Of a stretch of 64,000 nucleotides of DNA, positions 1 through 64,000 are shown one piece after another. How positions within the stretch are numbered: position 1 is the first letter of the stretch; every line of letters begins with the position of its first letter. A model generated the notes under the pieces. That model saw only the letters and a list, made by a program, of their open reading frames with translations. It was not told the DNA's origin and did no database searches. This DNA comes from Aureliella helgolandensis (GTDB lineage Bacteria > Planctomycetota > Planctomycetia > Pirellulales > Pirellulaceae): positions 7,928,501-7,992,500 of the forward strand of contig NZ_CP036298.1 in NCBI RefSeq assembly GCF_007752135.1, read 5' to 3'. The position numbers were made by a program, and so were the translations under genes.

Positions 1-24
1 ATTACGGGAAACCCACTTCTCATA

Positions 25-54
25 TTAGCATGCCGTCATCTTTAGGGGTATGAT
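25..54 (+). promoter_or_regulatory. Possible sigma70-like promoter
   Basis: TTAGCA at 25-30 and TATGAT at 49-54 are separated by 18 bases. Each box matches the housekeeping consensus at four or five of six positions. It lies just ahead of the TPR gene, with no other gene in between. Sequence match only; low certainty. Confidence 0.35.
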
Positions 55-149
55 AGTTACCGCGGGCAGAAGCTAAGACTTCCTAAACACCCTAAGCAGC
101 TTAACGCCCCTGGTTGCTGTCTCCACCTTCAAAATGGGTCAAGGCACCT

Positions 150-1571
150 GTGAAACCGAAACAATTCTGGCTTGCCTGCGCTACAGCGGTCTTGGTTGGA
201 GTCGCATGCCTCGCTTTCATCCGCCCCACTTCACCGCAGGCAGAGCGCGATGGAGCACAACGGCAAGCCCCGCCTTCCGGAGCAGCCCCTTCTGCCGCCT
301 CCCCCCGGCCCGCTTTCACCCTCCCGGAACGCCCGGCAGGCTTGCAAGCCAACCGCCCCCTGCAACAACAGTGCGAGGACTCTTCAAAAGCTTCAATTGC
401 AAGCTTGCACAACCTGACGTTTGATCTCGCAGAGGGCACCGTTGGCCATCTCCCCAACAGCCCCGCAGCATTCAGCCTGCTGGGCCGCCTGCACCTCCGC
501 AGCGGCAGCTCTACAAACGCCCGCCTGTTGTGGGAGCAGGCCATGGCTGTCGCCCCCAAATCGCCGGAACCACACATCGATTTTGGGTTCCTCGAACTCA
601 AGCTTGGCCACGCGGAAGAAGCCGAAGCCCACTTTCGCCGCGCCGCTGAGCTGGATCCCCACTCGCTGGATGCGCTGGACGGATTGACCGAAGCTCTTCT
701 CCTTCAAGCCAAATATGCGGAGGCTCGCGATCCACTGAAGACGCTGGTGCAGCGCTCCCCCGAAGCCTACGCCGCTTGGTGCCGACTGGGCGAGGTCCAA
801 TTGAAACTGCAAGAGGCGACGCTGGCTAAAGACAGTTTTGACCGCGCGCTGAAAATCCGCGGCAAGGGGCGAGAGGCCCTGCACGGGCTAATCAAGACGA
901 CCGCGCAGCTCGACGACCGCGCGCGGTCCGAGGAACTCATTGAAGTCCTATCGGAGCTGGATGCCACCGAGTCGCAAAACTCCATCGATCGAGACGAAAT
1001 CGATCACGAGAGAGCAGCGTATCTACTGCAAACCACGGCTCAATCGCTGAGCGAATTGCTATACCAGCAGAGGCAGCCCTCCGCCTCCGTTCAGATCCTC
1101 GAACTCGCCTACGACGCACTCCCTTCCGCCCCCCTTCGCGGTCTTCTAACGGCAGCCTACTTACGCCAAGGTCAGACGGATCAAGCCATTGGACTCCTGG
1201 AAAACGAATGCGAAGACAGGCCCGACGAATCAAGCCTATGGAGTGAGCTAGCGTTGCTCTACATGCAAACCCGCCGCCTCGACGAAGCAGAAGCGGCACT
1301 TCGACAGTACATCCGCCTCACTCCTGAAAGTGGTGAGGCCTACGCGCTGTTGGCGCAAACTCAACTTCCTGCCGGACGGTCCCCACAAGCTGCCGTCGAG
1401 AGTGCGCAGCGCGCCGTCGAACTCTCTCCAATCGCCGGGCACCATTACATCCTAGGAACCGCCCTCTACCATGCTGGCAGGCTGACTGAATCAAAGCTGG
1501 AGTTAACCCGGGCGGTCGAGCTAGCCCCTACCAATCAAGAATTCCGCCGCGCTCTCAGCAGTATCGAGTAA
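150..1571 (+). CDS. TPR-repeat protein with N-terminal membrane anchor
   Basis: This protein of about 473 residues begins with a basic stretch (KPKQ) and one hydrophobic segment of roughly 18 residues, which looks like an uncleaved anchor or a signal peptide. A low-complexity Pro/Ala linker follows, and the rest is tetratricopeptide repeats with typical spacing, for example around residues 115-250 and 320-470. TPR arrays bind partner proteins; no catalytic motif is visible. I prefer the GTG at 150, because AAGG lies five bases upstream and it gives a normal export-type N-terminus. A TTG at 114 in the same frame is the farthest possible start, since a stop codon lies just before it. The next gene starts eight bases after the stop, so the two are almost certainly co-transcribed. 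A TPR protein beside an FG-GAP/ASPIC protein is a pairing often met in planctomycetes. The exact function is unknown. Confidence 0.8.
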   Translation: MKPKQFWLACATAVLVGVACLAFIRPTSPQAERDGAQRQAPPSGAAPSAASPRPAFTLPERPAGLQANRPLQQQCEDSSKASIASLHNLTFDLAEGTVGHLPNSPAAFSLLGRLHLRSGSSTNARLLWEQAMAVAPKSPEPHIDFGFLELKLGHAEEAEAHFRRAAELDPHSLDALDGLTEALLLQAKYAEARDPLKTLVQRSPEAYAAWCRLGEVQLKLQEATLAKDSFDRALKIRGKGREALHGLIKTTAQLDDRARSEELIEVLSELDATESQNSIDRDEIDHERAAYLLQTTAQSLSELLYQQRQPSASVQILELAYDALPSAPLRGLLTAAYLRQGQTDQAIGLLENECEDRPDESSLWSELALLYMQTRRLDEAEAALRQYIRLTPESGEAYALLAQTQLPAGRSPQAAVESAQRAVELSPIAGHHYILGTALYHAGRLTESKLELTRAVELAPTNQEFRRALSSIE

Positions 1572-1579
1572 CCCCGCAA

Positions 1580-3388
1580 ATGGCACGTCGCCCCCAGCTT
1601 GTCGCCCCACTCCACCACCTCCGCAAGCAACTCCCTCTAGCAATCTTGTTAACGAGCTGGGCTGTTGCATGCCCCCTGGGGTGCAGTCGATCGCGTCCTG
1701 CGGCCCCTAGCGCGGAGGCTGCCAAACAGGCTCCGCTCCAGGACGCGCCGGCCAGCGAGCCACCACCATCCACCCTGCCAGGCGAAAGTGCGGCTCCTCT
1801 GATCGCATTGACCGACGCGAGTGAGTCTTCTCAACTGCGGTTCCAGCACAAGTACCAGAGTGGCAACAGCCGCTTCCTTGCAGAAGCAGTCACCGGAGCG
1901 TTAGCCAGTTTCGATTTCGACGGTGATGGGCTGCTCGACATCTATTTCCTCAATGGAGGCACACTCCCCCGCGGTACCGGCGAATCCTACTCGGCAGCCC
2001 TGTACCAAAACCTGGGAGATTTCCGCTTCCGCGAAGCAAGCATTCAGTCGCATGCCGGTGATCGCGGCTACGGCATGGGGATCGCTGTCGCCGACTACAA
2101 CGCCGATGGCCTGCCAGACATGTTCATCAACAACTTTGGCTCCAATGCGCTCTACCGAAACAATGGTGACGGTACGTTCACGGAAGTGAGCCAGTCAGCC
2201 GGGCTGGCTGGTGGTGACCGCCTAGGCGCCGGAGCTTGCTTTCTGGATGCTGATCGCGATGGGCTGCTCGACCTGTACGTAGCCAACTACGTCAAGGATT
2301 CGATTGCGAACAACCCGCAACACACCACCGAAGGCCTGCCCAGCTACCCTGGTCCACTCGACTTCCAGCCCGATCATGATCAGTTCTATCACAATGTGGG
2401 AGATGGTCGCTTCGTCGAACAGAGTCAAACGGCTGGGGTCGCAGGCCTCGCCACCGCATCCATGGGAGTCCTGGCCTCCGACTTCAATGACGACGGCGCC
2501 CCCGACATCTTTGTCGGCAATGACGTAGAGCGCAATCTACTCCTGCAAAACGATGGCACGGGCAAATTCTGGGACGCCGGCATCCAAGCCGGAGTCGCCT
2601 TCTCGTTAGGCGCGCGTCGCAATGGGAACATGGGGGTAGACTGCGGAGACTACAACGGTGATGGACGGCTCGACTTGATCGCGACGACCTTCAGCAACGA
2701 CACGCCCGTCCTGTATCGCAACCAGGGCCATGGAAGCTACGCGGACGAGACTCGACTAGCACGCGCTGGTATCGAACTACTGCCCCACGCCAATTGGGGC
2801 GTCGCGTTTGTCGACATTGACAATGATAGCGACGAGGACTTGGTGATCGCCAATGGGCACACCGATCCCAATGTCGGGCGGTGGGCATTCAACACTTCCT
2901 GGAAAGTGGCCAACACCTTGCTGCTAAACGACGGCGAGGGCCGCTACCAGGATATCTCCAGCAGTTGTGGAGACGGCCTGCAGCCCGTTGAAAGCAGTAG
3001 AGGACTTGTGGCAGAAGACTTTGACAACGACGGTGACCTTGACCTAGTGGTGCTCAATGCACTCACCACGCCAACCGCAATTCGCAACGATAGCGACCTG
3101 CATAGCAACTGGCTGCAACTCCAACTTATCGGGAATGCCCTAGGCTGTCGGGATGCGACCGGCGCCCGCGTCGAGCTCCAAACGGATACCCGACAACTGG
3201 TCAAAGAGGTGCACAGTGGACGCGGTTACCAAAGCAGCTTTGGTCAACGCCTGCACTTTGGAGTGGCCGATACGCAAGTCATCCCGCACATCACCATCCG
3301 CTGGCCGAGTGGACAAGTGCAGAAATTGAAGCAAGTTGCCGTCAACCAGCAGCTGGTCATCCAGCAACCTCACAATGCTAGCGAATAG
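1580..3388 (+). CDS. CRTAC1-like FG-GAP/VCBS repeat protein with ASPIC/UnbV domain
   Basis: The 602-residue product starts with a basic region and a hydrophobic stretch ending in a cysteine-containing PLGC (Cys35). It is therefore probably exported and perhaps a lipoprotein, although proline at -3 is not ideal for a lipobox. At least seven Asp-rich FG-GAP/VCBS blades follow (DFDGDGLLDIY, DYNADGLPDMF, DADRDGLLDLY, DFNDDGAPDIF, DYNGDGRLDLI, DIDNDSDEDLV, DFDNDGDLDLV), the pattern of a calcium-binding beta-propeller. The last 110 or so residues are an ASPIC/UnbV domain (HSGRGYQSSFGQ, then ITIRWPSGQ). Proteins of this architecture are abundant in planctomycetes, with roles in extracellular binding that are poorly defined. 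It lies eight bases behind the TPR gene and is likely translated from the same message. Confidence 0.9.
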   Translation: MARRPQLVAPLHHLRKQLPLAILLTSWAVACPLGCSRSRPAAPSAEAAKQAPLQDAPASEPPPSTLPGESAAPLIALTDASESSQLRFQHKYQSGNSRFLAEAVTGALASFDFDGDGLLDIYFLNGGTLPRGTGESYSAALYQNLGDFRFREASIQSHAGDRGYGMGIAVADYNADGLPDMFINNFGSNALYRNNGDGTFTEVSQSAGLAGGDRLGAGACFLDADRDGLLDLYVANYVKDSIANNPQHTTEGLPSYPGPLDFQPDHDQFYHNVGDGRFVEQSQTAGVAGLATASMGVLASDFNDDGAPDIFVGNDVERNLLLQNDGTGKFWDAGIQAGVAFSLGARRNGNMGVDCGDYNGDGRLDLIATTFSNDTPVLYRNQGHGSYADETRLARAGIELLPHANWGVAFVDIDNDSDEDLVIANGHTDPNVGRWAFNTSWKVANTLLLNDGEGRYQDISSSCGDGLQPVESSRGLVAEDFDNDGDLDLVVLNALTTPTAIRNDSDLHSNWLQLQLIGNALGCRDATGARVELQTDTRQLVKEVHSGRGYQSSFGQRLHFGVADTQVIPHITIRWPSGQVQKLKQVAVNQQLVIQQPHNASE

Positions 3389-3604
3389 CGCCTTTCCGAA
3401 AGATTCGCACTCAAAAGACATGGTCCACTAGCACTATGGGCCACAATCAATTATTTATTGGGGAGCTCCCGACGCGGGGCATCTGCAAACACCCCCCTCA
3501 GCCAGAGAGAGCCCGTGTCGGGCCAGGCCAGGAGGAGCGCAGTCGCCTCTCCACTCGAACCACATCAAAATCGATCACTCCCCCAGCACAGCGAAGGCTT
3601 GCCA

Positions 3605-4948
3605 ATGTCCACCGGCCCAGTTACCTCGGGAAACACAGCCACCTCGAGAAAACGCGTAGCAATCACCGGCTTAGGCATTGTCAGCCCACTTGGTTCCAAC
3701 CTGGACGAATTGTGGGGCAATCTGAACGCTGGCAAATCTGGCATCGCCCCGCTGCAAAACATCCCGACCAGCGCCCTGCCCTTCCATTCAGGGGCGGAGG
3801 TTAAAGATTTCACTGGAAAAATTGAGGATTACGGCCCCCTCGACAAGCCGCTCCAACGAGCGATCAAGAAAAACGGCAAGGTCATGTGCCGCGAAATCGA
3901 GATGGGCGTGGCCGCCGCTCAGAAAGCGATCACCCACAGCGGACTTGGCCCCGATCGCGATCCCGATCGATTCGGCTGTCTCTTCGGCTGCGATTACATC
4001 CTCACCCTTCCTGAAGAATTCGCCGACGGGATCCGCAACTGCCGCGAAAATGCTGGGGGAGTTTTTCGCACAGACGACTGGCCAACTTACGGACTCCCCA
4101 AAGTTGGCCCCCTATGGCTGCTAAAATATCTCCCCAACATGCCGAACAGCCACATTTCGATCTACAACGACTTTCGCGGCCCCAACAATTCGTTGACGGT
4201 GCGAGAAGCGAGCATGAACCTCTCCATCGCGGAGGCTACCTCGATCATCCAGCGTGGTGCGGCGGAAGCGATCGTCGTAGGTGCTACCGGCACGCGACTC
4301 CACCCGCTGCGAACGACCCACATCACCTTGGCCGAGAAACTAGCCAGCGAACAAGAGGATCCGACCCGCATGTCTCGCCCCTTCGATGCCACCTGCGACG
4401 GCATGGTGGCCGGTGAAGGTGCTGGAGCTGTCCTGCTCGAGTCCTGGGAGCACGCGGAAGCGCGCGGTGCCAAAATCTGGGGCGAAATCATTGGCCAAGG
4501 AGCTTCCATGGTTGGACCTAGCCGACCGCCTGCTCGTGATTTCTATCGCCTGGCCGTTGCCGCCTCACTGCGCGCGGCCCTGCGCAGCGCGGGAGACCGA
4601 CTACCGCAGCACTGGCACTTGCACGCCCACGGCTTGAGCTCTCCGGAACAAGATCAATCAGAATCGCTGGCCATCGGGGAAGTGCTGAAACCGCACGGGG
4701 CCATCCCCGTCACTGCGGCCAAGAGCTACTTCGGCAACCTGGGTGCAGGCAGCGGAGCCGTGGAATTCATCTCCAGCCTGCTGGCGCTCGAACACGGTAC
4801 CCTGTTCCCCATTCGCAACCTCAACACGCGACTCCCACAACTCGACTGGACACCGGCCGAGCTGGGGCAAGACGCTGGGCAGGGCTTCATCCACTCGAGT
4901 TTTACGCTCCAGGGACAAGCGGCCAGCATCGCGGTCCGCGCCGCGTAG
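3605..4948 (+). CDS. Beta-ketoacyl synthase-fold protein lacking the catalytic Cys and one His
   Basis: The product has 447 residues, opens with the KAS-type N-terminus KRVAITGLGIVSPLG, and keeps the later motifs FDATCDGMVAGEGAGAVLLE and HAHGLSS. In active ketosynthases a cysteine follows the GPN motif by seven residues (TACAT). Here the aligned segment reads GPNNSLTVREAS, with Glu201 at the cysteine position. The second catalytic histidine (usually in GHLLGAAG) is Asn378 in KSYFGNLGAGSG; His342 and the preceding Lys are kept. The fold is clear, but Claisen condensation looks unlikely. By analogy with chain-length factors it could be a partner subunit or a decarboxylase, which is inference. 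The open frame extends to 3458, but ATG 3605 gives the canonical start. It is followed by about 600 bases before nusA and is probably a single-gene unit. Confidence 0.85.
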   Translation: MSTGPVTSGNTATSRKRVAITGLGIVSPLGSNLDELWGNLNAGKSGIAPLQNIPTSALPFHSGAEVKDFTGKIEDYGPLDKPLQRAIKKNGKVMCREIEMGVAAAQKAITHSGLGPDRDPDRFGCLFGCDYILTLPEEFADGIRNCRENAGGVFRTDDWPTYGLPKVGPLWLLKYLPNMPNSHISIYNDFRGPNNSLTVREASMNLSIAEATSIIQRGAAEAIVVGATGTRLHPLRTTHITLAEKLASEQEDPTRMSRPFDATCDGMVAGEGAGAVLLESWEHAEARGAKIWGEIIGQGASMVGPSRPPARDFYRLAVAASLRAALRSAGDRLPQHWHLHAHGLSSPEQDQSESLAIGEVLKPHGAIPVTAAKSYFGNLGAGSGAVEFISSLLALEHGTLFPIRNLNTRLPQLDWTPAELGQDAGQGFIHSSFTLQGQAASIAVRAA

Positions 4949-5304
4949 CCCCCCCTTCCTGCAGCTCCAAACCGTGCGAACTGGGCCGAAAGTGGCAACT
5001 GGGCCGAACGGGCAACTCGCCCGCGAGCAGACCGCAACCCACTCGCGCCCCCTCCCGCTGCCCACCAGGCCCCTAGCGGCTACCACACATCCATTAACCG
5101 CCCCCTAGAGACCCCCGAATGCCGCTAGCCGAATCTCAGCCATTCTGGCGGGGCAAGTCTTGAGTGCGTGCCGTCGGTCGAGAGGCAACTTTATTGGCAC
5201 CGCAGGCGATGCAAGGCTGCCAAACAGTGCTAGCTATTGCCCTCTTCCACCGCCAATTTGGGCAGATTTAACGTGAGAATAACACTCCTCCAGTCAACCT
5301 CGCG
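4949..5304 (+). other. Intergenic region between the ketosynthase-like gene and nusA promoter
   Basis: No convincing gene is present. A short direct repeat (AACTGGGCCGAA, at about 4979 and 4998) is the only local structure noticed. No rimP gene, which commonly precedes nusA, is found here. Confidence 0.6.
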
Positions 5305-5333
5305 TTGACATTCTCGGTTTGCAAAAGTAGTAT
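5305..5333 (+). promoter_or_regulatory. Sigma70-like promoter for nusA-infB-rbfA
   Basis: A perfect TTGACA (5305-5310) is followed after exactly 17 bases by TAGTAT (5328-5333), which matches the -10 consensus at four positions. The nusA ATG is at 5546, leaving a leader of roughly 205 bases. It is the best promoter-like match noticed in the window. The assignment rests on sequence only. Confidence 0.6.
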
Positions 5334-5545
5334 TGGCCGGCTACTGATTGAACTTACTTCCACTGCGGTAGGTTTTGTCGGCCGATTCCGCCGAGGCAGA
5401 TGGCAAACAGGCACGATTGGTGTTGTTTTGCTAAATGCACAATCGCTACGCTGGCGCTCCGTCCAGAATTGAGCCCTGTCGGTCTTGGGACATCCGGCCG
5501 CAGGCCCTCCGCGCGAAATTTTGCGCCGCCACAAAGCTAGCAAGC

Positions 5546-6991
5546 ATGAATCCTACGGAACTACTGAGACTTGTCGACTCGCTCCACCGCGACAAGAACA
5601 TCGACAGCGAACTCGTGTTTTCGGCGATCGAGTCTGCACTGGCCACCGCTGTTCGCAAGCAACGCGGTGAAGAAATCGAGATCAGTGTCGAGATCGACCG
5701 CAGTACCGGGAATATCTCCGCCGTTTGCGATGGCGAAGAATTGGACCAAGCTGAGATTGGCCGGATTGGCGCCCAAACTGCCAAGCAAGTTATTATCCAA
5801 AAGATCAAAGAGGCCGAACGCGATTCCCTCCTCGATGAGTTCCACGACCAGGTCGGGCAACTCGTAACCGGGACAGTCCAACGCAGCGAGCGTGGGATCA
5901 CCACGGTTCAACTCGGCAATATGGAAGCGATCCTGCCGCGTGGCGAGCAAATCGCCGGAGAATCGTATCACAATGGCGACCGAATTCGCGCCGTGGTCTA
6001 CGAGGTCAAGGCGGCAGGCAACCGAGTTAAAGTCATCCTAAGCCGCACCAAGCCACAGTTGGTCCAACGGCTGTTTGAGCAAGAAATACCCGAAATTGCT
6101 GAGGGCGTGATCGAAATCAATGCGATCAGCCGAGAGCCCGGTCATCGCAGCAAGGTGGCGGTGAGCAGTTCCGACCAGCGTGTCGATTGCGTCGGTGCCT
6201 GCGTTGGCGTGCGAGGCAATCGCATCAAGAACATTACCAGCGAACTGGCTGGGGAACGAATTGATATCGTCCGCTGGAGTGATGACCCGATGGTTCTCAT
6301 CCCCAGCTCGCTCCAGCCTGCTGAAGCAGAGCAGGTTTTGCTGTGCGATATGATCGGCCGAGCAATCGTGCTGGTCAAAGACGATCAATTATCCCAAGCT
6401 ATCGGGAAATATGGTCAAAATGTCCGGCTAGCCAGTAAGCTGGTGGGCTGGGATATCGAGATCATGACGGCTGGCGAGTTGGAAGAGCAGATTGACCGAG
6501 CAATCACCGCATTCATGGAACTGACCGGAATGACCGATGATTTAGCTCAAAGACTAGTGGAACAAGGCTACTTGTCGTACGATGACCTTTCGGTCATTGA
6601 ACCAGATGCCTTGATGGAAATGGGCGGTCTAACCGCCGAGCAGGTGGACGAGATCGTCGAGCAGGCCGAAGAGCGTGCTGAGGAAGCCGAACGCGTCGCC
6701 GCTGAACAGAAAAAGCTCAAGAAGGCCCAGGCATTTGCCGATCAAGCGGCCCAGAACCAAGCACCCGTCGCCCAGCCCGCTGCAACTGAATCCGCAGCCC
6801 CAGAAGAGGCCCCTGCTCCTTCTGAAGCGACGGAGACCACGGACGATCCTGATCCTGCCGCGGTAGCGACTCCAGAATCGACCGAAGAAGAATTGAATCC
6901 TCCCACAACTGATGCCGAGCAGGCGCCTGCGCCTGCTGCAAATACCACTGAGGAAATTATGGACGAGACCAATGCCACCGATCGGAATTAA
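5546..6991 (+). CDS. nusA: Transcription termination/antitermination factor NusA
   Basis: This cytoplasmic RNA polymerase accessory factor (481 residues) modulates pausing, termination and antitermination. The N-terminal polymerase-binding domain (1-100) starts [17 protein letters not shown]. It is followed by an S1 domain from about 103 ([14 protein letters not shown]), and KH1 ([14 protein letters not shown]) and KH2 ([17 protein letters not shown]) RNA-binding domains up to about 310. A helix-hairpin-helix-like segment ([20 protein letters not shown]) follows. The last 100 or so residues are a low-complexity Ala/Pro/Glu/Thr tail that is strongly acidic. The frame is open to 5435, but the ATG at 5546 gives the family N-terminus. 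The usual upstream partner rimP is not in this window. infB and rbfA follow in the conserved order. Confidence 0.97.
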
Positions 6992-7043
6992 CTCTCTGGT
7001 CGATAGAGGTTGGCTGGCCCTTACGCCTCAACCCGCTTTATTG

Positions 7044-7078
7044 ATAGATGCAGCTTCTCGACAAGGAGAGTCATCTAT
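7044..7078 (+). other. Two-tier hairpin in the nusA-infB spacer
   Basis: ATAGATG (7044-7050) is complementary to CATCTAT (7072-7078), and an inner TCTC/GAGA pairing sits inside. It has no T run, so it is not a terminator. It could stabilise or expose the infB part of the transcript. Function unknown. Confidence 0.35.
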
Positions 7079-7179
7079 GTAGATGACACATCCACGTGCA
7101 ATTGTGGTCGTGTCACAACGCTGCCAAGCAAAGCTGGCGCGTATTCAAGACCATTTTTTGACCCCAGGAACAGTAGCAC

Positions 7180-10170
7180 GTGCCGAAACGCATCTACGCG
7201 TTAGCTAAAGAGCTGACAATGGACAGCAAAGATCTCGTCGATCTATGCACCAAAATTGGAATCCTCAATAAGGGTTCCGCCCTCGCGAGTCTCGATGATG
7301 ACGAAGTGCAACGCATTGAAAAGCACCTCGCTGATAAAGCGGCTGTAGCCTCGAAGCCACAGCCCGCGCCGACGACATCCAAGGCGAAGGACTTAACCCC
7401 CACGCGGCCGTCGACCGGACCGCTCACGCGCAGCACAAGCGTCGACACGGGGAAAATCCGAGCCCTCGACGCCAGGCCCAAGCCCTCTTCCCCGCAGCCC
7501 GCGGGCAAGCCCGAAGAGCTCGCCTCCAAGGCCGCTGCGACAGAGGCGCCCGCGACTTCCGGCGATACCGCCGAGACAGTCCCTGATGCGGCTCCGTCCA
7601 CGCCAGAAGAAGCGACGACCACAGCGCCCAGCGCAGCTCAGCCAACCGGCACGGCCAAGGCGACGGCACCAGTCGCCGACACGACTGCCGATGTCCCCTC
7701 CGGCTCTGAGACCGAAGCCGATGCAGAGACCGAGGATTCCAATCAGGAGTCAGAGGGCCCCAAGGGCATCTCGCGTGGCAGCTACAACCCCATCTCGCCG
7801 GGAGGCGGCGGCCGCATCCGCAGCCTAGACGCGCGGCGGCCAAGTGGAAGCGACAGCAAGCCGGAGCAGGCAGACGAGCGACGCAAGCCGCCTCAGCGCC
7901 GCGAACCGGTCATCAACCTTGCGCGACTCCCCAGTGGACGGCAGACTCCTGTTCCGCCACCAAAATCCAACGAGCCCGCGCCTCAACGGCCAGAAATCCG
8001 CTTCACCAAGGATGACATCTCGGGCCAAAAGCAGGGCATGAAAGCTCCGCTCCAAGAACTGGAACAACAAAACACCGCTAAAGAAAGCCGCGGCAAGGGC
8101 AAGACGGCCGGTACCGCCGCATCCGGAACTGCCGGCTCAGGTGGGTTGACGCAGTTCAAAGCCGACGCCGACCGCGCCAAAGGCAAATTCCGCAAGGGAG
8201 ACGACGATGATGATAAGGACCTGCGTGGCAAGAAGGCCTCGTCGGGCATCGCCGCCGCACGCTCCGAACGCAAACGTCGCGGACGCGGTTCACTCGACTC
8301 CAATGATGACGATCGTCGCAGCTACCGGGGTGGTCGACGCTTGGTCCGCAAGGGAACCAACACCGCCGCACCGCGAAAAGAGAATGTCACCCTTGAACTC
8401 CCCTGCTCGGTCCGTAGCTTCTCCGAAGCTGCCGGTGTCCCTGCCGGGCGAGTGATCGGCACCCTCATGCAGATGGGACATGGCGTTACCATTAATGCCA
8501 GCTTGGATGCCGAACTGGCCGAACTCCTTGCCGCCGAACTGGGCGTCGAGCTTGAGTTCCGTCAGGCTGCCTCGCTTGAAGAAGATGTAGTGCAAGCGAT
8601 CGAAGAACACGAAGATACCGCCGAATCCCTCGTGACTCGACCTCCCATCGTTACCTTCCTGGGACACGTCGATCACGGTAAGACGTCCTTGCTGGACTAC
8701 TTGATCGGAACCAGCGTAGTCAGCGGTGAAGCTGGTGGAATCACCCAGCACATCCGCGCCTACCAGATCGAAAAAGACGGTCGCGTCGTCTCCTTCGTCG
8801 ATACGCCAGGTCACGAAGCCTTTACCGAGATGCGAGCCCGCGGAGCCAATGTGACTGACATTGCCGTTGTCGTCATCGCAGCCGACGACGGCATCATGCC
8901 GCAAACCGCTGAGGCCATCGTTCACGCCAAGGCGGCTGAAGTGCCCATCGTGGTTGCACTCAATAAGATCGACCTGCCAGGCGTCGATCAGAACCGAATC
9001 CTCACGCAGATGACCGAGCACGGCCTAACCCCCAGTGAATGGGGCGGCGATGTTGAAGTCGTTCGCACCAGCGCCATCAGCGGCGAGGGCATGGACGAAC
9101 TGCTCGAAACCCTGCTGACCGTAGCCGAACTCCACGATTTCCGTGCCAACCCCAATCGGCGTGCCGTGGGCGTTTGCTTGGAATCAGAGCAGGCATCGGA
9201 CAAGGGTGTTATCGCCAAGTTCATCGTCCAAAATGGTACGTTGAACGTCGGCGACATCGTCCTTTGCGGATCGAGCCATGGTCGTATCAAAGCCATGTAT
9301 GACACGCTCAAACCCAACTTGCAACTCAAATCGGCTGGTCCTACCGTACCTGTGAATATCACAGGCCTCGACATGCCGCCCGGCGCCGGGGAGCGATTCT
9401 ATGTGCTGGACGATATCGCCCAAGCACGCTCATTGGCCGAAACCCGTGAAGACACTTCGCGTGCTCAATCCCTCTCGGGCACGTCGCCGAAGGTCTCCTT
9501 CGAAGCCTTCCAAGACATGCTCCAATCCGGACGCTTAGGGGTCGTTGAGGACAAAGTCGAACTCAACATCATCCTCCGAGCCGATGCTCGCGGTAGCCTC
9601 GAAGCGATCGAGAAAGAGCTCAGCAAACTGGAACACCCTGAGGTGCAAATCCGATTGCTGCAGCGAAGCGTGGGAGGCATTTCCGTGGCTGACGTCACTC
9701 TCGCCAGCGCCTCGGGAGCCGTTATCGTAGGCTTCAATGTCATCCCGGATGAGAACGCTCGCTCGATGGCAGATGATCGCCACGTCGAAATTCGCCGCTA
9801 CGACATCATCTACAAATTGGCTGAGGATATCAAAGCCATCATCGAAGGACGCTTGCGTCCTGAAGAGCGGATTGTCGAACTGGGACGAGCCTTGGTCAAA
9901 ACCGTGTTCAATATCACCCGCGTCGGTGCCGTCGCTGGTTGCTATGTTGCTCAAGGTTCCATCGAACGTGGCTGCCGAATCCGAGTCAACCGCGATGGGC
10001 GCACCATTGGTGACTACGCACTCGACTCCGTCAAACGCCACAAAGATGACGTCAAGGAAGTGCCTCGTGGAATGGAATGCGGTATCAAACTGCATGGTTT
10101 TAACGACTTGAAACAAGACGATGTGCTCGAAGCCTATCGTATTGAAGAAGTCGCACGGAAACTTGACTAA
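7180..10170 (+). CDS. infB: Translation initiation factor IF-2
   Basis: IF-2 is the GTPase that positions initiator tRNA and joins ribosomal subunits. The 996-residue product starts with an IF2_N module ([17 protein letters not shown]) from a GTG codon preceded by AGGA. Next comes a long disordered, charged region rich in Ala/Pro/Thr and Lys/Arg/Asp (about residues 50-390). A second IF2_N-like segment follows ([20 protein letters not shown]), then the G domain from about residue 490 with G1 [10 protein letters not shown]3 DTPGHEAF and G4 NKID. Domains II, III and IV follow, ending near [19 protein letters not shown]. The protein is longer than E. coli IF-2 (890 residues), mainly because of the linker. 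It is part of the nusA-infB-rbfA block. Confidence 0.97.
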
Positions 10171-10205
10171 GTCAATTTCATCCCTCACAAGGCTCGCTAC
10201 GTATC

Positions 10206-10655
10206 ATGGCTACCCGCCGAATCCTTAAAGCCGCTGAAGCTATTCGCGAAGTCGTCAGTATGGCGATCCTAACGGAACTTCGCGATCCTCGCGTGCAGAA
10301 CGTGACCGTCACAGGGGTCGAAGTTGCTCCCGATATGCGGACAGCCAAAGTCCTCATCAGCATTATGGCTGATGAGGGCCGGCAAAGCCTCTGCCTACGC
10401 GGCTTGCAGAACTCAGCTGGCTTCCTGCAATCGAAGATTGCAAAACGCATTGACACTCGTTACACCCCTCGACTGACTTTCGAGATCGACGATGGCGTCA
10501 AGAAGAGCCTTGAAGTTGCACGCATTCTGTACGACCTTGCCAAAGAGCGGGAAGCCCTCGAAGCCGCTCGCGCAGAAGAAACGCCAGCTGGCGAGGAAAA
10601 CGCCTCTCCAACCGCTGAATCGAATTCGCAGCAGCAGCCTCCCGGCGAGTCCTAA
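10206..10655 (+). CDS. rbfA: 30S ribosome-binding factor RbfA
   Basis: RbfA assists late 16S rRNA maturation in the 30S subunit. The 149-residue product has the family KH-like core: [16 protein letters not shown] at the start, [25 protein letters not shown] in the middle (conserved ADP-RxA-KV pattern in the form APDMRTAKV), and [17 protein letters not shown] near residue 95. The last 35 residues are a Glu/Ala/Gln/Ser-rich tail with no fold predicted by eye. It begins 35 bases after infB. A weak inverted repeat (CCTTCCG 10687-10693 with CGGAAGG 10709-10715) lies after the stop but lacks a T run. Confidence 0.95.
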
Positions 10656-10809
10656 GTCGAGCGACCACCCTACCCCGCCGCCAATCCCTTCCGTGCAACA
10701 CCCAGTGCCGGAAGGAGAATGCCGGAGGGCGTGGGGTCGATACGCTTCAGAACCTAGAGTTTTGACGCTCTTCCTAACAACAGATAGCCACTAGTAAATA
10801 AAATTCACT

Positions 10810-11715
10810 ATGAGCGCAAAGAACCGCGGCGACCGCATCCAACAATTACACAAAGTCGTGACGAAGCATTATACGGCTGTCCCACCCGCGGAAGACCGCT
10901 CCGTGCTGGAGCACTTGGTCTACGCCTGCTGCCTCGAAAGTGCGACTTACGAGGCCGCCGATGAGGCGTTCAATCGGCTCCGAGAGTGCTCGTCAAGCGA
11001 CTGGAATGACGTTCGCGTTACGACCATCACCGAGCTGCGAGAATACCTGCACAATCTCCCCAACCCAGCCGTAGCAGCCCAACACATCAAGAAGAACCTG
11101 CAGTCCCTGTTCGAAACCCGCTACAGTTTCGACATTGATGACATGGTCAAAATGAACTTGGGAAAGGCCGTACAAGAGCTCGAAAACCTAGGTGGCGTTT
11201 CCAAATTTGTACTGGGCTTCGTAACGCAAAATGCTTTGGGCGGACACGCTATCCCGGTAAACCAAAGCATCATGAACATCCTGCTAGCGACCGAAATCGT
11301 TAACGAGGCGGAGGCGGCCAAGGGCCAAGCCCCAGGGCTCGAACGCACCGTCCCTAAGACTAAGGGAGCTGCTTTCGCCTCCTGCTTGCACCAGTTCGCG
11401 ATCGCCGTAGCTCAGGGCTCCGATCCCAAACTAACCAACGCCGTTCTCAAGGAATGTGGTGCAACAGCTGCCCGGATCGATGCCCTCGACCCCAAAGCGA
11501 GCTCCCCACCTCCCTCCAAGCCCGCCAAGAAGAAAGTAGCGCCCAAAAAGGCCGCTGCCAAGGAGGATTCCCCTACCGCGGAAGCCGCCAGCAAACCTGC
11601 CGCCAAGCCAAGCAGCAAGAAGACTGCGGCCAAAAAGCCAGCAGCGGCCAAGAAAGCCACCAAAGAGGCGGACAGCTCTGCAACCACCAAGAGTTCGAAA
11701 CGCAAGCCTCGCTAA
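10810..11715 (+). CDS. Endonuclease III-like (HhH-GPD fold) protein with lysine/alanine-rich histone H1-like tail
   Basis: Residues 1-225 of this 301-residue protein resemble the HhH-GPD fold of endonuclease III: a helical start, then a helix-hairpin-helix-like segment (ENLGGVSKFVLGF) and a following GGHAIPVNQSIMNILLATEIV. In endonuclease III the catalytic Lys lies in LPGVGRKTA and the catalytic Asp in VDTH. At these places I read Phe and Asn, and no C-terminal iron-sulfur cysteine set is present, so glycosylase activity is doubtful. Residues 227-301 are a Lys/Ala/Pro tail with repeated AAKK and KKA units, like histone H1 tails. A non-catalytic DNA-binding or architectural role is inferred. 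Fold assignment is by eye and uncertain. It lies alone between rbfA and the yebC-family gene. Confidence 0.6.
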   Translation: MSAKNRGDRIQQLHKVVTKHYTAVPPAEDRSVLEHLVYACCLESATYEAADEAFNRLRECSSSDWNDVRVTTITELREYLHNLPNPAVAAQHIKKNLQSLFETRYSFDIDDMVKMNLGKAVQELENLGGVSKFVLGFVTQNALGGHAIPVNQSIMNILLATEIVNEAEAAKGQAPGLERTVPKTKGAAFASCLHQFAIAVAQGSDPKLTNAVLKECGATAARIDALDPKASSPPPSKPAKKKVAPKKAAAKEDSPTAEAASKPAAKPSSKKTAAKKPAAAKKATKEADSSATTKSSKRKPR

Positions 11716-11879
11716 CGCTTGAGCCACCTCGGACAGCGGGGCTAGCTGGAGGGGACGAGGTTGCAAGTCCCATGGTTTATCACGCTGACACCTGGTCTCG
11801 CCCATGGCCCTGGTAACTAAACTGAGACAAAGCGCTAGTACAACTTCTGAACTCTCTTCTGCATTAACGGTAACACGAG

Positions 11880-12632
11880 ATGGCGGGTCATTCGCACTGG
11901 GCCGGGATTAAACATAAAAAAGCCCTAGTAGACAGCAAACGCAGTAAACTGTGGTCCAAGCTCTCCAAAGCCATCATCATCGCCGCCAAGCTGGGCGGTG
12001 GTGATCCCGATGGCAACGTCCGACTCCGCACCGCTATCCAAGAGGCCAAATCGCTCAGCCTCCCCAAAGAGAATATCGAACGTGCCATCAAAAAGGGTAC
12101 CGGAGAAATCGATGGCGGGAATGTTGAAGAAATTCTCTACGAAGGCTACGGTCCAGCCGGCGTCGCCATCATGTGCGACATCATGACGGACAATCGCAAT
12201 CGCACGGCACCAGAGGTCCGCAAGATCTTTGACGTGAGCGGTGGCAGCCTGGGCAGCACCGGCTGCGTGGCTTACATCTTCGAACGCAAAGGCTTGATCA
12301 TTATCGACCTGGCCGCCGGCGATGAAGAACAGATCACTGAAATTGCTCTCGAGCACGATGCCCTGGATGTGCTCAACATCCACGGAAAAATGGAGATCTA
12401 CACGCCCCCTGAATTGCTAACCCAGGTCGCTACAGCCTACCAGGACGCAGACATAGCCATGGAACTCAGCGAGGTCACTCGCATTCCCACCAACACGGTA
12501 GAAGTCGACGCCGACGTCGCTGCCACAGTTCTGAAGCTGCTCGAAACACTCGAAGATCATGATGATGTGCAAAACGTCTCCACCAATCTCGATTTCTCCT
12601 GCCCGTCGGTAGCTGCCCTCCTCAACGACTAA
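11880..12632 (+). CDS. YebC/PmpR-family DNA-binding regulatory protein
   Basis: The family N-terminus AGHSHWAGIKHKKALVDSKR and the motif SLPKENIERAIKKGTGE (residues 60-78) identify this 250-residue product, which matches the usual length. The central GYGPAGVAIMCDIMTDNRNRT and VRKIFDVSGGSLGSTGCVAYIF are also conserved. YebC-type proteins were described as transcription regulators. Some members were later shown to relieve ribosome stalling on difficult sequences, and the two roles cannot be told apart here. It starts at ATG 11880, is preceded by 164 bases with no gene and followed by a 365-base spacer, so it is probably monocistronic. Confidence 0.95.
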   Translation: MAGHSHWAGIKHKKALVDSKRSKLWSKLSKAIIIAAKLGGGDPDGNVRLRTAIQEAKSLSLPKENIERAIKKGTGEIDGGNVEEILYEGYGPAGVAIMCDIMTDNRNRTAPEVRKIFDVSGGSLGSTGCVAYIFERKGLIIIDLAAGDEEQITEIALEHDALDVLNIHGKMEIYTPPELLTQVATAYQDADIAMELSEVTRIPTNTVEVDADVAATVLKLLETLEDHDDVQNVSTNLDFSCPSVAALLND

Positions 12633-12997
12633 TGCCTGCACCGCGACGCGAGTGACAACCGTCCACCACCTTTTTGCGGGTTGAATCGGACACTCCCAAA
12701 ATGCGGATTATGCGATCTGCAAATTCGTGTCTAGCCAGAGAACGCATCGCTCTCCATCCCTCTTGGGAACCTTCTCAACTCGGTCGCGGGGTTCTCCTTA
12801 ACAAATCAATGCTTCCTTACGAATTCTGAAATCACTAGCGATTCTTCTTCATAAATCATTAATATCTTTGACGTGCTTCCTATTTGAAATCGGTGCTAAA
12901 TTTTGGGCCATTGAAGGAATGAAGTTGAGAGCCACGCCTTCAGTGACTCTCCTTTCCTTCTGCACCCCTCCCTTAGTTACATTTAGGAACATCGCAA
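12633..12997 (+). other. Intergenic region upstream of the DUF1559 prepilin-like gene
   Basis: The right half (about 12820-12990) is AT-richer than its surroundings and may hold the promoter of the downstream gene. A TTGACG at 12868 has no acceptable -10 partner at normal spacing. TAGGA (12984-12988) is the likely ribosome-binding site for the GTG at 12998. No gene or RNA was recognised. Confidence 0.5.
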
Positions 12998-13957
12998 GTG
13001 TTAAAGTTGAACTCCGCGCGAGTTTGCCCTCGCCGCGCATTCACATTGGTAGAGCTGCTGGTCGTCATCGCCATCATTGGCATTCTGGTTGGCTTACTGC
13101 TTCCAGCAGTTCAAGCGGCTCGGGAAGCAGCCAGACGCATGCAGTGCACTAACAACCTCAAACAAATCGGATTGGCTTTTCATAATTTCCAGGACGCCAA
13201 CGGAAAGCTCCCCACGGGAGCTCGCGACGGGAAAGACTCAGCCTTCACCTGCTGCAATGCGACCACCGTTTCAGGCTGGAGCTGGAGCTACAAGATTCTC
13301 CCCTACATCGAGCAAGGCAATGTTTACAACCTGGCCGATGACAACGACTACGGCAATACCCAAAACCTCGTCGCCCGCGCGATTATCCCATCGTACACTT
13401 GCCCTTCCCGTCGCAATGCTCAACTCTGGGGATCGACTCCCTACTTCCGTAGCGACTATGCCGGCAATGCAGGCGAGCGAGTTGGCGGCGGCTCCGATTC
13501 AATCAGCATCGGCAAGCGAGGTGTCGTCGTTCGCACCGAGTCCAACCTCGACATACGACTTGAACAGATCAAAGACGGTACTTCGAACACGATTATGGTC
13601 GGCGAAAAAGCCCTGAACCCAGATCGTTACGGCTCGGACGGCGGAGACAACGAACGTTGGAATAATGCCGGCTGGGATGAAGACGTCATTCGCTGGGGAG
13701 CTGGAAGTGTATCAGGAGTTGAATATGGCATCCCACCGGTACAGGATCTCAACGCTCCTACCGACACTATCGCAGTCGTGGATGCAGGTGGTCGCAGTTG
13801 GACGAACTGGCACCCATTCTTCGGTTCATCGCACGCCGGTGGCTCCAACGCAGTCTTCGGCGACGGATCGGTCCGCTCGATCAGCTACAACATCGATGGA
13901 GAAACAATGCGACGCATCAGTATCGCCAACGACGGTATGCCAGTAGGCGAATTCTAG
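12998..13957 (+). CDS. DUF1559 prepilin-like (type II/IV pseudopilin-type) protein
   Basis: The 319-residue product carries a type IV prepilin signal, RRAFTLVELLVVIAIIGILVG, near residues 12-32. Cleavage would occur before the Phe, and Glu follows four residues later. After the helix (LLPAVQAAREAARRMQC) comes the DUF1559 hallmark NNLKQIGLAFHNFQDANGKLP. The domain ends with the typical GSSHAGGSNAVFGDGSVRSI. Such proteins form large paralogous families in planctomycetes; an extracellular pilus-like or surface role is assumed but not shown. The start is GTG at 12998 with TAGGA in front. A small lipoprotein gene follows 103 bases downstream, a common arrangement for this family. Confidence 0.93.
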   Translation: MLKLNSARVCPRRAFTLVELLVVIAIIGILVGLLLPAVQAAREAARRMQCTNNLKQIGLAFHNFQDANGKLPTGARDGKDSAFTCCNATTVSGWSWSYKILPYIEQGNVYNLADDNDYGNTQNLVARAIIPSYTCPSRRNAQLWGSTPYFRSDYAGNAGERVGGGSDSISIGKRGVVVRTESNLDIRLEQIKDGTSNTIMVGEKALNPDRYGSDGGDNERWNNAGWDEDVIRWGAGSVSGVEYGIPPVQDLNAPTDTIAVVDAGGRSWTNWHPFFGSSHAGGSNAVFGDGSVRSISYNIDGETMRRISIANDGMPVGEF

Positions 13958-14060
13958 CTCCCAGCCTCAAAACACATCCCGACTGGGTTGGCAGCTCCCC
14001 TTGCCCCTTCGCCGCCCAGCATTCGCTCACTTTGACACTCAACGAAGCTGACTACAGAAA

Positions 14061-14255
14061 ATGAAAAACACGACACCCTACTGCATCGGACTACTTCTCG
14101 CCGCGCTGACATTGTCCGGTTGCGGTGGCACGAGTACCGCTGCCACGAACGAGCTTCCTTCCGCTGAAGAAATCCAACGCAACGACGACGCCATCGAAGA
14201 TTCGGAGTCTGCATTTCGGAAGCAACAAGCAGCAGAAGCCAAGCGAAATCGGTAA
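14061..14255 (+). CDS. Small lipoprotein downstream of DUF1559 gene
   Basis: This 64-residue protein has a short basic start, a hydrophobic stretch and a strong lipobox (LSGC, with the lipidated Cys at residue 21), followed by a Gly/Ser/Thr linker. The rest is a charged Glu/Asp/Gln/Lys-rich segment likely to be helical. The product would be anchored in a membrane facing the periplasm. Small lipoproteins of this shape commonly sit just after DUF1559 genes in planctomycetes. No specific function is known. An intrinsic terminator lies 34 bases after the stop codon. Confidence 0.8.
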   Translation: MKNTTPYCIGLLLAALTLSGCGGTSTAATNELPSAEEIQRNDDAIEDSESAFRKQQAAEAKRNR

Positions 14256-14288
14256 AACGCCCTCGAACGCTTAACGCGAACCTCAACA

Positions 14289-14328
14289 ACAAACCGCAGT
14301 GACCTGTCACTGCGGTTTGTCTTGTTTT
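14289..14328 (+). terminator. Intrinsic terminator after the DUF1559-lipoprotein pair
   Basis: A perfect 15-bp inverted repeat (14289-14303 with 14306-14320, written loop CT, so the closing pairs open) is followed by CTTGTTTT. It lies between convergent genes. The opposite strand has a weaker T-rich flank, so it might also stop leuA transcripts. Confidence 0.9.
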
Positions 14329-14414
14329 AGGGTCCCCCGGTTGCCTGAGACAACTCGATGCTTGCCCGAAGACCCAAGCACCAACCAGAGCGTCTAGACC
14401 GTAGCATGTAGATG

Positions 14415-16094
14415 TTAGCGCTTGGACGTAGCATCGCGACTGAGCCCTAGGCAGCGGTTGATGGCAGCAACCAATCCAAGAATGGAGGCTTTCGTCAATG
14501 AGCGATGTTGGCCGACGCCATACAGCTCGGTTCCCTCTGGAGTCTTCAGCAAAATGTAAGCAGCAGCGGAACTCCCGCTTCCTGCCTCCATGGCATGCTC
14601 TTGGTAATCCTGAATATCATAGGCTAAACCAAATTTCTCGGTCAGAGCGTGCACCAATGCATCGAGCGGGCCATTCCCCTGCCCTACCACTTCATGCGCA
14701 ACCCCTTGATATTCGATCGAAAATTGAAACATCTCCTGATCCTCCAGATCGCATTCCAGAGGCTTATGCGATCGATAGACCAATTCCGCTGGAGGCGACA
14801 CATAGGTTTCGAGAAATTTCTTCCCCACTTCCCTAGCCGGCATTTCCTGCCCAGTAGAGTCAGTAGCTTGTTGCACCACCTGGCTAAAGGCTACTTGCAG
14901 CCGACGCGGTAGCCGGAAGCCCAATTCATTTTCGACCAGATAGGCCACGCCTCCCTTGCCCGATTGCGAGTTGACGCGAATGATCGGGTCATATTGTCGG
15001 CCAATGTCCGCCGGGTCTATCGTCAGGTAGGGAACTTCGAACTGCTCTTGCCCAGATTCCTTCATCGCGTCGTAACCCTTCTTAATCGCATCCTGGTGCG
15101 ATCCCGAAAAGGCGGTAAACACGAGATCTCCGGCGTAGGGTGTCCGTTCATGAACCTTCAGCTCGGTGCAGAACTCCGCTACCCGACGGACCTCTTTGAT
15201 ATTCGAAAAATCCAACCCAGAGTCGATGCCTTGAGTCGTAAGATTCAACGCCATCGTCACGATATCCAAGTTTCCCGTGCGTTCACCATTTCCGAACAGA
15301 GTTCCCTCCACACGGTCGGCTCCGGCCAATAGAGCCAGCTCAGACGCTGCGACTCCAGTTCCGCGGTCGTTGTGCGTATGCAATGAGATGATGGCCCGGT
15401 CGCGGAACTTGAACAACCGACAGAACAATTCAATTTGATCCGCGTACACATTCGGAGTTGCCAACTCGACCGTCGAGGGCAGATTGATAATGGTTTTATT
15501 CTCAATCGTCGGCTGCCAAACGTTGCAAACCGCATCGCAAATTTCTACGGAGAAGTCGATCTCCGTCCCGGTAAAGCTCTCGGGCGAGTACTGGTAGCGC
15601 ACTCGACCATCGCTTACCTGGGAAGCCAACTCATGGATCCGGGTCGCCCCATCGACAGCCAACTTCGTGATCTCAGCTTTATCTGCACGAAAGACAACTC
15701 GCCGCTGCAAGGTCGATGTCGAATTGTACAAATGCACAATCGCATTCTTCGCTCCAGCTATGGCCTCAAAGGTTCGCTCGATCAGTTGCGGCCGCGCCTG
15801 CGTCAGAACCTGGATGGTCACGTCATCCGGAATCAGCTGCTGCTCGATCAGCTCCCGTAGAAAACTAAAATCGGTTTCCGAAGCGGCGGGAAAACCAACC
15901 TCAATCTCCTTGAAACCAATGCGGAGAAGCGTCTTGAACAATTCCATTTTCTTGGCCGGCCCCATCGGGTTGATGAGCGCCTGATTCCCATCGCGCAAAT
16001 CGACGGAACACCACACGGGCGCGTGGCGGATCGTTTGATTGGGCCACGTACGATCTGGCAGACTCAGTGGCTGAAATGGAACGTATTTAGGCAC
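14415..16094 (-). CDS. leuA: 2-isopropylmalate synthase (type 2 LeuA)
   Basis: LeuA condenses acetyl-CoA with 2-oxoisovalerate, the committed step of leucine synthesis. The 559-residue product has the HMGL-like TIM barrel with the metal/substrate motif SVDLRDGNQAL (about residues 31-41), HTHNDRGTG (near 242) and GNGERTGNLDIV. The C-terminal allosteric LeuA dimer domain starts near residue 420 and includes ECDLEDQEMFQFSIEY. The N-terminus YVPFQPLSLPDRTWP and the length are those of the actinobacterial type-2 enzyme rather than the E. coli type (523 residues). The start is GTG at 16094, preceded by AGAGGAT. Upstream on the same strand lie a Leu-rich leader ORF and an intrinsic terminator, pointing to attenuation by charged tRNA-Leu. 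Confidence 0.97.
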   Translation of the reverse strand: MPKYVPFQPLSLPDRTWPNQTIRHAPVWCSVDLRDGNQALINPMGPAKKMELFKTLLRIGFKEIEVGFPAASETDFSFLRELIEQQLIPDDVTIQVLTQARPQLIERTFEAIAGAKNAIVHLYNSTSTLQRRVVFRADKAEITKLAVDGATRIHELASQVSDGRVRYQYSPESFTGTEIDFSVEICDAVCNVWQPTIENKTIINLPSTVELATPNVYADQIELFCRLFKFRDRAIISLHTHNDRGTGVAASELALLAGADRVEGTLFGNGERTGNLDIVTMALNLTTQGIDSGLDFSNIKEVRRVAEFCTELKVHERTPYAGDLVFTAFSGSHQDAIKKGYDAMKESGQEQFEVPYLTIDPADIGRQYDPIIRVNSQSGKGGVAYLVENELGFRLPRRLQVAFSQVVQQATDSTGQEMPAREVGKKFLETYVSPPAELVYRSHKPLECDLEDQEMFQFSIEYQGVAHEVVGQGNGPLDALVHALTEKFGLAYDIQDYQEHAMEAGSGSSAAAYILLKTPEGTELYGVGQHRSLTKASILGLVAAINRCLGLSRDATSKR

Positions 16095-16126
16095 GATGAT
16101 CCTCTAATTCTCATGAAAAATTGACG

Positions 16127-16162
16127 AAAAAAAACCCCGAAGCTCGACTCGAGCTTCGGGGT
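16127..16162 (-). terminator. Attenuator terminator in the leuA leader
   Basis: Read on the - strand, ACCCCGAAGCT (16162-16152) and AGCTTCGGGGT (16144-16134) form an 11-bp GC-rich stem around CGAGTCG. It is followed directly by eight T residues (16134-16127). It lies 32 bases before the leuA start codon and 42 bases after the leader-peptide stop, so it would end transcription before leuA. Confidence 0.88.
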
Positions 16163-16204
16163 ATTAGTTGTTCTAAACTATCCGATTCTATGCAGATCGA
16201 ACCC

Positions 16205-16276
16205 CTACCGCTCGCAATCAGCGAGAGCTAGCAAAGCAAGCCCGGAAAGGAGGAGGTTGGAGCTGGTGAAATTCAC
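16205..16276 (-). CDS. Leucine-rich leader peptide of leuA
   Basis: A 23-codon open frame starts with GTG at 16276 and ends with TAG at 16207-16205. Seven of the 23 residues are leucine: a run of three at residues 8-10, then residues 13, 15, 16 and 18. They are encoded by CTC, CTC, CTT, CTT, TTG, CTA and CTC. A GAAG element sits about nine bases upstream, and a stop codon in the same frame lies just before it. The end of the ORF can fold into a small hairpin (CTCGC/GCGAG, 16225-16211). The stop region contains GGGGT, which is complementary to the ACCCC at the base of the downstream terminator. This is the layout of ribosome-mediated attenuation. Translation has not been shown. Confidence 0.75.
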   Translation of the reverse strand: MNFTSSNLLLSGLALLALADCER

Positions 16277-16348
16277 GACAAAATCTTCGATTCAAGGGTT
16301 AGCCGGGTACCATGACAATCGGTGCATTCCAGGGTATCCACCAGAACA

Positions 16349-16376
16349 ATTATCGTCAAGACAATTTGTGGAGCAA
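16349..16376 (-). promoter_or_regulatory. Possible promoter of the leuA leader
   Basis: On the - strand TTGCTC (16376-16371) and GATAAT (16354-16349) are 16 bases apart. The -10 box matches the consensus at five of six positions, the -35 box poorly. An overlapping TTGACG (16358-16353) with TACCCT is an alternative. Either would give a transcript containing the leader ORF and terminator. Confidence 0.35.
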
Positions 16377-16398
16377 TAGCCCAAGTCGACAACTAATC

Positions 16399-16616
16399 GG
16401 AATCCGCCGCATAAGCAAGGAAGAGTCGTCGCCGCTACCAAGTGGTCCAAGAACTACCCTCACGGCAAAACTAAACGCGCTCCCCAAACCAGCAAACCAG
16501 TACGACCTAAAAAATTGCAACCCGCCGCGTAAGCAAGGAAGAATCGTCGCCGCTACCAAGTGGTCCGATGACGACCTCCACAGCAATGCTGAAAAGTTCC
16601 TAGTTCAACGACGCCT
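16399..16616 (+). repeat. Two diverged copies of the ~120-bp intergenic repeat
   Basis: Two units 118 bases apart (from 16399 and 16517) share CCGCCGC(A/G)TAAGCAAGGAAGA, CGTCGCCGCTACCAAGTGGTCC and flanking positions. They align along most of their length with the tandem units at 28801-29384 (for example GCAACCCGCCGCGTAAGCAA, CCTCCACAGCAA, GGCAAAACTAAACGCGCTC against AGCAAAACTCAAAACGCTC). An open frame of 143 codons (16312-16743) crosses both copies and overlaps the 3' end of pyk; I regard it as spurious. Confidence 0.8.
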
Positions 16617-16725
16617 CAAGGGATCGGCTTGGCCGGCAGCAGCAGCCAAGCTCAAGTCGATTGCCGACGGAGCCAAGTGGTTCACTCTCAAAAACTTTTC
16701 GGTAAACCACGTACGTGGATTCGAC

Positions 16726-18192
16726 TCAGGCGTCCTTCACTAGAGGATCGCCACTCACCTCATGCACCACAAGCAAATTGTGGGTATTGTTGATCACGCC
16801 AGTTCCCGTAACGAAGACGACATGATCGCCAACATTTAAGAAATGCTGCGCCCGCCCCCACTGAATCACCTCTTCGATCAACTTCCGAGGATCCTCAAAC
16901 GACTCGACCAAGTGGGGCATAATACCCCAAAACAGGCACATACGCCTGAGCGTGGCCAAATTACTACTCACACCTAAGGTCGGCACAAAATTGCGTTGTT
17001 TGGCTTTTACCCAAGCAGTTCCTCCAGAACGACTCGCCACGACAACCAACTTGGCATTGATGGCTTCCGCAATATTCGCCGCACTATGGGTCACAGCCGA
17101 AGTAATGGGATGCACCCGGTCGGACTTTCGGGCTCGCCCACCCGGCGGAGAGTCCTTTAACAGCTGTTCGGTATGGAGCATGATGCGATCCATCGTATCG
17201 ACCGCCAGCACCGGGTACTTTCCGATCGCCGTCTCGCCACTCAACATACATGCATCCGCACCGTCCAGAATCGCGTTAGCCACATCGCTTGCTTCTGCAC
17301 GCGTTGGCCGTGAATTTTCGTGCATGCTTTCTAGCATCTGCGTAGCGACAATCACGGGCTTCATTCTGTCTTTGCAGACTTGAATAATTCGCTTTTGGGC
17401 AACCGGGGTTTCGGCAACATCGATTTCGACCCCCAGGTCACCACGGGCTACCATGATTCCATCCGATGCTTCGACGATAGCCTCTAAGCATTCGAGTGCT
17501 TCGCGTTTCTCAATCTTGGCAATGACTAATGCAGTGGAGTCGAGGGATGCCAACAGATCCTTGAGCGATAAAACATCCTGAGGAGTGCGGACAAAGCTCA
17601 GACTGATAAAATCGATTTCATTGCGTGCCCCCCACATTGCATTTTCGATATCCTCTGGCCGCATGGATGAAACACTCAGAGTGACGCCAGGCAAATTCAC
17701 CCCTTGCCGACTCCGCACGGTACCAGCGGTCAACACCTTACAACCTGCAGTATCCTTTGTCTTCGACGTGACCAATAACGAGATGATTCCATCGGCGAGC
17801 ATGATGCGATCGCCAACTTTGACCTCATCGAGCAGCTTTCCGTAACTGCAACACAACTGATGGGGAAGTTCAGAAACGCTTCCGCGGACGAACTCAACCA
17901 CATCCCCCACTTCCAACTCTAGCGCTTCGACGGCCAGCTGGCCCAATCGAATTTTGGGCCCCGACAAGTCCAGCAACACAGCCACTGGAAAGTTGGTGAT
18001 TACCCGCACTTGTCGCACCATATCGAGGACCTTCTCGAAATCTGGTATCTTGCCGTGGCCGGTGTTGATCCGAAAGATGTCCACTCCATGCTCTACCAAC
18101 TCCACCAACTTCTCGACCGAGTTGCAGGCAGGTCCCACCGTGGCAACAATCTTGGTACGCGCTTCATTCAAATTGGGACGTGGAGCATCCAT
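16726..18192 (-). CDS. pyk: Pyruvate kinase
   Basis: Pyruvate kinase makes pyruvate and ATP from phosphoenolpyruvate in the last glycolytic step. The product (488 residues from the ATG at 18192) shows TKIVATVGPAC at the N-terminus, LDLSGPKIRLG and SLSFVRTPQDV. The catalytic-Lys motif is VIAKIEKREAL, the metal site MVARGDLGVE, and the AMP/phosphoregulatory side ATQMLESM with RAEASDVANAILDGADA and LSGETAIGKYPV. The first phosphate-binding motif reads RINTGHG where RxNxSHG is usual, a variant rather than a loss. A GTG at 18201 is in frame, but the ATG has the better-placed AGAAAG. It is divergent from the SDR gene, with a 167-base shared upstream region. Confidence 0.95.
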   Translation of the reverse strand: MDAPRPNLNEARTKIVATVGPACNSVEKLVELVEHGVDIFRINTGHGKIPDFEKVLDMVRQVRVITNFPVAVLLDLSGPKIRLGQLAVEALELEVGDVVEFVRGSVSELPHQLCCSYGKLLDEVKVGDRIMLADGIISLLVTSKTKDTAGCKVLTAGTVRSRQGVNLPGVTLSVSSMRPEDIENAMWGARNEIDFISLSFVRTPQDVLSLKDLLASLDSTALVIAKIEKREALECLEAIVEASDGIMVARGDLGVEIDVAETPVAQKRIIQVCKDRMKPVIVATQMLESMHENSRPTRAEASDVANAILDGADACMLSGETAIGKYPVLAVDTMDRIMLHTEQLLKDSPPGGRARKSDRVHPITSAVTHSAANIAEAINAKLVVVASRSGGTAWVKAKQRNFVPTLGVSSNLATLRRMCLFWGIMPHLVESFEDPRKLIEEVIQWGRAQHFLNVGDHVVFVTGTGVINNTHNLLVVHEVSGDPLVKDA

Positions 18193-18359
18193 AGAATTCA
18201 CTTTCTGGCTTTCTTTTCATCAAAACGAACCGATTCGCCGTACTGCTAGAACATCGTTTTAGTTCATTGGATTAAATTCATACAGTACGTCCTGCCCCCC
18301 GTCGCCCCCACTCTGCCTCCTCCCTCGTCACTCACTCCTCTCACCCCCCGAAGATTTCT

Positions 18360-19187
18360 ATGAATTCCAGTCCCTGGAAAGGAAAGACGGCGATAATCTG
18401 CGGTGCGTCTTCCGGCCTTGGACGGTCCCTAGCGTGCAATCTCGCACAACAATCCGCCAAACGACTCGTGCTGGTGGCGCGCACCCCCGAACCGCTGGCC
18501 AACCTAGCCAGGGATTTATCGCAGCGAGATCCCACCCTGAATATTTCGGTACATTCCCTCGATCTCCAGCATCGCGAGGAAGTGGAAGCACTGGTTGTGA
18601 AACTCAAGCAGCAGAACCTCCAAGCAGACATCGTGATTCAGGCCGCTGGCCTAAGCGACCGCGGAACCCTGCAAACCCTGTCCTCCAGCCGCCTGCAGGA
18701 ATTGCTCCAAGCCAACCTTTCTACAAGCCTCAACGCACTGCAGTGCTTCCAACCCCTCGTCACTTCCCCAGGTGGAGTGTTTGTCTTCATTGGCTCGCTT
18801 GCAAGCATCTTCACTCCACGCTTCATCGGAGGCTATGCCATCGCCAAACATGCCTTGGCGGGCATGGCTGGCCAAGCCCGAATGGAACTTGCCGAAGTCG
18901 GTGTCCATGTACTGTTAGCCTGTCCTGGTCCCATTGCACGGCCCGACGCGGGAACCCGATACAACGCACTCAGCCAGCCCTCTGATCTTCCGGACGCAGC
19001 TCTACAACCGGGTGGCGGCGCCAAGCTCAAGGGACTCGACGTCCGCAGACTTGCCCAAGACATTTTGCTTGCCGCCCACCGGCGACAACCGGAACTTATC
19101 CGTCCACGCAAAGCCAGACTGCTACACATCCTGTCCGCCATCTCTCCTCGCATTGGAGACTGGTACCTTCGCAAACAAACCAGTTAA
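18360..19187 (+). CDS. Short-chain dehydrogenase/reductase (SDR) family protein
   Basis: The 275-residue product has the classical SDR layout: a glycine-rich nucleotide-binding motif (CGASSGLGRSLA, residues 15-26), an Arg-containing VARTPEP region suited to NADP(H), IQAAGLSDRG at the NNAG position, the catalytic Ser in FIGSLASIFT, and the YAIAKHA (YxxxK) motif. It therefore should act as an NAD(P)-dependent oxidoreductase. The substrate cannot be told from sequence. The C-terminal KARLLHILSAISPRIGDWYLRK resembles SDRs that act on membrane lipids. The sulfatase gene starts 12 bases after its stop codon, so the two are probably co-transcribed. Confidence 0.9.
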   Translation: MNSSPWKGKTAIICGASSGLGRSLACNLAQQSAKRLVLVARTPEPLANLARDLSQRDPTLNISVHSLDLQHREEVEALVVKLKQQNLQADIVIQAAGLSDRGTLQTLSSSRLQELLQANLSTSLNALQCFQPLVTSPGGVFVFIGSLASIFTPRFIGGYAIAKHALAGMAGQARMELAEVGVHVLLACPGPIARPDAGTRYNALSQPSDLPDAALQPGGGAKLKGLDVRRLAQDILLAAHRRQPELIRPRKARLLHILSAISPRIGDWYLRKQTS

Positions 19188-19199
19188 GGGCCCCTCGAC

Positions 19200-20606
19200 A
19201 TGAATTTCCACAAGTGCTCAACGCTCCTGCTTGCCCTGCAAGCCGTCTTAGCCGCGCTGTTTGCACCAAACACCGTGTTGGCAACCGCGCCCAACGTTGT
19301 GGTAATCTTCTGCGACGATCTTGGCTATGGGGATCTCTCCAGTTTTGGACATCCCTCCATCAACACGCCTCGATTGGACCAAATGGCCACAGAGGGAATG
19401 CGCTGGAAGAATTTCTACAGCGCTGCACCAGTCTGCACACCGAGCCGTGCAGCCTTACTTACGGGACGCTTGCCGCTACGCAATGGCATGTGCAGCAACA
19501 CGCGTCGCGTCCTCTTCCCGGACTCTACGGGAGGCTTGCCAGACTCAGAAATAACACTAGCTGAAATGTTGCGGTCAAGCGGTTATCGAACGGGCTGCGT
19601 AGGGAAATGGCATCTGGGACATCTGCCTCAATTTTCCCCTTTGCAACACGGATTCGACTCCTACTTCGGCATCCCCTACTCCAACGACATGGATCGTACT
19701 GGTGATGCGCCTCGTGGACGGCACGCCATCTTTGAGCCCGAGACCGAGTACTTCAATGTACCTCTGCTGCGTGATCGAGAAATTCTCGAGCAACCCGCCG
19801 ACCAAACCACCATTACTCGCCGCTATACCGAAGAGGCCATTCAATTCATTCAAACCCCATCCGAGCAGCCGTTCTTCCTCTACCTAGCACACTCGATGCC
19901 TCACGTTCCATTATTCCGCAGCCCAGCGTTCGAGGGGCACAGCCGCCGAGGACTCTACGGCGACGTGATTGAAGAAATCGACTGGAGCGTAGGACAAGTG
20001 CTAGACGCAATTCGCGACTCGAATCTGGCTGAAAATACCCTCGTCATCTTCACCAGTGATAACGGTCCCTGGCTATCTCAAGATGCTCACGGCGGATCCG
20101 CTGGACTCTTGCGCGAAGGAAAAGGCACTACGTGGGAAGGGGGCATGCGCGAGCCGACCATCATGTGGTGGCCAGGTACGATTGAAGCAGGTCAAGCCAC
20201 GGCCGCCATGGGCTGCACGACCGACCTCTTAGCCACCTGCGCGACTCTCTCCGGCGGTCAGCTTCCGACCGATCGTGTGATCGATTCCGTCGACCTCACT
20301 CCAGTGTTGCATGACGCAACCGCCAACACGCGCAACGAGCTGTTCTACTATCGTGCCTACGAATTAATGGCCGTGCGCATGGGGCCTTGGAAAGTTCACT
20401 TCCAAGAGCAAGGATCGTACGGAACGGAACCAAAAAAGCTGACCAAATGCGCTCCCCCGAAGCTCTACCACCTGGAGCATGATCCCTCGGAGCGGTACAA
20501 CATTGCTCAGAATTACCCCGAAATTGTAGCTCAAGTTGAACAGCTCGTCGAAGAACACCGCAAAACCCTCGTTCCTGCGCCCAGCCAGCTTGAAAATAAG
20601 CCTTGA
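19200..20606 (+). CDS. Secreted sulfatase (arylsulfatase A type)
   Basis: This 468-residue enzyme begins with a cleavable signal peptide ending around AFA/VLATA. The alkaline phosphatase-like sulfatase domain follows: VVVIFCDDLGYGDLSSFG provides the first metal ligands, and CTPSRAALLTGR contains Cys79, which a formylglycine-generating enzyme would convert. GKWHLGH and TSDNGPW are the later conserved motifs. Such enzymes hydrolyse sulfate esters, often of algal polysaccharides, and are greatly expanded in planctomycetes. The short C-terminal ELFYYRAYELMAVRMGPWKVHF is typical of the arylsulfatase A/GALNS group. No maturation gene is seen nearby. It follows the SDR gene by 12 bases. Confidence 0.95.
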   Translation: MNFHKCSTLLLALQAVLAALFAPNTVLATAPNVVVIFCDDLGYGDLSSFGHPSINTPRLDQMATEGMRWKNFYSAAPVCTPSRAALLTGRLPLRNGMCSNTRRVLFPDSTGGLPDSEITLAEMLRSSGYRTGCVGKWHLGHLPQFSPLQHGFDSYFGIPYSNDMDRTGDAPRGRHAIFEPETEYFNVPLLRDREILEQPADQTTITRRYTEEAIQFIQTPSEQPFFLYLAHSMPHVPLFRSPAFEGHSRRGLYGDVIEEIDWSVGQVLDAIRDSNLAENTLVIFTSDNGPWLSQDAHGGSAGLLREGKGTTWEGGMREPTIMWWPGTIEAGQATAAMGCTTDLLATCATLSGGQLPTDRVIDSVDLTPVLHDATANTRNELFYYRAYELMAVRMGPWKVHFQEQGSYGTEPKKLTKCAPPKLYHLEHDPSERYNIAQNYPEIVAQVEQLVEEHRKTLVPAPSQLENKP

Positions 20607-20679
20607 ACTCCCTGCTGCTGGTGTCGTGCGGAAAACAGCTACCCGGTAGCCTATCTAATCAATTGGAAGGAAAATGCTC

Positions 20680-21990
20680 ATGACTCAATTCCCTGAAATC
20701 AACCGTATCGAATACGAAGGACCGCAAAGCAAGAACCCGCTGGCGTTCCGATGGTACAACCCTTCGGAAATGATCGAGGGGAAAAGCATGCAGGATCATC
20801 TGCGTTTCAGCATTGTTTACTGGCACACCATGCGCGGCACGGGCAGCGACCCCTTTGGCCCCGGTACCGCAGTGCGTCCCTGGGATGATGGCACCAACAG
20901 CGTTGACAATGCATTGCGTCGCGTTGAAGTAGCCTTCGAAATCTTTGAGAAGCTGCAAGCCCCCTACTACGCGTTTCACGATGCAGACGTTTCGCCCGAA
21001 GGTGAGACACTGGCTGAGTCGCATAGCAATTTCGATCGCATCGCCAAATCTCTCCAAGAGCACCAAGAGAAGACGGGCATCAAGCTGTTGTGGGGAACCG
21101 CCAACATGTTCAGCAACCCGCGTTACATGCATGGTGCGGCCACAACCTGCAATGTTGATGTCTACGCCTATGCAGCTTCTCAAGTCAAAAAGTGCCTCGA
21201 AGTCACCAAGATGCTTGGTGGAGAGAACTATGTGTTCTGGGGTGGTCGCGAAGGCTACCAAAACCTCTACAACACCGACATGAAACGTGAGCTCGATCAC
21301 CTGGCTCGCTTCTTCCACATGGCAGTTGACTACGCCAAGGAGATTGGATTCGAAGGCCAATTCCTGATCGAACCTAAGCCCAAAGAGCCGACCAAGCACC
21401 AGTACGACTCCGATGCGGCAGCTTGCCTGAACTTCTTGCGTGCCTACGATTTGTTACCGCACTTCAAGCTCAACTTGGAGACCAACCACGCCACCCTGGC
21501 TGGCCACACAATGATGCACGAGCTCGACTATGCTGGGCATCAGGGAGCGTTGGGATCCATTGATGCCAATACGGGCGACCTGCTCCTCGGCTGGGATACC
21601 GACCAATTCCCGACCGACTACTATCTAACCGCGCAGTGCATGTTGATGATCCTCAAGCATGGTGGACTCGGTTCCGGCGGCGTAAATTTCGATGCCAAGG
21701 TTCGTCGCGAAAGCTTTGAACCGATCGATCTGTTCTATGCACACATCGGCGGTATGGACACCTTTGCTCGCGGTTTGAAGATTGCCGCTGCTATCCGAGC
21801 AGAAGGCGTTTTGGAGAACTTTGTGAAGGAGCGTTACAGCAGCTGGGACGGTGAGCTCGGACAACAAATCGAGCAGGGACAAGCAAGCTTTGCCTCACTC
21901 GAGAAATACATGCTAGCCAAAGGCCAAGCTGCCCCCAACGCTAGCGGACGCCAAGAAATGCTCGAAAATCTGATCAATCGGTATCTCTAA
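20680..21990 (+). CDS. xylA: Xylose isomerase
   Basis: XylA interconverts D-xylose and D-xylulose and needs two divalent metals. The 436-residue product is of the long (class II) type. It starts [14 protein letters not shown] and has [13 protein letters not shown] with the catalytic His and metal-ligand region, [29 protein letters not shown] with the metal Glu, and [21 protein letters not shown] 20680 is preferred because AAGGA ends eight bases upstream. An ATG two codons earlier would be only two bases from it. No xylulokinase gene is in the window. It follows the sulfatase gene by 73 bases, and both could serve sugar release from sulfated polysaccharides, which is inference. A likely terminator lies at 22090. 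Confidence 0.96.
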
Positions 21991-22007
21991 CCCTCCTGTG
22001 ATCAGAT

Positions 22008-22067
22008 GTGCTCCACGGCAGAGTGGTCAAGTGCTCAGCGACCGGTTTCAGAACCGTCGTGGGGCAC
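22008..22067 (+). other. tRNA-like hairpin cluster without a T arm
   Basis: GTGCTCCAC (22008-22016) pairs with GTGGGGCAC (22059-22067) over nine positions with one wobble. Inside are a D-arm-like hairpin (GCA, an 11-base loop GAGTGGTCAAG, TGC), which is the signature of Ser/Leu tRNAs, and an anticodon-arm-like hairpin at 22040-22058 with loop TTCAGA and one bulge. No T arm or CCA is present. It may be a tRNA relic or a structured 3' UTR of xylA; it cannot be called a functional tRNA. Confidence 0.35.
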
Positions 22068-22089
22068 TCTCATCCTAATACGCATCGCT

Positions 22090-22132
22090 GTCCAACCCCA
22101 GCAAACTCCTGCTGGTTGGACTCGTGTTTTTC
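22090..22132 (+). terminator. Probable intrinsic terminator after xylA
   Basis: GTCCAA and CCAGC (22090-22103, with a two-base bulge) pair with GCTGG and TTGGAC (22111-22121) around an 8-base region, followed by TCGTGTTTTTCT. The T run starts four to five bases after the stem, and the next gene begins soon after, at 22150. Confidence 0.65.
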
Positions 22133-22149
22133 TACGAACTGGAATGTCG

Positions 22150-23574
22150 ATGAGTTTCCAAAATATTGCTCGCGCGACTCTCCTGCCTATCTTTATCTGC
22201 CTAGCTTCTGCATGCGGGAGCGCCGAGGAGGCCGAATCGCTGTTCCCCGCAGGCTGGCAGAAAAGCAGCACCCAAGACCCAAGCTGCTTCGTCAACATCA
22301 GCCCTGGCAAATGGCTCGAAGTGTTCCCTTCCGGCAACAGCTTGAGCTTTGAAGAGACAAGCCGCGCCGGCCGAGTCGTCGAACTATTCGATCCAGGCCG
22401 ACAGATAAAGATCAAGCTGAAACCCGACGGCTCGGAAATTGCTGTCGGAGACGCTGACTTTAGCCCTTGGGTTCAAGGCTTATGGAAGCCAAGCAAAGAA
22501 CTCCCAGAATATGCTGAATTCGCGCCAGTTGACTATCGCCTACGACTCCTCTACTTTGTACCGACAGATCGTCAGCCCATCGAAAATTACACCGCGAAAA
22601 TTCGCTGCGTGATGAAACTTGTCCACTCGTTTTATCAAGTCGAGTTTGCGCGCCGCGGCTGGTCGAAGCAGAGCCTACTCTTCGAACTCGACGATTCTCA
22701 ACAACCAATCGTTCACCTCATCCGTGGTCAACACGCTGCCGCCTACTACTCCGGTGCACCCAACTACGATGTCAATCAGCAATACGGACGCTTGATACCC
22801 GAAATCCCCAAAGAGATCGGGCATCCTTCCACTCAGCTGATCGTCGCATTTATGGAGACCTACGATAGCGGACCGCACCACTTTGAATGGCCCGGCGGTG
22901 TCGCCTTGGGTGGACAGTGGTCGCCCGACGGTGGCCTCGGCATTTTCTCCGCCTGGATTCTCCAAGATCAATTCTGTGCAACCACGATGGAAGCACAGCT
23001 CAAACTGTTCCAAGACGAGACTCCAATCGTAGGCCGTACCGCGCTCGGCCATGGGCGTCCAGATTCTCCGCGTTTCGAATTTATTGAAGATGGATTCGGC
23101 GCCGTTATCCACGAAGTGGGGCATTCACTCGGCTTGCCGCACGATCGACGTGAAGATCATTATTACATTATGGGCAACGGCTTCCGAAGACTTCGAGCAA
23201 ACCTAGATCAAGCAACACCTCTAGAACGCCGAGCTCGATTCTCGGATGCCAACGCTGGGCTACTCTCCGTATCGCGGCATCTCAATCCAATGTCTGACCG
23301 CTCGGACAATCAAGCTCCGACAGGCACCTTGAGCCTAGATACAACGGAGACAGCAAACGTCTACCGCCTACTCATCGACGCACAGGACGATCGCGGTCTG
23401 GCAGCCGTGGCCGTCATGCTCGGAGGCAATGTGATTGATGGAGCCAGTCTAAACGGCCAGACAATTTCCCAGCCTTTTGAAGTGAACTTGGAAACCAGCG
23501 ATTCAGCCACTGAAATCGAAGTCTTAGTAGCCGATCAGGGTGGCAATATCGCGAAACTCAGGCTCCAAGATTAG
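22150..23574 (+). CDS. Exported metzincin-type zinc metalloprotease
   Basis: The motif HEVGHSLGLPHD (His321, Glu322, His325, His331) is the HExxHxxGxxH/D zinc site of metzincins, and IMGNG about a dozen residues later provides the Met-turn. An N-terminal signal sequence ends near SAC (residues 20-22), so the enzyme is exported and possibly lipidated. The N-terminal 100 or so residues before the catalytic part are not recognised. The last 90 residues (from DNQAPTGTLSLD) look like a beta-sandwich Ig-like domain. The frame is open back to 22006, but that stretch covers the structured spacer. ATG 22150, with CTGGAA in front, or ATG 22144 gives a proper signal peptide. The substrate is unknown. 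It is probably monocistronic. Confidence 0.82.
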   Translation: MSFQNIARATLLPIFICLASACGSAEEAESLFPAGWQKSSTQDPSCFVNISPGKWLEVFPSGNSLSFEETSRAGRVVELFDPGRQIKIKLKPDGSEIAVGDADFSPWVQGLWKPSKELPEYAEFAPVDYRLRLLYFVPTDRQPIENYTAKIRCVMKLVHSFYQVEFARRGWSKQSLLFELDDSQQPIVHLIRGQHAAAYYSGAPNYDVNQQYGRLIPEIPKEIGHPSTQLIVAFMETYDSGPHHFEWPGGVALGGQWSPDGGLGIFSAWILQDQFCATTMEAQLKLFQDETPIVGRTALGHGRPDSPRFEFIEDGFGAVIHEVGHSLGLPHDRREDHYYIMGNGFRRLRANLDQATPLERRARFSDANAGLLSVSRHLNPMSDRSDNQAPTGTLSLDTTETANVYRLLIDAQDDRGLAAVAVMLGGNVIDGASLNGQTISQPFEVNLETSDSATEIEVLVADQGGNIAKLRLQD

Positions 23575-23931
23575 CGGTCGCCAGCCCACCCTTCTCATTC
23601 AAGAATTTGCGGTGAAGACATCTGAGCCCTAATGGGGTCCGACACTTCCAGTTCACCAGAGCCATCCCGCCATAATCCTATTCTCGCGACGCAAACCGAC
23701 CAGCGGAACAGGAGGCCACATCCCGCTCCAGCAATTTTAGCAATAGGATAGATGCCCGCGAATGACGCGCATCTACCCCAATAGTGAACTGCGAACACAT
23801 TTGGCTCATCTCGCAACGTGAACGCTCTATTCTTAAAAAGTTCGTTGCACTGTGAGAAAACAGGTCTCGAGCGGTGACATCTAGGTAGCCATCCGACCGA
23901 GCAACCACGCACCCCTCTCACGACTCCGACA
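23575..23931 (+). other. Intergenic region upstream of the sigma factor gene
   Basis: No gene, RNA or convincing promoter was recognised. It should hold the control region of the sigma/partner pair. Confidence 0.4.
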
Positions 23932-24423
23932 ATGAATTGTGAATCGCTCCAAACGCTGATCGACACGCACGGGGCAGCGATGCAGTTGGTAGCGAGGCAA
24001 TATTGCAATCATCCCGACGATGCCGTGCAGGAGGCGTTCATTGCCTTAGTCAGCCTCCCCACTTTGCCGCGGGATCGAGTCGCCTGGCTATTTACCACCG
24101 TTCGTCGCCAAGCAATGAATATGGCCAGGTCGGACGCGCGCCGCCAAAAGCACCACGCAGCCGCTGGCGAAATGCGTCCGAACTGGTTTGTTGCCGATCC
24201 CATCACTCCTAACTATTGGGACGATTGCCAAGCCGCCTTGGAACAAATTACACCTGCAAACCGTGAGATTGTCATCCTTCGTATTTGGGGGGAGCAGTCC
24301 TTTGAACAAATTGCACAAGTCGTTCAACTTCCGCTCAGCACTGTCCACCGAAGATACCACAGCACCCTTGTAGAACTTGAAACACTCATCGAGCCTGCTA
24401 GAACCATCGAGAAGAAATCATGA
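23932..24423 (+). CDS. ECF-type RNA polymerase sigma factor
   Basis: The 163-residue product has the two-domain sigma-70 family layout without regions 1 and 3. Region 2 includes HPDDAVQEAFIALVSLP and VAWLFTTVRRQAMNMARSDARRQ, which contact core polymerase and the -10 element. After a linker, region 4 begins with LEQITPANREIVILRIWGEQSFEQIAQVVQLPLSTVHRRYHSTL, a helix-turn-helix for the -35 element. Its stop codon overlaps the start of the next gene (ATGA), a sign of translational coupling typical for sigma/anti-sigma pairs. Target genes are unknown; the two exported proteins downstream are candidates. Confidence 0.92.
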   Translation: MNCESLQTLIDTHGAAMQLVARQYCNHPDDAVQEAFIALVSLPTLPRDRVAWLFTTVRRQAMNMARSDARRQKHHAAAGEMRPNWFVADPITPNYWDDCQAALEQITPANREIVILRIWGEQSFEQIAQVVQLPLSTVHRRYHSTLVELETLIEPARTIEKKS

Positions 24424-25031
24424 CTCGTAACAAATCGATTGAAGATCGTTTGAAGCAATTGCGGCCTGAACCGATTGCCTTTCGGGCTGATGAAATTCGG
24501 GCTATCCAACAATCTCGGGTTAAGGAGCCCAGCACTGTTCAGGCTTCGGTTCGGCTGCTTCCTAATCCCCAAAATCGCCCTTGGTTGCTACCCGCCGTTA
24601 GTATTGGGAGTTTCGCTGCAGGAATCCTGTTCACCATTTTTGCCTTTTCCTTGCAAGAGCCCAAAGCAAGCGTAGCAGTCCACGATGCGACCTCGATGCC
24701 AAAGGTTGCTGTCCCCACTGTTGCCCAGGAACCACCAGCCAGCACTAAGAAATCGGCCCCAACGATGCTCGCCAAGGAAAGAGGGCTGGACACCGGCATG
24801 GCTCTTTCGCAGGGAATCCCCTTCGATCATCCAGGGAGCCAGCACACATTGTCAGTCCGAGATAGCTTCATTGCTGCCGCGAACAGGAAGCCTCACACTA
24901 CAAATCCCTTGGCACTCAAGCCAGATCCCCCCAAGCGTTTGGCCCCGCGTCCTCCAACCGAAATCATCACGTCGCGGTCTTCCAACTTACTCCAGGAATT
25001 TCTTGAGTGGGATTCAAGATCGACGCTTTGA
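24420..25031 (+). CDS. Single-helix membrane protein, putative anti-sigma partner
   Basis: The 203-residue product has a soluble N-terminal part of about 54 residues, charged and predicted helical (SIEDRLKQLRPEPIAFRADE). One transmembrane segment follows at residues 55-77 (WLLPAVSIGSFAAGILFTIF), then a Pro/Ser/Thr/Lys-rich extracytoplasmic part. This topology and the four-base overlap with the sigma gene fit a membrane anti-sigma factor. However, no zinc-binding anti-sigma motif (HxxxCxxC) is present, so the role is inferred from position. No family was recognised. Confidence 0.65.
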   Translation: MTRNKSIEDRLKQLRPEPIAFRADEIRAIQQSRVKEPSTVQASVRLLPNPQNRPWLLPAVSIGSFAAGILFTIFAFSLQEPKASVAVHDATSMPKVAVPTVAQEPPASTKKSAPTMLAKERGLDTGMALSQGIPFDHPGSQHTLSVRDSFIAAANRKPHTTNPLALKPDPPKRLAPRPPTEIITSRSSNLLQEFLEWDSRSTL

Positions 25032-25478
25032 GACGAACGGCAGAATCTACTTGAATTCGATCCTACGTGCTGAGCATCGACGGCCCACACACTCCGTTGC
25101 CTGCCCCTACACTTCAACGCATCGCACCTGAGTCTCCGGTTCGACCGTGGACATGTAGCGAACACAGTCGCTACGGCGCAGAGGGAAAACGCATTCTCCC
25201 AATGCCAGCCGCTAGTGTTATGTTTCAATAGCAACTCACCGCGCGCCAGGCTGTTGATTTCCAAAAGACAGCAGAAACAGCAACACCTTCCGCTCTTCGA
25301 AAAAGCGTTATCGGCATGTACTTCGCGGAGCGACTGGAACCACGACATCGCCCGATCGCGGCATGAACCTGAGAACCAATCCGGTCACTGGATGGCATTC
25401 CTCAATGCACCCCATAAAACCTCCCACCCACTCCCTTTCTGTTTCTACCAATTCTTCATCTCACACAGGTACTTGGCA
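25032..25478 (+). other. Intergenic region after the sigma/partner pair
   Basis: The downstream open frame extends back to 25215, but that part has no protein-like character and no ribosome-binding site. No RNA or terminator was recognised. Confidence 0.45.
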
Positions 25479-27062
25479 ATGAAAAACCGTTCATTACTGT
25501 GGGCATGTGGCTGTACGCTACTGCTCCAGAGTCTGCTAACAACTTCGCTGGCAAAGGCGCAGCCAGCCAATGGCCTCGCGTCGCCTCAGCCGGAGAGTTC
25601 GCACGACAACCTGGAGGATAGCTGGTTACTCAAACCCGCAGATGCCCCTGAGTTCCAGACTCGAACGAGAGAGTTGACTCTTTACCCTCAAGCGGAGCCG
25701 CGACCGGCTCTTAAGCATCAATTCCTTCCAGATGCATTTGAAACTTTGCCCGGAAACTCCGCGATTTACTACCTCAAAGCCCTGGGGTTTCTCGAGCAGC
25801 ATAACGCCCGAGACAAACTAACCCAGGTGCAACAGGATGCAGTCGCACGCGCACGACGGGAAGACAAAGAAATTTCCACCGTCGCCCCATTTGTGTGGGT
25901 GTCCACACCTCCTCAGCAACTCCCCGTTGAGGAGGTGAAGGAGTATCTCAGCCTAACCTCTTTTCAAACATCATTCCTTCGAGAAGCCGCTGCGAGACTT
26001 GAATTCAAACTCGATCGAAACATCCGTGGCGCCGAGGATTTGATTGGCTATCTCCTACCTGAAATTCAGAACTTACGGGAACTCGCCCGCACCAACAGCA
26101 TTCGTTGCCGACTCGCGATCGCGGAGAATCGAACGGAGGATGCACTTGAGATCGTAGGGCAACAATTTGCACTGGGACACCATCTCGGACAAGACGATTT
26201 CTATGTTTCCAATCTTGTCGGGATCGCCATCGCTTCCATAGGATGGAATGACCTGCTCTATCTATTGGAACAACCTGAAACGCCAAATCTGTATTGGGCC
26301 ATCGCTTCCCTCCCCAAGCCCCTAGTTTCGATGGAGCGCGCTGCCGCTGTCGAGCGGCAAATCCTTTATCAGCAGATTCGTCCATTGCAGGAAGTCACCG
26401 AAGAATTGCGTCCTGTTGGCTACTGGCAAGACTTTTTGGATCGAATTTCCCAGCACGAAAACTCACTCAACGTTGCGCTCCCCAATTCCGGGCATACTCC
26501 GCAAGACCGGCGATCAGCCATGGTAGCGATGATTGCAGCCAGCTACCCCAGTGCCAAAGCCTATCTCATTGATGAACTGGGAATGCCCCTAGACGACGTA
26601 GAAGCGTACCCCACCGCGCAAGCTGTCTTTCTGGCTGCAGTCCGCTTCTACGATCAATGGCGCGACGAATTCTTCAAATGGAAGGAGATTCCGTTCTGGC
26701 AGGTTCAACAATCCAACAATGCAGATGAGTTGGCACAGCGATTCAACCAAGCCGTAGAGCAGGCAGGATGGTTCGCTCAGTTGGCTAAGGAACTCTTGCC
26801 CGCGACCTACGCCATCCAAGACGCTCAACTCCGAGTCCAACAGCAGATTGCCATGGCTCAGACGGTCGAAGCGATCCGCATGTACGCAGCGGCCCATGCC
26901 GGACAACTCCCTCCTACACTACAGGATTTGGATCTTCCCGCACCAGTCGATCCAGCCACTGCTCAGAATTTTCAGTATCAACTCGAGCAAGGACGCGGCG
27001 TTCTAACTGGAGATCCTGTCGGGCGTCTGCAAACGCGACTGATCATTCGCCTAGTTCCCTAA
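25479..27062 (+). CDS. Exported protein of unknown function
   Basis: The product has 527 residues and starts with a signal peptide (KNRSLLWACGC, hydrophobic core, then AKAQ as likely cleavage site). The mature part is mostly helical by eye, with long amphipathic stretches (RRAREDKEISTV region, LAQRFNQAVEQAGWFAQLAKELLP). Near the C-terminus AQTVEAIRMYAAAHAGQLPPTLQDLDLPAPVDPAT resembles the segment following the helix in planctomycete pseudopilin-related proteins. No catalytic motif was found and I do not recognise the family. The ATG at 25479 is chosen because it starts the signal peptide. The next gene, 82 bases downstream, also encodes an exported protein, so they may act together. Confidence 0.75.
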   Translation: MKNRSLLWACGCTLLLQSLLTTSLAKAQPANGLASPQPESSHDNLEDSWLLKPADAPEFQTRTRELTLYPQAEPRPALKHQFLPDAFETLPGNSAIYYLKALGFLEQHNARDKLTQVQQDAVARARREDKEISTVAPFVWVSTPPQQLPVEEVKEYLSLTSFQTSFLREAAARLEFKLDRNIRGAEDLIGYLLPEIQNLRELARTNSIRCRLAIAENRTEDALEIVGQQFALGHHLGQDDFYVSNLVGIAIASIGWNDLLYLLEQPETPNLYWAIASLPKPLVSMERAAAVERQILYQQIRPLQEVTEELRPVGYWQDFLDRISQHENSLNVALPNSGHTPQDRRSAMVAMIAASYPSAKAYLIDELGMPLDDVEAYPTAQAVFLAAVRFYDQWRDEFFKWKEIPFWQVQQSNNADELAQRFNQAVEQAGWFAQLAKELLPATYAIQDAQLRVQQQIAMAQTVEAIRMYAAAHAGQLPPTLQDLDLPAPVDPATAQNFQYQLEQGRGVLTGDPVGRLQTRLIIRLVP

Positions 27063-27144
27063 CCCTACAGCGATACACAGCCCCCAACCGCTCTGTGGCA
27101 TTGTAGAAGTAAATACACAATTCACTAACTGAACGAGTATTGCC

Positions 27145-28728
27145 ATGTTTCATTCTCGAGCTACTATCCTACCAGCCTTAGCCATATGGCTGGCAACTCT
27201 AAGCACCACAAGCCGCCTGTGGAGTCAAGACTCGCCACCGAAGAACACCGCCGAAATAGTTCAAACATTCGTCGACGAAACCACCTTTCTGATCGTTCGA
27301 TTCGATCCCCAGAAACTGGAGCTGGAATCTCTCACCGACGCTTTGGCAACAATTTCTCCTGCCTTGCCCCAGTCCTACGCACTGCACCAGGAACGCGCTC
27401 AACAACTTATTCAAAAGTTCGCCAAGTTGTCGAAAGGACGACCGATCTTTGTGACTGCGAGCGTTCCCGCATCCGCGGCACGTCCCTCACTGTTTCTCTT
27501 TTTCGAAACCGATGAATCAGAGTCTCTCGTACCGATCCAAGAAACCATCGGGATCGGCGACTCCTGGCAAACCTATCGCCATCAATCTTACTGGGTCTGC
27601 AGCCAACTCAGCGGTGCGACTGCAGACGCCGGTGCTCGACCTGCAGAAACCGAACGCACCATTGAGCTGGCAAGTCGTTCAGTCCAACAGTATCCGCTTC
27701 AAGCGATCATCGTACCGCCGCAACACATCGTTAGAACTATCCGTGAACTCTCTCCACAGCTCCCGCCACAACTCGGCGGAGGACCGAGTTCAGTGTTGAC
27801 CGACGGGGTTCAATGGATCTCGGTAGGCATTGATCCTAAGAATCTTACCGCAGAATGGACCATCCAATCCCACTCAACAGAAGCTGCCAACAACCTAGTC
27901 GGCAACTTTCCCAAGCTGGTCCGAGCAGGATTTCGAGCTCTGCGATCTCAGAACAAATTGATTCCGGAAACGCTAATTGAACCACTCTTAAACTGGATTC
28001 AGCCGGAGGTCCATGGAACGCAATTGCACAAGAAAATTGGGCTGGCTGATAAAGACGATCTTTCTCTGTCTGTCTTCACCAAATTGGCAGTCCAAGCGGA
28101 AGAGACGTTTCAAAAGGCCACCAAGGTGAATAAGGTTCGCCAAATCTTGCTGGGACTGCATAACTTCCACGAGGCCAATAAGCACCTACCACCGGGTGAC
28201 CCAAACGTGGGGCCTGATGGCCAGGCTCTGCTTAGCTGGCGGGTCTACCTGTTGCCCTACTTAGAGCAACAGGAACTTTTTCAACAGTTTCATCTGAACG
28301 AGGCCTGGGACAGCCCCCACAACAAGTTGTTGCTCGAAAAGATCCCCGACATCTACGCCAACAACAACTTGCTTCTTAGCACCACTTCGGTCCCCAAGGG
28401 TTACACCACCTGCGTGGCACCAGTGGGTCCTAAAACCATCTTTGGCAGGCCAGTTGGTGTTTCTTTCTCGAAAGTCATCGATGGCTTGAGCAATACCGTA
28501 GCGATCGTTGAGGTCACACCAGCCATGGCCGTTCCCTGGACCGCTCCGCAAGACTACCCCTTCGATCCAGAGAATCCATTGGCTGGAATTCGAATCGACC
28601 TCCAAGAGCAGTGGCTGATTGGCAGGGGCGACGGGAGTTCACAATTCCTTCCCAAATCACTGGATGCAGAGACGGTTCGCCGGCTATTTGAAATGAACGA
28701 TGGACAACCCATCCACTACGAAGAATAG
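27145..28728 (+). CDS. Exported protein with C-terminal DUF1559 domain but no prepilin helix
   Basis: The 527-residue product has a normal cleavable signal peptide (hydrophobic core from about residue 6 to 22, SRLWSQ as cleavage region). Residues 30-310 form an unknown domain. From about residue 325, VNKVRQILLGLHNFHEANKHLPPG and LLSWRVYLLPYLEQQELFQQF are hallmarks of DUF1559, and the domain runs to the C-terminus with VIDGLSNTVAIVEV. In most DUF1559 proteins the domain directly follows the prepilin helix, whereas here it is carried on another scaffold. The segment before it (TFQKATKVNKVRQ) takes the place of the helix. The role is unknown. It is encoded 82 bases after another exported protein gene. 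Confidence 0.85.
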   Translation: MFHSRATILPALAIWLATLSTTSRLWSQDSPPKNTAEIVQTFVDETTFLIVRFDPQKLELESLTDALATISPALPQSYALHQERAQQLIQKFAKLSKGRPIFVTASVPASAARPSLFLFFETDESESLVPIQETIGIGDSWQTYRHQSYWVCSQLSGATADAGARPAETERTIELASRSVQQYPLQAIIVPPQHIVRTIRELSPQLPPQLGGGPSSVLTDGVQWISVGIDPKNLTAEWTIQSHSTEAANNLVGNFPKLVRAGFRALRSQNKLIPETLIEPLLNWIQPEVHGTQLHKKIGLADKDDLSLSVFTKLAVQAEETFQKATKVNKVRQILLGLHNFHEANKHLPPGDPNVGPDGQALLSWRVYLLPYLEQQELFQQFHLNEAWDSPHNKLLLEKIPDIYANNNLLLSTTSVPKGYTTCVAPVGPKTIFGRPVGVSFSKVIDGLSNTVAIVEVTPAMAVPWTAPQDYPFDPENPLAGIRIDLQEQWLIGRGDGSSQFLPKSLDAETVRRLFEMNDGQPIHYEE

Positions 28729-28800
28729 CTCGCCCATCGCCGCACAACACCAGCCGACTGTCGATTGAGTCACTTACACCTTGCTCACCGGCCCTGTGCA

Positions 28801-29384
28801 AATCGCAACCCGCCGTGTGAGCAAGGACGATTGATCCACGCTACAAGCTGATTGGAAGTGCCACCTCCACAGAAAAACTCAAAATGCTCAAAAACCAACA
28901 AGCCTGCAGGGGTTTGTTACAATCGCAACCCGCCGCGTAAGCAAGGACGGGTGATCCACGCTACAGGCTGATTGGAAGTGCCACCTCCACAGCAAAACTC
29001 AAAACGCTCTAAAACCAACAAGCCTGCGGGGGCTTGTTACAATCGCAACCCGCCGCGTAAGCAAGGACAAGTGATCCACGCTACAGGCTGATTGGAAGTG
29101 CCACCTCCACAGCAAAACTCAAAACGCTCTAAAACCAACAAGCCTGCGGGGGCTTGTTGCAATCGCAACCCGCCGCGTAAGCAAGGACGGGTGATCCACG
29201 CTACAAGCTGATTGGAAGTGCCACCTCCACTGAAAAACAAAAAACGCTCTAAAACCATCAAGCCTGCAGGGGCTTGTTACAATCGCAACCCGCCGCGTAA
29301 GCAAGGACAAATGATCCACGCTACAGGCTGATTGGAAGTGCCACCTCCACAGCAAAACTCAAAATGCTCAAAAACCAACAAGCC
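28801..29384 (+). repeat. Tandem array of ~120-bp units (about 4.9 copies)
   Basis: Units begin at 28801, 28921, 29041, 29161 and 29281 with an exact 120-base period; the last is cut off near 29384. Each unit contains GCAACCCGCCGCGTAAGCAA, a GATCCACGCTACA core, GCTGATTGGAAGTGCC, CACCTCCAC, an A-rich stretch and AAGCCTGC(A/G)GGGG(C/T)TTGTT. Differences between units are single bases. The array lies between two convergent genes. Short minus-strand frames across it are by-products of the period, which is a multiple of three. Confidence 0.95.
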
Positions 29385-29422
29385 GTTACCCGGCGATTCC
29401 GATTGCAGAGAGCCGGCTTACC

Positions 29423-29446
29423 CCGCAATCCCTCCGTGGATTGCGG
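29423..29446. other. Hairpin between convergent genes
   Basis: CCGCAATCC (29423-29431) and GGATTGCGG (29438-29446) form a perfect 9-bp stem with a 6-base loop. There is no T run on either side. It might terminate or insulate the two convergent transcripts, but this is unproven. Confidence 0.5.
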
Positions 29447-29587
29447 TCCCCATCCGTGAGGAAACGACCGGACTAAAGCCTCCATGCATGGACTTCCATC
29501 GCTTATTTGACAGGCAGAGCAGCTGCCACTTCGACTAAGTTGACACGGCGTTTCGCCACAAATCCCTCTTCCCTCGACGGTCATCCC

Positions 29588-31174
29588 CTAATAGACATCT
29601 CTGGAGTACCGTTTGTCGTCGGATAACCGTTTGAGATACGCTTTGGCTGCTACCGCATCCATCCCTCCCTCACTCTGAATAATCTCGAGGAGCGTCTTTT
29701 CCACGTCGACGGCCATCCGCGATGCGTCCCCACAGACAAAGAAATAGCCGCCCGCTTCGAGCCAACTCCACACCTCTGCGGCCTGTTCACGCATTTTGTC
29801 TTGCACGTAAACCTTTCGCTCTTGGTCTCGACTGAACGCAGTATCTAGCCGCGACAGCAAGCCACTGGCTTGGTAAGCGGCCAATTCAGCTTGATATAAA
29901 TAGTCCGTGGCTTGGCATTGATCTCCGAAAAAGAGCCAATTCTTTCCGGTGGCTTGGGTGGCATGCCGCTCTTGCAGGAAAGCCATGAAGGGGGCGATTC
30001 CGGTTCCCGGTCCTACCATCATCATCGGCGCCGCTGGATTCGCCGGCACGGTAAACCCATGCGACTTGTGCACAAACACTCGCACCTGCCCACCCACCCC
30101 TACCCGTTCTGCAAGCATGGTGGATGCGGCCCCCTTGCGCAGACGCCCTGCACTGCCCCACGTGACCTTGCCCACCGTGAGATGCACCTGACCAGGATTC
30201 GCTTTCAACGAACTTGCAATGGAATACAAGCGAGGGTTGAGCGTCCCCAAGCTGGCGACCAGCGTCTGTGGATCGAGCACCGCACTAGGAAACATTTTGA
30301 GCACATCCAAGACATCACAGCCGTCCAATTCCGAATCGTCGTCCAGTAATTGCTTCAGTTTTGCTTGCTCCCCTTCATCGCCCGTTGCACTGCACAGGGC
30401 ATCCAATAGTTCCTCAGTCGGAGCTTTCAAACAACATTCATCGCGAAGCACTAAGGCGAGTGTCGATAGGCCTCGCTCAGTGTCGACTCGATGATCGGCT
30501 TTGACGCCTAAAGCTGAAACGATCTCGGATACTAGGTCATCACAATTGGAGGGATAAACGCCTAATGCGTCTCCAACATGGTACTCCAATCCCGAATCGC
30601 CCAGATCAATCGCTACATGCCGAGTATCTTTGGCAGAACCGATACCATTCAGTTTGCGCGATTCCAATAAGCTCGCCGGGTATGGATTGGCTCGCGACCA
30701 AGTCTTTGCACTCGCACTCTGCCCACTGGATGCACCGATACTCTTGGGGGCTGTCGGTTGGACACCAATTTCTTTAACTAGAGTCTTTAGAAGGCGACTC
30801 GTCTCTCGGCCTCCCGGTACGCATAGCGTCAAGTTCGTTTCGTTACCCTGCGCGATTGCTTCGCTGTAGGACTTGCATTCGTAGCCACAAGCTCCACAGT
30901 CCAACTGCGCCATGGCTGCCATCATCCGCCGTTCCATCGGCTGCCCTTCGGCCAACACCATACGTTCTTCAATCTCCAACGCCGCATCATGCCAAGGATA
31001 GTCTTCATCCTCCTCGACGGGCGAGGTGCCGATTTCCTCAACCGTCGCCATCGCATGCTCCATGGCTGCAACTGGTGGCTCGTCCATGCCGTAGATTCCA
31101 GCAAAAAAGCCGTTAAGCCATGCGCGTTGTTCTTCGGTAAATGGAGCTGTTTCTGGAAGAATGGATGTTGCCAT
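29588..31174 (-). CDS. CysJ-like FAD/NADPH reductase with N-terminal Fe-S domain
   Basis: This 528-residue protein likely passes electrons from NADPH to NirA. Residues 12-26 (FTEEQRAWLNGFFAG) match a motif at the start of NirA. Cys93, 96, 100 and 118 (DCGACGYECKSYSEAI ... LCVPGG) form a PF04060-like [4Fe-4S] domain. The remainder is the FAD/NADP part of sulfite reductase flavoprotein: RLYSIASSL for FAD, GPGTGIAPFMAFLQER and GDASRM for NADP, and the CysJ-type C-terminus RYSRDVY. The FMN (flavodoxin) domain of CysJ is missing, and the Fe-S domain sits in its place. The start at 31174 follows AAAGG; an in-frame ATG at 31231 lacks a ribosome-binding site. It is the last gene of the nitrate operon, 94 bases after nirA. 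Confidence 0.88.
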   Translation of the reverse strand: MATSILPETAPFTEEQRAWLNGFFAGIYGMDEPPVAAMEHAMATVEEIGTSPVEEDEDYPWHDAALEIEERMVLAEGQPMERRMMAAMAQLDCGACGYECKSYSEAIAQGNETNLTLCVPGGRETSRLLKTLVKEIGVQPTAPKSIGASSGQSASAKTWSRANPYPASLLESRKLNGIGSAKDTRHVAIDLGDSGLEYHVGDALGVYPSNCDDLVSEIVSALGVKADHRVDTERGLSTLALVLRDECCLKAPTEELLDALCSATGDEGEQAKLKQLLDDDSELDGCDVLDVLKMFPSAVLDPQTLVASLGTLNPRLYSIASSLKANPGQVHLTVGKVTWGSAGRLRKGAASTMLAERVGVGGQVRVFVHKSHGFTVPANPAAPMMMVGPGTGIAPFMAFLQERHATQATGKNWLFFGDQCQATDYLYQAELAAYQASGLLSRLDTAFSRDQERKVYVQDKMREQAAEVWSWLEAGGYFFVCGDASRMAVDVEKTLLEIIQSEGGMDAVAAKAYLKRLSDDKRYSRDVY

Positions 31175-31268
31175 CGCTAGTTTACCTTTACTGAATTGTC
31201 TGAAAGAATTGAGACGCTGAGAGTCTGCCAAGTCACCTCAATGCCAACACTACGATCTACATACCTAT

Positions 31269-33098
31269 CTACAAAAGTGCACATGCTTTCGTCATCTCTC
31301 TAAGCTCCGCTACCGACTTGCGATTCACGAATTGAACAAAGAACTCTTCCTTCGAGCCGCGTTGCTGGAGGTAGGCTGTCAACAAACCTCGCAGCAGGGG
31401 AGCAACTTCATCGGCGGGCACGCCTGTGAACAGCAGCTGCCCAATCCCCTGATCCTTGCCCCATCCGCCGCCCACATGCACGTGATATCCCTCGACCATG
31501 TCGTCACCAACTTCAACCTTAGTGGCGATCATGCCAATATCACCGATGTAATGCTGCGCGCAACTATGATGGCATCCGGTCACGTGAATGTTGATAGGTG
31601 TGTCGAGCGTCAACCATTCCTCCAGGTACTCCGCGACCTGCATTGCGTGCCGTTTGGTATCTGCGCCAGCAAACTTGCACCCTGCACTCCCAGTACAAGC
31701 CACCAAACCAGCTCGCAAATTGCTCGCCGCGTAGTCAAGTCCCAGTTTCCGAATGGATTGTTGAACTTCGGGCAAATCATCGTCGGCGATATCGGTCAAC
31801 AGCAGATTTTGCCAAACGGTCAAGCGAACGCGTCCACTCCCAAAGCGTCGCGAAAGCCTAGCTAACCCCCGAGCCTGGTCCGCGGTCATCCGCCCAACGG
31901 GCAGCACGATACCGATGTAGTTCTTCCCCGTCTGGGCTTGTGCGTGAACATCGATATGCGCTAAGCGATCCTCGATCTCCGGTCGCTCCCACCGCGTGCG
32001 ATCCACGCGGCGCAGTTCCTTTCCAAGACTCTTCTCGACTTCGGTCAAGAACTTTTCGAATCCCCATTCGTCCAACACATATTTGAGACGTGCACGCTTG
32101 CGATCTGTCCGGTCACCGTTCTCGAGGAAAACCCGCACGATCGCACCCGCTACCTCAAGCGCCTCGTCAGGAGTGACTAAGACTCCCGTATCTCGCGCGA
32201 AATCACTATGCCCAGTAATCCCGCCTAGAGTCAGCTGAAAATAGATTCCCATTGGCGTCCTCTGATCGGCATGAGCTTCAGGGACACGCACCGCGTGGAA
32301 TCCAATATCGTTGGTATCATCCAGAGCGCTAATGCGGCCTCCACCATCGAAGGCGATGTTGAACTTGCGTGGCAAGCCGTACATCTCCCGATGATTGAGA
32401 ATGTAGTGATGCATTCGCTTGGCAATCGGCAAGGTCTCGATCAGCTCATCGGGATCAATGCCGCTTAACGGACTAGCTGTGACATTGCGAATGTTGTCTC
32501 CACCGGAACCAAGGCACACGACCCCCAGCTCTCGCAAGCCGTAGAGAATATTCATACCTTGGTTCGCGGGAATCTCGCGAAGTTGCAGGTTGGCACGCGT
32601 GGTCACATCGATATAGTCCCCCGCAGAAACCTCACTGAGATCCGCAATCCCTTCCAATTGATAGGCATGCAGTTCTCCACCAGGAATCCGCATGCGACAC
32701 ATGAATGCGTTTTGCGCTGGTGCGACAAAGAACAACCCTTGGAACTTCGTCAGGAAGACGTCATCCCCCTTCGGAAAGACATTCTGTTGAGCGCGATGCG
32801 ATATCTCGCCCCAGAGGTCGAGCGGATTCTTCTTCTGTTTTGCCAACTCCTCTCGGCTCAGCTTCTTTCCGCTAGCAATCACTCGCTGCTGGGCCTCGTA
32901 TGCTGCTTGCTCCGGGGAAGACGGAGCTTGGACAGCCTGCTTGTCAACACGGTTTCCACCGCCAATCGCAACCGTACTTCCCGCGTTGGCCGCTCCGCTC
33001 AGGATCGGCAACTTACGAACGGCTCGGGCCACGTCAGCACCATAGGTGAAGCCCGATAAATATTGCTTTTGCGATTCAGAAAACTCTTTGTCACTCAT
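31269..33098 (-). CDS. nirA: Siroheme nitrite reductase (NirA type)
   Basis: NirA reduces nitrite to ammonium with six electrons. The 609-residue product contains the two half-domains of the sulfite/nitrite reductase family and the siroheme/[4Fe-4S] cysteines in [11 protein letters not shown] and [16 protein letters not shown] (about residues 465-515). NPLDLWGEI and [10 protein letters not shown] near residues 90-140 are typical. The first 90 residues are an extension with two motifs: [15 protein letters not shown], also found at the start of the flavin reductase, and AVRKLPIL, also found in the nitrate reductase. A Gly/Ala/Pro-rich linker follows. The start overlaps the stop of the nitrate reductase gene by four bases. 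Sulfite reductase is a weaker alternative given the operon. Confidence 0.92.
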
Positions 33099-35386
33099 TG
33101 CTTAATACTTCTCAAGCGGACGGCACAATTCTTGTAACTTGGCTGGCGACTATACGGGTCAAAATGACTTAAGGTCAATCGATTGGTTTCTTCATAGTGC
33201 ATTGCCATGAACACCTGTCCCACCCGCACTGTAGGTGAGACCAATGCTCTTGCCTCAGCCCGACCACGACGCGAAGAAACCTCGACCCATTCCCCATTGC
33301 GGATGGCGTACCGTGAGGCATCGTCAGGATGCAGTTCCACGTATGGCTCATTTGGATAAAGCTCTCTCAGAATGGGACTCTTGCTCGTGCGAGTCTGCGT
33401 GTGCCACTGGCTCACCGAACCCCGTCCCGTCAACATCAGCATGGGAAAGTCCGCATCGGGCAACTCTGGCATGCCCCGTGGCTCAGCGACAATCAGGCGT
33501 GCCCGGCGGTCGGGTGTAAAGAACTCGCCATTGCCGAACAAGCGACGGTGTGGACGAGGAGTGTGGTACTGGCCCATGGACTCGCCAGGCTGAGTGCCTT
33601 GCGATTTCGTTTCTGCGTCAGCCTCCGACCATGGCCATTGAATTCCACCACAGCGATCAAGGTGGGCATAGTTTTCAATACCTGTGATATCACAAGGCTG
33701 GCCTCGACTGGCCCGTTGCATGATCCGGAAACCAGCTTCCGGATCTGTCCACTCCGTCAACATCTCGCCAACGCCCCAATAGGCTCCAATTGCTCGAAAA
33801 ATCTGGAAGTCGGCCAAGGCTTCCCCTGGTGCAACACGGACGCGACGGTGAACCCCGTAGCGTCGTTCACTGTTGATAAAGGTCCCTTCCTTCTCCCCCC
33901 AACCTGCGGCTGGCAGGATCAAATCAGCCTGGCGAGCCGTCTCGGTTGTGGCATACATGTCTTGAACGACTAGGAAGTCGAGTTTATCGAGCAACTCACG
34001 GGCGTCCCCTTGATGGATCCAACTGTGCGCCGGATTTGTTGCAATCACCCACAGACCACGAATTTTTCCACACCGAATTCCTTCGACGATTCGATCGTAA
34101 CTCCAGCCGTTTTCATCGGGTATCTTGCCCGGATCAATATCCAACACGGCAGCGATCTTCTCGCGATGCTCAGGATCGGCATAGTCGTGGTGTCCGAAGA
34201 GATTGGTGGTTCCACTCCAAAGACGCGATCCCATTGCATTGCATTGGCCGGTAATACTGTTCGCCCCCGTTCCAGGGCGACCAATATTTCCGGTAATCAA
34301 GGCGATGTTGATGATCGCCTGAGCGGTGCGCACCCCTTCATAGCTTTGATTGACACCCATCGTCCACCACAATGATGCAGCCTTGGCTTGTCCAATACTT
34401 TCAGCCGCACGCAAGATCTTCTCTGCCGACAATCCAGTTCGAGCTGCCGCGTATTCTGGTGTATAGGAGTCGACATGTTGAGTCAGCTCCCGAAATCCAG
34501 TCGTGTGGGCTGCTACAAAATCGTGGTCCACGTAGCCAGACTCGATTAACTGCCGAGTGATGGCATACAACAACACCAGATCACTCTTGGGTCGGAGCTG
34601 GAGATGCTGCGTGGCCGCCATAGCGGTCTCAGTACTTCGTGGATCGACCACAATCACTTCTGGTGCGTGCTGATTTCGCAACACGCGTTCCCACATGATC
34701 GGATGGCCAATACAAGGATTGGCACCGATGAAAACCAAGCAATCACTCTGTTCGAAGTCCTCGTACGTAAAGGGGGGCGCATCAAAACCAAACGACTCTT
34801 TGTAGGCAGTCACCGCCGTGGCCATGCATTGCCGCGTATTCCCGTCTCCATGCTTCAGCCCCATGCCGAACTTGGCCAACACTCCCAACAAGGCCATTTC
34901 TTCGCAGGCGATTTGCCCGGTGCTGAGGAACGCGACTGAATCGGCTCCATGGGCCGCTTGAATCGCTTTGAATCGTTCACAGAACTCGGTCAGCGCCCGA
35001 TCCCAGCTCACCGGTTCCAATTCACCCTCAGCATTCCGCAGGAGGGGATGCGTCGCTCGGTCCGCGGACTCGAGCACTCGCAACGATTCCCAGCCTTTGG
35101 GACACGCCATTCCAAGATTGACGGGGTAGTCCGTCTCGGGAGTAAGCCCAACCGCTTGGCCATCCCGCAGGTGAATCCTTAGACCACACCCGGTGGAACA
35201 GTAGCCACAAACCGACGTTGCAGTAGCATCCGGACGCAGTGATGCATGAGTCATTCCCAAGCCGTGCGAACCGGGATTGAGCAAGAGCTCACGAGTCATT
35301 CGTCCATCGACATTCTGCAGAATTGGCAGACGCCGGACGGCTTGTTTCAGTCGAGATAGAGTTTCTTGAGTTGACACTAGACTCAT
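33095..35386 (-). CDS. nasA: Assimilatory nitrate reductase, molybdopterin catalytic subunit
   Basis: This 763-residue enzyme reduces nitrate to nitrite at a bis-MGD molybdenum centre. Cys60, 63, 67 and 95 ([12 protein letters not shown] ... MACPKGWE) bind the [4Fe-4S] cluster. Cys187 in [10 protein letters not shown] is the likely Mo ligand. [15 protein letters not shown] and [13 protein letters not shown] mark cofactor-binding parts, and the C-terminal MopB-like domain ends [17 protein letters not shown], as in NasA/NarB. No Tat signal is present, so it is cytoplasmic. An N-terminal extension of about 55 residues includes AVRRLPIL, also present in NirA. Formate dehydrogenase is an alternative fold-mate, but the operon supports nitrate. 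Four-base overlaps join it to both neighbours. Confidence 0.92.
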
Positions 35387-37155
35387 CGCATCGTCCCCGG
35401 CATTCGATCGTAGACAACGCTTGAAAAGTAGATGATTCTTTCACAGTACTCACCTAGCATCAGGGCCAAGGCTGCCGCGAACGCCACACCAGCCACGACA
35501 GTCGTTGGCAGTACCGAACTGGCGGCGATTGCATGCAGTAGCAAAGCGATGCCGCTAAACGCCATCGTCATGCGAAACTGCTTCAGCCCTGGCATCGATT
35601 GCGAGATGAGCGTGCGTGAGCGGCGTTGCAGTTCAGAATCGAGCGGCAAGGCTGGGCCGGTCAAATGCTTCCATTCCCAAACCAACTTCGCGACCGTTAC
35701 CAACACGGTCGCTAGGCCGACGCCCATCATCAACGCCCGCGTGGCGTTCGAACCGGTGGCTGCCAATACGAAGGTACACCAAGCACCGCCGGACACTCCC
35801 GCTGATGCAAAGAACAAAGTCAGAGTGCGTACTCCGCTCCACAACTCTCGTCGCGTGGCAACGTAGATCATGCCGCTACAGAACAAACCGGCAATGCCCA
35901 GCACCAAGGCTGCCACCACCAGCAACGTACCAGCCGACTGAGGCAAGAACCCGACCCAAGGCCCAAGCTCTACTGAAGGGAGATAGGAATCCAGGTACGG
36001 CAACCAGACGAGACCAGTCGCCAAGGCAAGGAGCCCCACGTACTTCCCAAGCACCACAGCTTCGCGGCTCAACCAACTCGTGCGCAACCCCAAGAAGATG
36101 CGCCAGGCACGCAGCGGCTGACCAAGGTGCAATGGCGCTACCCCCAATCCGATCAAAGCCAGTCCGCAGGCGCAGACGGTCGCCCAAGCAGTTAAACGAA
36201 AAAGATCTTGCACTACTTCGATCGGAGCAAACTGCGACAAGAGCCACAATGCCCTCTCCACGAAAAGCAAACCTACGGAAGCCTGTGTACCAACTAGCAT
36301 CATCGCCAAGGGCCAATGAGCTTCGGCCGGCCTATCGATATGCCAATCATGGGGAATGGCTGCCTTGAGCACGTCGGGTGAAACACCGACATAGCTCGTC
36401 GAAGGGGAGGTCAGTTTCGAATAGGGTGCACCAGGTACCAAGCGTTCGTCCTGCTCCAACACTCGCGACTTCATGTCGACAACCCGAATGCGGATTGCTT
36501 CGTTGGGACAGGCCTGAACACATGCCGGAGCTTCCCCCACGCTCATGCGTTGCGTGCACATATCGCACTTCCTGACAATCCCCAAACGTTCGCTATACTG
36601 CGGAACCTCGTACGGACACATCATCGTGCAATACTTACAACCAATGCACTGATCATCCAGATGCCGAACAATGCCCGTTATGGGATCTTTTTCATAAGCT
36701 TTGACGGGACAACCACTCAGACACGCAGGCTCATCGCAGTGATGGCAAGCGGTAGTCACGTGCCGTACTTGTGGAGCTTCTTCTCCGATCGTGATCGCAC
36801 CGACCCGTCTCCAACTTTCATCATCATCCAAACCATTGAGCGTATGACAAGCAACTACGCAAGCCTTGCAGCCGCTGCATTTATCCAAATCCACTTCGAA
36901 TGCATACTGCTCACTGGCGGTAGGCGTAACCGTTGGCAGCAACGACTTGTAGTACCGCGCTTGGGCTGGCTCTAAGATTTTTGCTTCCGCCGAATAGCGC
37001 TCGAGATCTCCCTCATCATGAGCGCGACTAAACCGCTCGACTGCCGTTAATTCCCCTTGCTCCTGCAACAATTGCCCGATGAACGCAGCATGACTGAGCC
37101 CAGCGGACGGCACAGATTGTGGTGAGAGTTGAACAATGGGAAGCGAAACGGACAT
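35383..37155 (-). CDS. Fusion of a four-[4Fe-4S] ferredoxin subunit and a DmsC-like membrane anchor
   Basis: Residues 85-225 of this 590-residue protein hold four ferredoxin-type clusters: Cys93/96/99/103, Cys137/140/145/149, Cys170/173/176/180 and Cys197/200/212/216, in the order of DmsB/NrfC-type electron-transfer subunits. From about residue 270 the chain becomes hydrophobic, with about eight transmembrane segments of the DmsC/NrfD kind, which bind quinol. The first 85 residues are a unique, partly charged extension. The protein would carry electrons from menaquinol to the nitrate reductase encoded directly downstream (four-base overlap). Fusing these two subunits is unusual, since DmsB and DmsC are normally separate. 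The gene is in the middle of the nitrate operon. Confidence 0.88.
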
Positions 37156-37221
37156 AATCTCAATTTAGAGAGTGAGGGCTATACGGGACGCAATGTACTG
37201 GTCGGCAGATTCAAGAAGCCT

Positions 37222-38070
37222 TCAAGAAGCCACAGTGGTTTGGGCGGCAGCAGCCCGCTTGGCTGCCAATTCCTCGATGCTCTTCTGCTGCTTCTTGTGA
37301 TCTTGCTCCTCCAAGAAGGAGATCATCTTTTCGCGCAATGCGTAGTACTCGGGGTGAGCCAACACATCGGCCCTCTCGCGCGGTCGCTCGAAGGGCATTT
37401 CGAAGACGGCCCCGACTCGCGCCCGAGGACCGTTGGTCATCATGACAACTCGGTCACTCATGAAGAGCGCTTCATCGACATCATGAGTAATCATCAGCGT
37501 TGTGATCCGATCCCGCGTCAGAATCTCCTGCAGGATCTCCTGCAATTCCATCCGTGTCAGTGAATCCAACATCCCGAAGGGTTCATCCAGTAGCAACATC
37601 CGAGGCTTGAGCGCGAACGCGCGTGCAATGCCAACACGTTGCTGCATCCCCTGGCTCAACTCCCCTGCGTTTTTGTGCAAACTGTCGCCCAAACCAACCA
37701 AGTTCAAGTAGTAGGCAACGATGTCATGCCGCTGCTGACGTGTCCCATGAGGATAAACCTGCTTGACGCCCAACATGACATTTTCGAACGCAGTCATCCA
37801 AGGCATTAGGCAGGGCGACTGAAACACGATTCCACGATCCGGTCCCGGACCATCAATCTCCCGATTGTCGATAATCACTCCACCGTGCGAAATTGAATTC
37901 AGGCCGGCTACCATGGTCAACACCGTACTCTTCCCACAGCCACTGTGGCCGAGCAGGCAAACGTACTCTCCTTGCTGCATGTTGAGTGAAAAATCCTCAA
38001 CGATGACCGCCGGACCATGGGGCGTGTCATAGGTTTTCCCCAGCTTGAACATTTCGACAAAACCAGCCAT
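37222..38070 (-). CDS. Nitrate-type ABC transporter ATP-binding protein (NrtD-like)
   Basis: The 282-residue ATPase has Walker [10 protein letters not shown], a Q-loop QSPCLMPWM, the signature [16 protein letters not shown], Walker [10 protein letters not shown] and the switch His in [18 protein letters not shown]. The sequence is of the nitrate/sulfonate/taurine importer class. The signature has LSQG instead of LSGG. The C-terminal 40 residues are Lys/Gln/Ala-rich. It lies 12 bases after the first ATPase gene; together the two could form the heterodimer seen in Nrt systems. Confidence 0.92.
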
Positions 38071-38082
38071 GCGGATCGGCTC

Positions 38083-39036
38083 CTATCTACCTGTAGGTGG
38101 GCTATTGAAAACGGCCTTGGTCGCCAAGGACAAATCTTTCGGCTGGATGTCCGGCAATTCAAACTTGGCACCACCTCCGGCAAGTCGTTGAGCATCGCGA
38201 GCTTGCTGGCGGACAGAAACCAGATAGTTAGTGATCGTATTCCGCAGTTCCTTAAACCCCTCGTCATGGTTCAGCGCAGTTTTATCCCGCGGCCGGTCGA
38301 GGCGAACGTCAAAGACGGGCCCCAGCGTTGCGTTTGGCCCCGGGTTCAACGGTACGATCCGATCGGCCACCAACATGGCTTCATCCACGTCGTTGGTTAT
38401 CATCAGGCATGTCTGTTTCTCTGCCTCCCAGATACTGAGAATTTCTTCCTGCAGCGTGCTGCGTGTCAGGGCATCGAGGGCTGACAAGGGTTCGTCGAGC
38501 AAGAGCACTTCGGGCTTCATTGCCAGGGTGCGGGCTAGCGAAGTCCGCTGTCGCATGCCACCTGACAATTCGTGAGGCCGTCGATGCGCCGCATGACTGA
38601 GTCCGACCATCTCAATGAATTGTTCGACATGATCGCGACGTTCACCCTTAGACCATTTGGCAAAGACAGTGTCCACCGATAAAGCGATATTGCCGCGAAC
38701 AGTAAGCCACGGAAGCAGCGAGTAATTTTGGAACACGATGCCGCGTTCGGGCCCCGGGCCAGTAATAGGACTACCACGCATCATGATCTGACCAGAGTCG
38801 GGTTTCTCAAGCCCTGCCAGCAATTTGGTAAAGGTAGTCTTCCCGCTCCCCGAGAATCCAACCACCGCCAAGAACTCCCCTTCGCGTAGTTGCAAGTTAA
38901 TGTCCGCAAGTACTTCCGTGCGAGTCGCCCCACTTCCAAATCCCTTGCAGACGTTTTGCAGAGAAATAATGGGATCGGGAATACTCGGCGCGATCCGTCG
39001 GGTTGCTCTCGATTCGGGCAGTATAGCTAGACTCAT
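38083..39036 (-). CDS. Nitrate-type ABC transporter ATP-binding protein (NrtC/NrtD-like)
   Basis: The 317-residue ATPase carries Walker [26 protein letters not shown] and Walker [13 protein letters not shown], with the H-loop position as [10 protein letters not shown], where Asn replaces the usual switch His. The cyanobacterial NrtC has an extra NrtA-like sensor domain, which is absent here. The C-terminal 60 residues (after [11 protein letters not shown]) are not conserved. If the missing switch His is real, this subunit would be the degenerate site of an asymmetric ATPase pair with the next gene's product. It is encoded 15 bases after the permease. Confidence 0.9.
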
Positions 39037-39051
39037 TTTTGCTCTCCCTGA

Positions 39052-40170
39052 TTAGGCCGTTGCGGGGTTGTCGTAGCTCACAAGATTGCGCAAACAAATC
39101 ATGGCGCGATCCAAAAGCAGACCAAGAACTCCAATGACAATCACACTGAACGCGATACGCGCGTAGGTCACGTTGCTACCATTTTGAAATTCATCCCACA
39201 CAAATTTCCCCAGTCCGGGATTCTGGGCAAGCATGTCAGCCGCGATCAGCACCATCCAGCCAACTCCCAAACTAATTCGCAGCCCTGCGAACATCAGCGG
39301 CAGACTGGCCGGTAGCACGATCTTGAACAGCCGCTGAGACCAGGAAAGCTTCAGCACGCGCGCAACATTCAGATAGTCCTGGTTTACGCTTGCGACCCCT
39401 AAAGTTGTATTGACCAAAGTTGGCCATAGTGAGCAGAGCGAGACGGTCACGGCCGAGATCAAAAATGCCTTGTCGAAGAACGTCTCACCTGGCTTCGAAC
39501 CGCTGTATGCCCAAATGATGATCAACCCCGCCAGGGGCAACCATGCCAAGGGACTCACCGGCTTGAACACTTGAATAAACGGCGTCATCGCAGCATTGAA
39601 CCAAGGACTCATACCACACATTAAGCCAAGGGGAACCGCTATGAGCGTTGCAATCCCGAATCCAAAGAACACCGTTTTTAAGCTCGTGTAGATTTGCTCA
39701 ACGAAGGTCGGCGCACTCGAGGAGGTGTAGTTCGCGGTATCCACGGCCTGTCGCTTCATCACCGAAGCATTTCCCTCTAGACGCTGCTTGAGAGCTCCAT
39801 CCTCTACGCTCTCCGCCTTGGCCAGCATCGCATTGGCAGTAGCCACCATGGTCACCGCTTGCTGCATCTGCTCTGCCACTTTCTCTCGATCCCGCGCCTT
39901 CTGCTCGAAATGCATGCTGAACAGTTCCGTACCTGCCGACCACGTCGCCATGGGGCCGGGCAATTGCATACTATCCGTCACGATCGTTTTGGCGGCGACC
40001 GACCAGCAAGCCAAGAACACCACAATCGCCAATCCTGGCAACAGGATATATTTGGCGATCCCGCGAAACTGCTCCTGCGGGTCCTCGCCGTATGCCAATC
40101 GCACAAAGGGCTCAAGGGCAGGCAACCCAGTCACTGAGCAGAATTTCAACAATCCGCCACGCCAACTCAT
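39052..40170 (-). CDS. nrtB: Nitrate-type ABC transporter permease (NrtB-like) with coiled-coil insert
   Basis: The 372-residue product has the binding-protein-dependent permease domain in its second half (from about residue 115), with the EAA-loop motif [29 protein letters not shown] and about six membrane segments in total. After the first segment (about residues 38-55) comes a charged stretch of about 55 residues ([16 protein letters not shown]..., [17 protein letters not shown]), helical and probably coiled-coil, outside the usual NrtB plan (about 275 residues). The frame is open to 40311, but that would overlap the upstream gene. ATG 40170 follows GAGAGAT and starts MSWRGG. The partner ATPases are encoded directly downstream. 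Confidence 0.9.
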
Positions 40171-40252
40171 AGGATCTCTCGTTCTTGAAAAGTGATGGCA
40201 AAGCCATCGGCGATAGAGAAGTCTTCGACAGTTCAATTTCCCTGCCAGGAAT

Positions 40253-41698
40253 TCAGTCTTTGATCCCAATCTCAAAACTCTGCAAATATCCCAACGGATC
40301 TCGGCCGTCATAGCTATTGCCGTCGATGAATTCGTTCGAAGCGGGACGATACCCCTCGTAACTTGCCAGGGGAATGTCCGCTTCTGTCAATTTGCCATCC
40401 AGTATCAGAAGCTCTGCTGCTTGGCGATAAATCTCAGGCTTGTAGACTTCACGCGCCACCTCTGAATACCACTCCTCAGGGTGCGCCTCGGTGATCTGCC
40501 CCCAACGTCGCATCTGCGTTAAGAACCAGACGCAGTCACTGTAGTGTGGGTAGCTGGCGAATCCGCTGAAGAACACATTAAACTCTGCCATGGGACGCAC
40601 ATCCGTTGGCTGAAACACAAAGGATCCAGTCATACTCTTAGCGATTACCGCCGCGTCAGCACCGACATAGTCCTTGCGGCTTAGTATTTCCACAGCTTCC
40701 GGTCGATTGACCAACTCGCCCGCTTCGTTGGTCTCGTCCAGCCATTTCCCAGCCCGGATAAGCGCCTTAACCACAGCTAGATGCGTGTTGGGATACTTGG
40801 CATCCCAATCGGCCGAAACGCCGAACACCTTCTCTGGGTTATTCTTCCAAATGTCGTAATTGGTCGTGATCGGTACGCCGATCCCCTTGACAACAGCCTG
40901 CTGATTCCACGGCTCCCCAACGCAGTATCCCAGAATGGTTCCAGCTTCTAACGTAGCTGGCATTTGCGGGGGAGGTGTTACCGACAATACCACTTCAGCA
41001 TCCAGCGTTCCGGCAATATTCTCTTGCGTGTAGTAGCCTGGGTGAATTCCCGCAGCAGCCAACCAATAGCGCAACTCGTAGTTATGCGTGCTAACCGGGA
41101 AGACCATTCCCATGTTGAAATCCTTGCCCGCCTGCCGATACCCCTCAACAATTGGCTTGAGGGCGTGAGCAGTAATCGGGTGCGGTGGATGTGGACTTTT
41201 AAGTGCAGGCTCGACTTCCTGCATTTGCTTCCAGATATCATTACTGACCGTGATCGCGTTACCGTTGTAATCGAGACTATAGGCAGTGATGATGTGCGCC
41301 TTAGTCCCAAAACCAATGGTGGCTCCAATGGGCTGCCCTGCCAACATGTGAGCTCCGTCCAACTGACCATCGATCACGCGGTCTAGCAGCACTTTCCAGT
41401 TGGATTGAGCTTCGATCTCGACATTCAGCCCCTCTTCTTCGAAGTACCCCTTCTCCTTGGCGATCACCAAAGGAGCGCAGTCAGTCAATTTAATGAACCC
41501 GAATTTGAGCGTCGATTTTTCAACATCTAAGAGCTCGCCGCCAGCGACTGCTTCCCAATCAATTTCCGCCGGCGAGAGATCGAGCGCAGTAGCCGCTTTT
41601 TCCAGTTCGGCGAGCGTCGTTACCGACCGACCACATCCGACTACGATTAGAACCAGGAGCATCCCCCAGAACTCTGCAACGTTTCTCCACTTGAACAT
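40253..41698 (-). CDS. nrtA: Nitrate-binding ABC transporter substrate-binding protein (NrtA/CmpA family)
   Basis: The product has 481 residues from the ATG at 41698 and starts with a hydrophobic stretch and a lipobox-like VVGC (Cys22), so it is probably an anchored periplasmic protein. The periplasmic-binding fold begins at [31 protein letters not shown], the hallmark of NrtA/TauA/SsuA-type proteins, with [29 protein letters not shown] next, as in Nrt[14 protein letters not shown] and [23 protein letters not shown] are further conserved parts. An ATG at 41878 would add 60 residues starting with an RR-type stretch ([10 protein letters not shown]), and this cannot be excluded. It is the first gene of the operon and divergent from the porin. 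Confidence 0.9.
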
Positions 41699-42159
41699 GC
41701 CGCCCAACACTTTCCGCCTGAAGGTAGATCCGCCTAAGGTTTGCCATCTCAGGCCGTTTCCAGACAACGCAAATGACGTACCACCAACGCATGCCCTCGC
41801 CCCCTGACAAGGGTCGCAGAATGCAACAGCGGTCACCATCGCCACCTTAAAGAAGCTCAACAGCGTCCGTCGCCCCATACCGAGAACGAAGATTCTCGTG
41901 GTTTGCGACGTGTAAGGATTAGGAATTGGCCTCCTGCTGAAACAGTGTGCAGCGACAGCCTGGAATTAGGGCAAGCCAAGCTGACGGTTGTACAGGTTAG
42001 CGCTCATGCAAGGTTGATTCCCACTTTGCTGGGCAGAGCCGCTTTCAAGAGACGATTATTAGAGTGGTTAAAAGAGAAGCTGGCGCGGAGCTGCTAGCTG
42101 AGCGTGCGTGCGTTGGCGGCGACACGCAGCATGGTATTCCCATTTCGAGAGAAGTTTCC
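41699..42159. other. Divergent control region of the nitrate operon and porin
   Basis: The region holds the alternative N-terminal extension of nrtA (to 41878), a 6-bp inverted repeat (CGAGAA 41881-41886 with TTCTCG 41893-41898), and AAGG-type sites before the porin. I saw no sigma-54 site with correct GG-N10-GC spacing and no perfect GTA-N8-TAC NtcA box. Both flanking genes presumably share control by nitrogen. Confidence 0.5.
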
Positions 42160-43737
42160 ATGGATGGAACGAATCTGATGCACGTACGCCTAATAGGTAC
42201 CGTTTTGGCGTTGGCCAGTGGCAGCGGAATACTGCTGTCCCATTCACCGCTACACGCTCAGACCTTCAATTACTCGCTCGCCGTAAATGCACAGCCTTCA
42301 GCGTCAGATCGCGTGCTGGGAGAGCAGTCTCCGGGACAGGAAATCTCGCCTTCCTCCACGACGACGGCCCCCACCTACCAACTCATCAGCACGGCTCCCC
42401 AACCAGCCAAGCCCCAAGTCACCGGGCTCGGAGCCTATCCGGGAGTCTTCTATGCCAACGACTACAGCTACCTCCGCAATCCCGCCTACTCGGGGCCCTA
42501 CTTTCCAGGTGATGCACTGAAGGGCCTGGACAACGGAAAGCTCGATTTGGGGGGAGAATATCGAACACGATTTCATCACGAAAACAACCATCGCGGATTT
42601 GGACTAACCGGAGTCGATGACGAGTTCTGGCTATCGCGACTGCGGTTGTTTGCGAACTATCGCGTCAATGATACCGTTCGCTTTTATGGTGAATTCCTTT
42701 ACGCTGACTCCAGCGGAGAATCCAGCCCGGCACGTGCCATTGAAGAGAATCGTGGTGATGCCCAAAACCTGTTCTTCGATGTCAAACTACTGGATACCGG
42801 TGCTGAAAAAATCAGTGCACGACTTGGAAGGCAAGAGCTGCTCCTGGGCGCCCAGCGACTTGTCTCACCTCTGGACTGGGCCAACACACGGCGAACTTTC
42901 GATGGCTACCGGTTGACCTACAGTAGCGATGATTGGGAGATCGATGGGTTCTACACGAATCCAGTCTCACGCGTTCCCGCCACGGCAGGCTCCTTCGATT
43001 GGGACAGTGCCGACACCGATCAACACTTCTTTGGAACCTACTTGAGTCGCAAGGGGCTGGACATCGGAACTCTCGATGTTTATTACCTCGGTTACGACAA
43101 CGAGAATGCCAACTTCGCCTACCACACGTTGGGGAGTCGCTTGGCCGGCAAAAACGATCTGTTTCTATACGACTTCGAAGGCGGGACCCAGTTCGGAGAG
43201 AACTCCAACGGTTCTGGACACGGTGCCGGATTCGTCACTGGCGGTCTCGGCAAACAACTAACAGTTTGCAGCTGGAAACCAACGCTATGGGCCTATTATG
43301 ATTGGGCTTCGGGCGGAGGTGCAGATGCGATCGGCGTGGGCGACAATGGGTTTCACCACAACTTCCCGCTCGCGCATAAATACAACGGCTTCATGGACCT
43401 CTTCGGGCGTCGCAACTTGAACGATGTCAATGTGCAATTGACCACTCCGGTAGGCAAACGCGTCAATATGATGCTGTGGTACCACTACTTCTTCTTGGAC
43501 CAAGCCACGACGCCCTACAGCGTTGCCATGCAACCCTACAACACAACCGACCTAGCGGCCTCCAAAGACCTGGGGCATGAAATTGATTACGTGTGCTCCA
43601 TCAACCTGAATGAACGCAATTCAGTGTTACTGGGTTACTCGTTCTTCAATGCTGGTGAGTACTACCAATCGACACCCAACGTTCAGTCACAAGCCGACGC
43701 AGACTTCTTTTACTTCCAATATCAAACGCAGTTCTAG
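42160..43737 (+). CDS. Outer-membrane beta-barrel (alginate export/OprP-like), probable nitrate-linked porin
   Basis: The 525-residue product has a signal peptide (cleavage near SPLHAQ), a Pro/Ser/Thr/Gln-rich linker to about residue 90, and then repeated amphipathic beta strands rich in aromatic residues and Asp/Asn (LDLGGEYRTRFHHENN, LSRLRLFANYRVNDTVRFYGEF, ISARLGRQELLLGAQRLV). The last strand ends in Phe, as required for outer-membrane insertion. It resembles the alginate export (PF13372) family. Divergent placement from nrtA suggests it admits nitrate or another anion, which is inference. ATG 42160 is preferred because GAGAGAAG lies upstream. Longer in-frame extensions to 42064 lack export character. 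Confidence 0.8.
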   Translation: MDGTNLMHVRLIGTVLALASGSGILLSHSPLHAQTFNYSLAVNAQPSASDRVLGEQSPGQEISPSSTTTAPTYQLISTAPQPAKPQVTGLGAYPGVFYANDYSYLRNPAYSGPYFPGDALKGLDNGKLDLGGEYRTRFHHENNHRGFGLTGVDDEFWLSRLRLFANYRVNDTVRFYGEFLYADSSGESSPARAIEENRGDAQNLFFDVKLLDTGAEKISARLGRQELLLGAQRLVSPLDWANTRRTFDGYRLTYSSDDWEIDGFYTNPVSRVPATAGSFDWDSADTDQHFFGTYLSRKGLDIGTLDVYYLGYDNENANFAYHTLGSRLAGKNDLFLYDFEGGTQFGENSNGSGHGAGFVTGGLGKQLTVCSWKPTLWAYYDWASGGGADAIGVGDNGFHHNFPLAHKYNGFMDLFGRRNLNDVNVQLTTPVGKRVNMMLWYHYFFLDQATTPYSVAMQPYNTTDLAASKDLGHEIDYVCSINLNERNSVLLGYSFFNAGEYYQSTPNVQSQADADFFYFQYQTQF

Positions 43738-43775
43738 TCGACCAGTCCGTCGCCGCAGAGGATAGGGCTCATTCC

Positions 43776-44261
43776 ATGACTCAGCCACAGCATTTCGACA
43801 AACTGATAGGAGCGTGGAGAGGGATTTGCAACACATGGTTCGAACCGGGCCAACTCGCAGACACCTCACAGGTCTCTGGCAACATCACCGCAGTGTTTGA
43901 CGGCCAGTTTGTTCGCCACACTTATGATGGCACACTTCGTGGAGAACCGCGGCAGGGCGAAGAAATGCTGGCGTTCAATTCTGTAACTCAGTTGTTTCAA
44001 TCCTCTTGGATCGATAGCTTCCACATGCGCGATGCAATCCTTTTTTCACAAGGTCCATCGACCGCTCAAGGCTTCGCAGTGCACGGCGCCTACGACGTTG
44101 CCCAGAACCTACCTCAGTGGGGTTGGAAGACCGAATATCGATTTGCCAATAACGACGAACTCATCATCACGGCATACAACGTAAGTCCCGAGGGAGAAGA
44201 AGCCAAAGCAGTGGAGACGCATTACCATCGAGTCCCGTCTCCTACAACGGCCATTCGATAA
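43776..44261 (+). CDS. DUF1579-family protein
   Basis: The 161-residue protein has the DUF1579 pattern: LIGAWRG at the start, TWFEPG and SGNITAVFDGQFVRHTYDG, then EEMLAFNSVTQLFQSSWIDSFHM, and a final strand NNDELIITAYNVSPEGEE. The fold is a small beta barrel of lipocalin type that may bind a small ligand; no enzymatic activity is known to me. No signal peptide is present, so it is probably cytoplasmic. It starts 38 bases after the porin and may be transcribed with it. A nitrogen link is not supported. Confidence 0.75.
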   Translation: MTQPQHFDKLIGAWRGICNTWFEPGQLADTSQVSGNITAVFDGQFVRHTYDGTLRGEPRQGEEMLAFNSVTQLFQSSWIDSFHMRDAILFSQGPSTAQGFAVHGAYDVAQNLPQWGWKTEYRFANNDELIITAYNVSPEGEEAKAVETHYHRVPSPTTAIR

Positions 44262-44432
44262 GAGCCGAGCAGGCAGGCGGCGTGAGCCTAAGATCAGCCA
44301 TCGCGATATTGAACTGAAGGAATGCGGAGATCGAAAAAATCCAGGCCAGAGACAGCTAACCCTTCTCCGCTCTCGCGCAACCTTAGCCGTGCTCTCCCAA
44401 TCCGCTTCCTTTGTCTTCCCGCGGCAGCATGT

Positions 44433-45095
44433 CTAACCGATACGGTTCCCCGATCTTCGACGTCCCAGGAAGACCGATGCACCGAGCAGAATCAGCCAAC
44501 TGGAACTCGGCTCCGGCACGCCAGTAACAGTGAGCTGGCCGTAGTCCGAGACACGGTCAGCGCGTTGACTTAGTAAATCTTTCCCCAAGGACAAATTATT
44601 GGGCAAAGGTTTCGTTAAGTTTCCGACCGTGAAAATTGAATCCTCCTCTCCTGGAGTGATTTTGACGGTCCCTAGAGAGAATGATGCAAGCTTGGTACCG
44701 AAACCAGGTGAAGCGGCAAAAGGATTCGATGACGTGACGTTCAACTCCCATAAGAATTCATTTTCGATCGGATTGGGCGACGGATTTACTCCAAAGAAAC
44801 TAAAGCCATCGGCAATGCGAAAGCTGTTCAAGCGTGCGTCACCACTGGTACGTTCCAATCGAATGCCAAATCCAAACACACCGCTACCATTGGCTAACGC
44901 AACATCTGATCCGGTGCCTAGACCATCGTCGATTTCGCGTAGAAGCAGTTCGATGGAGACGGCACCATCCACCTCAGGAGCACCAATCTGTTGCAAGTCG
45001 ATCCCATAGGTATAATCTGCGGCTGCGCTATGGCTCATTAAGGCAACTGCCGAAAAGCTGACGGCGAAGACAAACAGGGGTTTCGAGAGTACCAT
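44433..45095 (-). CDS. PEP-CTERM sorted surface protein
   Basis: The 220-residue product has a signal peptide (SKPLFVFAVSF core, SAAA cleavage area) and a C-terminal VPEPSSSWLILLGASVFLGRRR, which is the PEP-CTERM tripartite signal (PEP, a hydrophobic helix, basic tail). It is recognised by exosortase/archaeosortase-type enzymes for surface or extracellular delivery. The mature part is a beta-rich domain of about 165 residues (starting YTYGIDLQQIGAPEVDG). No catalytic site is seen. The ATG at 45095 has GAGGA in front. An exosortase gene is not in the window. It follows the giant gene by 61 bases in the same direction. Confidence 0.88.
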   Translation of the reverse strand: MVLSKPLFVFAVSFSAVALMSHSAAADYTYGIDLQQIGAPEVDGAVSIELLLREIDDGLGTGSDVALANGSGVFGFGIRLERTSGDARLNSFRIADGFSFFGVNPSPNPIENEFLWELNVTSSNPFAASPGFGTKLASFSLGTVKITPGEEDSIFTVGNLTKPLPNNLSLGKDLLSQRADRVSDYGQLTVTGVPEPSSSWLILLGASVFLGRRRSGNRIG

Positions 45096-45156
45096 TAATA
45101 ATTCCTCATAGACTTGTTGCATCCCATTTTAATTCGATGCAAATGACTTGCACTAC

Positions 45157-48100
45157 TTACGACAGCGATGTTCCAAAACGCTTTCCGAACTCAGCGAAGT
45201 CAAAAAAGTCGACTGCACCATCTTCGTTGAAGTCGAAAGTCTTGTCGTCAGTCCCAAAACTTTCACCAAATCTAGCGAAATCGGCATAGTCGACATAACC
45301 GTCTCCATTAGCATCACCATAAAGCTGGAAGAACCCATCGGCATCCTCGGAGCCGAACGTGAAGTCATCCCCGACTTGCCCATTGTGATCTCCGTCCAAG
45401 GCAAAGCCGAGTCGATTGACTTTGCTTGCGACAACCGTTAGCTGATAGCGACCATCGGCCGACAGACGCCCCAGCGAATCCACTGCGGCTCCAGACACGA
45501 ACCGCAGCGTGACGACTGTTTTCCCATTGACCTGATTGATCGCCGCCGTAGTCAATACTTCGGTTCCACCACCATGAGTCAACCTGAACGGTCCCCCAGC
45601 GGAAAAATCAAACTCAACGACTGAGTTGAATTGAATGACCAAGTGGTCAAGAGAGGATCTTTGCCCGTCGGCTGCATTCCCGACGCCAGCCGCATCATTG
45701 CCGTTGATCATCACCGACTCAATTTGAGCCTCCGCTTCATCTGCTATGGAAACGTCAACAACTGCTGTGGCCTTGGCCCCAGCTGCATCCGTGACTTCGA
45801 CAACCAGCGAACGACTTTGAGCCAATTCATAATCCAGCTTGGTGGGGTCGGCTACGAAGATCGCTCCTGCAGCAGAGATTCCAAATGCACCATCATCGTT
45901 GCCGCCAATTAAAGCCAGCGTGTGCGAGTCTGGAGCAAGGTCTGCTAGGTCAGGATCCTCTAGGACAATTGTCGCCACCTCTAGTCCAATTGCAGCGAAC
46001 TCGCTGACACTCGCCGTGCTATCGGCAATGGTGGGCTGATCATTGACCGGGGTCACGTTGATCACGACCAATGCGGGAGCACTAGTGTGGTTTGGGTCAG
46101 AACCGACCCCATCATCATCACGTACTTGAAATGCAAAGATTCCACTGCTGTGTGAATTCAAGGGCGGGGTGAAATAAACGATCGGCGATGTCAACATCCA
46201 CGGCAATTGCTCCGCCGTGATGGGCGAACCGCCCGAGGCTGTCGAAAGCGTTCCCAGCAATGGCAATTCGGTGATCACGAATCTCAGCGGCTCCTCAATA
46301 CCGGCGTTGCCGTCATCACCAGACAACGTGATGGCGACTTCGACATCTTCATCGGTAGATATCGTCTGCGGTGAGGCGGTGGGCGGCAGGCTTTCCTCAA
46401 CGGAAAACTGCCGAACGTAATTTCCTCCTGGAATCGAATCAACATCGCCATCGAGCAGTAATCCCGATTGATCATGCAGCGTCTGCTGTCCGAATAGGGT
46501 CAGTCGATAATTGCCCTGAGCCAAGGCATCCTGGGTTGTTAGACGGATCGAAGTACTGCCCGCTTGGTAGCTGGGAGTTACATCAAGCAAACCATCATCT
46601 AGGTTCCCGAAGACACCGTCAGCTCCTGCATAGAGCAAGGCAAATGCAGCCAAGGCATTCGCATCGATTTCGTTCAACGGTTCACTGATGTGAAGCACGA
46701 TTGAATTGTTTTGACCAACAATACCTGTCCCCGCGTGGACTCCGTCAGGGGACGACCCTACGATCGTCGGAGCTGTAATGTCGTTGCTGTTGCCCTGGAA
46801 TTCGTAAGCACCGATATCGGCGATCCCGGGCTGCAGCGAGAACGATAGCGAGTTCGCCGAACCGAGTTCTGAAGTCGCGTCATGAGTTGCAAGCACGTAG
46901 TTAAGTCCATCTCCAGCCGAGATTCCAACGGTCGGTGTCAGGTTGGTATTACCAGCTCCATAGTCGAATCGAATGTCGCCGTCGGCAAACAGGGTCACCG
47001 AAAAATTAACTTCCGAGTCATCCACCGCATTGAGGCCATTCCAGCGCACGGTGACTTCATCATCCGTGGATTCATCGAAGAAGAAATTCAGATGGGTTGG
47101 ATTGCGTTGCAAGTCGTCCCACAGGGGAGCGATGCGTGCGTTGTCGAGAAATTGATTGAAACTATTATCACCACTCGAGTTCGGATAAGCAGGGCCGTTC
47201 AAATGCAAAAACCCTTGCGCGGACACAGTGACAACCGTGTAGCTCTGACCGTAAAATTCAAACGCAAAAGGTAAGATTATCCCTCGGGCGTTATTGTGTG
47301 AAAAGTTATATGCAGTGCCGACTTCCGCAAAACTACGGTTTGGGTCGAACGACTCAACGTAGTCGGGCGTGGCTAGGTTGGCAGTGCCAGGATCATCGAC
47401 GCGCTCTGCCCCGGTAATGTCCGTGTGCGGTGCAAACCAGCTATCACCGCGATCAATGGCGATCGACTGGAGCGTTCGATAGAAATTGTCATCGCGTCCA
47501 CCATCGAATCCACCATCATCCGCTACAAATCCCAGGATATTATCGGCGCCGTCGATATCCAAGAAACCAGGATCTCCGCTCAAACTATTGACATCCATCA
47601 ACGTAGTCAATTGCCAATCATTCAGATCGTCAATCACCATCGAACCCCATAGTCCGAGATGGGCGTTGGGATCCGTTCCGGTTTGCAGCAAGTTCCAATC
47701 GAGATCAAGTCCGGTTTGCGAATCCGCGGACACACTTATGACGTTGCCAGAATCGACCATGAGAATGTTGTTGCGAGCTATCAAGTCGGCGGCACGATTT
47801 TCGATGCGTAAAGCATCTCCAACTCGTTGGTAGACGGTGTTGTTGAGGACAGTCGCCCCCTTGTCAGAGTCTTGAATCACGATGCCTTGATTGGTATTGG
47901 CATAGACCAAGTTATTCGCGATCTCTCCTTCAAAGTGGTTGTCGTCCGAAAGTATCCCGACAGAATTCGAGTAGACATAGTTGCCGGTAACATGTCCATC
48001 ACGACGGAAAATGATTCCAGCCCCCTCATTTGCGAAGACTCGATTTCCACGGACTATATTTTCCGGATGATAGCGAGAGTCTGAATACTGTTCTCCAATC

Positions 48101-51100
48101 ACAATTCCATCTATGTTTTGATAAACGGAATTCTCGGTAACGGTTGCATCTGAGATAAAAATGCCAGTCGCATTACCGAACACTTCATTTTCGGAAACCA
48201 TCGCTTTTGATGAATACACTCCCGTGCCAACGTTGTCATAGACGCGATTGCCTTGGATGCGGACGTGGGGTGAACCAGCGGTGATCCCAGCCGAATTTCC
48301 AAAGACCTCGTTCCCGACGATCTCGACTTCGCTGCCGTCAGCCAAAATACCGCCGTTACCAGAGTTTGCGTGAATTCGATTGCCCTCGAGCAACCACCCC
48401 GTTATCCCAGTATTGGCATGATTGTATCCGATGCTGATTCCAATCCAGGAATTGTCGTAGATCTCATTATCGATCAGATGAATACGCTGGCTTCCGGAAT
48501 TCCATTCGGCGTTCACACCTCGCTGAGCTCCGGTGATCGAAAGGCCTTGGATAGTGACATCATCCGCACCGACAAACTCGAACGCATAAGCATCGTTCTC
48601 CGTCAATTGACGATCGAGCACTGCAGAATCCCCTCCCGGACCACGGAGCGTTATGCCGCTGAGTCGTTCGTCCAACCGTAAATTTTCCAGTAGGCTATAG
48701 TGCCCTGCGTCAATCAGTACTGTATCGCCTGGCTCCAGGTCATAGACTCTTAATAGTGCGGCCAAACTAGCCATCGGCTGATCCACCGCTTTGCCGCTGT
48801 TTTGATTGTCGCCAGCAGCGGTGGTGAAAACGTCCCCGATTTGAGAGCCGTCGTTGACAAAGTATTCATTTCCAACCCTAGCAATTGAGAACGACGCAGA
48901 CAGCCCACTCGGCTTCGTTCCATCCTGAGATTGGACTTCGATCAAATATTCCGCATCGGCTGGAATAGTGCCGTCCAGCGGAATTGTCCAGTCGAATTGT
49001 CCTGGGGATGCCCAGTCGTCCGCGATCACCATCAGGGGAGTGGAGCCACCCGCCTCATAACCGTCCGCTTCATAGATGAGGATGTCTACCGGCCCGTTAG
49101 TTTCGGATAGCCAGCGCAGCGGAAGGGTTTGCCCAAGGTTGTACCGATCCTTTCCGTTGGGTGAATCAACATGGAGACTTTCGACTGTTGGGCTGTACGT
49201 CGCTGTAGTGGTTCCGCCGTAGGCTCCCAGATTGACACGGCTGCCGTTGGGAATCGGCTCAGCCGACGCATCTGAGTTTGGATCGCCAGCGTCAAGCGCG
49301 ATCGAGCCGGTTTCAAGATGAAAGTTATCGTCTTTGCCCATGTTGACCAAAGCGGGTTGGAGACGCACCGCGTCAGCACTCGCCCATCGGTCGTAGCTTC
49401 CGTCACCACCGTGTAGTTCAATACGCAGCTTTCCATCCGCGCCAGCTCGGTACATACCGAGTTCGTCCCAACCAACTCCACCATCTACAAAATCAAACGA
49501 CCTGAAGTAGCTTTGGTCCATTCGAGGTGCGCCGACGACGGCTCCGTCCGCATAAATATAGAATCTAGCATCGTTGGGCGAGTAGCTGACGTACGGAACC
49601 GTCGCCGCAAGCTGGTAGTAACCTGCAGGCTCCAAATCGCTAAATTCCCATACGGCGAGATCGCTTGCCTTAGTCGCAACGCGTGAATCCGCCAAATAGC
49701 CATTGTCTACGGTCGTCCAGTTTCCGATCGTGGAGAAGCCGGCGTCACCATCGTCAATAATAACGGGATTGCCAATCGTCTCGGAAAAGAATCCGAGTAT
49801 ATCGTCCGCACCATCCGGATCGACGAATTGAGGATCACCGACTTTACCATGAGCATCGAAGCCGGCTTCATAAAACCAATCCTCGTAGCTGGCTACATGG
49901 GTCCAACTCAAATCGGCCACCTTGCCTGCCGTTCCAAGATCGAACAAGTTGTAGTCACTCGTGTGTCCCACTTGACTATCGGCTTCGAACCGGAAGACAA
50001 ATCCCTCGAGGATCGAGAAAACATTGTCGCGGAAATCAATTGCATAAGACAAATCCTTCACATGGATCGCGTCTCCGCTGGCCTTATGAATTGTGTTGCC
50101 GACAACAGAGGTTCCAGGATAAGCGTTGCCGATTTCGATGGCATAGTCGACGTTCGCGTAGATTAGATTGTCGCGAATCGTTCCCGAGAAGCCGTTGTAG
50201 AGACTAGAGCCTCCACTGGCTAAGATTCCAGTATCATTGCCGAAAATCTGGTTCCCAATGGCATCAACGCTACTACCGAAGCGTCCATAAGCGCGCAGTT
50301 CAATGCCAACTCGATTGTCATAGATTGTATTATTGAGCGCTGTCGTAAACTGAGTAGACGTTGCGTAGCTCACAAAGATCCCAGTTTCATTTCCACGAAC
50401 GATGTTATTCTCAGCAGTTGCACCATTCGCAATGTTAATCCCCGTCGCACTGCCGAATACCTCGTTGTTAATTGCAAGCGACAGTCCAGGGTTGTCGCGG
50501 CCAGGATTTAGAGAGATCCCGCTGTGCAAATTGTCGAAAACAACGTTATCACGAACAATTCCGCTGGCATCTTCGAAATAAACGCCTCTGCCCTCATGTC
50601 CGTAAATACGATTCTCGGCCACCGTCCAATCATCTAATGTGGCACCTGACAAATTGGCTCCCACTTGAACGCCGTAGCGAGCGTTCGCATAAATTTGATT
50701 CTTTAAGATCTGGTTTTCGTCACTGTCAACGTCGCCATTCGCCAGGATCCCTGCGTCGCCACCGGTAATCGACAGATTTGTGATCGTAACGTCATCTGCA
50801 CCGAAAAATTCAAATACAGCGGCACCAGCAGCGGTGTTCCTCCGATCGAACACGGCAGGTGCCTCCCCATGCAATGGTCCTTGAATTGTGACACCACGGA
50901 TGGACTCATCGAGTGCAATATTGCGCAATTGAGGGTAATAGCCTGCATCGACGTAAATGACGTCGCCTGAGCTAAGACCGTAGGAGTTCAGCAGCGCTGC
51001 CAGAGACGCCATCGGTCGATCTGGGCGTGTACCACTGTTCGTGTTGTCGCCAATCGCTGTCGTGTAGCTATCACCTGCGGTCGAACCATCGTTGACATAG

Positions 51101-54100
51101 AACGTGTGGCCAATTCGGGAGATGCTCAACGGGGTAGCGGACACGTCGTAGGGCATCGCACCACCGATCTCGGTGATCTCGATCAAATACTCCTGATCCG
51201 TCGCGAACAATGAGATGTCTGGAATCTGCCAGTCGTACTCACCGGGCGCTGCGAGGCCATTCGCAATAACCAACTCCGGCACCGACACCCCGCGTTGGTA
51301 TCCAGACGCAGCGTAGAGCAGGATATCGACGGGGGCACCCGACTGTGATTGCCAGCGAATGGGCATCATCGTACCGGCCCGGAATTTCTTACCTCCCGCT
51401 GGATCGAGCAAGTGCACCAAGGCATCCGAATTGCTAACGGTTGCCTTGATCGTCCCACCGTACGCGCCCAAGTTGACTCTACCACCGTTCGGTAATGGTT
51501 CATTGGAAGCTTCAAAACTGGGATCGCCACCATCGACACCTATGGACGCGGTTTGCAGGTGGAAATCATCGTCAGCCGCCACGAGTCCCACGATCTGCTG
51601 AATGCGAATTGCATCTGCGTTGTGCCGATACCCATTATTACCAGACCCTGTCAACTCCACGCGCAGCGTCCCATCCGCACCAACCGTAAAGTAACCAAGG
51701 CGATTCCAACCGACAGACGCGTCCACAAACTCAAAATCTTCAGGATCATGGAAGTAGCGTTGGGTTTTAAAACTCTGTGAAGTCAGTTGCCCGTCAACAA
51801 AGACTTGAAAGCGCGCCTCCGAATCATAGATGCTGGGGTAAACTCCGTAGCCAACAGTGGTTGCGACGGTGAAAGTGGTGCCTGGTGTCAAATTATCAAA
51901 CGTCCAGACTGCTAGATCGCTGGGAGCCGAAGCCAGCAGCGAATCGTCCTGGTAACCGGAATGCTCTAGGGTCCACCCGCCAACGGTAGAAAATCCCACG
52001 TCGCCATTATCGATGATAACTGGAGCGGCCACCGGTTCTGTGCTAAAGCCTAGAAAATCGTCGCTGCCATCCACATCGACAAATAGAGGATCACCTGATC
52101 GACCATGCTCATCGAAGCTGAACTCCAACGACCAATCCTCAAAAGTCTTAAGTTCCCCGGACTGATAATTGGCGACTTTGCCATTGGCTCCCAAGTAAAA
52201 GAGGTTGAAATCGCTGGTATGACCGGACTCGCTGTCGGCAGCAAATTCATAAGCGAAACCACCCTCAATCGCGAAGATGTTGTTGCGAAAATCAACTTGC
52301 GATGACTCTCCCTGCACACTGATGGAACTTCCGCTCAACTGGTAAAACGTATTTCCTACGACCGTCGTACCCTCGAGACCTTTATAAATCGCAATCCCTG
52401 CATTTTGATTGTCGTAGACTAGATTGTCGCTGATCGTCCCTTGAAAGCCTTCATACCCGTAGGCATCGGCCTGAATTCCAACGCGATTGCTGAACGCAAT
52501 GTTTCCAGTTGCCTCAGCGCGACTACCGATGCTCGGGCGCGACTTTAGCCGAATCCCGACGTCGTTATCGTAGGCGACATTGTCGCTGGCCGTAGGAGTC
52601 AAGCCACCTTGCGAAGTCCACGCATAGACGCCGGTCGCATTGTTATAGACAACATTACCCGATGCGATCGCTCCCTGCTGAACGTCAATCCCCGTATAAT
52701 TCTGGTAGGCCTTGTTGCCGATTGCCACAAGTGAAATCATCGAATCACGGTAGCGATTGAGCAAAAGTCCAGATTGATTATCGAAGACAACGTTGTTCTG
52801 GACCACGGCGTCAACTTGCGTCAAATAGACTCCATACGTGGAACCATAGATAGTATTGGCCTCGATGTTCCATTCACTTAGAGTCGTCCAGTTGGCTCTG
52901 CCTGCGTAGACTCCGCTAAACGCATTGTCGGCAAAAGTGTTACCGACAATTTGAATACGATCGCTATCCGCATTTCCGTCTGCATAAATTGCCCTCTCGG
53001 CACCCTGAAGAGTCAGCCCGGAGATGGTGAGGTCATCTGCACCACTGAACTCAAAGACATAACTTCCGGAACTCGTATTATCCCGATCGAGAATTGCGGC
53101 CGAGCCCGCTGCTGTCGGTCCTTGAATGATAATCCCACTCAGGTCCTCGCCGAGCGTTAGATTCGTATCCATGCTGTAGGTCCCATGATCCACCACGATC
53201 TTGTCGCCGGGTTGAAGAACGCCAGACTCCAGGATACTTCGCAGAGTCGCTTTCGGCGTGCCGGGAGAAAGGCCATCGTTGAGATCATCACCTGCTGCTG
53301 TTGTGTATTCATCATTCGCATCGACGCGGTCATTGACGTAATAGACACTAATGGCTGCCGTGATCTGCACTGGTGAATTACTCTCATCCACCAATCCACT
53401 GGTGACATCGCTGCGCGTCGCACGGATCCGATAATCATCCGCTGGTGCAACCGAACCGGGAACAAGCCACTGGTACGTCCCTAATGAAAACGCAACCGTT
53501 GCCAATGGCAGCTCAAAACTGGCGTCACTGTCGCGAACTAAGTCGATATCCACCGTTCCCGACGCTGCACCTGAGTCGAGGGCACCTCGCCAGGTAATGC
53601 TGAAAGTACGTCCAACAGAATAGGTCTCTCCGCCGTTAGGGGCTACCACGAATAAGAACTCAGCTGGACTTTTGGACGCTTGCGTCGTGTTGCCATAGGC
53701 ACCCAAATTGACGTACCCGCCGTTCGTCGCTGGCTCAAGTGCTACAGGCGTTGATGGATCTCCGCGATCGATAGCCGGAGACTGCGAGGCGTCCAGCAAT
53801 TCGATGGTTGGCAAATAAACCGGCAACCCCGTCGCACTATCACGGACTGGCGCTAGCGAGCCAGTAAACCGCCCAACAGAACTGGTCAAATGAAAATCAT
53901 CATCACGTCCATCACTGGCGAGAGAAACGTACCCTAGTAGCTGATCAGCTCCCTGAACGTTGACAAATAACGGATTCTCCGACAAGCTGCCGCTGTCACC
54001 AAACGATGCGATTTGCCACTGCGATAGCGTATCCAGGTCGCGTGCCCCCCAGACACCAGTCAGTCCACTGCCAGCATGGCTCAGCAGGTTAAAGTCGCTG

Positions 54101-57100
54101 TCGAATCCGGGCTGACTGAACTTTTCCACCCTGACGGCCGTGCCACCGTCAACAACGACGATATTATTTCGAAGTCGTACATTTTTCGACTCACCTAAAA
54201 TCTCGATCCCATCGCCCACCGGCTGATAGATCGTGTTGTTCTCAATACCATTGCTATCGCCATCGGCAACCCGCAGTGCTATCTTCGCGTTATCATAAAT
54301 CAAGTTGCCACGAATATTGACGCGGTTCGGGCGGTTGTATCCAAAGGCCTCGGTTTGCACCCCAACGTCATTAGAATAAATCACATTTCCAGCCAACTCA
54401 CTCGTATGGCGCGCATAAATCCCAAGGTTTTGGTTGGCATAAATGCGGTTTTCACGAGCGGTACCCGCGTCGACGAAGATGCCACTGTCGTTGTTAAAGA
54501 CAACGTTGCCTTCGGCGATCGATCCACTCAACAAGATCCCGTAGATTCCTAGGGCCGAGTGCCCCCAAACGCTGTTGCCGGAAACGAGCGTGCCTGTGCC
54601 GGTGGCATAAATTCCATCCCTTAGATTCTGCGCGACTTCATTCGAATCAATGATCGAATTCGCCCCATCCATCTTGATTCCATACCGCTGGTTGTTCGAA
54701 GCGAGATTGTTTTCGAGCAATGCGTTTGCACTTTGGACACGAATACCGTCCAAACCATTTCCGGTCGTGACTACATCCCGCACGATGGAGGTTAGCCCGA
54801 GGCTGACGAGCCCACTCTCGCCATTATCATTCGCTTGCACGTTCTCGATTCGGTCGGTGACACCGGCGACGTTAACTCCCGAGAGTGCGTTGTTGTTGGC
54901 GACGATGTCGGATAAGAGGCCAACGGCTGTCGTGCTGTTCAAACCATGCCCAGCATTGCCGCTGGCGGTCAAGTGATCTCCACGGACAAGTTGGGAGCCA
55001 CCATCAATTAGAATCCCGTCTCCGGCATGGCCCGCAACACTTAAGTACGATGCATCGAGCCCCGTACTATCCCGAGTGACGTGCAGACCGTGCAAGGCGT
55101 CTGTCAGCGTTAAATGCTGTAGAGTGACCAAGTCGGCGTCGTCTAGCACGATTAGAGACTCATTTGCATCGTTGTGCGCGAACGACCAATGGGCAGCGCT
55201 GCCCACCGCATCCGGTCCGGTCAAGATAAACCCTTCATCGTCGCCGACACCGACGCGGCCAGAAAGACTGACGGGGAACAACAACTGGTAGTCACCCGTA
55301 TCGGAATGCAGCACATCGTTTGGCCCAAGGGAATAAATCCGCAGGATCGTATTCGGATAAGGCTTTGGAGCGTCTGCGGTACGTCCTGTATTGCGATTAT
55401 CACCGACCGACGAAGTGTATTGGTCGGCGGTTTGGGAATCATCGTTAACGTAGAAAGTCGCCGTATTCTCAGGGACGCTGAAGACTTCAGTGCTTCGATC
55501 GAAGATCAACTTGTTGTCGGTGCGTGACACCTGGATGGTCAAGTCATGCGTGCCGAAGTCAACGCCACTGAGGGCTGGGATCCATGCGAACTGCCCATCG
55601 TCCGGCGTAGCTTCGACGATGTTTGTCACGAACTGAGGGCCGTCAGCACCCGCTCTGTACAAATCAATGCGGACCGGGACGTCCGTAAAGTTATTGTAGG
55701 AACTCCATCGGATCAAACGCGATTCATCACGTTGCCAGTCGGTGTAGAGATCAGGAAAACGCAGCGCAATGTGTGGAGACCGAGCAGTGTTAACTTCAAC
55801 GGGTGAATCTAGATGCGCCCCCGCATCGACGCCATAAGAGATATGCGCGAGGCGAACGAAGGCACCACTCAAATAGGCATCACTGGCATCTCCGCTTTGC
55901 CGAGTCGATGTGAAAGTGAATCGAACGTGTCGAGTCCCCGGCTTGAGAGCGACGTCACCGCCCACGAGTTCCCAGCGATCGGAGATGTCACTGGCCTTTG
56001 CGATAGCGGTTCCTAAGACTGAGTTTGCCGCATTCAACATCTCGATTTGAATCTGTCCACGGTCGGCAACTTCCTCGTCTGCACTTTGAACTCGTCCGCC
56101 AAAGATCAATCGCAGATCCCCAGCATCGATGGCGGTCAAATCTGCACCGCCGTCCACCAAGCTGACAACTTGAGAAAGGCTACCCACGACTACAGGACCG
56201 GCAGCGAAATAGGCGCCACCTGCATGTCCACTAGGATTGCTAGTTCGAGTTCCCGCGTTCGCACTGGCTGACCAGCCGACCAATCCATTTTCAAAACTTG
56301 CATTGGATAGCAAGTTTTGTGGCTGGTGGAGTGCTGAGGGATCATCTCGATCGGCCTGTGTCACCGATCGTCCGGCATCGATGATTGGATTGCCAGCAGC
56401 CACAGAAGGGCTGCTCAACCTCTGACCGCCCAGCATTGGGAAAACTCGATAATCGTCACGAGAGCGATTCAAGAATTGGGGTTCGGACCAATCAGGATTG
56501 ATAACAGTTGTCCCGACCGAGTGCAGGTCATAGCGATGAACATCTTCCTGCCAATCGAGAATATCATCAAAATCTTTGACCCAGTGGACTAGCTTACCGG
56601 TACCCGAGGCATGCAGCACATTGTAGTCGCTAAAGAATCCTTCGCGACTATTATCAGCCACATAGATATCGTAGCCCGATTCTGACCACATCACATTGTT
56701 CTGCAATTCCACTCGCCGGCTGCCATTGATAAAGACATTGTCGCCAGTAACTGCATACAGTGTATTACCGATCACCTGAACATCGTCGGCAGTAACAATA
56801 TTGATCGCCGCCGTCGTATTGCGATAGATTTCGTTATGGACGATCAACTGATTCGAGACCGCATTCACACCGATCCCATTATGACCGATGCGGTTGTAGC
56901 GCACTTCACCATCAAATGAAACACCAATGTCGTTGCCTTGGATAACATTCGGATAGTCCTGGGAGTCGCCCCCTAGAATGCCAGATCCAGTAACACCAGT
57001 CGTGTTATCAATGATCCGTTGCCCGCGCATCCGACCATTCAACACAACTCCTGTATCGTTGTTGGAGATCACATTCGGAAGCGTTTCTCCCACGAATCCG

Positions 57101-60100
57101 AATGCGTTAGAGGGAGATTCAACGTTGGCGATTATACCAATTTGATTATCGTGGACATAATTTTCACCGAGCGTAGCCGCCGCGGCGTACAGTACACCAG
57201 TGTGGCCACCACGGATCTCATTCTGCACGATCAAGCCGTCGAAGGCCGCAGCAACACGGATTCCGATTGTATTACTGACAATATGATTTTCTGAGATAGT
57301 ACCACTTGACGCCCCGACGATCCCAATACCTTCCGCACCGCCGATAATTCTGTTTTGCCGAACGTTCGCTGCAATGGCGGTATCGAGCGTCAACCCTGCC
57401 GCGACGCTGTTCTGGATCGTTGTGCGGGTGGCTGCTGACTGCAGGTAAATATGATTAGCGGCTAGGTCTGAAACATGGGAATCTTGGCCACCAAGGATGC
57501 GCAGAGCAGCGACTTGACTTTCGCGAATCGTGAAGCGATCAGCGCCGCTTACGGTAACATCACCTTGGATAGCTAGACGCTGGATCAATACATCGTCAGC
57601 CGCGACCGATAGAGTGCCGGTGAGTGAAGCGCCGGGGCTCCCGATCAACGCGACTCCAGCGTCAGCGGCGGCGATCGAAACATTCTCTGTCAGGCTTTGG
57701 GTGATCAGAATGGTATCACCGGCAGAGAGGTCATTTGCGATAAGTAATTCAGTAATGGAGTTTCCAGGCGTGCCATCGGCAACGTAGATGCGACCGCCGG
57801 ACTGAGGCCCAACATCTCCACGGAGGTAGACGTGCTCAACTTCGTCAGCGATCTTTTGTTGCCATACAACAAAAGGCTGTCCCTGAGAGTTGACCGCCAA
57901 GTTCATCTCGGTAGGTACGGTTACTCCAGCGTGAATTCCGACTGCGGAGGCATCGCCCGCAACCAGTTCCGTAAACTCAGCGTCATCCCAACGCATTACA
58001 AACAACGGCTGTGTGGTGAATGGGCCGGCGTCTACGCTGTCGCTGTTGGAGGACCACGCCAAGTACAATTGGCCACCACCCGACGCCAGTCTTGGATGAC
58101 CACTTACCACTGAATTGTTTCCAATTCCAATCGGTGTGGCATTATGCCATGCCCCTCCGTCATAACGCGAAACCTTGACTGTAGGACCAGCCGTTCGGCT
58201 GCCATCGAGCGAATCAATCCAACTCACGAATAGCTGGTCTCCACGGTAAGCTATCGTCGATTGATCTGCCCGTGCAAGTGATTTACTGATGCCATTGCCC
58301 GAAGCGGAACCATTGGCTTCCGACCATCCCTCTGCACCCCACTCTTTGACGTAAATCTGCGAACCTTCTCCGACAGCCTGAGTCCAAGAGACTGCAATTT
58401 TGGAAGCCACTGTGGCAACGGAAAAATCGCGAATATTTGCCGCCGAGTTCGTAACACCACGTGAGCTCGCACTACCTGCAAGTTGCTGCCATGCTGCGCC
58501 GTCAAAGCGGCGCAAATAACCGTTGCTCATTCCCGACGAACTGTCCACCCAAGCCAGGATTAATCCATTGGCCGATGCCGTCAATCTCGCCTCGTCAGCC
58601 TCTCCTGAGCTCGACACGTTTCGCGTTGGACCGATGTTAACCCAAGTTTCAGAACTGGTTTCAAACCGGGCAACATGAATATCGCTGCCGTTCGCAGTCA
58701 ACTCCGTCCAAGCAACAGCGAGCGCACCGGAATCGTCGATTGCAATTGCTGGACGTCGTGATGAGGACGGTGATGCCGAGACCCCTGCGTTGCCGCCAAG
58801 CAATCGCCAGCCGTCGACGTCCGTATGGCTGGCAACATAGACTTCATGATTTCCGGACCAGGAGTCAACCCAGGTGACATAACGTGTTCCATCATCACCG
58901 ATAACCACATCAGGCTCAAGCGCAGCACTCATCATCCCGCCCAATCCTGCACCTGATGCGGAGCCTGAGAACTCGGACCAGCGCCCTGCGTCGGTAAGCC
59001 CCGTTGGCAACGTCAGGCCTGGAGAGTGTACCGCAGCAGCCGGATTCGGACTTGGCGCCGAAGTCGGCGAAGGCAAGAGGAAATCGGATAAGGTGGAGGT
59101 CTCACCGCTACCATAGTCGATCAGATCATCGCCGCCGCCTCCCACAATGCGATCATCATCGCCCTCGCCGAACAACTGGTCGTTTCCGCCACCACCATCA
59201 ATCTGGTCGCGGCCGGAAGTTGGATGATCTACACCAGTTGCGAAATCACCATACACGTAATCGACGGCGTTGTCGTCCGCCGTGTTACCAATGTTATGCC
59301 CATACAGGGTATCGTGGTCGCCCTGGCCGCTGATTAAATCACTGCCAGCACCACCGACAATTAAATCATCGCCCGGTCCGCCTTCTAGGCGGTCGTCGCC
59401 GTCATCACCAAAGACTTGGTCGTTCCCACCACCCGCAAAGACGATATCGCGACCAGCGCCCGCATGGATGACATCAGCCCCATCGTCACTACCGCGGATA
59501 ACGTCGTTTCCGATTCCACCGACGAGCAAGTCGCCACTGCCACTACCACCCAGCAGTTCATCATTCCCTTCCTGGCCATCGATATCGTCGGTTCCCGCGC
59601 CGCCGCCGAGTAGGTCATCGCCAACACCGCCGCGCAGGACGTCGTTGCCGCCTTGGCCGAACAAATCATCATCACCCTCTTCGCCGAATAAATGGTCATC
59701 GCCAAAGTGAGAACCGTAAACGGTATCATTTCCCGCCCCGGCATATACGTATTCTCCCAAATCAATTCCAACGAACACCCAGTCATTGCCGTCGCCGGCG
59801 AGTACATAGTCGCTTCCAGCGCCCGATTCAATCCGGTCATCACCGCTCCCACCGCGGATCAAGTCTGCCCCGCCGAGTCCGAACACCGTGTCATTGCCAG
59901 CTCCAGCATCGATCACGTCGCCGAAGAAAGTGGTGTCAAAGAAGTTGGGGTCCGTTTGCGGGCCCTCGCTGGATCCGGTCAGCGTGTCATCCCCATCGTT
60001 TCCGAACAAATGATTGCCGATTCCTCCTCCGGCATTCACCACATCATTGCCGCTGCCACCGCTCAGAGTATCCACTCCCGGGCCACCGTCGATTTGATCA

Positions 60101-63100
60101 TCATCATCCCCACCACTTACATCATCATTGCCCGGACCACCAAATAGCAGGTCTCCGCCAGTTCCGCCAACAACAATGTCATCGCCCGCGCCAGCCTCTA
60201 CTCGATCAGGGCCTGCTCCGCCATCGATCCGATCATTTCCGAAGCCACCCAGAATCAGGTCAGCACCGTCATCTCCAGCGAGAGAATCATTGCCGTTTTC
60301 GCCAAATAGCTGATCGCCACCATCTCCCCCGGCGACAATATCGTCTCCACCGCCTGCATAGATCACGTCGTTGCCTCCGCCACCATAAATGGTGTCGTCG
60401 GCTGAATCGTCGCCAATCCCGTCGCGAGTGTGCCCGTAGAGCACGTCGGCATCATCTCCACCGTGAATCTCGTCACGTCCGCTGTAGCCCTCCACGAAGT
60501 CTTGACCGGCAAAGGTCGAAATGAAATCGTTGCCAGGGCCCGCGTAAACGGAATCCGCGCCGGCACTACCATAAACCGTATCGTTATGATCGGAAGCTAC
60601 CCCTGGCACTCCGGCAAAGGTTTGCTCATCCGCGTAAACGATGTTGCTGTCATTCGAAGACCCACCGCCGGAACTATTAACGCCAGCCGAAATTAAGTCA
60701 GCGCCCCAGCCGCCGACAATAAAGTCACTGCCACTACCTGCAGTGATTGTGTCATCCCCATCACTGGCAATAATCGTATCGTCGTTGGCGAATGTCGAGA
60801 CCGTGTTATTGCCTGGGCCAGTAAAGACCGTATCTTGGCCCGCGCTGCCAAATACCGTGTCGTTATGGTCGGTGGCATTTCCCGGTACAGTGGAGTTCAA
60901 TTCCAGGTCAGCGTAGACAGCGTTGCGATCGAGTCGACTTCCTCCCCCTGCGAGTTGATCGGTATAGATCCAATCCGCCCCCCAACCACCGACGAGCTTA
61001 TCGCTGCCCGCTCCACCACGCAGCAAATCATCGCCAACTCCACCGTCGAGTTCATCATCGCCAGCGCCCCCTTCCAACAGATCCGTATCGTCACCTCCGG
61101 TCAGATGGTCATCACCATCCTCACCGAACAAGCGATCTGGGCCAGCGCCGCCGTCGATCGTATCAGCTGAACTACCACCATAGATTTCGTCCGCTCCATC
61201 GTTGCCGGCAATGTCGTCGCTGCCCGAACCACCGAGCAAGTTATCGTCGCCTGAGCCACCCTCAATAGTGTCGTGTCCGGATTGCCCATCGATGGCGTCA
61301 GCGCCTTGGTCGCCATAAAGAAAATCGCTCCCACTACCACCGAGAATGATGTCATCACCTAGCCCACCGTAAATACGGTCGCTCCCCGCACCGCCATCGA
61401 GCGTATCATTACCCGCGTCCCCTTCAAGTTGATCATCGCCCTCCGCTCCTTCGATTTGATCATCACCATCACCACCACGTAGAAGATCGTTTCCCTTGCC
61501 GCCGTGGATTCGATCGTCACCGCCCTGTCCGTCGATCGTATCGTCCCCGTCGCCCCCGCTAACAATGTCCTCTCCGCCACCTGCATCAATGAAATCATTT
61601 CCGTCACCGCCGCTGATTATATCGGCATCAATTCCACCAGTAATCACATCGTCGTCATCGCCGCCGACCAAGATGTTACTACCAGAAGTCGCTGAGATTC
61701 GATCTGCACCTTGCTGGCCATAAGCGCTATCGTCGCCTGCTCCGCCGCTGATGAGGTCATTTCCTTCGCCGCCCAATAACAAATCATTCCCGTCGCCACC
61801 TGCGAGCGTGTCGTCGCCCCCCTGTCCATTGATGTAGTCATTGCCTGATCCGCCATTGAGCACATCATTCGCATTATCGTTACCGCCGCTCAGACGATCG
61901 TCACCGCCATCGCCACTGAGGGTGTCGGGGCCTTCGCCGCCATCGAGATTGTCATCATCTTCTCCGCCATGCAAAACGTCCGCGCCCGCTTCACCGGACA
62001 GTTGATCGTTGCCGCTGTCGCCATAAAGCGTGTCATTCCCTTCGCCACCGAACAAGCGATCATTACCACTTCCGCCACGTAGCACGTCGTGTTGCCCCTG
62101 GCCATCCAACGTGTCGTTCCCCGCCCCACCGAGCAGAGTGTCATTTCCATCACCGCCAAACATACGGTCGGCATCATCGCCGCCAGAGAGTTGATCATTT
62201 CCATCGCCACCGTCGATGCGATCCTTACCGAGTCCGCCATCAATGGTATCGATCCCTCGGCCTCCGAACAGCTGGTCGTCACCACTCCCGCCGCTGATTG
62301 TGGTGTTGCCGGTTCCGTTATAGCGAATCGTATCGTTGCCGGCACCGCCAGCCAGAACAGCAGGCAGCGTCACGGTTTGAGCGAATGTTAACTTGTCATT
62401 GCCAATTCCGGCATCCGCTTCGACACGCGTGACCTCGGCTTGCGGAAACGATTGTTCGAATCCATCGAGGGCGAGAACCACGTTGCCGCCCTCTTGTCGA
62501 ACCGTCAGGGACTCGTTGCCATCGGTGACATTCTCACCTCGCTGTGAAGCTCGTGGCCCAATGTTCAGAAACAAAACACCATCGATGATCTCTCCAAGAT
62601 TCGGAGCTGGTGGCGCACTGACGTTGTATGCGTCAAGATCCAGAATGACTTTATCTTCCCACTCCCATTGCTTAGGACCAAAAACATCAAGTGTGATTGT
62701 CTTATACTTGGGGCGGTCATACTGGATGACGTCAATGCAAGTTCCCAACGCGCATTTCTCTTTCGTATGGTATCCAGCAAAGACTTCTTCGCGAAAGCCA
62801 GCCCACAGGCTCGCCGACAAGCCACCTTCCAACTTTCCTGAAAGATCAAATAGTGCGAAGGGGTTGTAACCGCTAGCAACGAGCGTTGAACGAATTTCGC
62901 CAAAACGAACTTTCCCGTCGCCATTATTATCACGCAGGTTAAGTTGCAATTGTTCGCCGGGACCGGTTGTCTTCAGGTAACCCTCGAGATCTGCTTCGGC
63001 AAAATTGATGCCCGCTATCCCAACATCAACTCCACCCGAAAACTCCAAATTCATCCCGAACCATGCTTCGGGGGAATCAACGCCATCCGCATCCAGATCT

Positions 63101-64000
63101 TCGATGTACAGCCCGTCTGCCAAATCACCAGGATTTCCTGATGCGGCAAAGCTCCTCAGCCCCCTGGTGTCATATCCGACGTCGACGCGGAACCCGTAGT
63201 CGTAACTCACGCCGATAGCCCCTTCTAGATAGGGCGGAAGGATTGGCACCTGAACCGACGGCATCGTGAATTTCTTACGGACCGTTGGTAGATCCAAGTA
63301 CGCGATGTCAATCTCTGCTTTGTTATCGAACAGCAATCGAAATGCCTGCGACGGATCTTCTAGAAGCGGGAACGTCAAGCCCTTGGCGGAGTCACCGAAA
63401 TCGGAACTGAACGCCGTGGCAAAAAAGTCTTTGGTTGCTCGGGATTGCGAATCTAAAACAGGCAATCCTGCGATCAAGGACTGAACATCTTTAAGAGCCA
63501 AGTTCGGATCGAGAGTCGAGGGGTCGAAACTCCGACGGCGTGGATCCGCGTGGTCGGTCAAGCGAAAGTCGCCAAGATCGTAAAGGAGCGTGCCGCCTAC
63601 ATTATCTATCTTTTTCACCAGCTCGTTGACCAAGACTGTGGCATCAAAAATGGTGCCCCACGTTGTACCTCGAAGGACATAGCTAATTAAATCAGCAATT
63701 TGAACATCGTCGGGAGGTGTCCGTTCAAAGGTTTCACCAAGCTCGCCCAAATCAGAAAGTAGATAGATATCCTGCGTGATCACATCCAAAATAGGCTGAA
63801 TCGGCTTGAGAGCCAACTGAGTTTGGAGCAAAAGTGGCTTCAGGACGGTGCTCGCATACTCACCCAAATTGACATATGCATCTCTAAACTCGACCTTCAA
63901 TGCACCTGCGTCCGGATTGCTGTTGGCAATCGGCCACTCAACGATGAATTGCGAAGTTACAGAAGGAAAACCCTGCATTGAGGTGTGGGTAGCTAGATCC
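45157..64000 (-). CDS. Giant modular dockerin/RTX/beta-helix surface protein (5' end outside the window)
   Basis: The frame is open to the right edge, where no stop precedes the first Met at 63978. At least 6,273 residues are inside the window, without a signal peptide, so the gene is partial. From the N-terminal side (numbered from 63978): residues 1-540, unknown; 540-1640, RTX repeats (GGxGxDxxx); 1650-2060, repeated strands resembling a beta-propeller; 2060-2800, a first beta-helix region; 2840, 3545, 4292 and 5037, starts of four beta-helix modules about 705-745 residues apart (FYVND...GDN.N.G...P...L...L.PGD). Between them lie Ig-like PNGGE-type segments and, in two modules, golvesin-like domains. 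The C-terminal part has a nidogen-like strand region, SbsA-like Ig, cadherin-like repeats (EDVEVAITL, NDQPTIADS, LDYELAQ) and a dockerin type I (DANGDGYVDYADF, DFNEDGAVDFFDF) in the last 55 residues. It is likely a very large secreted calcium-binding adhesin or scaffold. Confidence 0.9.
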   Translation of the reverse strand, partial: DLATHTSMQGFPSVTSQFIVEWPIANSNPDAGALKVEFRDAYVNLGEYASTVLKPLLLQTQLALKPIQPILDVITQDIYLLSDLGELGETFERTPPDDVQIADLISYVLRGTTWGTIFDATVLVNELVKKIDNVGGTLLYDLGDFRLTDHADPRRRSFDPSTLDPNLALKDVQSLIAGLPVLDSQSRATKDFFATAFSSDFGDSAKGLTFPLLEDPSQAFRLLFDNKAEIDIAYLDLPTVRKKFTMPSVQVPILPPYLEGAIGVSYDYGFRVDVGYDTRGLRSFAASGNPGDLADGLYIEDLDADGVDSPEAWFGMNLEFSGGVDVGIAGINFAEADLEGYLKTTGPGEQLQLNLRDNNGDGKVRFGEIRSTLVASGYNPFALFDLSGKLEGGLSASLWAGFREEVFAGYHTKEKCALGTCIDVIQYDRPKYKTITLDVFGPKQWEWEDKVILDLDAYNVSAPPAPNLGEIIDGVLFLNIGPRASQRGENVTDGNESLTVRQEGGNVVLALDGFEQSFPQAEVTRVEADAGIGNDKLTFAQTVTLPAVLAGGAGNDTIRYNGTGNTTISGGSGDDQLFGGRGIDTIDGGLGKDRIDGGDGNDQLSGGDDADRMFGGDGNDTLLGGAGNDTLDGQGQHDVLRGGSGNDRLFGGEGNDTLYGDSGNDQLSGEAGADVLHGGEDDDNLDGGEGPDTLSGDGGDDRLSGGNDNANDVLNGGSGNDYINGQGGDDTLAGGDGNDLLLGGEGNDLISGGAGDDSAYGQQGADRISATSGSNILVGGDDDDVITGGIDADIISGGDGNDFIDAGGGEDIVSGGDGDDTIDGQGGDDRIHGGKGNDLLRGGDGDDQIEGAEGDDQLEGDAGNDTLDGGAGSDRIYGGLGDDIILGGSGSDFLYGDQGADAIDGQSGHDTIEGGSGDDNLLGGSGSDDIAGNDGADEIYGGSSADTIDGGAGPDRLFGEDGDDHLTGGDDTDLLEGGAGDDELDGGVGDDLLRGGAGSDKLVGGWGADWIYTDQLAGGGSRLDRNAVYADLELNSTVPGNATDHNDTVFGSAGQDTVFTGPGNNTVSTFANDDTIIASDGDDTITAGSGSDFIVGGWGADLISAGVNSSGGGSSNDSNIVYADEQTFAGVPGVASDHNDTVYGSAGADSVYAGPGNDFISTFAGQDFVEGYSGRDEIHGGDDADVLYGHTRDGIGDDSADDTIYGGGGNDVIYAGGGDDIVAGGDGGDQLFGENGNDSLAGDDGADLILGGFGNDRIDGGAGPDRVEAGAGDDIVVGGTGGDLLFGGPGNDDVSGGDDDDQIDGGPGVDTLSGGSGNDVVNAGGGIGNHLFGNDGDDTLTGSSEGPQTDPNFFDTTFFGDVIDAGAGNDTVFGLGGADLIRGGSGDDRIESGAGSDYVLAGDGNDWVFVGIDLGEYVYAGAGNDTVYGSHFGDDHLFGEEGDDDLFGQGGNDVLRGGVGDDLLGGGAGTDDIDGQEGNDELLGGSGSGDLLVGGIGNDVIRGSDDGADVIHAGAGRDIVFAGGGNDQVFGDDGDDRLEGGPGDDLIVGGAGSDLISGQGDHDTLYGHNIGNTADDNAVDYVYGDFATGVDHPTSGRDQIDGGGGNDQLFGEGDDDRIVGGGGDDLIDYGSGETSTLSDFLLPSPTSAPSPNPAAAVHSPGLTLPTGLTDAGRWSEFSGSASGAGLGGMMSAALEPDVVIGDDGTRYVTWVDSWSGNHEVYVASHTDVDGWRLLGGNAGVSASPSSSRRPAIAIDDSGALAVAWTELTANGSDIHVARFETSSETWVNIGPTRNVSSSGEADEARLTASANGLILAWVDSSSGMSNGYLRRFDGAAWQQLAGSASSRGVTNSAANIRDFSVATVASKIAVSWTQAVGEGSQIYVKEWGAEGWSEANGSASGNGISKSLARADQSTIAYRGDQLFVSWIDSLDGSRTAGPTVKVSRYDGGAWHNATPIGIGNNSVVSGHPRLASGGGQLYLAWSSNSDSVDAGPFTTQPLFVMRWDDAEFTELVAGDASAVGIHAGVTVPTEMNLAVNSQGQPFVVWQQKIADEVEHVYLRGDVGPQSGGRIYVADGTPGNSITELLIANDLSAGDTILITQSLTENVSIAAADAGVALIGSPGASLTGTLSVAADDVLIQRLAIQGDVTVSGADRFTIRESQVAALRILGGQDSHVSDLAANHIYLQSAATRTTIQNSVAAGLTLDTAIAANVRQNRIIGGAEGIGIVGASSGTISENHIVSNTIGIRVAAAFDGLIVQNEIRGGHTGVLYAAAATLGENYVHDNQIGIIANVESPSNAFGFVGETLPNVISNNDTGVVLNGRMRGQRIIDNTTGVTGSGILGGDSQDYPNVIQGNDIGVSFDGEVRYNRIGHNGIGVNAVSNQLIVHNEIYRNTTAAINIVTADDVQVIGNTLYAVTGDNVFINGSRRVELQNNVMWSESGYDIYVADNSREGFFSDYNVLHASGTGKLVHWVKDFDDILDWQEDVHRYDLHSVGTTVINPDWSEPQFLNRSRDDYRVFPMLGGQRLSSPSVAAGNPIIDAGRSVTQADRDDPSALHQPQNLLSNASFENGLVGWSASANAGTRTSNPSGHAGGAYFAAGPVVVGSLSQVVSLVDGGADLTAIDAGDLRLIFGGRVQSADEEVADRGQIQIEMLNAANSVLGTAIAKASDISDRWELVGGDVALKPGTRHVRFTFTSTRQSGDASDAYLSGAFVRLAHISYGVDAGAHLDSPVEVNTARSPHIALRFPDLYTDWQRDESRLIRWSSYNNFTDVPVRIDLYRAGADGPQFVTNIVEATPDDGQFAWIPALSGVDFGTHDLTIQVSRTDNKLIFDRSTEVFSVPENTATFYVNDDSQTADQYTSSVGDNRNTGRTADAPKPYPNTILRIYSLGPNDVLHSDTGDYQLLFPVSLSGRVGVGDDEGFILTGPDAVGSAAHWSFAHNDANESLIVLDDADLVTLQHLTLTDALHGLHVTRDSTGLDASYLSVAGHAGDGILIDGGSQLVRGDHLTASGNAGHGLNSTTAVGLLSDIVANNNALSGVNVAGVTDRIENVQANDNGESGLVSLGLTSIVRDVVTTGNGLDGIRVQSANALLENNLASNNQRYGIKMDGANSIIDSNEVAQNLRDGIYATGTGTLVSGNSVWGHSALGIYGILLSGSIAEGNVVFNNDSGIFVDAGTARENRIYANQNLGIYARHTSELAGNVIYSNDVGVQTEAFGYNRPNRVNIRGNLIYDNAKIALRVADGDSNGIENNTIYQPVGDGIEILGESKNVRLRNNIVVVDGGTAVRVEKFSQPGFDSDFNLLSHAGSGLTGVWGARDLDTLSQWQIASFGDSGSLSENPLFVNVQGADQLLGYVSLASDGRDDDFHLTSSVGRFTGSLAPVRDSATGLPVYLPTIELLDASQSPAIDRGDPSTPVALEPATNGGYVNLGAYGNTTQASKSPAEFLFVVAPNGGETYSVGRTFSITWRGALDSGAASGTVDIDLVRDSDASFELPLATVAFSLGTYQWLVPGSVAPADDYRIRATRSDVTSGLVDESNSPVQITAAISVYYVNDRVDANDEYTTAAGDDLNDGLSPGTPKATLRSILESGVLQPGDKIVVDHGTYSMDTNLTLGEDLSGIIIQGPTAAGSAAILDRDNTSSGSYVFEFSGADDLTISGLTLQGAERAIYADGNADSDRIQIVGNTFADNAFSGVYAGRANWTTLSEWNIEANTIYGSTYGVYLTQVDAVVQNNVVFDNQSGLLLNRYRDSMISLVAIGNKAYQNYTGIDVQQGAIASGNVVYNNATGVYAWTSQGGLTPTASDNVAYDNDVGIRLKSRPSIGSRAEATGNIAFSNRVGIQADAYGYEGFQGTISDNLVYDNQNAGIAIYKGLEGTTVVGNTFYQLSGSSISVQGESSQVDFRNNIFAIEGGFAYEFAADSESGHTSDFNLFYLGANGKVANYQSGELKTFEDWSLEFSFDEHGRSGDPLFVDVDGSDDFLGFSTEPVAAPVIIDNGDVGFSTVGGWTLEHSGYQDDSLLASAPSDLAVWTFDNLTPGTTFTVATTVGYGVYPSIYDSEARFQVFVDGQLTSQSFKTQRYFHDPEDFEFVDASVGWNRLGYFTVGADGTLRVELTGSGNNGYRHNADAIRIQQIVGLVAADDDFHLQTASIGVDGGDPSFEASNEPLPNGGRVNLGAYGGTIKATVSNSDALVHLLDPAGGKKFRAGTMMPIRWQSQSGAPVDILLYAASGYQRGVSVPELVIANGLAAPGEYDWQIPDISLFATDQEYLIEITEIGGAMPYDVSATPLSISRIGHTFYVNDGSTAGDSYTTAIGDNTNSGTRPDRPMASLAALLNSYGLSSGDVIYVDAGYYPQLRNIALDESIRGVTIQGPLHGEAPAVFDRRNTAAGAAVFEFFGADDVTITNLSITGGDAGILANGDVDSDENQILKNQIYANARYGVQVGANLSGATLDDWTVAENRIYGHEGRGVYFEDASGIVRDNVVFDNLHSGISLNPGRDNPGLSLAINNEVFGSATGINIANGATAENNIVRGNETGIFVSYATSTQFTTALNNTIYDNRVGIELRAYGRFGSSVDAIGNQIFGNDTGILASGGSSLYNGFSGTIRDNLIYANVDYAIEIGNAYPGTSVVGNTIHKASGDAIHVKDLSYAIDFRDNVFSILEGFVFRFEADSQVGHTSDYNLFDLGTAGKVADLSWTHVASYEDWFYEAGFDAHGKVGDPQFVDPDGADDILGFFSETIGNPVIIDDGDAGFSTIGNWTTVDNGYLADSRVATKASDLAVWEFSDLEPAGYYQLAATVPYVSYSPNDARFYIYADGAVVGAPRMDQSYFRSFDFVDGGVGWDELGMYRAGADGKLRIELHGGDGSYDRWASADAVRLQPALVNMGKDDNFHLETGSIALDAGDPNSDASAEPIPNGSRVNLGAYGGTTTATYSPTVESLHVDSPNGKDRYNLGQTLPLRWLSETNGPVDILIYEADGYEAGGSTPLMVIADDWASPGQFDWTIPLDGTIPADAEYLIEVQSQDGTKPSGLSASFSIARVGNEYFVNDGSQIGDVFTTAAGDNQNSGKAVDQPMASLAALLRVYDLEPGDTVLIDAGHYSLLENLRLDERLSGITLRGPGGDSAVLDRQLTENDAYAFEFVGADDVTIQGLSITGAQRGVNAEWNSGSQRIHLIDNEIYDNSWIGISIGYNHANTGITGWLLEGNRIHANSGNGGILADGSEVEIVGNEVFGNSAGITAGSPHVRIQGNRVYDNVGTGVYSSKAMVSENEVFGNATGIFISDATVTENSVYQNIDGIVIGEQYSDSRYHPENIVRGNRVFANEGAGIIFRRDGHVTGNYVYSNSVGILSDDNHFEGEIANNLVYANTNQGIVIQDSDKGATVLNNTVYQRVGDALRIENRAADLIARNNILMVDSGNVISVSADSQTGLDLDWNLLQTGTDPNAHLGLWGSMVIDDLNDWQLTTLMDVNSLSGDPGFLDIDGADNILGFVADDGGFDGGRDDNFYRTLQSIAIDRGDSWFAPHTDITGAERVDDPGTANLATPDYVESFDPNRSFAEVGTAYNFSHNNARGIILPFAFEFYGQSYTVVTVSAQGFLHLNGPAYPNSSGDNSFNQFLDNARIAPLWDDLQRNPTHLNFFFDESTDDEVTVRWNGLNAVDDSEVNFSVTLFADGDIRFDYGAGNTNLTPTVGISAGDGLNYVLATHDATSELGSANSLSFSLQPGIADIGAYEFQGNSNDITAPTIVGSSPDGVHAGTGIVGQNNSIVLHISEPLNEIDANALAAFALLYAGADGVFGNLDDGLLDVTPSYQAGSTSIRLTTQDALAQGNYRLTLFGQQTLHDQSGLLLDGDVDSIPGGNYVRQFSVEESLPPTASPQTISTDEDVEVAITLSGDDGNAGIEEPLRFVITELPLLGTLSTASGGSPITAEQLPWMLTSPIVYFTPPLNSHSSGIFAFQVRDDDGVGSDPNHTSAPALVVINVTPVNDQPTIADSTASVSEFAAIGLEVATIVLEDPDLADLAPDSHTLALIGGNDDGAFGISAAGAIFVADPTKLDYELAQSRSLVVEVTDAAGAKATAVVDVSIADEAEAQIESVMINGNDAAGVGNAADGQRSSLDHLVIQFNSVVEFDFSAGGPFRLTHGGGTEVLTTAAINQVNGKTVVTLRFVSGAAVDSLGRLSADGRYQLTVVASKVNRLGFALDGDHNGQVGDDFTFGSEDADGFFQLYGDANGDGYVDYADFARFGESFGTDDKTFDFNEDGAVDFFDFAEFGKRFGTSLS
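47400..55465 (-). repeat. Four successive beta-helix modules of about 2.1-2.2 kb within the giant gene
   Basis: Module starts, marked by (F/Y)(Y/F)VND followed by GDNxNxG, lie near 55460, 53345, 51105 and 48870. Each encodes Asn-rich parallel beta-helix turns (NxIYxNxxxG type), a DxN(V/L)L-type segment, DP.FVD.DG.D..LGF, and (except the last) GR/YVNLGAYGxT then an Ig-like PNGG segment. The spacing is 2,115, 2,240 and 2,235 bases. Confidence 0.8.
59060..62350 (-). repeat. RTX calcium-binding repeat block in the giant gene
   Basis: About 1,100 residues consist of GGxGxDxhx nonapeptides in nearly continuous register, with two inserts near 60500-60970 that contain a repeated unit (NGSGSDTVYAGPGNDF-type and NAVYADLELNSTVPGNATDHND-like phrases). 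RTX repeats form Ca2+-dependent parallel beta-rolls, often in type I secreted or surface proteins. No type I secretion gene is in the window. Confidence 0.85.

Follow-up and report, generated by a model that had tools for sequence, protein, structure and literature searches.

A predicted leucine leader-peptide attenuator upstream of leuA in Aureliella helgolandensis and its conservation in Pirellulales

Introduction

The enteric attenuators leuL, ilvL, trpL and hisL are of the classical leader-peptide type. Attenuation of this kind also occurs beyond Proteobacteria and Actinobacteria, as the accessible text on the hisS and hisZ leader peptides of Firmicutes attests (Naville and Gautheret 2010, PMC2965389), and the cysS leader of Rhodobacterales, uORFC-8-2, is described in the available part of its source as a ribosome-mediated attenuator found by comparison (PMC8632094). 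In Actinobacteria, an ORF with Leu codons precedes leuA in what has been termed the LEU element, whose mechanism is given as unknown in the available sections of the report (Seliverstov et al. 2005, PMC1262725). For Planctomycetes, the accessible portion of one study reports that leader genes peak in frequency near start codons, an observation about re-initiation and not about attenuation (PMC4833913), and a spatial separation of transcription and translation has been reported for Gemmata obscuriglobus (Gottshall et al. 2014, as cited in the available text of PMC5394234 and PMC5287468). The open-access literature searched, which omits most subscription papers, describes no planctomycete attenuator: none appears in the available portions of PMC1262725, PMC2965389, PMC8632094, PMC4833913, PMC5394234, PMC8567305 and PMC5287468, and neither the word Planctomycet nor the word leuA occurs in the accessible main text of PMC2965389.

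Here we analyse the leader of the leuA gene in a stretch of 64,000 nucleotides from Aureliella helgolandensis, referred to as the window. A preliminary description of this DNA, made from the letters alone, proposed a ribosome-mediated attenuator for leuA with a leucine leader peptide and knew of no described example in Planctomycetota; none was met in the literature searched here either, and conservation, covariation and folding with a ribosome in place support the proposed attenuation. The recognition that leuA is a replacement gene, the spread of the leader and the full extent of the antiterminator go beyond that description. We put at about 0.92 the probability that the leader is a classical leucine attenuator, old in Pirellulales, which was kept in place while the native LeuA of the leuA_bact type became one of the leuA_yeast type. 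This reading draws on the anatomy, conservation and covariation of the leader, on its mutually exclusive structures and their placement with respect to the codons, on the synteny of the locus and on the homology of the leaders, all obtained by computation.

Structure of the leader

The putatively controlled gene, leuA, lies at 14415..16094 on the minus strand and encodes a 2-isopropylmalate synthase of 559 aa and of the leuA_yeast type (TIGR00970; 745.5 bits, cut-off 697.4), which replaces the native leuA_bact type. The next long conserved genes downstream, at 12998-13957 and 11880-12632, are on the opposite strand, and the controlled unit looks like leuA alone. A predicted promoter was read from the sequence at 16331..16359 on the minus strand, with TTGACG at 16359-16354, a spacer of 17 nt and TACCCT at 16336-16331. 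The pattern TTGACN-17 nt-TANNNT was found 5' of the leader ORF in 47 of the 62 leaders compiled below, where the spacing between elements resembling -35 and -10 boxes peaks sharply at 17 and every other spacing from 10 to 25 occurs in at most 5 leaders. A scan with the sigma-70 consensus scored no promoter at the window leader because its -10 hexamer, TACCCT, is a weak match.

Farther 5' of the promoter, at 16395-16595, the window holds two copies of a dispersed repeat about 120 bases apart with the core ACCACTTGGTAGCGGCGACGA. A 701-base query containing the repeat matched the genome 81 times, its own place included, and some of the matches are tandem arrays with a period of about 121 (for example G000:C1:2330589-2331220).

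The leader peptide ORF occupies 16205..16276 on the minus strand, from a GTG at 16276-16274 to a TAG at 16207-16205, and encodes MNFTSSNLLLSGLALLALADCER. Its 23 sense codons include seven for Leu (codons 8, 9, 10, 13, 15, 16 and 18), three of them consecutive, exactly as the preliminary description had read them; no clear Shine-Dalgarno sequence was seen before the GTG. The small hairpin that had been noticed at the end of the ORF is likewise present: this pause (1:2) hairpin at 16211..16225, minus strand, has the sequence CTCGC-TGATT-GCGAG, in which 16225-16221 pairs with 16215-16211, and it is apparent from the sequence, from RNAfold and from covariation. In the RNAfold structure of the ribosome-free transcript, AACCTC of codons 7-8 (16253..16258, minus strand) is the 5' strand of a long 1:2 hairpin and sequesters GGGGTT (16205-16200).

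Between the ORF and leuA lies an intrinsic terminator (16127..16162, minus strand; -24.3 kcal/mol) with a 13-bp stem, a loop of 3 nt and a run of eight T. It reads ACCCCGAAGCTCG-AGT-CGAGCTTCGGGGT at 16162-16134, with the T run at 16134-16127 on the minus strand and 32 bases between this run and the leuA GTG at 16094. The eight T and the 32-base gap had been reported correctly; the stem, previously put at 11 bp, has 13 pairs by both pattern scan and RNAfold. Its 5' arm, region 3 (ACCCCGAAGCTCG, 16150..16162, minus strand), is common to the terminator and to the predicted antiterminator. The antiterminator 5' half, region 2 (16201..16214, minus strand), consists of CGAGC at 16214-16210 and GGGGT at 16205-16201, and the pairing of the latter begins at the G of the stop codon TAG. 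The complementarity of GGGGT to the terminator 5' arm had been recognized before; the full structure is larger, since CGAGC also pairs with GCUCG at 16154-16150, and the antiterminator therefore comprises two helices, in which CGAGC-GGUA-GGGGU pairs with ACCCC-GAA-GCUCG.

A known RNA family or a T-box was considered and rejected, as Rfam 15 gave no match at the gathering score anywhere in the window, leader and T-box families included. At E<=10 the leader region had 10 Rfam matches, none near its cut-off; the best was the trpB motif with 25.1 bits against 59. No tRNA genes were found in the window.

Folding and proposed mechanism

The window leader was folded with a ribosome that masked the whole RNA as far as 12 nt beyond the A-site codon's first base. 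As long as the 3' arm of the terminator is absent, the antiterminator is the best fold with the A site at Leu codon 8, 13, 16 or 18, and a ribosome at the stop codon makes it impossible. It is likewise absent from the ribosome-free fold, in which AACCUC of codons 7-8 is paired to GGGGUU. The mutually exclusive antiterminator and terminator that the preliminary description had expected were thus recovered by RNAfold once a ribosome was placed on the transcript. After completion of the 3' arm, every ribosome state has the terminator in its best fold, and the switch must therefore be kinetic. A kinetic choice between folds also holds for known attenuators.

In the mechanism that we propose, RNA polymerase would start upstream of the leader ORF with a ribosome trailing it. 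With ample Leu-tRNA the ribosome would get to the TAG, where its footprint would mask GGGGU; no antiterminator could then form, the terminator (3:4) would fold and leuA would stay untranscribed. With scarce Leu-tRNA the ribosome would stall at the Leu codons, opening the pause hairpin and freeing CGAGC and GGGGU to pair with ACCCC and GCUCG of the terminator 5' arm (2:3), which would permit read-through into leuA. If no ribosome were present at all, the 1:2 hairpin would hide GGGGUU and the terminator would win. Translation of the leader ORF, stalling, read-through and the role of leucine as the signal are what we infer from these structures.

Conservation in Pirellulales

The leader was sought upstream of leuA in 80 genomes, those of the window and its relatives, and in the named relatives K23_9 and Prado168. 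Five genomes (G003, G004, G030, G031 and G047) were left out for want of a usable native leuA start and one (G052) contributed two native copies, which gave 78 leuA upstreams. A match required an ORF enriched in Leu (binomial p<=0.02) whose end preceded a terminator by 15-65 nt, and 57 of the 78 upstreams matched. Five leaders below these thresholds (X_G013, X_G001, G020, G017 and G058) were added by hand, bringing the Leu-rich ORF, the G run at the stop codon and the terminator to 62 of the 78 and bearing out the expectation that such leaders would recur among Pirellulales. In the alignment of the 62 leaders (A1), the stop codon, the G run that follows it and ACCCCGAGGC...GCCTCGGGGTTTTTT are conspicuous. 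The 16 upstreams outside this set comprise two in which the leader lies farther upstream (G033 and G064), one cut by a contig end so that it starts 106 bases before the leuA match (X_G014) and 13 in which the scan criteria found no leader. The leader is thus the rule in most sampled members of the order and not a single case. In one genome (G010; L018/L109), about 290 bases separate the terminator from leuA, compared with 32 in the window.

Replacement of leuA

The ancestral leuA locus is marked by two neighbours, a pyruvate kinase gene upstream (16726..18201, minus strand) and a gene of the YebC/PmpR family downstream (11880..12632, plus strand). Five congeners (G002, G005, G007, G008 and G009) carry at the equivalent locus a LeuA that is 27-28% identical to that of the window, and the one in G005 is of the leuA_bact type (TIGR00973). 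In all five, pyruvate kinase and/or YebC adjoin the native leuA, and more genes are common where the contig reaches. The same pyk-yebC locus holds a leuA_yeast type in the window genome and in G010, G011, G001 and G014. The foreign type was found in 7 of the 15 genomes of the window genus, and no native LeuA matched in the window genome at E<=1e-120. In another congener, G006, the native leuA sits outside the pyk-yebC locus.

A branch with an SH-aLRT of 100 separates the nine foreign LeuA from all others in the tree, which does not resolve their sister group. The foreign leuA of four genomes (G013, G012, K23_9 and Prado168) comes with its leader and without pyruvate kinase or YebC within the 11.5-13.5 kb read, and the LeuA of these genomes fall inside the foreign clade, among or beside the members from the pyk-yebC locus, with fork supports of 87-94. 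This pattern fits a single replacement in place followed by later moves of the foreign leuA. An Opitutaceae record is a doubtful candidate for the donor, its 64% match covering only 275 residues and its place in the tree being outside the window clade; Nocardia and Nonomuraea plasmid records carry LeuA about 55% identical to that of the window. Another family of the order includes a genome (G063; L022) that has both a native LeuA and one of the leuA_yeast type grouping with Verrucomicrobiota, the latter best read as a separate acquisition.

Leader and foreign leuA could have been acquired jointly by horizontal transfer, in which case the leader would not be the retained native one. Leu-containing uORFs do precede leuA_yeast-type genes elsewhere, and two leaders of foreign genes (X_G013 and X_G011) contain CTTCGACTT, a sequence similar to the LRLT uORF of Verrucomicrobiota described below. 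Against this, the window leader is nearest to leaders of native leuA. When ORF and spacer were aligned to the window leader with the terminator excluded (1000 shuffles, maximum 24), the native leader of G005 scored 56 and that of G007, also native, 42, whereas the best leader of a foreign leuA (X_G013) reached 32; X_G011 and G045 followed with 25, and the leaders of some congeners, such as G008 and G009 (score 20), aligned no better than shuffles. The locus, moreover, is unchanged between native and foreign leuA, their leaders have GCGAG, TAGGGGTTCG and the terminator motifs in common, and the leader is widespread before native leuA across Pirellulales. We regard joint transfer as unlikely. 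Because the closest leader is the native one of G005 and the locus is unchanged, we take the leader to be native and the enzyme to be the newcomer.

Leaders elsewhere in the phylum and beyond

A native LeuA match was present in 113 genomes of the phylum survey, 70 of which were examined (30 + 40 loci), and a single one of these 70 lacked the anchor motif. The leader layout (p<=0.05) was present in 29 of the remaining 69 planctomycete leuA upstreams, which include two already in the set of 78 (G032 and G064). It occurs in all 16 examined genomes of a family in the same class (f21) and in single members of f50, f52, f53, f66, f77, f84 and f104, with weak p in some of these; it was absent from the examined upstreams of f31 (0/8), f63 (0/6), f67 (0/3) and f70 (0/2).

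A covariance model of the leader matched 22 places in the window genome at E<=10, with the leuA leader first (E 3e-12) and a leader of aroF, the gene for 3-deoxy-7-phosphoheptulonate synthase, second (E 3e-5). Inspection by eye of the ten best of these 22 matches identified a leader ORF at leuA, aroF and tuf. Four others (L187, L190, L191 and L193) were rejected as attenuators because each has the appearance of a tRNA with a terminator behind it, and three (L188, L192 and L194) because they look like other terminators. The match before the gene for elongation factor Tu (L189; G000:C1:5541563-5541659) has a short ORF rich in Asn and Ser, MNHFNNSQSNSNDSSDDW, followed by a terminator directly before the gene.

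The aroF leader of the window genome (G000:C1:8289812-8289917; L186) encodes the peptide MNNYSSTYSFSFAPQFTTGAEGST. Among 30 aroF loci taken from 55 genomes with a match (relatives' loci L226-L254), 26, that of the window genome included, have upstream of the gene a terminator preceded by an ORF enriched in Phe, Tyr or Trp (p<=0.05), for example MRNYFFNYFFTFRPLFTCGAEKST. A scan for leaders of the aroF type in the 597 kb of control sequence described below returned no matches. When halves of the aroF antiterminator were permuted among species, the mean energy rose from -21.65 to -18.39 and 0 of 20000 permutations were as low. The aroF leader would thus represent a second, aromatic type of attenuator analogous to the leuA leader.

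Upstreams of leuA in Verrucomicrobiota show a different leader, with a uORF such as MRNNAQALRLT*; the stretch CTNCGACTTA is kept at the nucleotide level in 14 of 30 (L014, L061, L066, L067, L069, L073, L074, L078-L081, L084, L087 and L088), a count from which L076 was left out as it lacks the anchor motif. The conserved hairpin GACGCACGATC...GATCGTGCGTC lies closely 3' of the LRLT uORF, and LRLT uORFs of a similar kind are found in L047 and L049-L051. Six Verrucomicrobiota leader loci were searched against Rfam and gave no match. The fixed CGA-CTT in these leaders suggests more than the counting of Leu codons. By eye, L062, L063, L064, L068, L082 and L086, also from Verrucomicrobiota, have uORFs that end in LLP or a similar sequence and place their stop codon in the loop of a hairpin resembling CTCCCC/GGGGAG; at least in L064, a terminator-like hairpin comes after it.

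Leader codons

In the last 20 codons of the 62 leaders, Leu accounts for 35% of codons in frame compared with 8% and 3% in the other frames, a contrast that is partly built in because the ORFs were chosen as Leu-rich; the statistical weight rests with the control scan described below. By position, Leu peaks at codon -8 (73%), ranges from 44 to 73% across codons -6 to -14 and falls to 3-21% in the last five codons, which make up the pause hairpin and the antiterminator. Across a set of 89 leaders, the share of Leu among residues is 38%, and that of the next most frequent one is 7.7%. With no other residue enriched, it is the codons that are conserved and not the peptide. A special LRL motif in the leaders of Planctomycetia was considered and found unconvincing, with 15 LRL in the 89 leaders; the Arg codon is CGA in 8 of these 15, compared with 42 of 150 Arg codons overall.

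The Leu-rich ORF could act through its nascent peptide or through free leucine, as an arrest peptide, instead of through the charging of Leu-tRNA. The conserved LRL motif in the Verrucomicrobiota leaders of related leuA indicates that leuA leaders can hold more than Leu codons. The planctomycete leaders speak against an arrest peptide, in that only Leu is enriched among the 89, its positions are scattered over codons -6 to -14 and the aroF leaders repeat the layout with Phe, Tyr and Trp, which makes this alternative very unlikely.

Covariation and control scan

The two halves of the antiterminator fit each other within a species better than between species. Duplexes of a leader's own halves average -20.7 kcal/mol compared with -16.65 when halves are dealt among species, and 0 of 20000 permutations were as low, a comparison in which some effect of relatedness remains, as it does in that for the terminator (-21.5 compared with -15.1). 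The antiterminator result held both for the 48 native leaders from beyond the window genus (0/20000) and for the other 14, which come from that genus and from K23_9 and Prado168 (19/20000). Weak antiterminators occur in X_G010 (-9.8 kcal/mol) and G025 (-9.0 kcal/mol).

Among the 62 leaders, 91.5% of terminator cells are paired, with 62 doubly changed cells compared with 14.3 in shuffles; the corresponding figures are 74.1%, 37 and 21.4 for the antiterminator and 61.8%, 46 and 23.0 for the pause hairpin, and 0 of 500 shuffles were as high for any of the three. Pairing and covariation score fall in all three elements when the partner is slid by 1-3 columns, and the doubly changed cells exceed those of every slid version. 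When counted as pairs that show a double change at all, the antiterminator (221/500) and the pause hairpin (326/500) are not above shuffles, so support for these two lies in the cells, the percentage paired and the covariation score.

These results bear on a further alternative, namely control by a protein or at the level of translation, as might apply to the LEU element, with the terminator being incidental. Actinobacterial leuA is likewise preceded by a Leu ORF, and the available text on the LEU element describes a pseudoknot paired to the Shine-Dalgarno box of leuA, with other elements of an attenuator missing (PMC1262725). The planctomycete leader, in contrast, has a terminator with a T run and a covarying antiterminator, and we consider control of the former kind highly improbable here.

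The control scan covered 597,262 bases, taken from the window and from 19 fetched loci on both strands. At p<=0.02 it returned 17 matches, 15 of which share the terminator of a leuA leader already counted. Of the two others, one is probably the leader of the native leuA of G033, since it is found about 590 bases upstream of that gene and on its strand; the second is unrelated. At p<=0.05, four places other than the counted leuA leaders matched. That the ORF arose by chance before an ordinary terminator of an upstream transcript might be entertained for the window by itself, where its Leu content taken singly departs only moderately from expectation (binomial p 5.8e-3 at 10% Leu) and the upstream pyruvate kinase gene is on the leuA strand, but the control scan leads us to reject this and conservation over the 78 upstreams and covariation contradict it, leaving it a negligible likelihood.

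Comparison with known systems

As attenuation needs a ribosome close behind RNA polymerase, conservation of the leader would argue at the sequence level that transcription and translation are coupled in these planctomycetes. We think it rather probable that attenuation is general for amino-acid synthesis in Planctomycetia (leuA and aroF) and requires such coupling, and that the attenuator, as a heritable unit in its own right, outlived its enzyme, capturing a foreign isozyme in place. If true, this would mean tight transcription-translation coupling in a phylum for which spatial separation was claimed. Exchange of leuA beneath a retained attenuator would also provide a clean natural experiment in which regulation was kept and the enzyme changed (27-28% identity). 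The finding gains in interest because the leader is common to most sampled Pirellulales, has an aromatic counterpart and appears to have survived a gene replacement.

The planctomycete leader has the components of the enteric leuL, ilvL, trpL and hisL attenuators. A short ORF rich in the control codon, here Leu, precedes a gene of the pathway, a leucine-biosynthetic one, and carries a pause hairpin; an intrinsic terminator with its T run lies between this ORF and leuA; and a predicted antiterminator, based on covariation and folding, shares an arm with the terminator and could be blocked by a ribosome at the stop codon. Unlike in the enteric attenuators, region 2 falls on the stop codon itself, and the unit looks like leuA alone and not a leuABCD operon.

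Compared with the LEU element of Actinobacteria, in which a Leu-codon ORF also precedes leuA, the planctomycete leader possesses a terminator and an antiterminator in place of a pseudoknot and a pairing to the leuA Shine-Dalgarno box with no obvious terminator, to go by the accessible text (PMC1262725). Like the hisS and hisZ leaders as presented in the available text (PMC2965389), it places leader-peptide attenuation in a further phylum, with a different gene and phylum in each case, and it differs from uORFC-8-2, for which the accessible part of the source gives Cys codons and an alphaproteobacterial range (PMC8632094). Classical leader-peptide attenuation, reported from Proteobacteria, Actinobacteria and Firmicutes in the literature searched, would now extend to Planctomycetota, where the mechanism is a known one and the leucine attenuator is, as far as we have searched, new.
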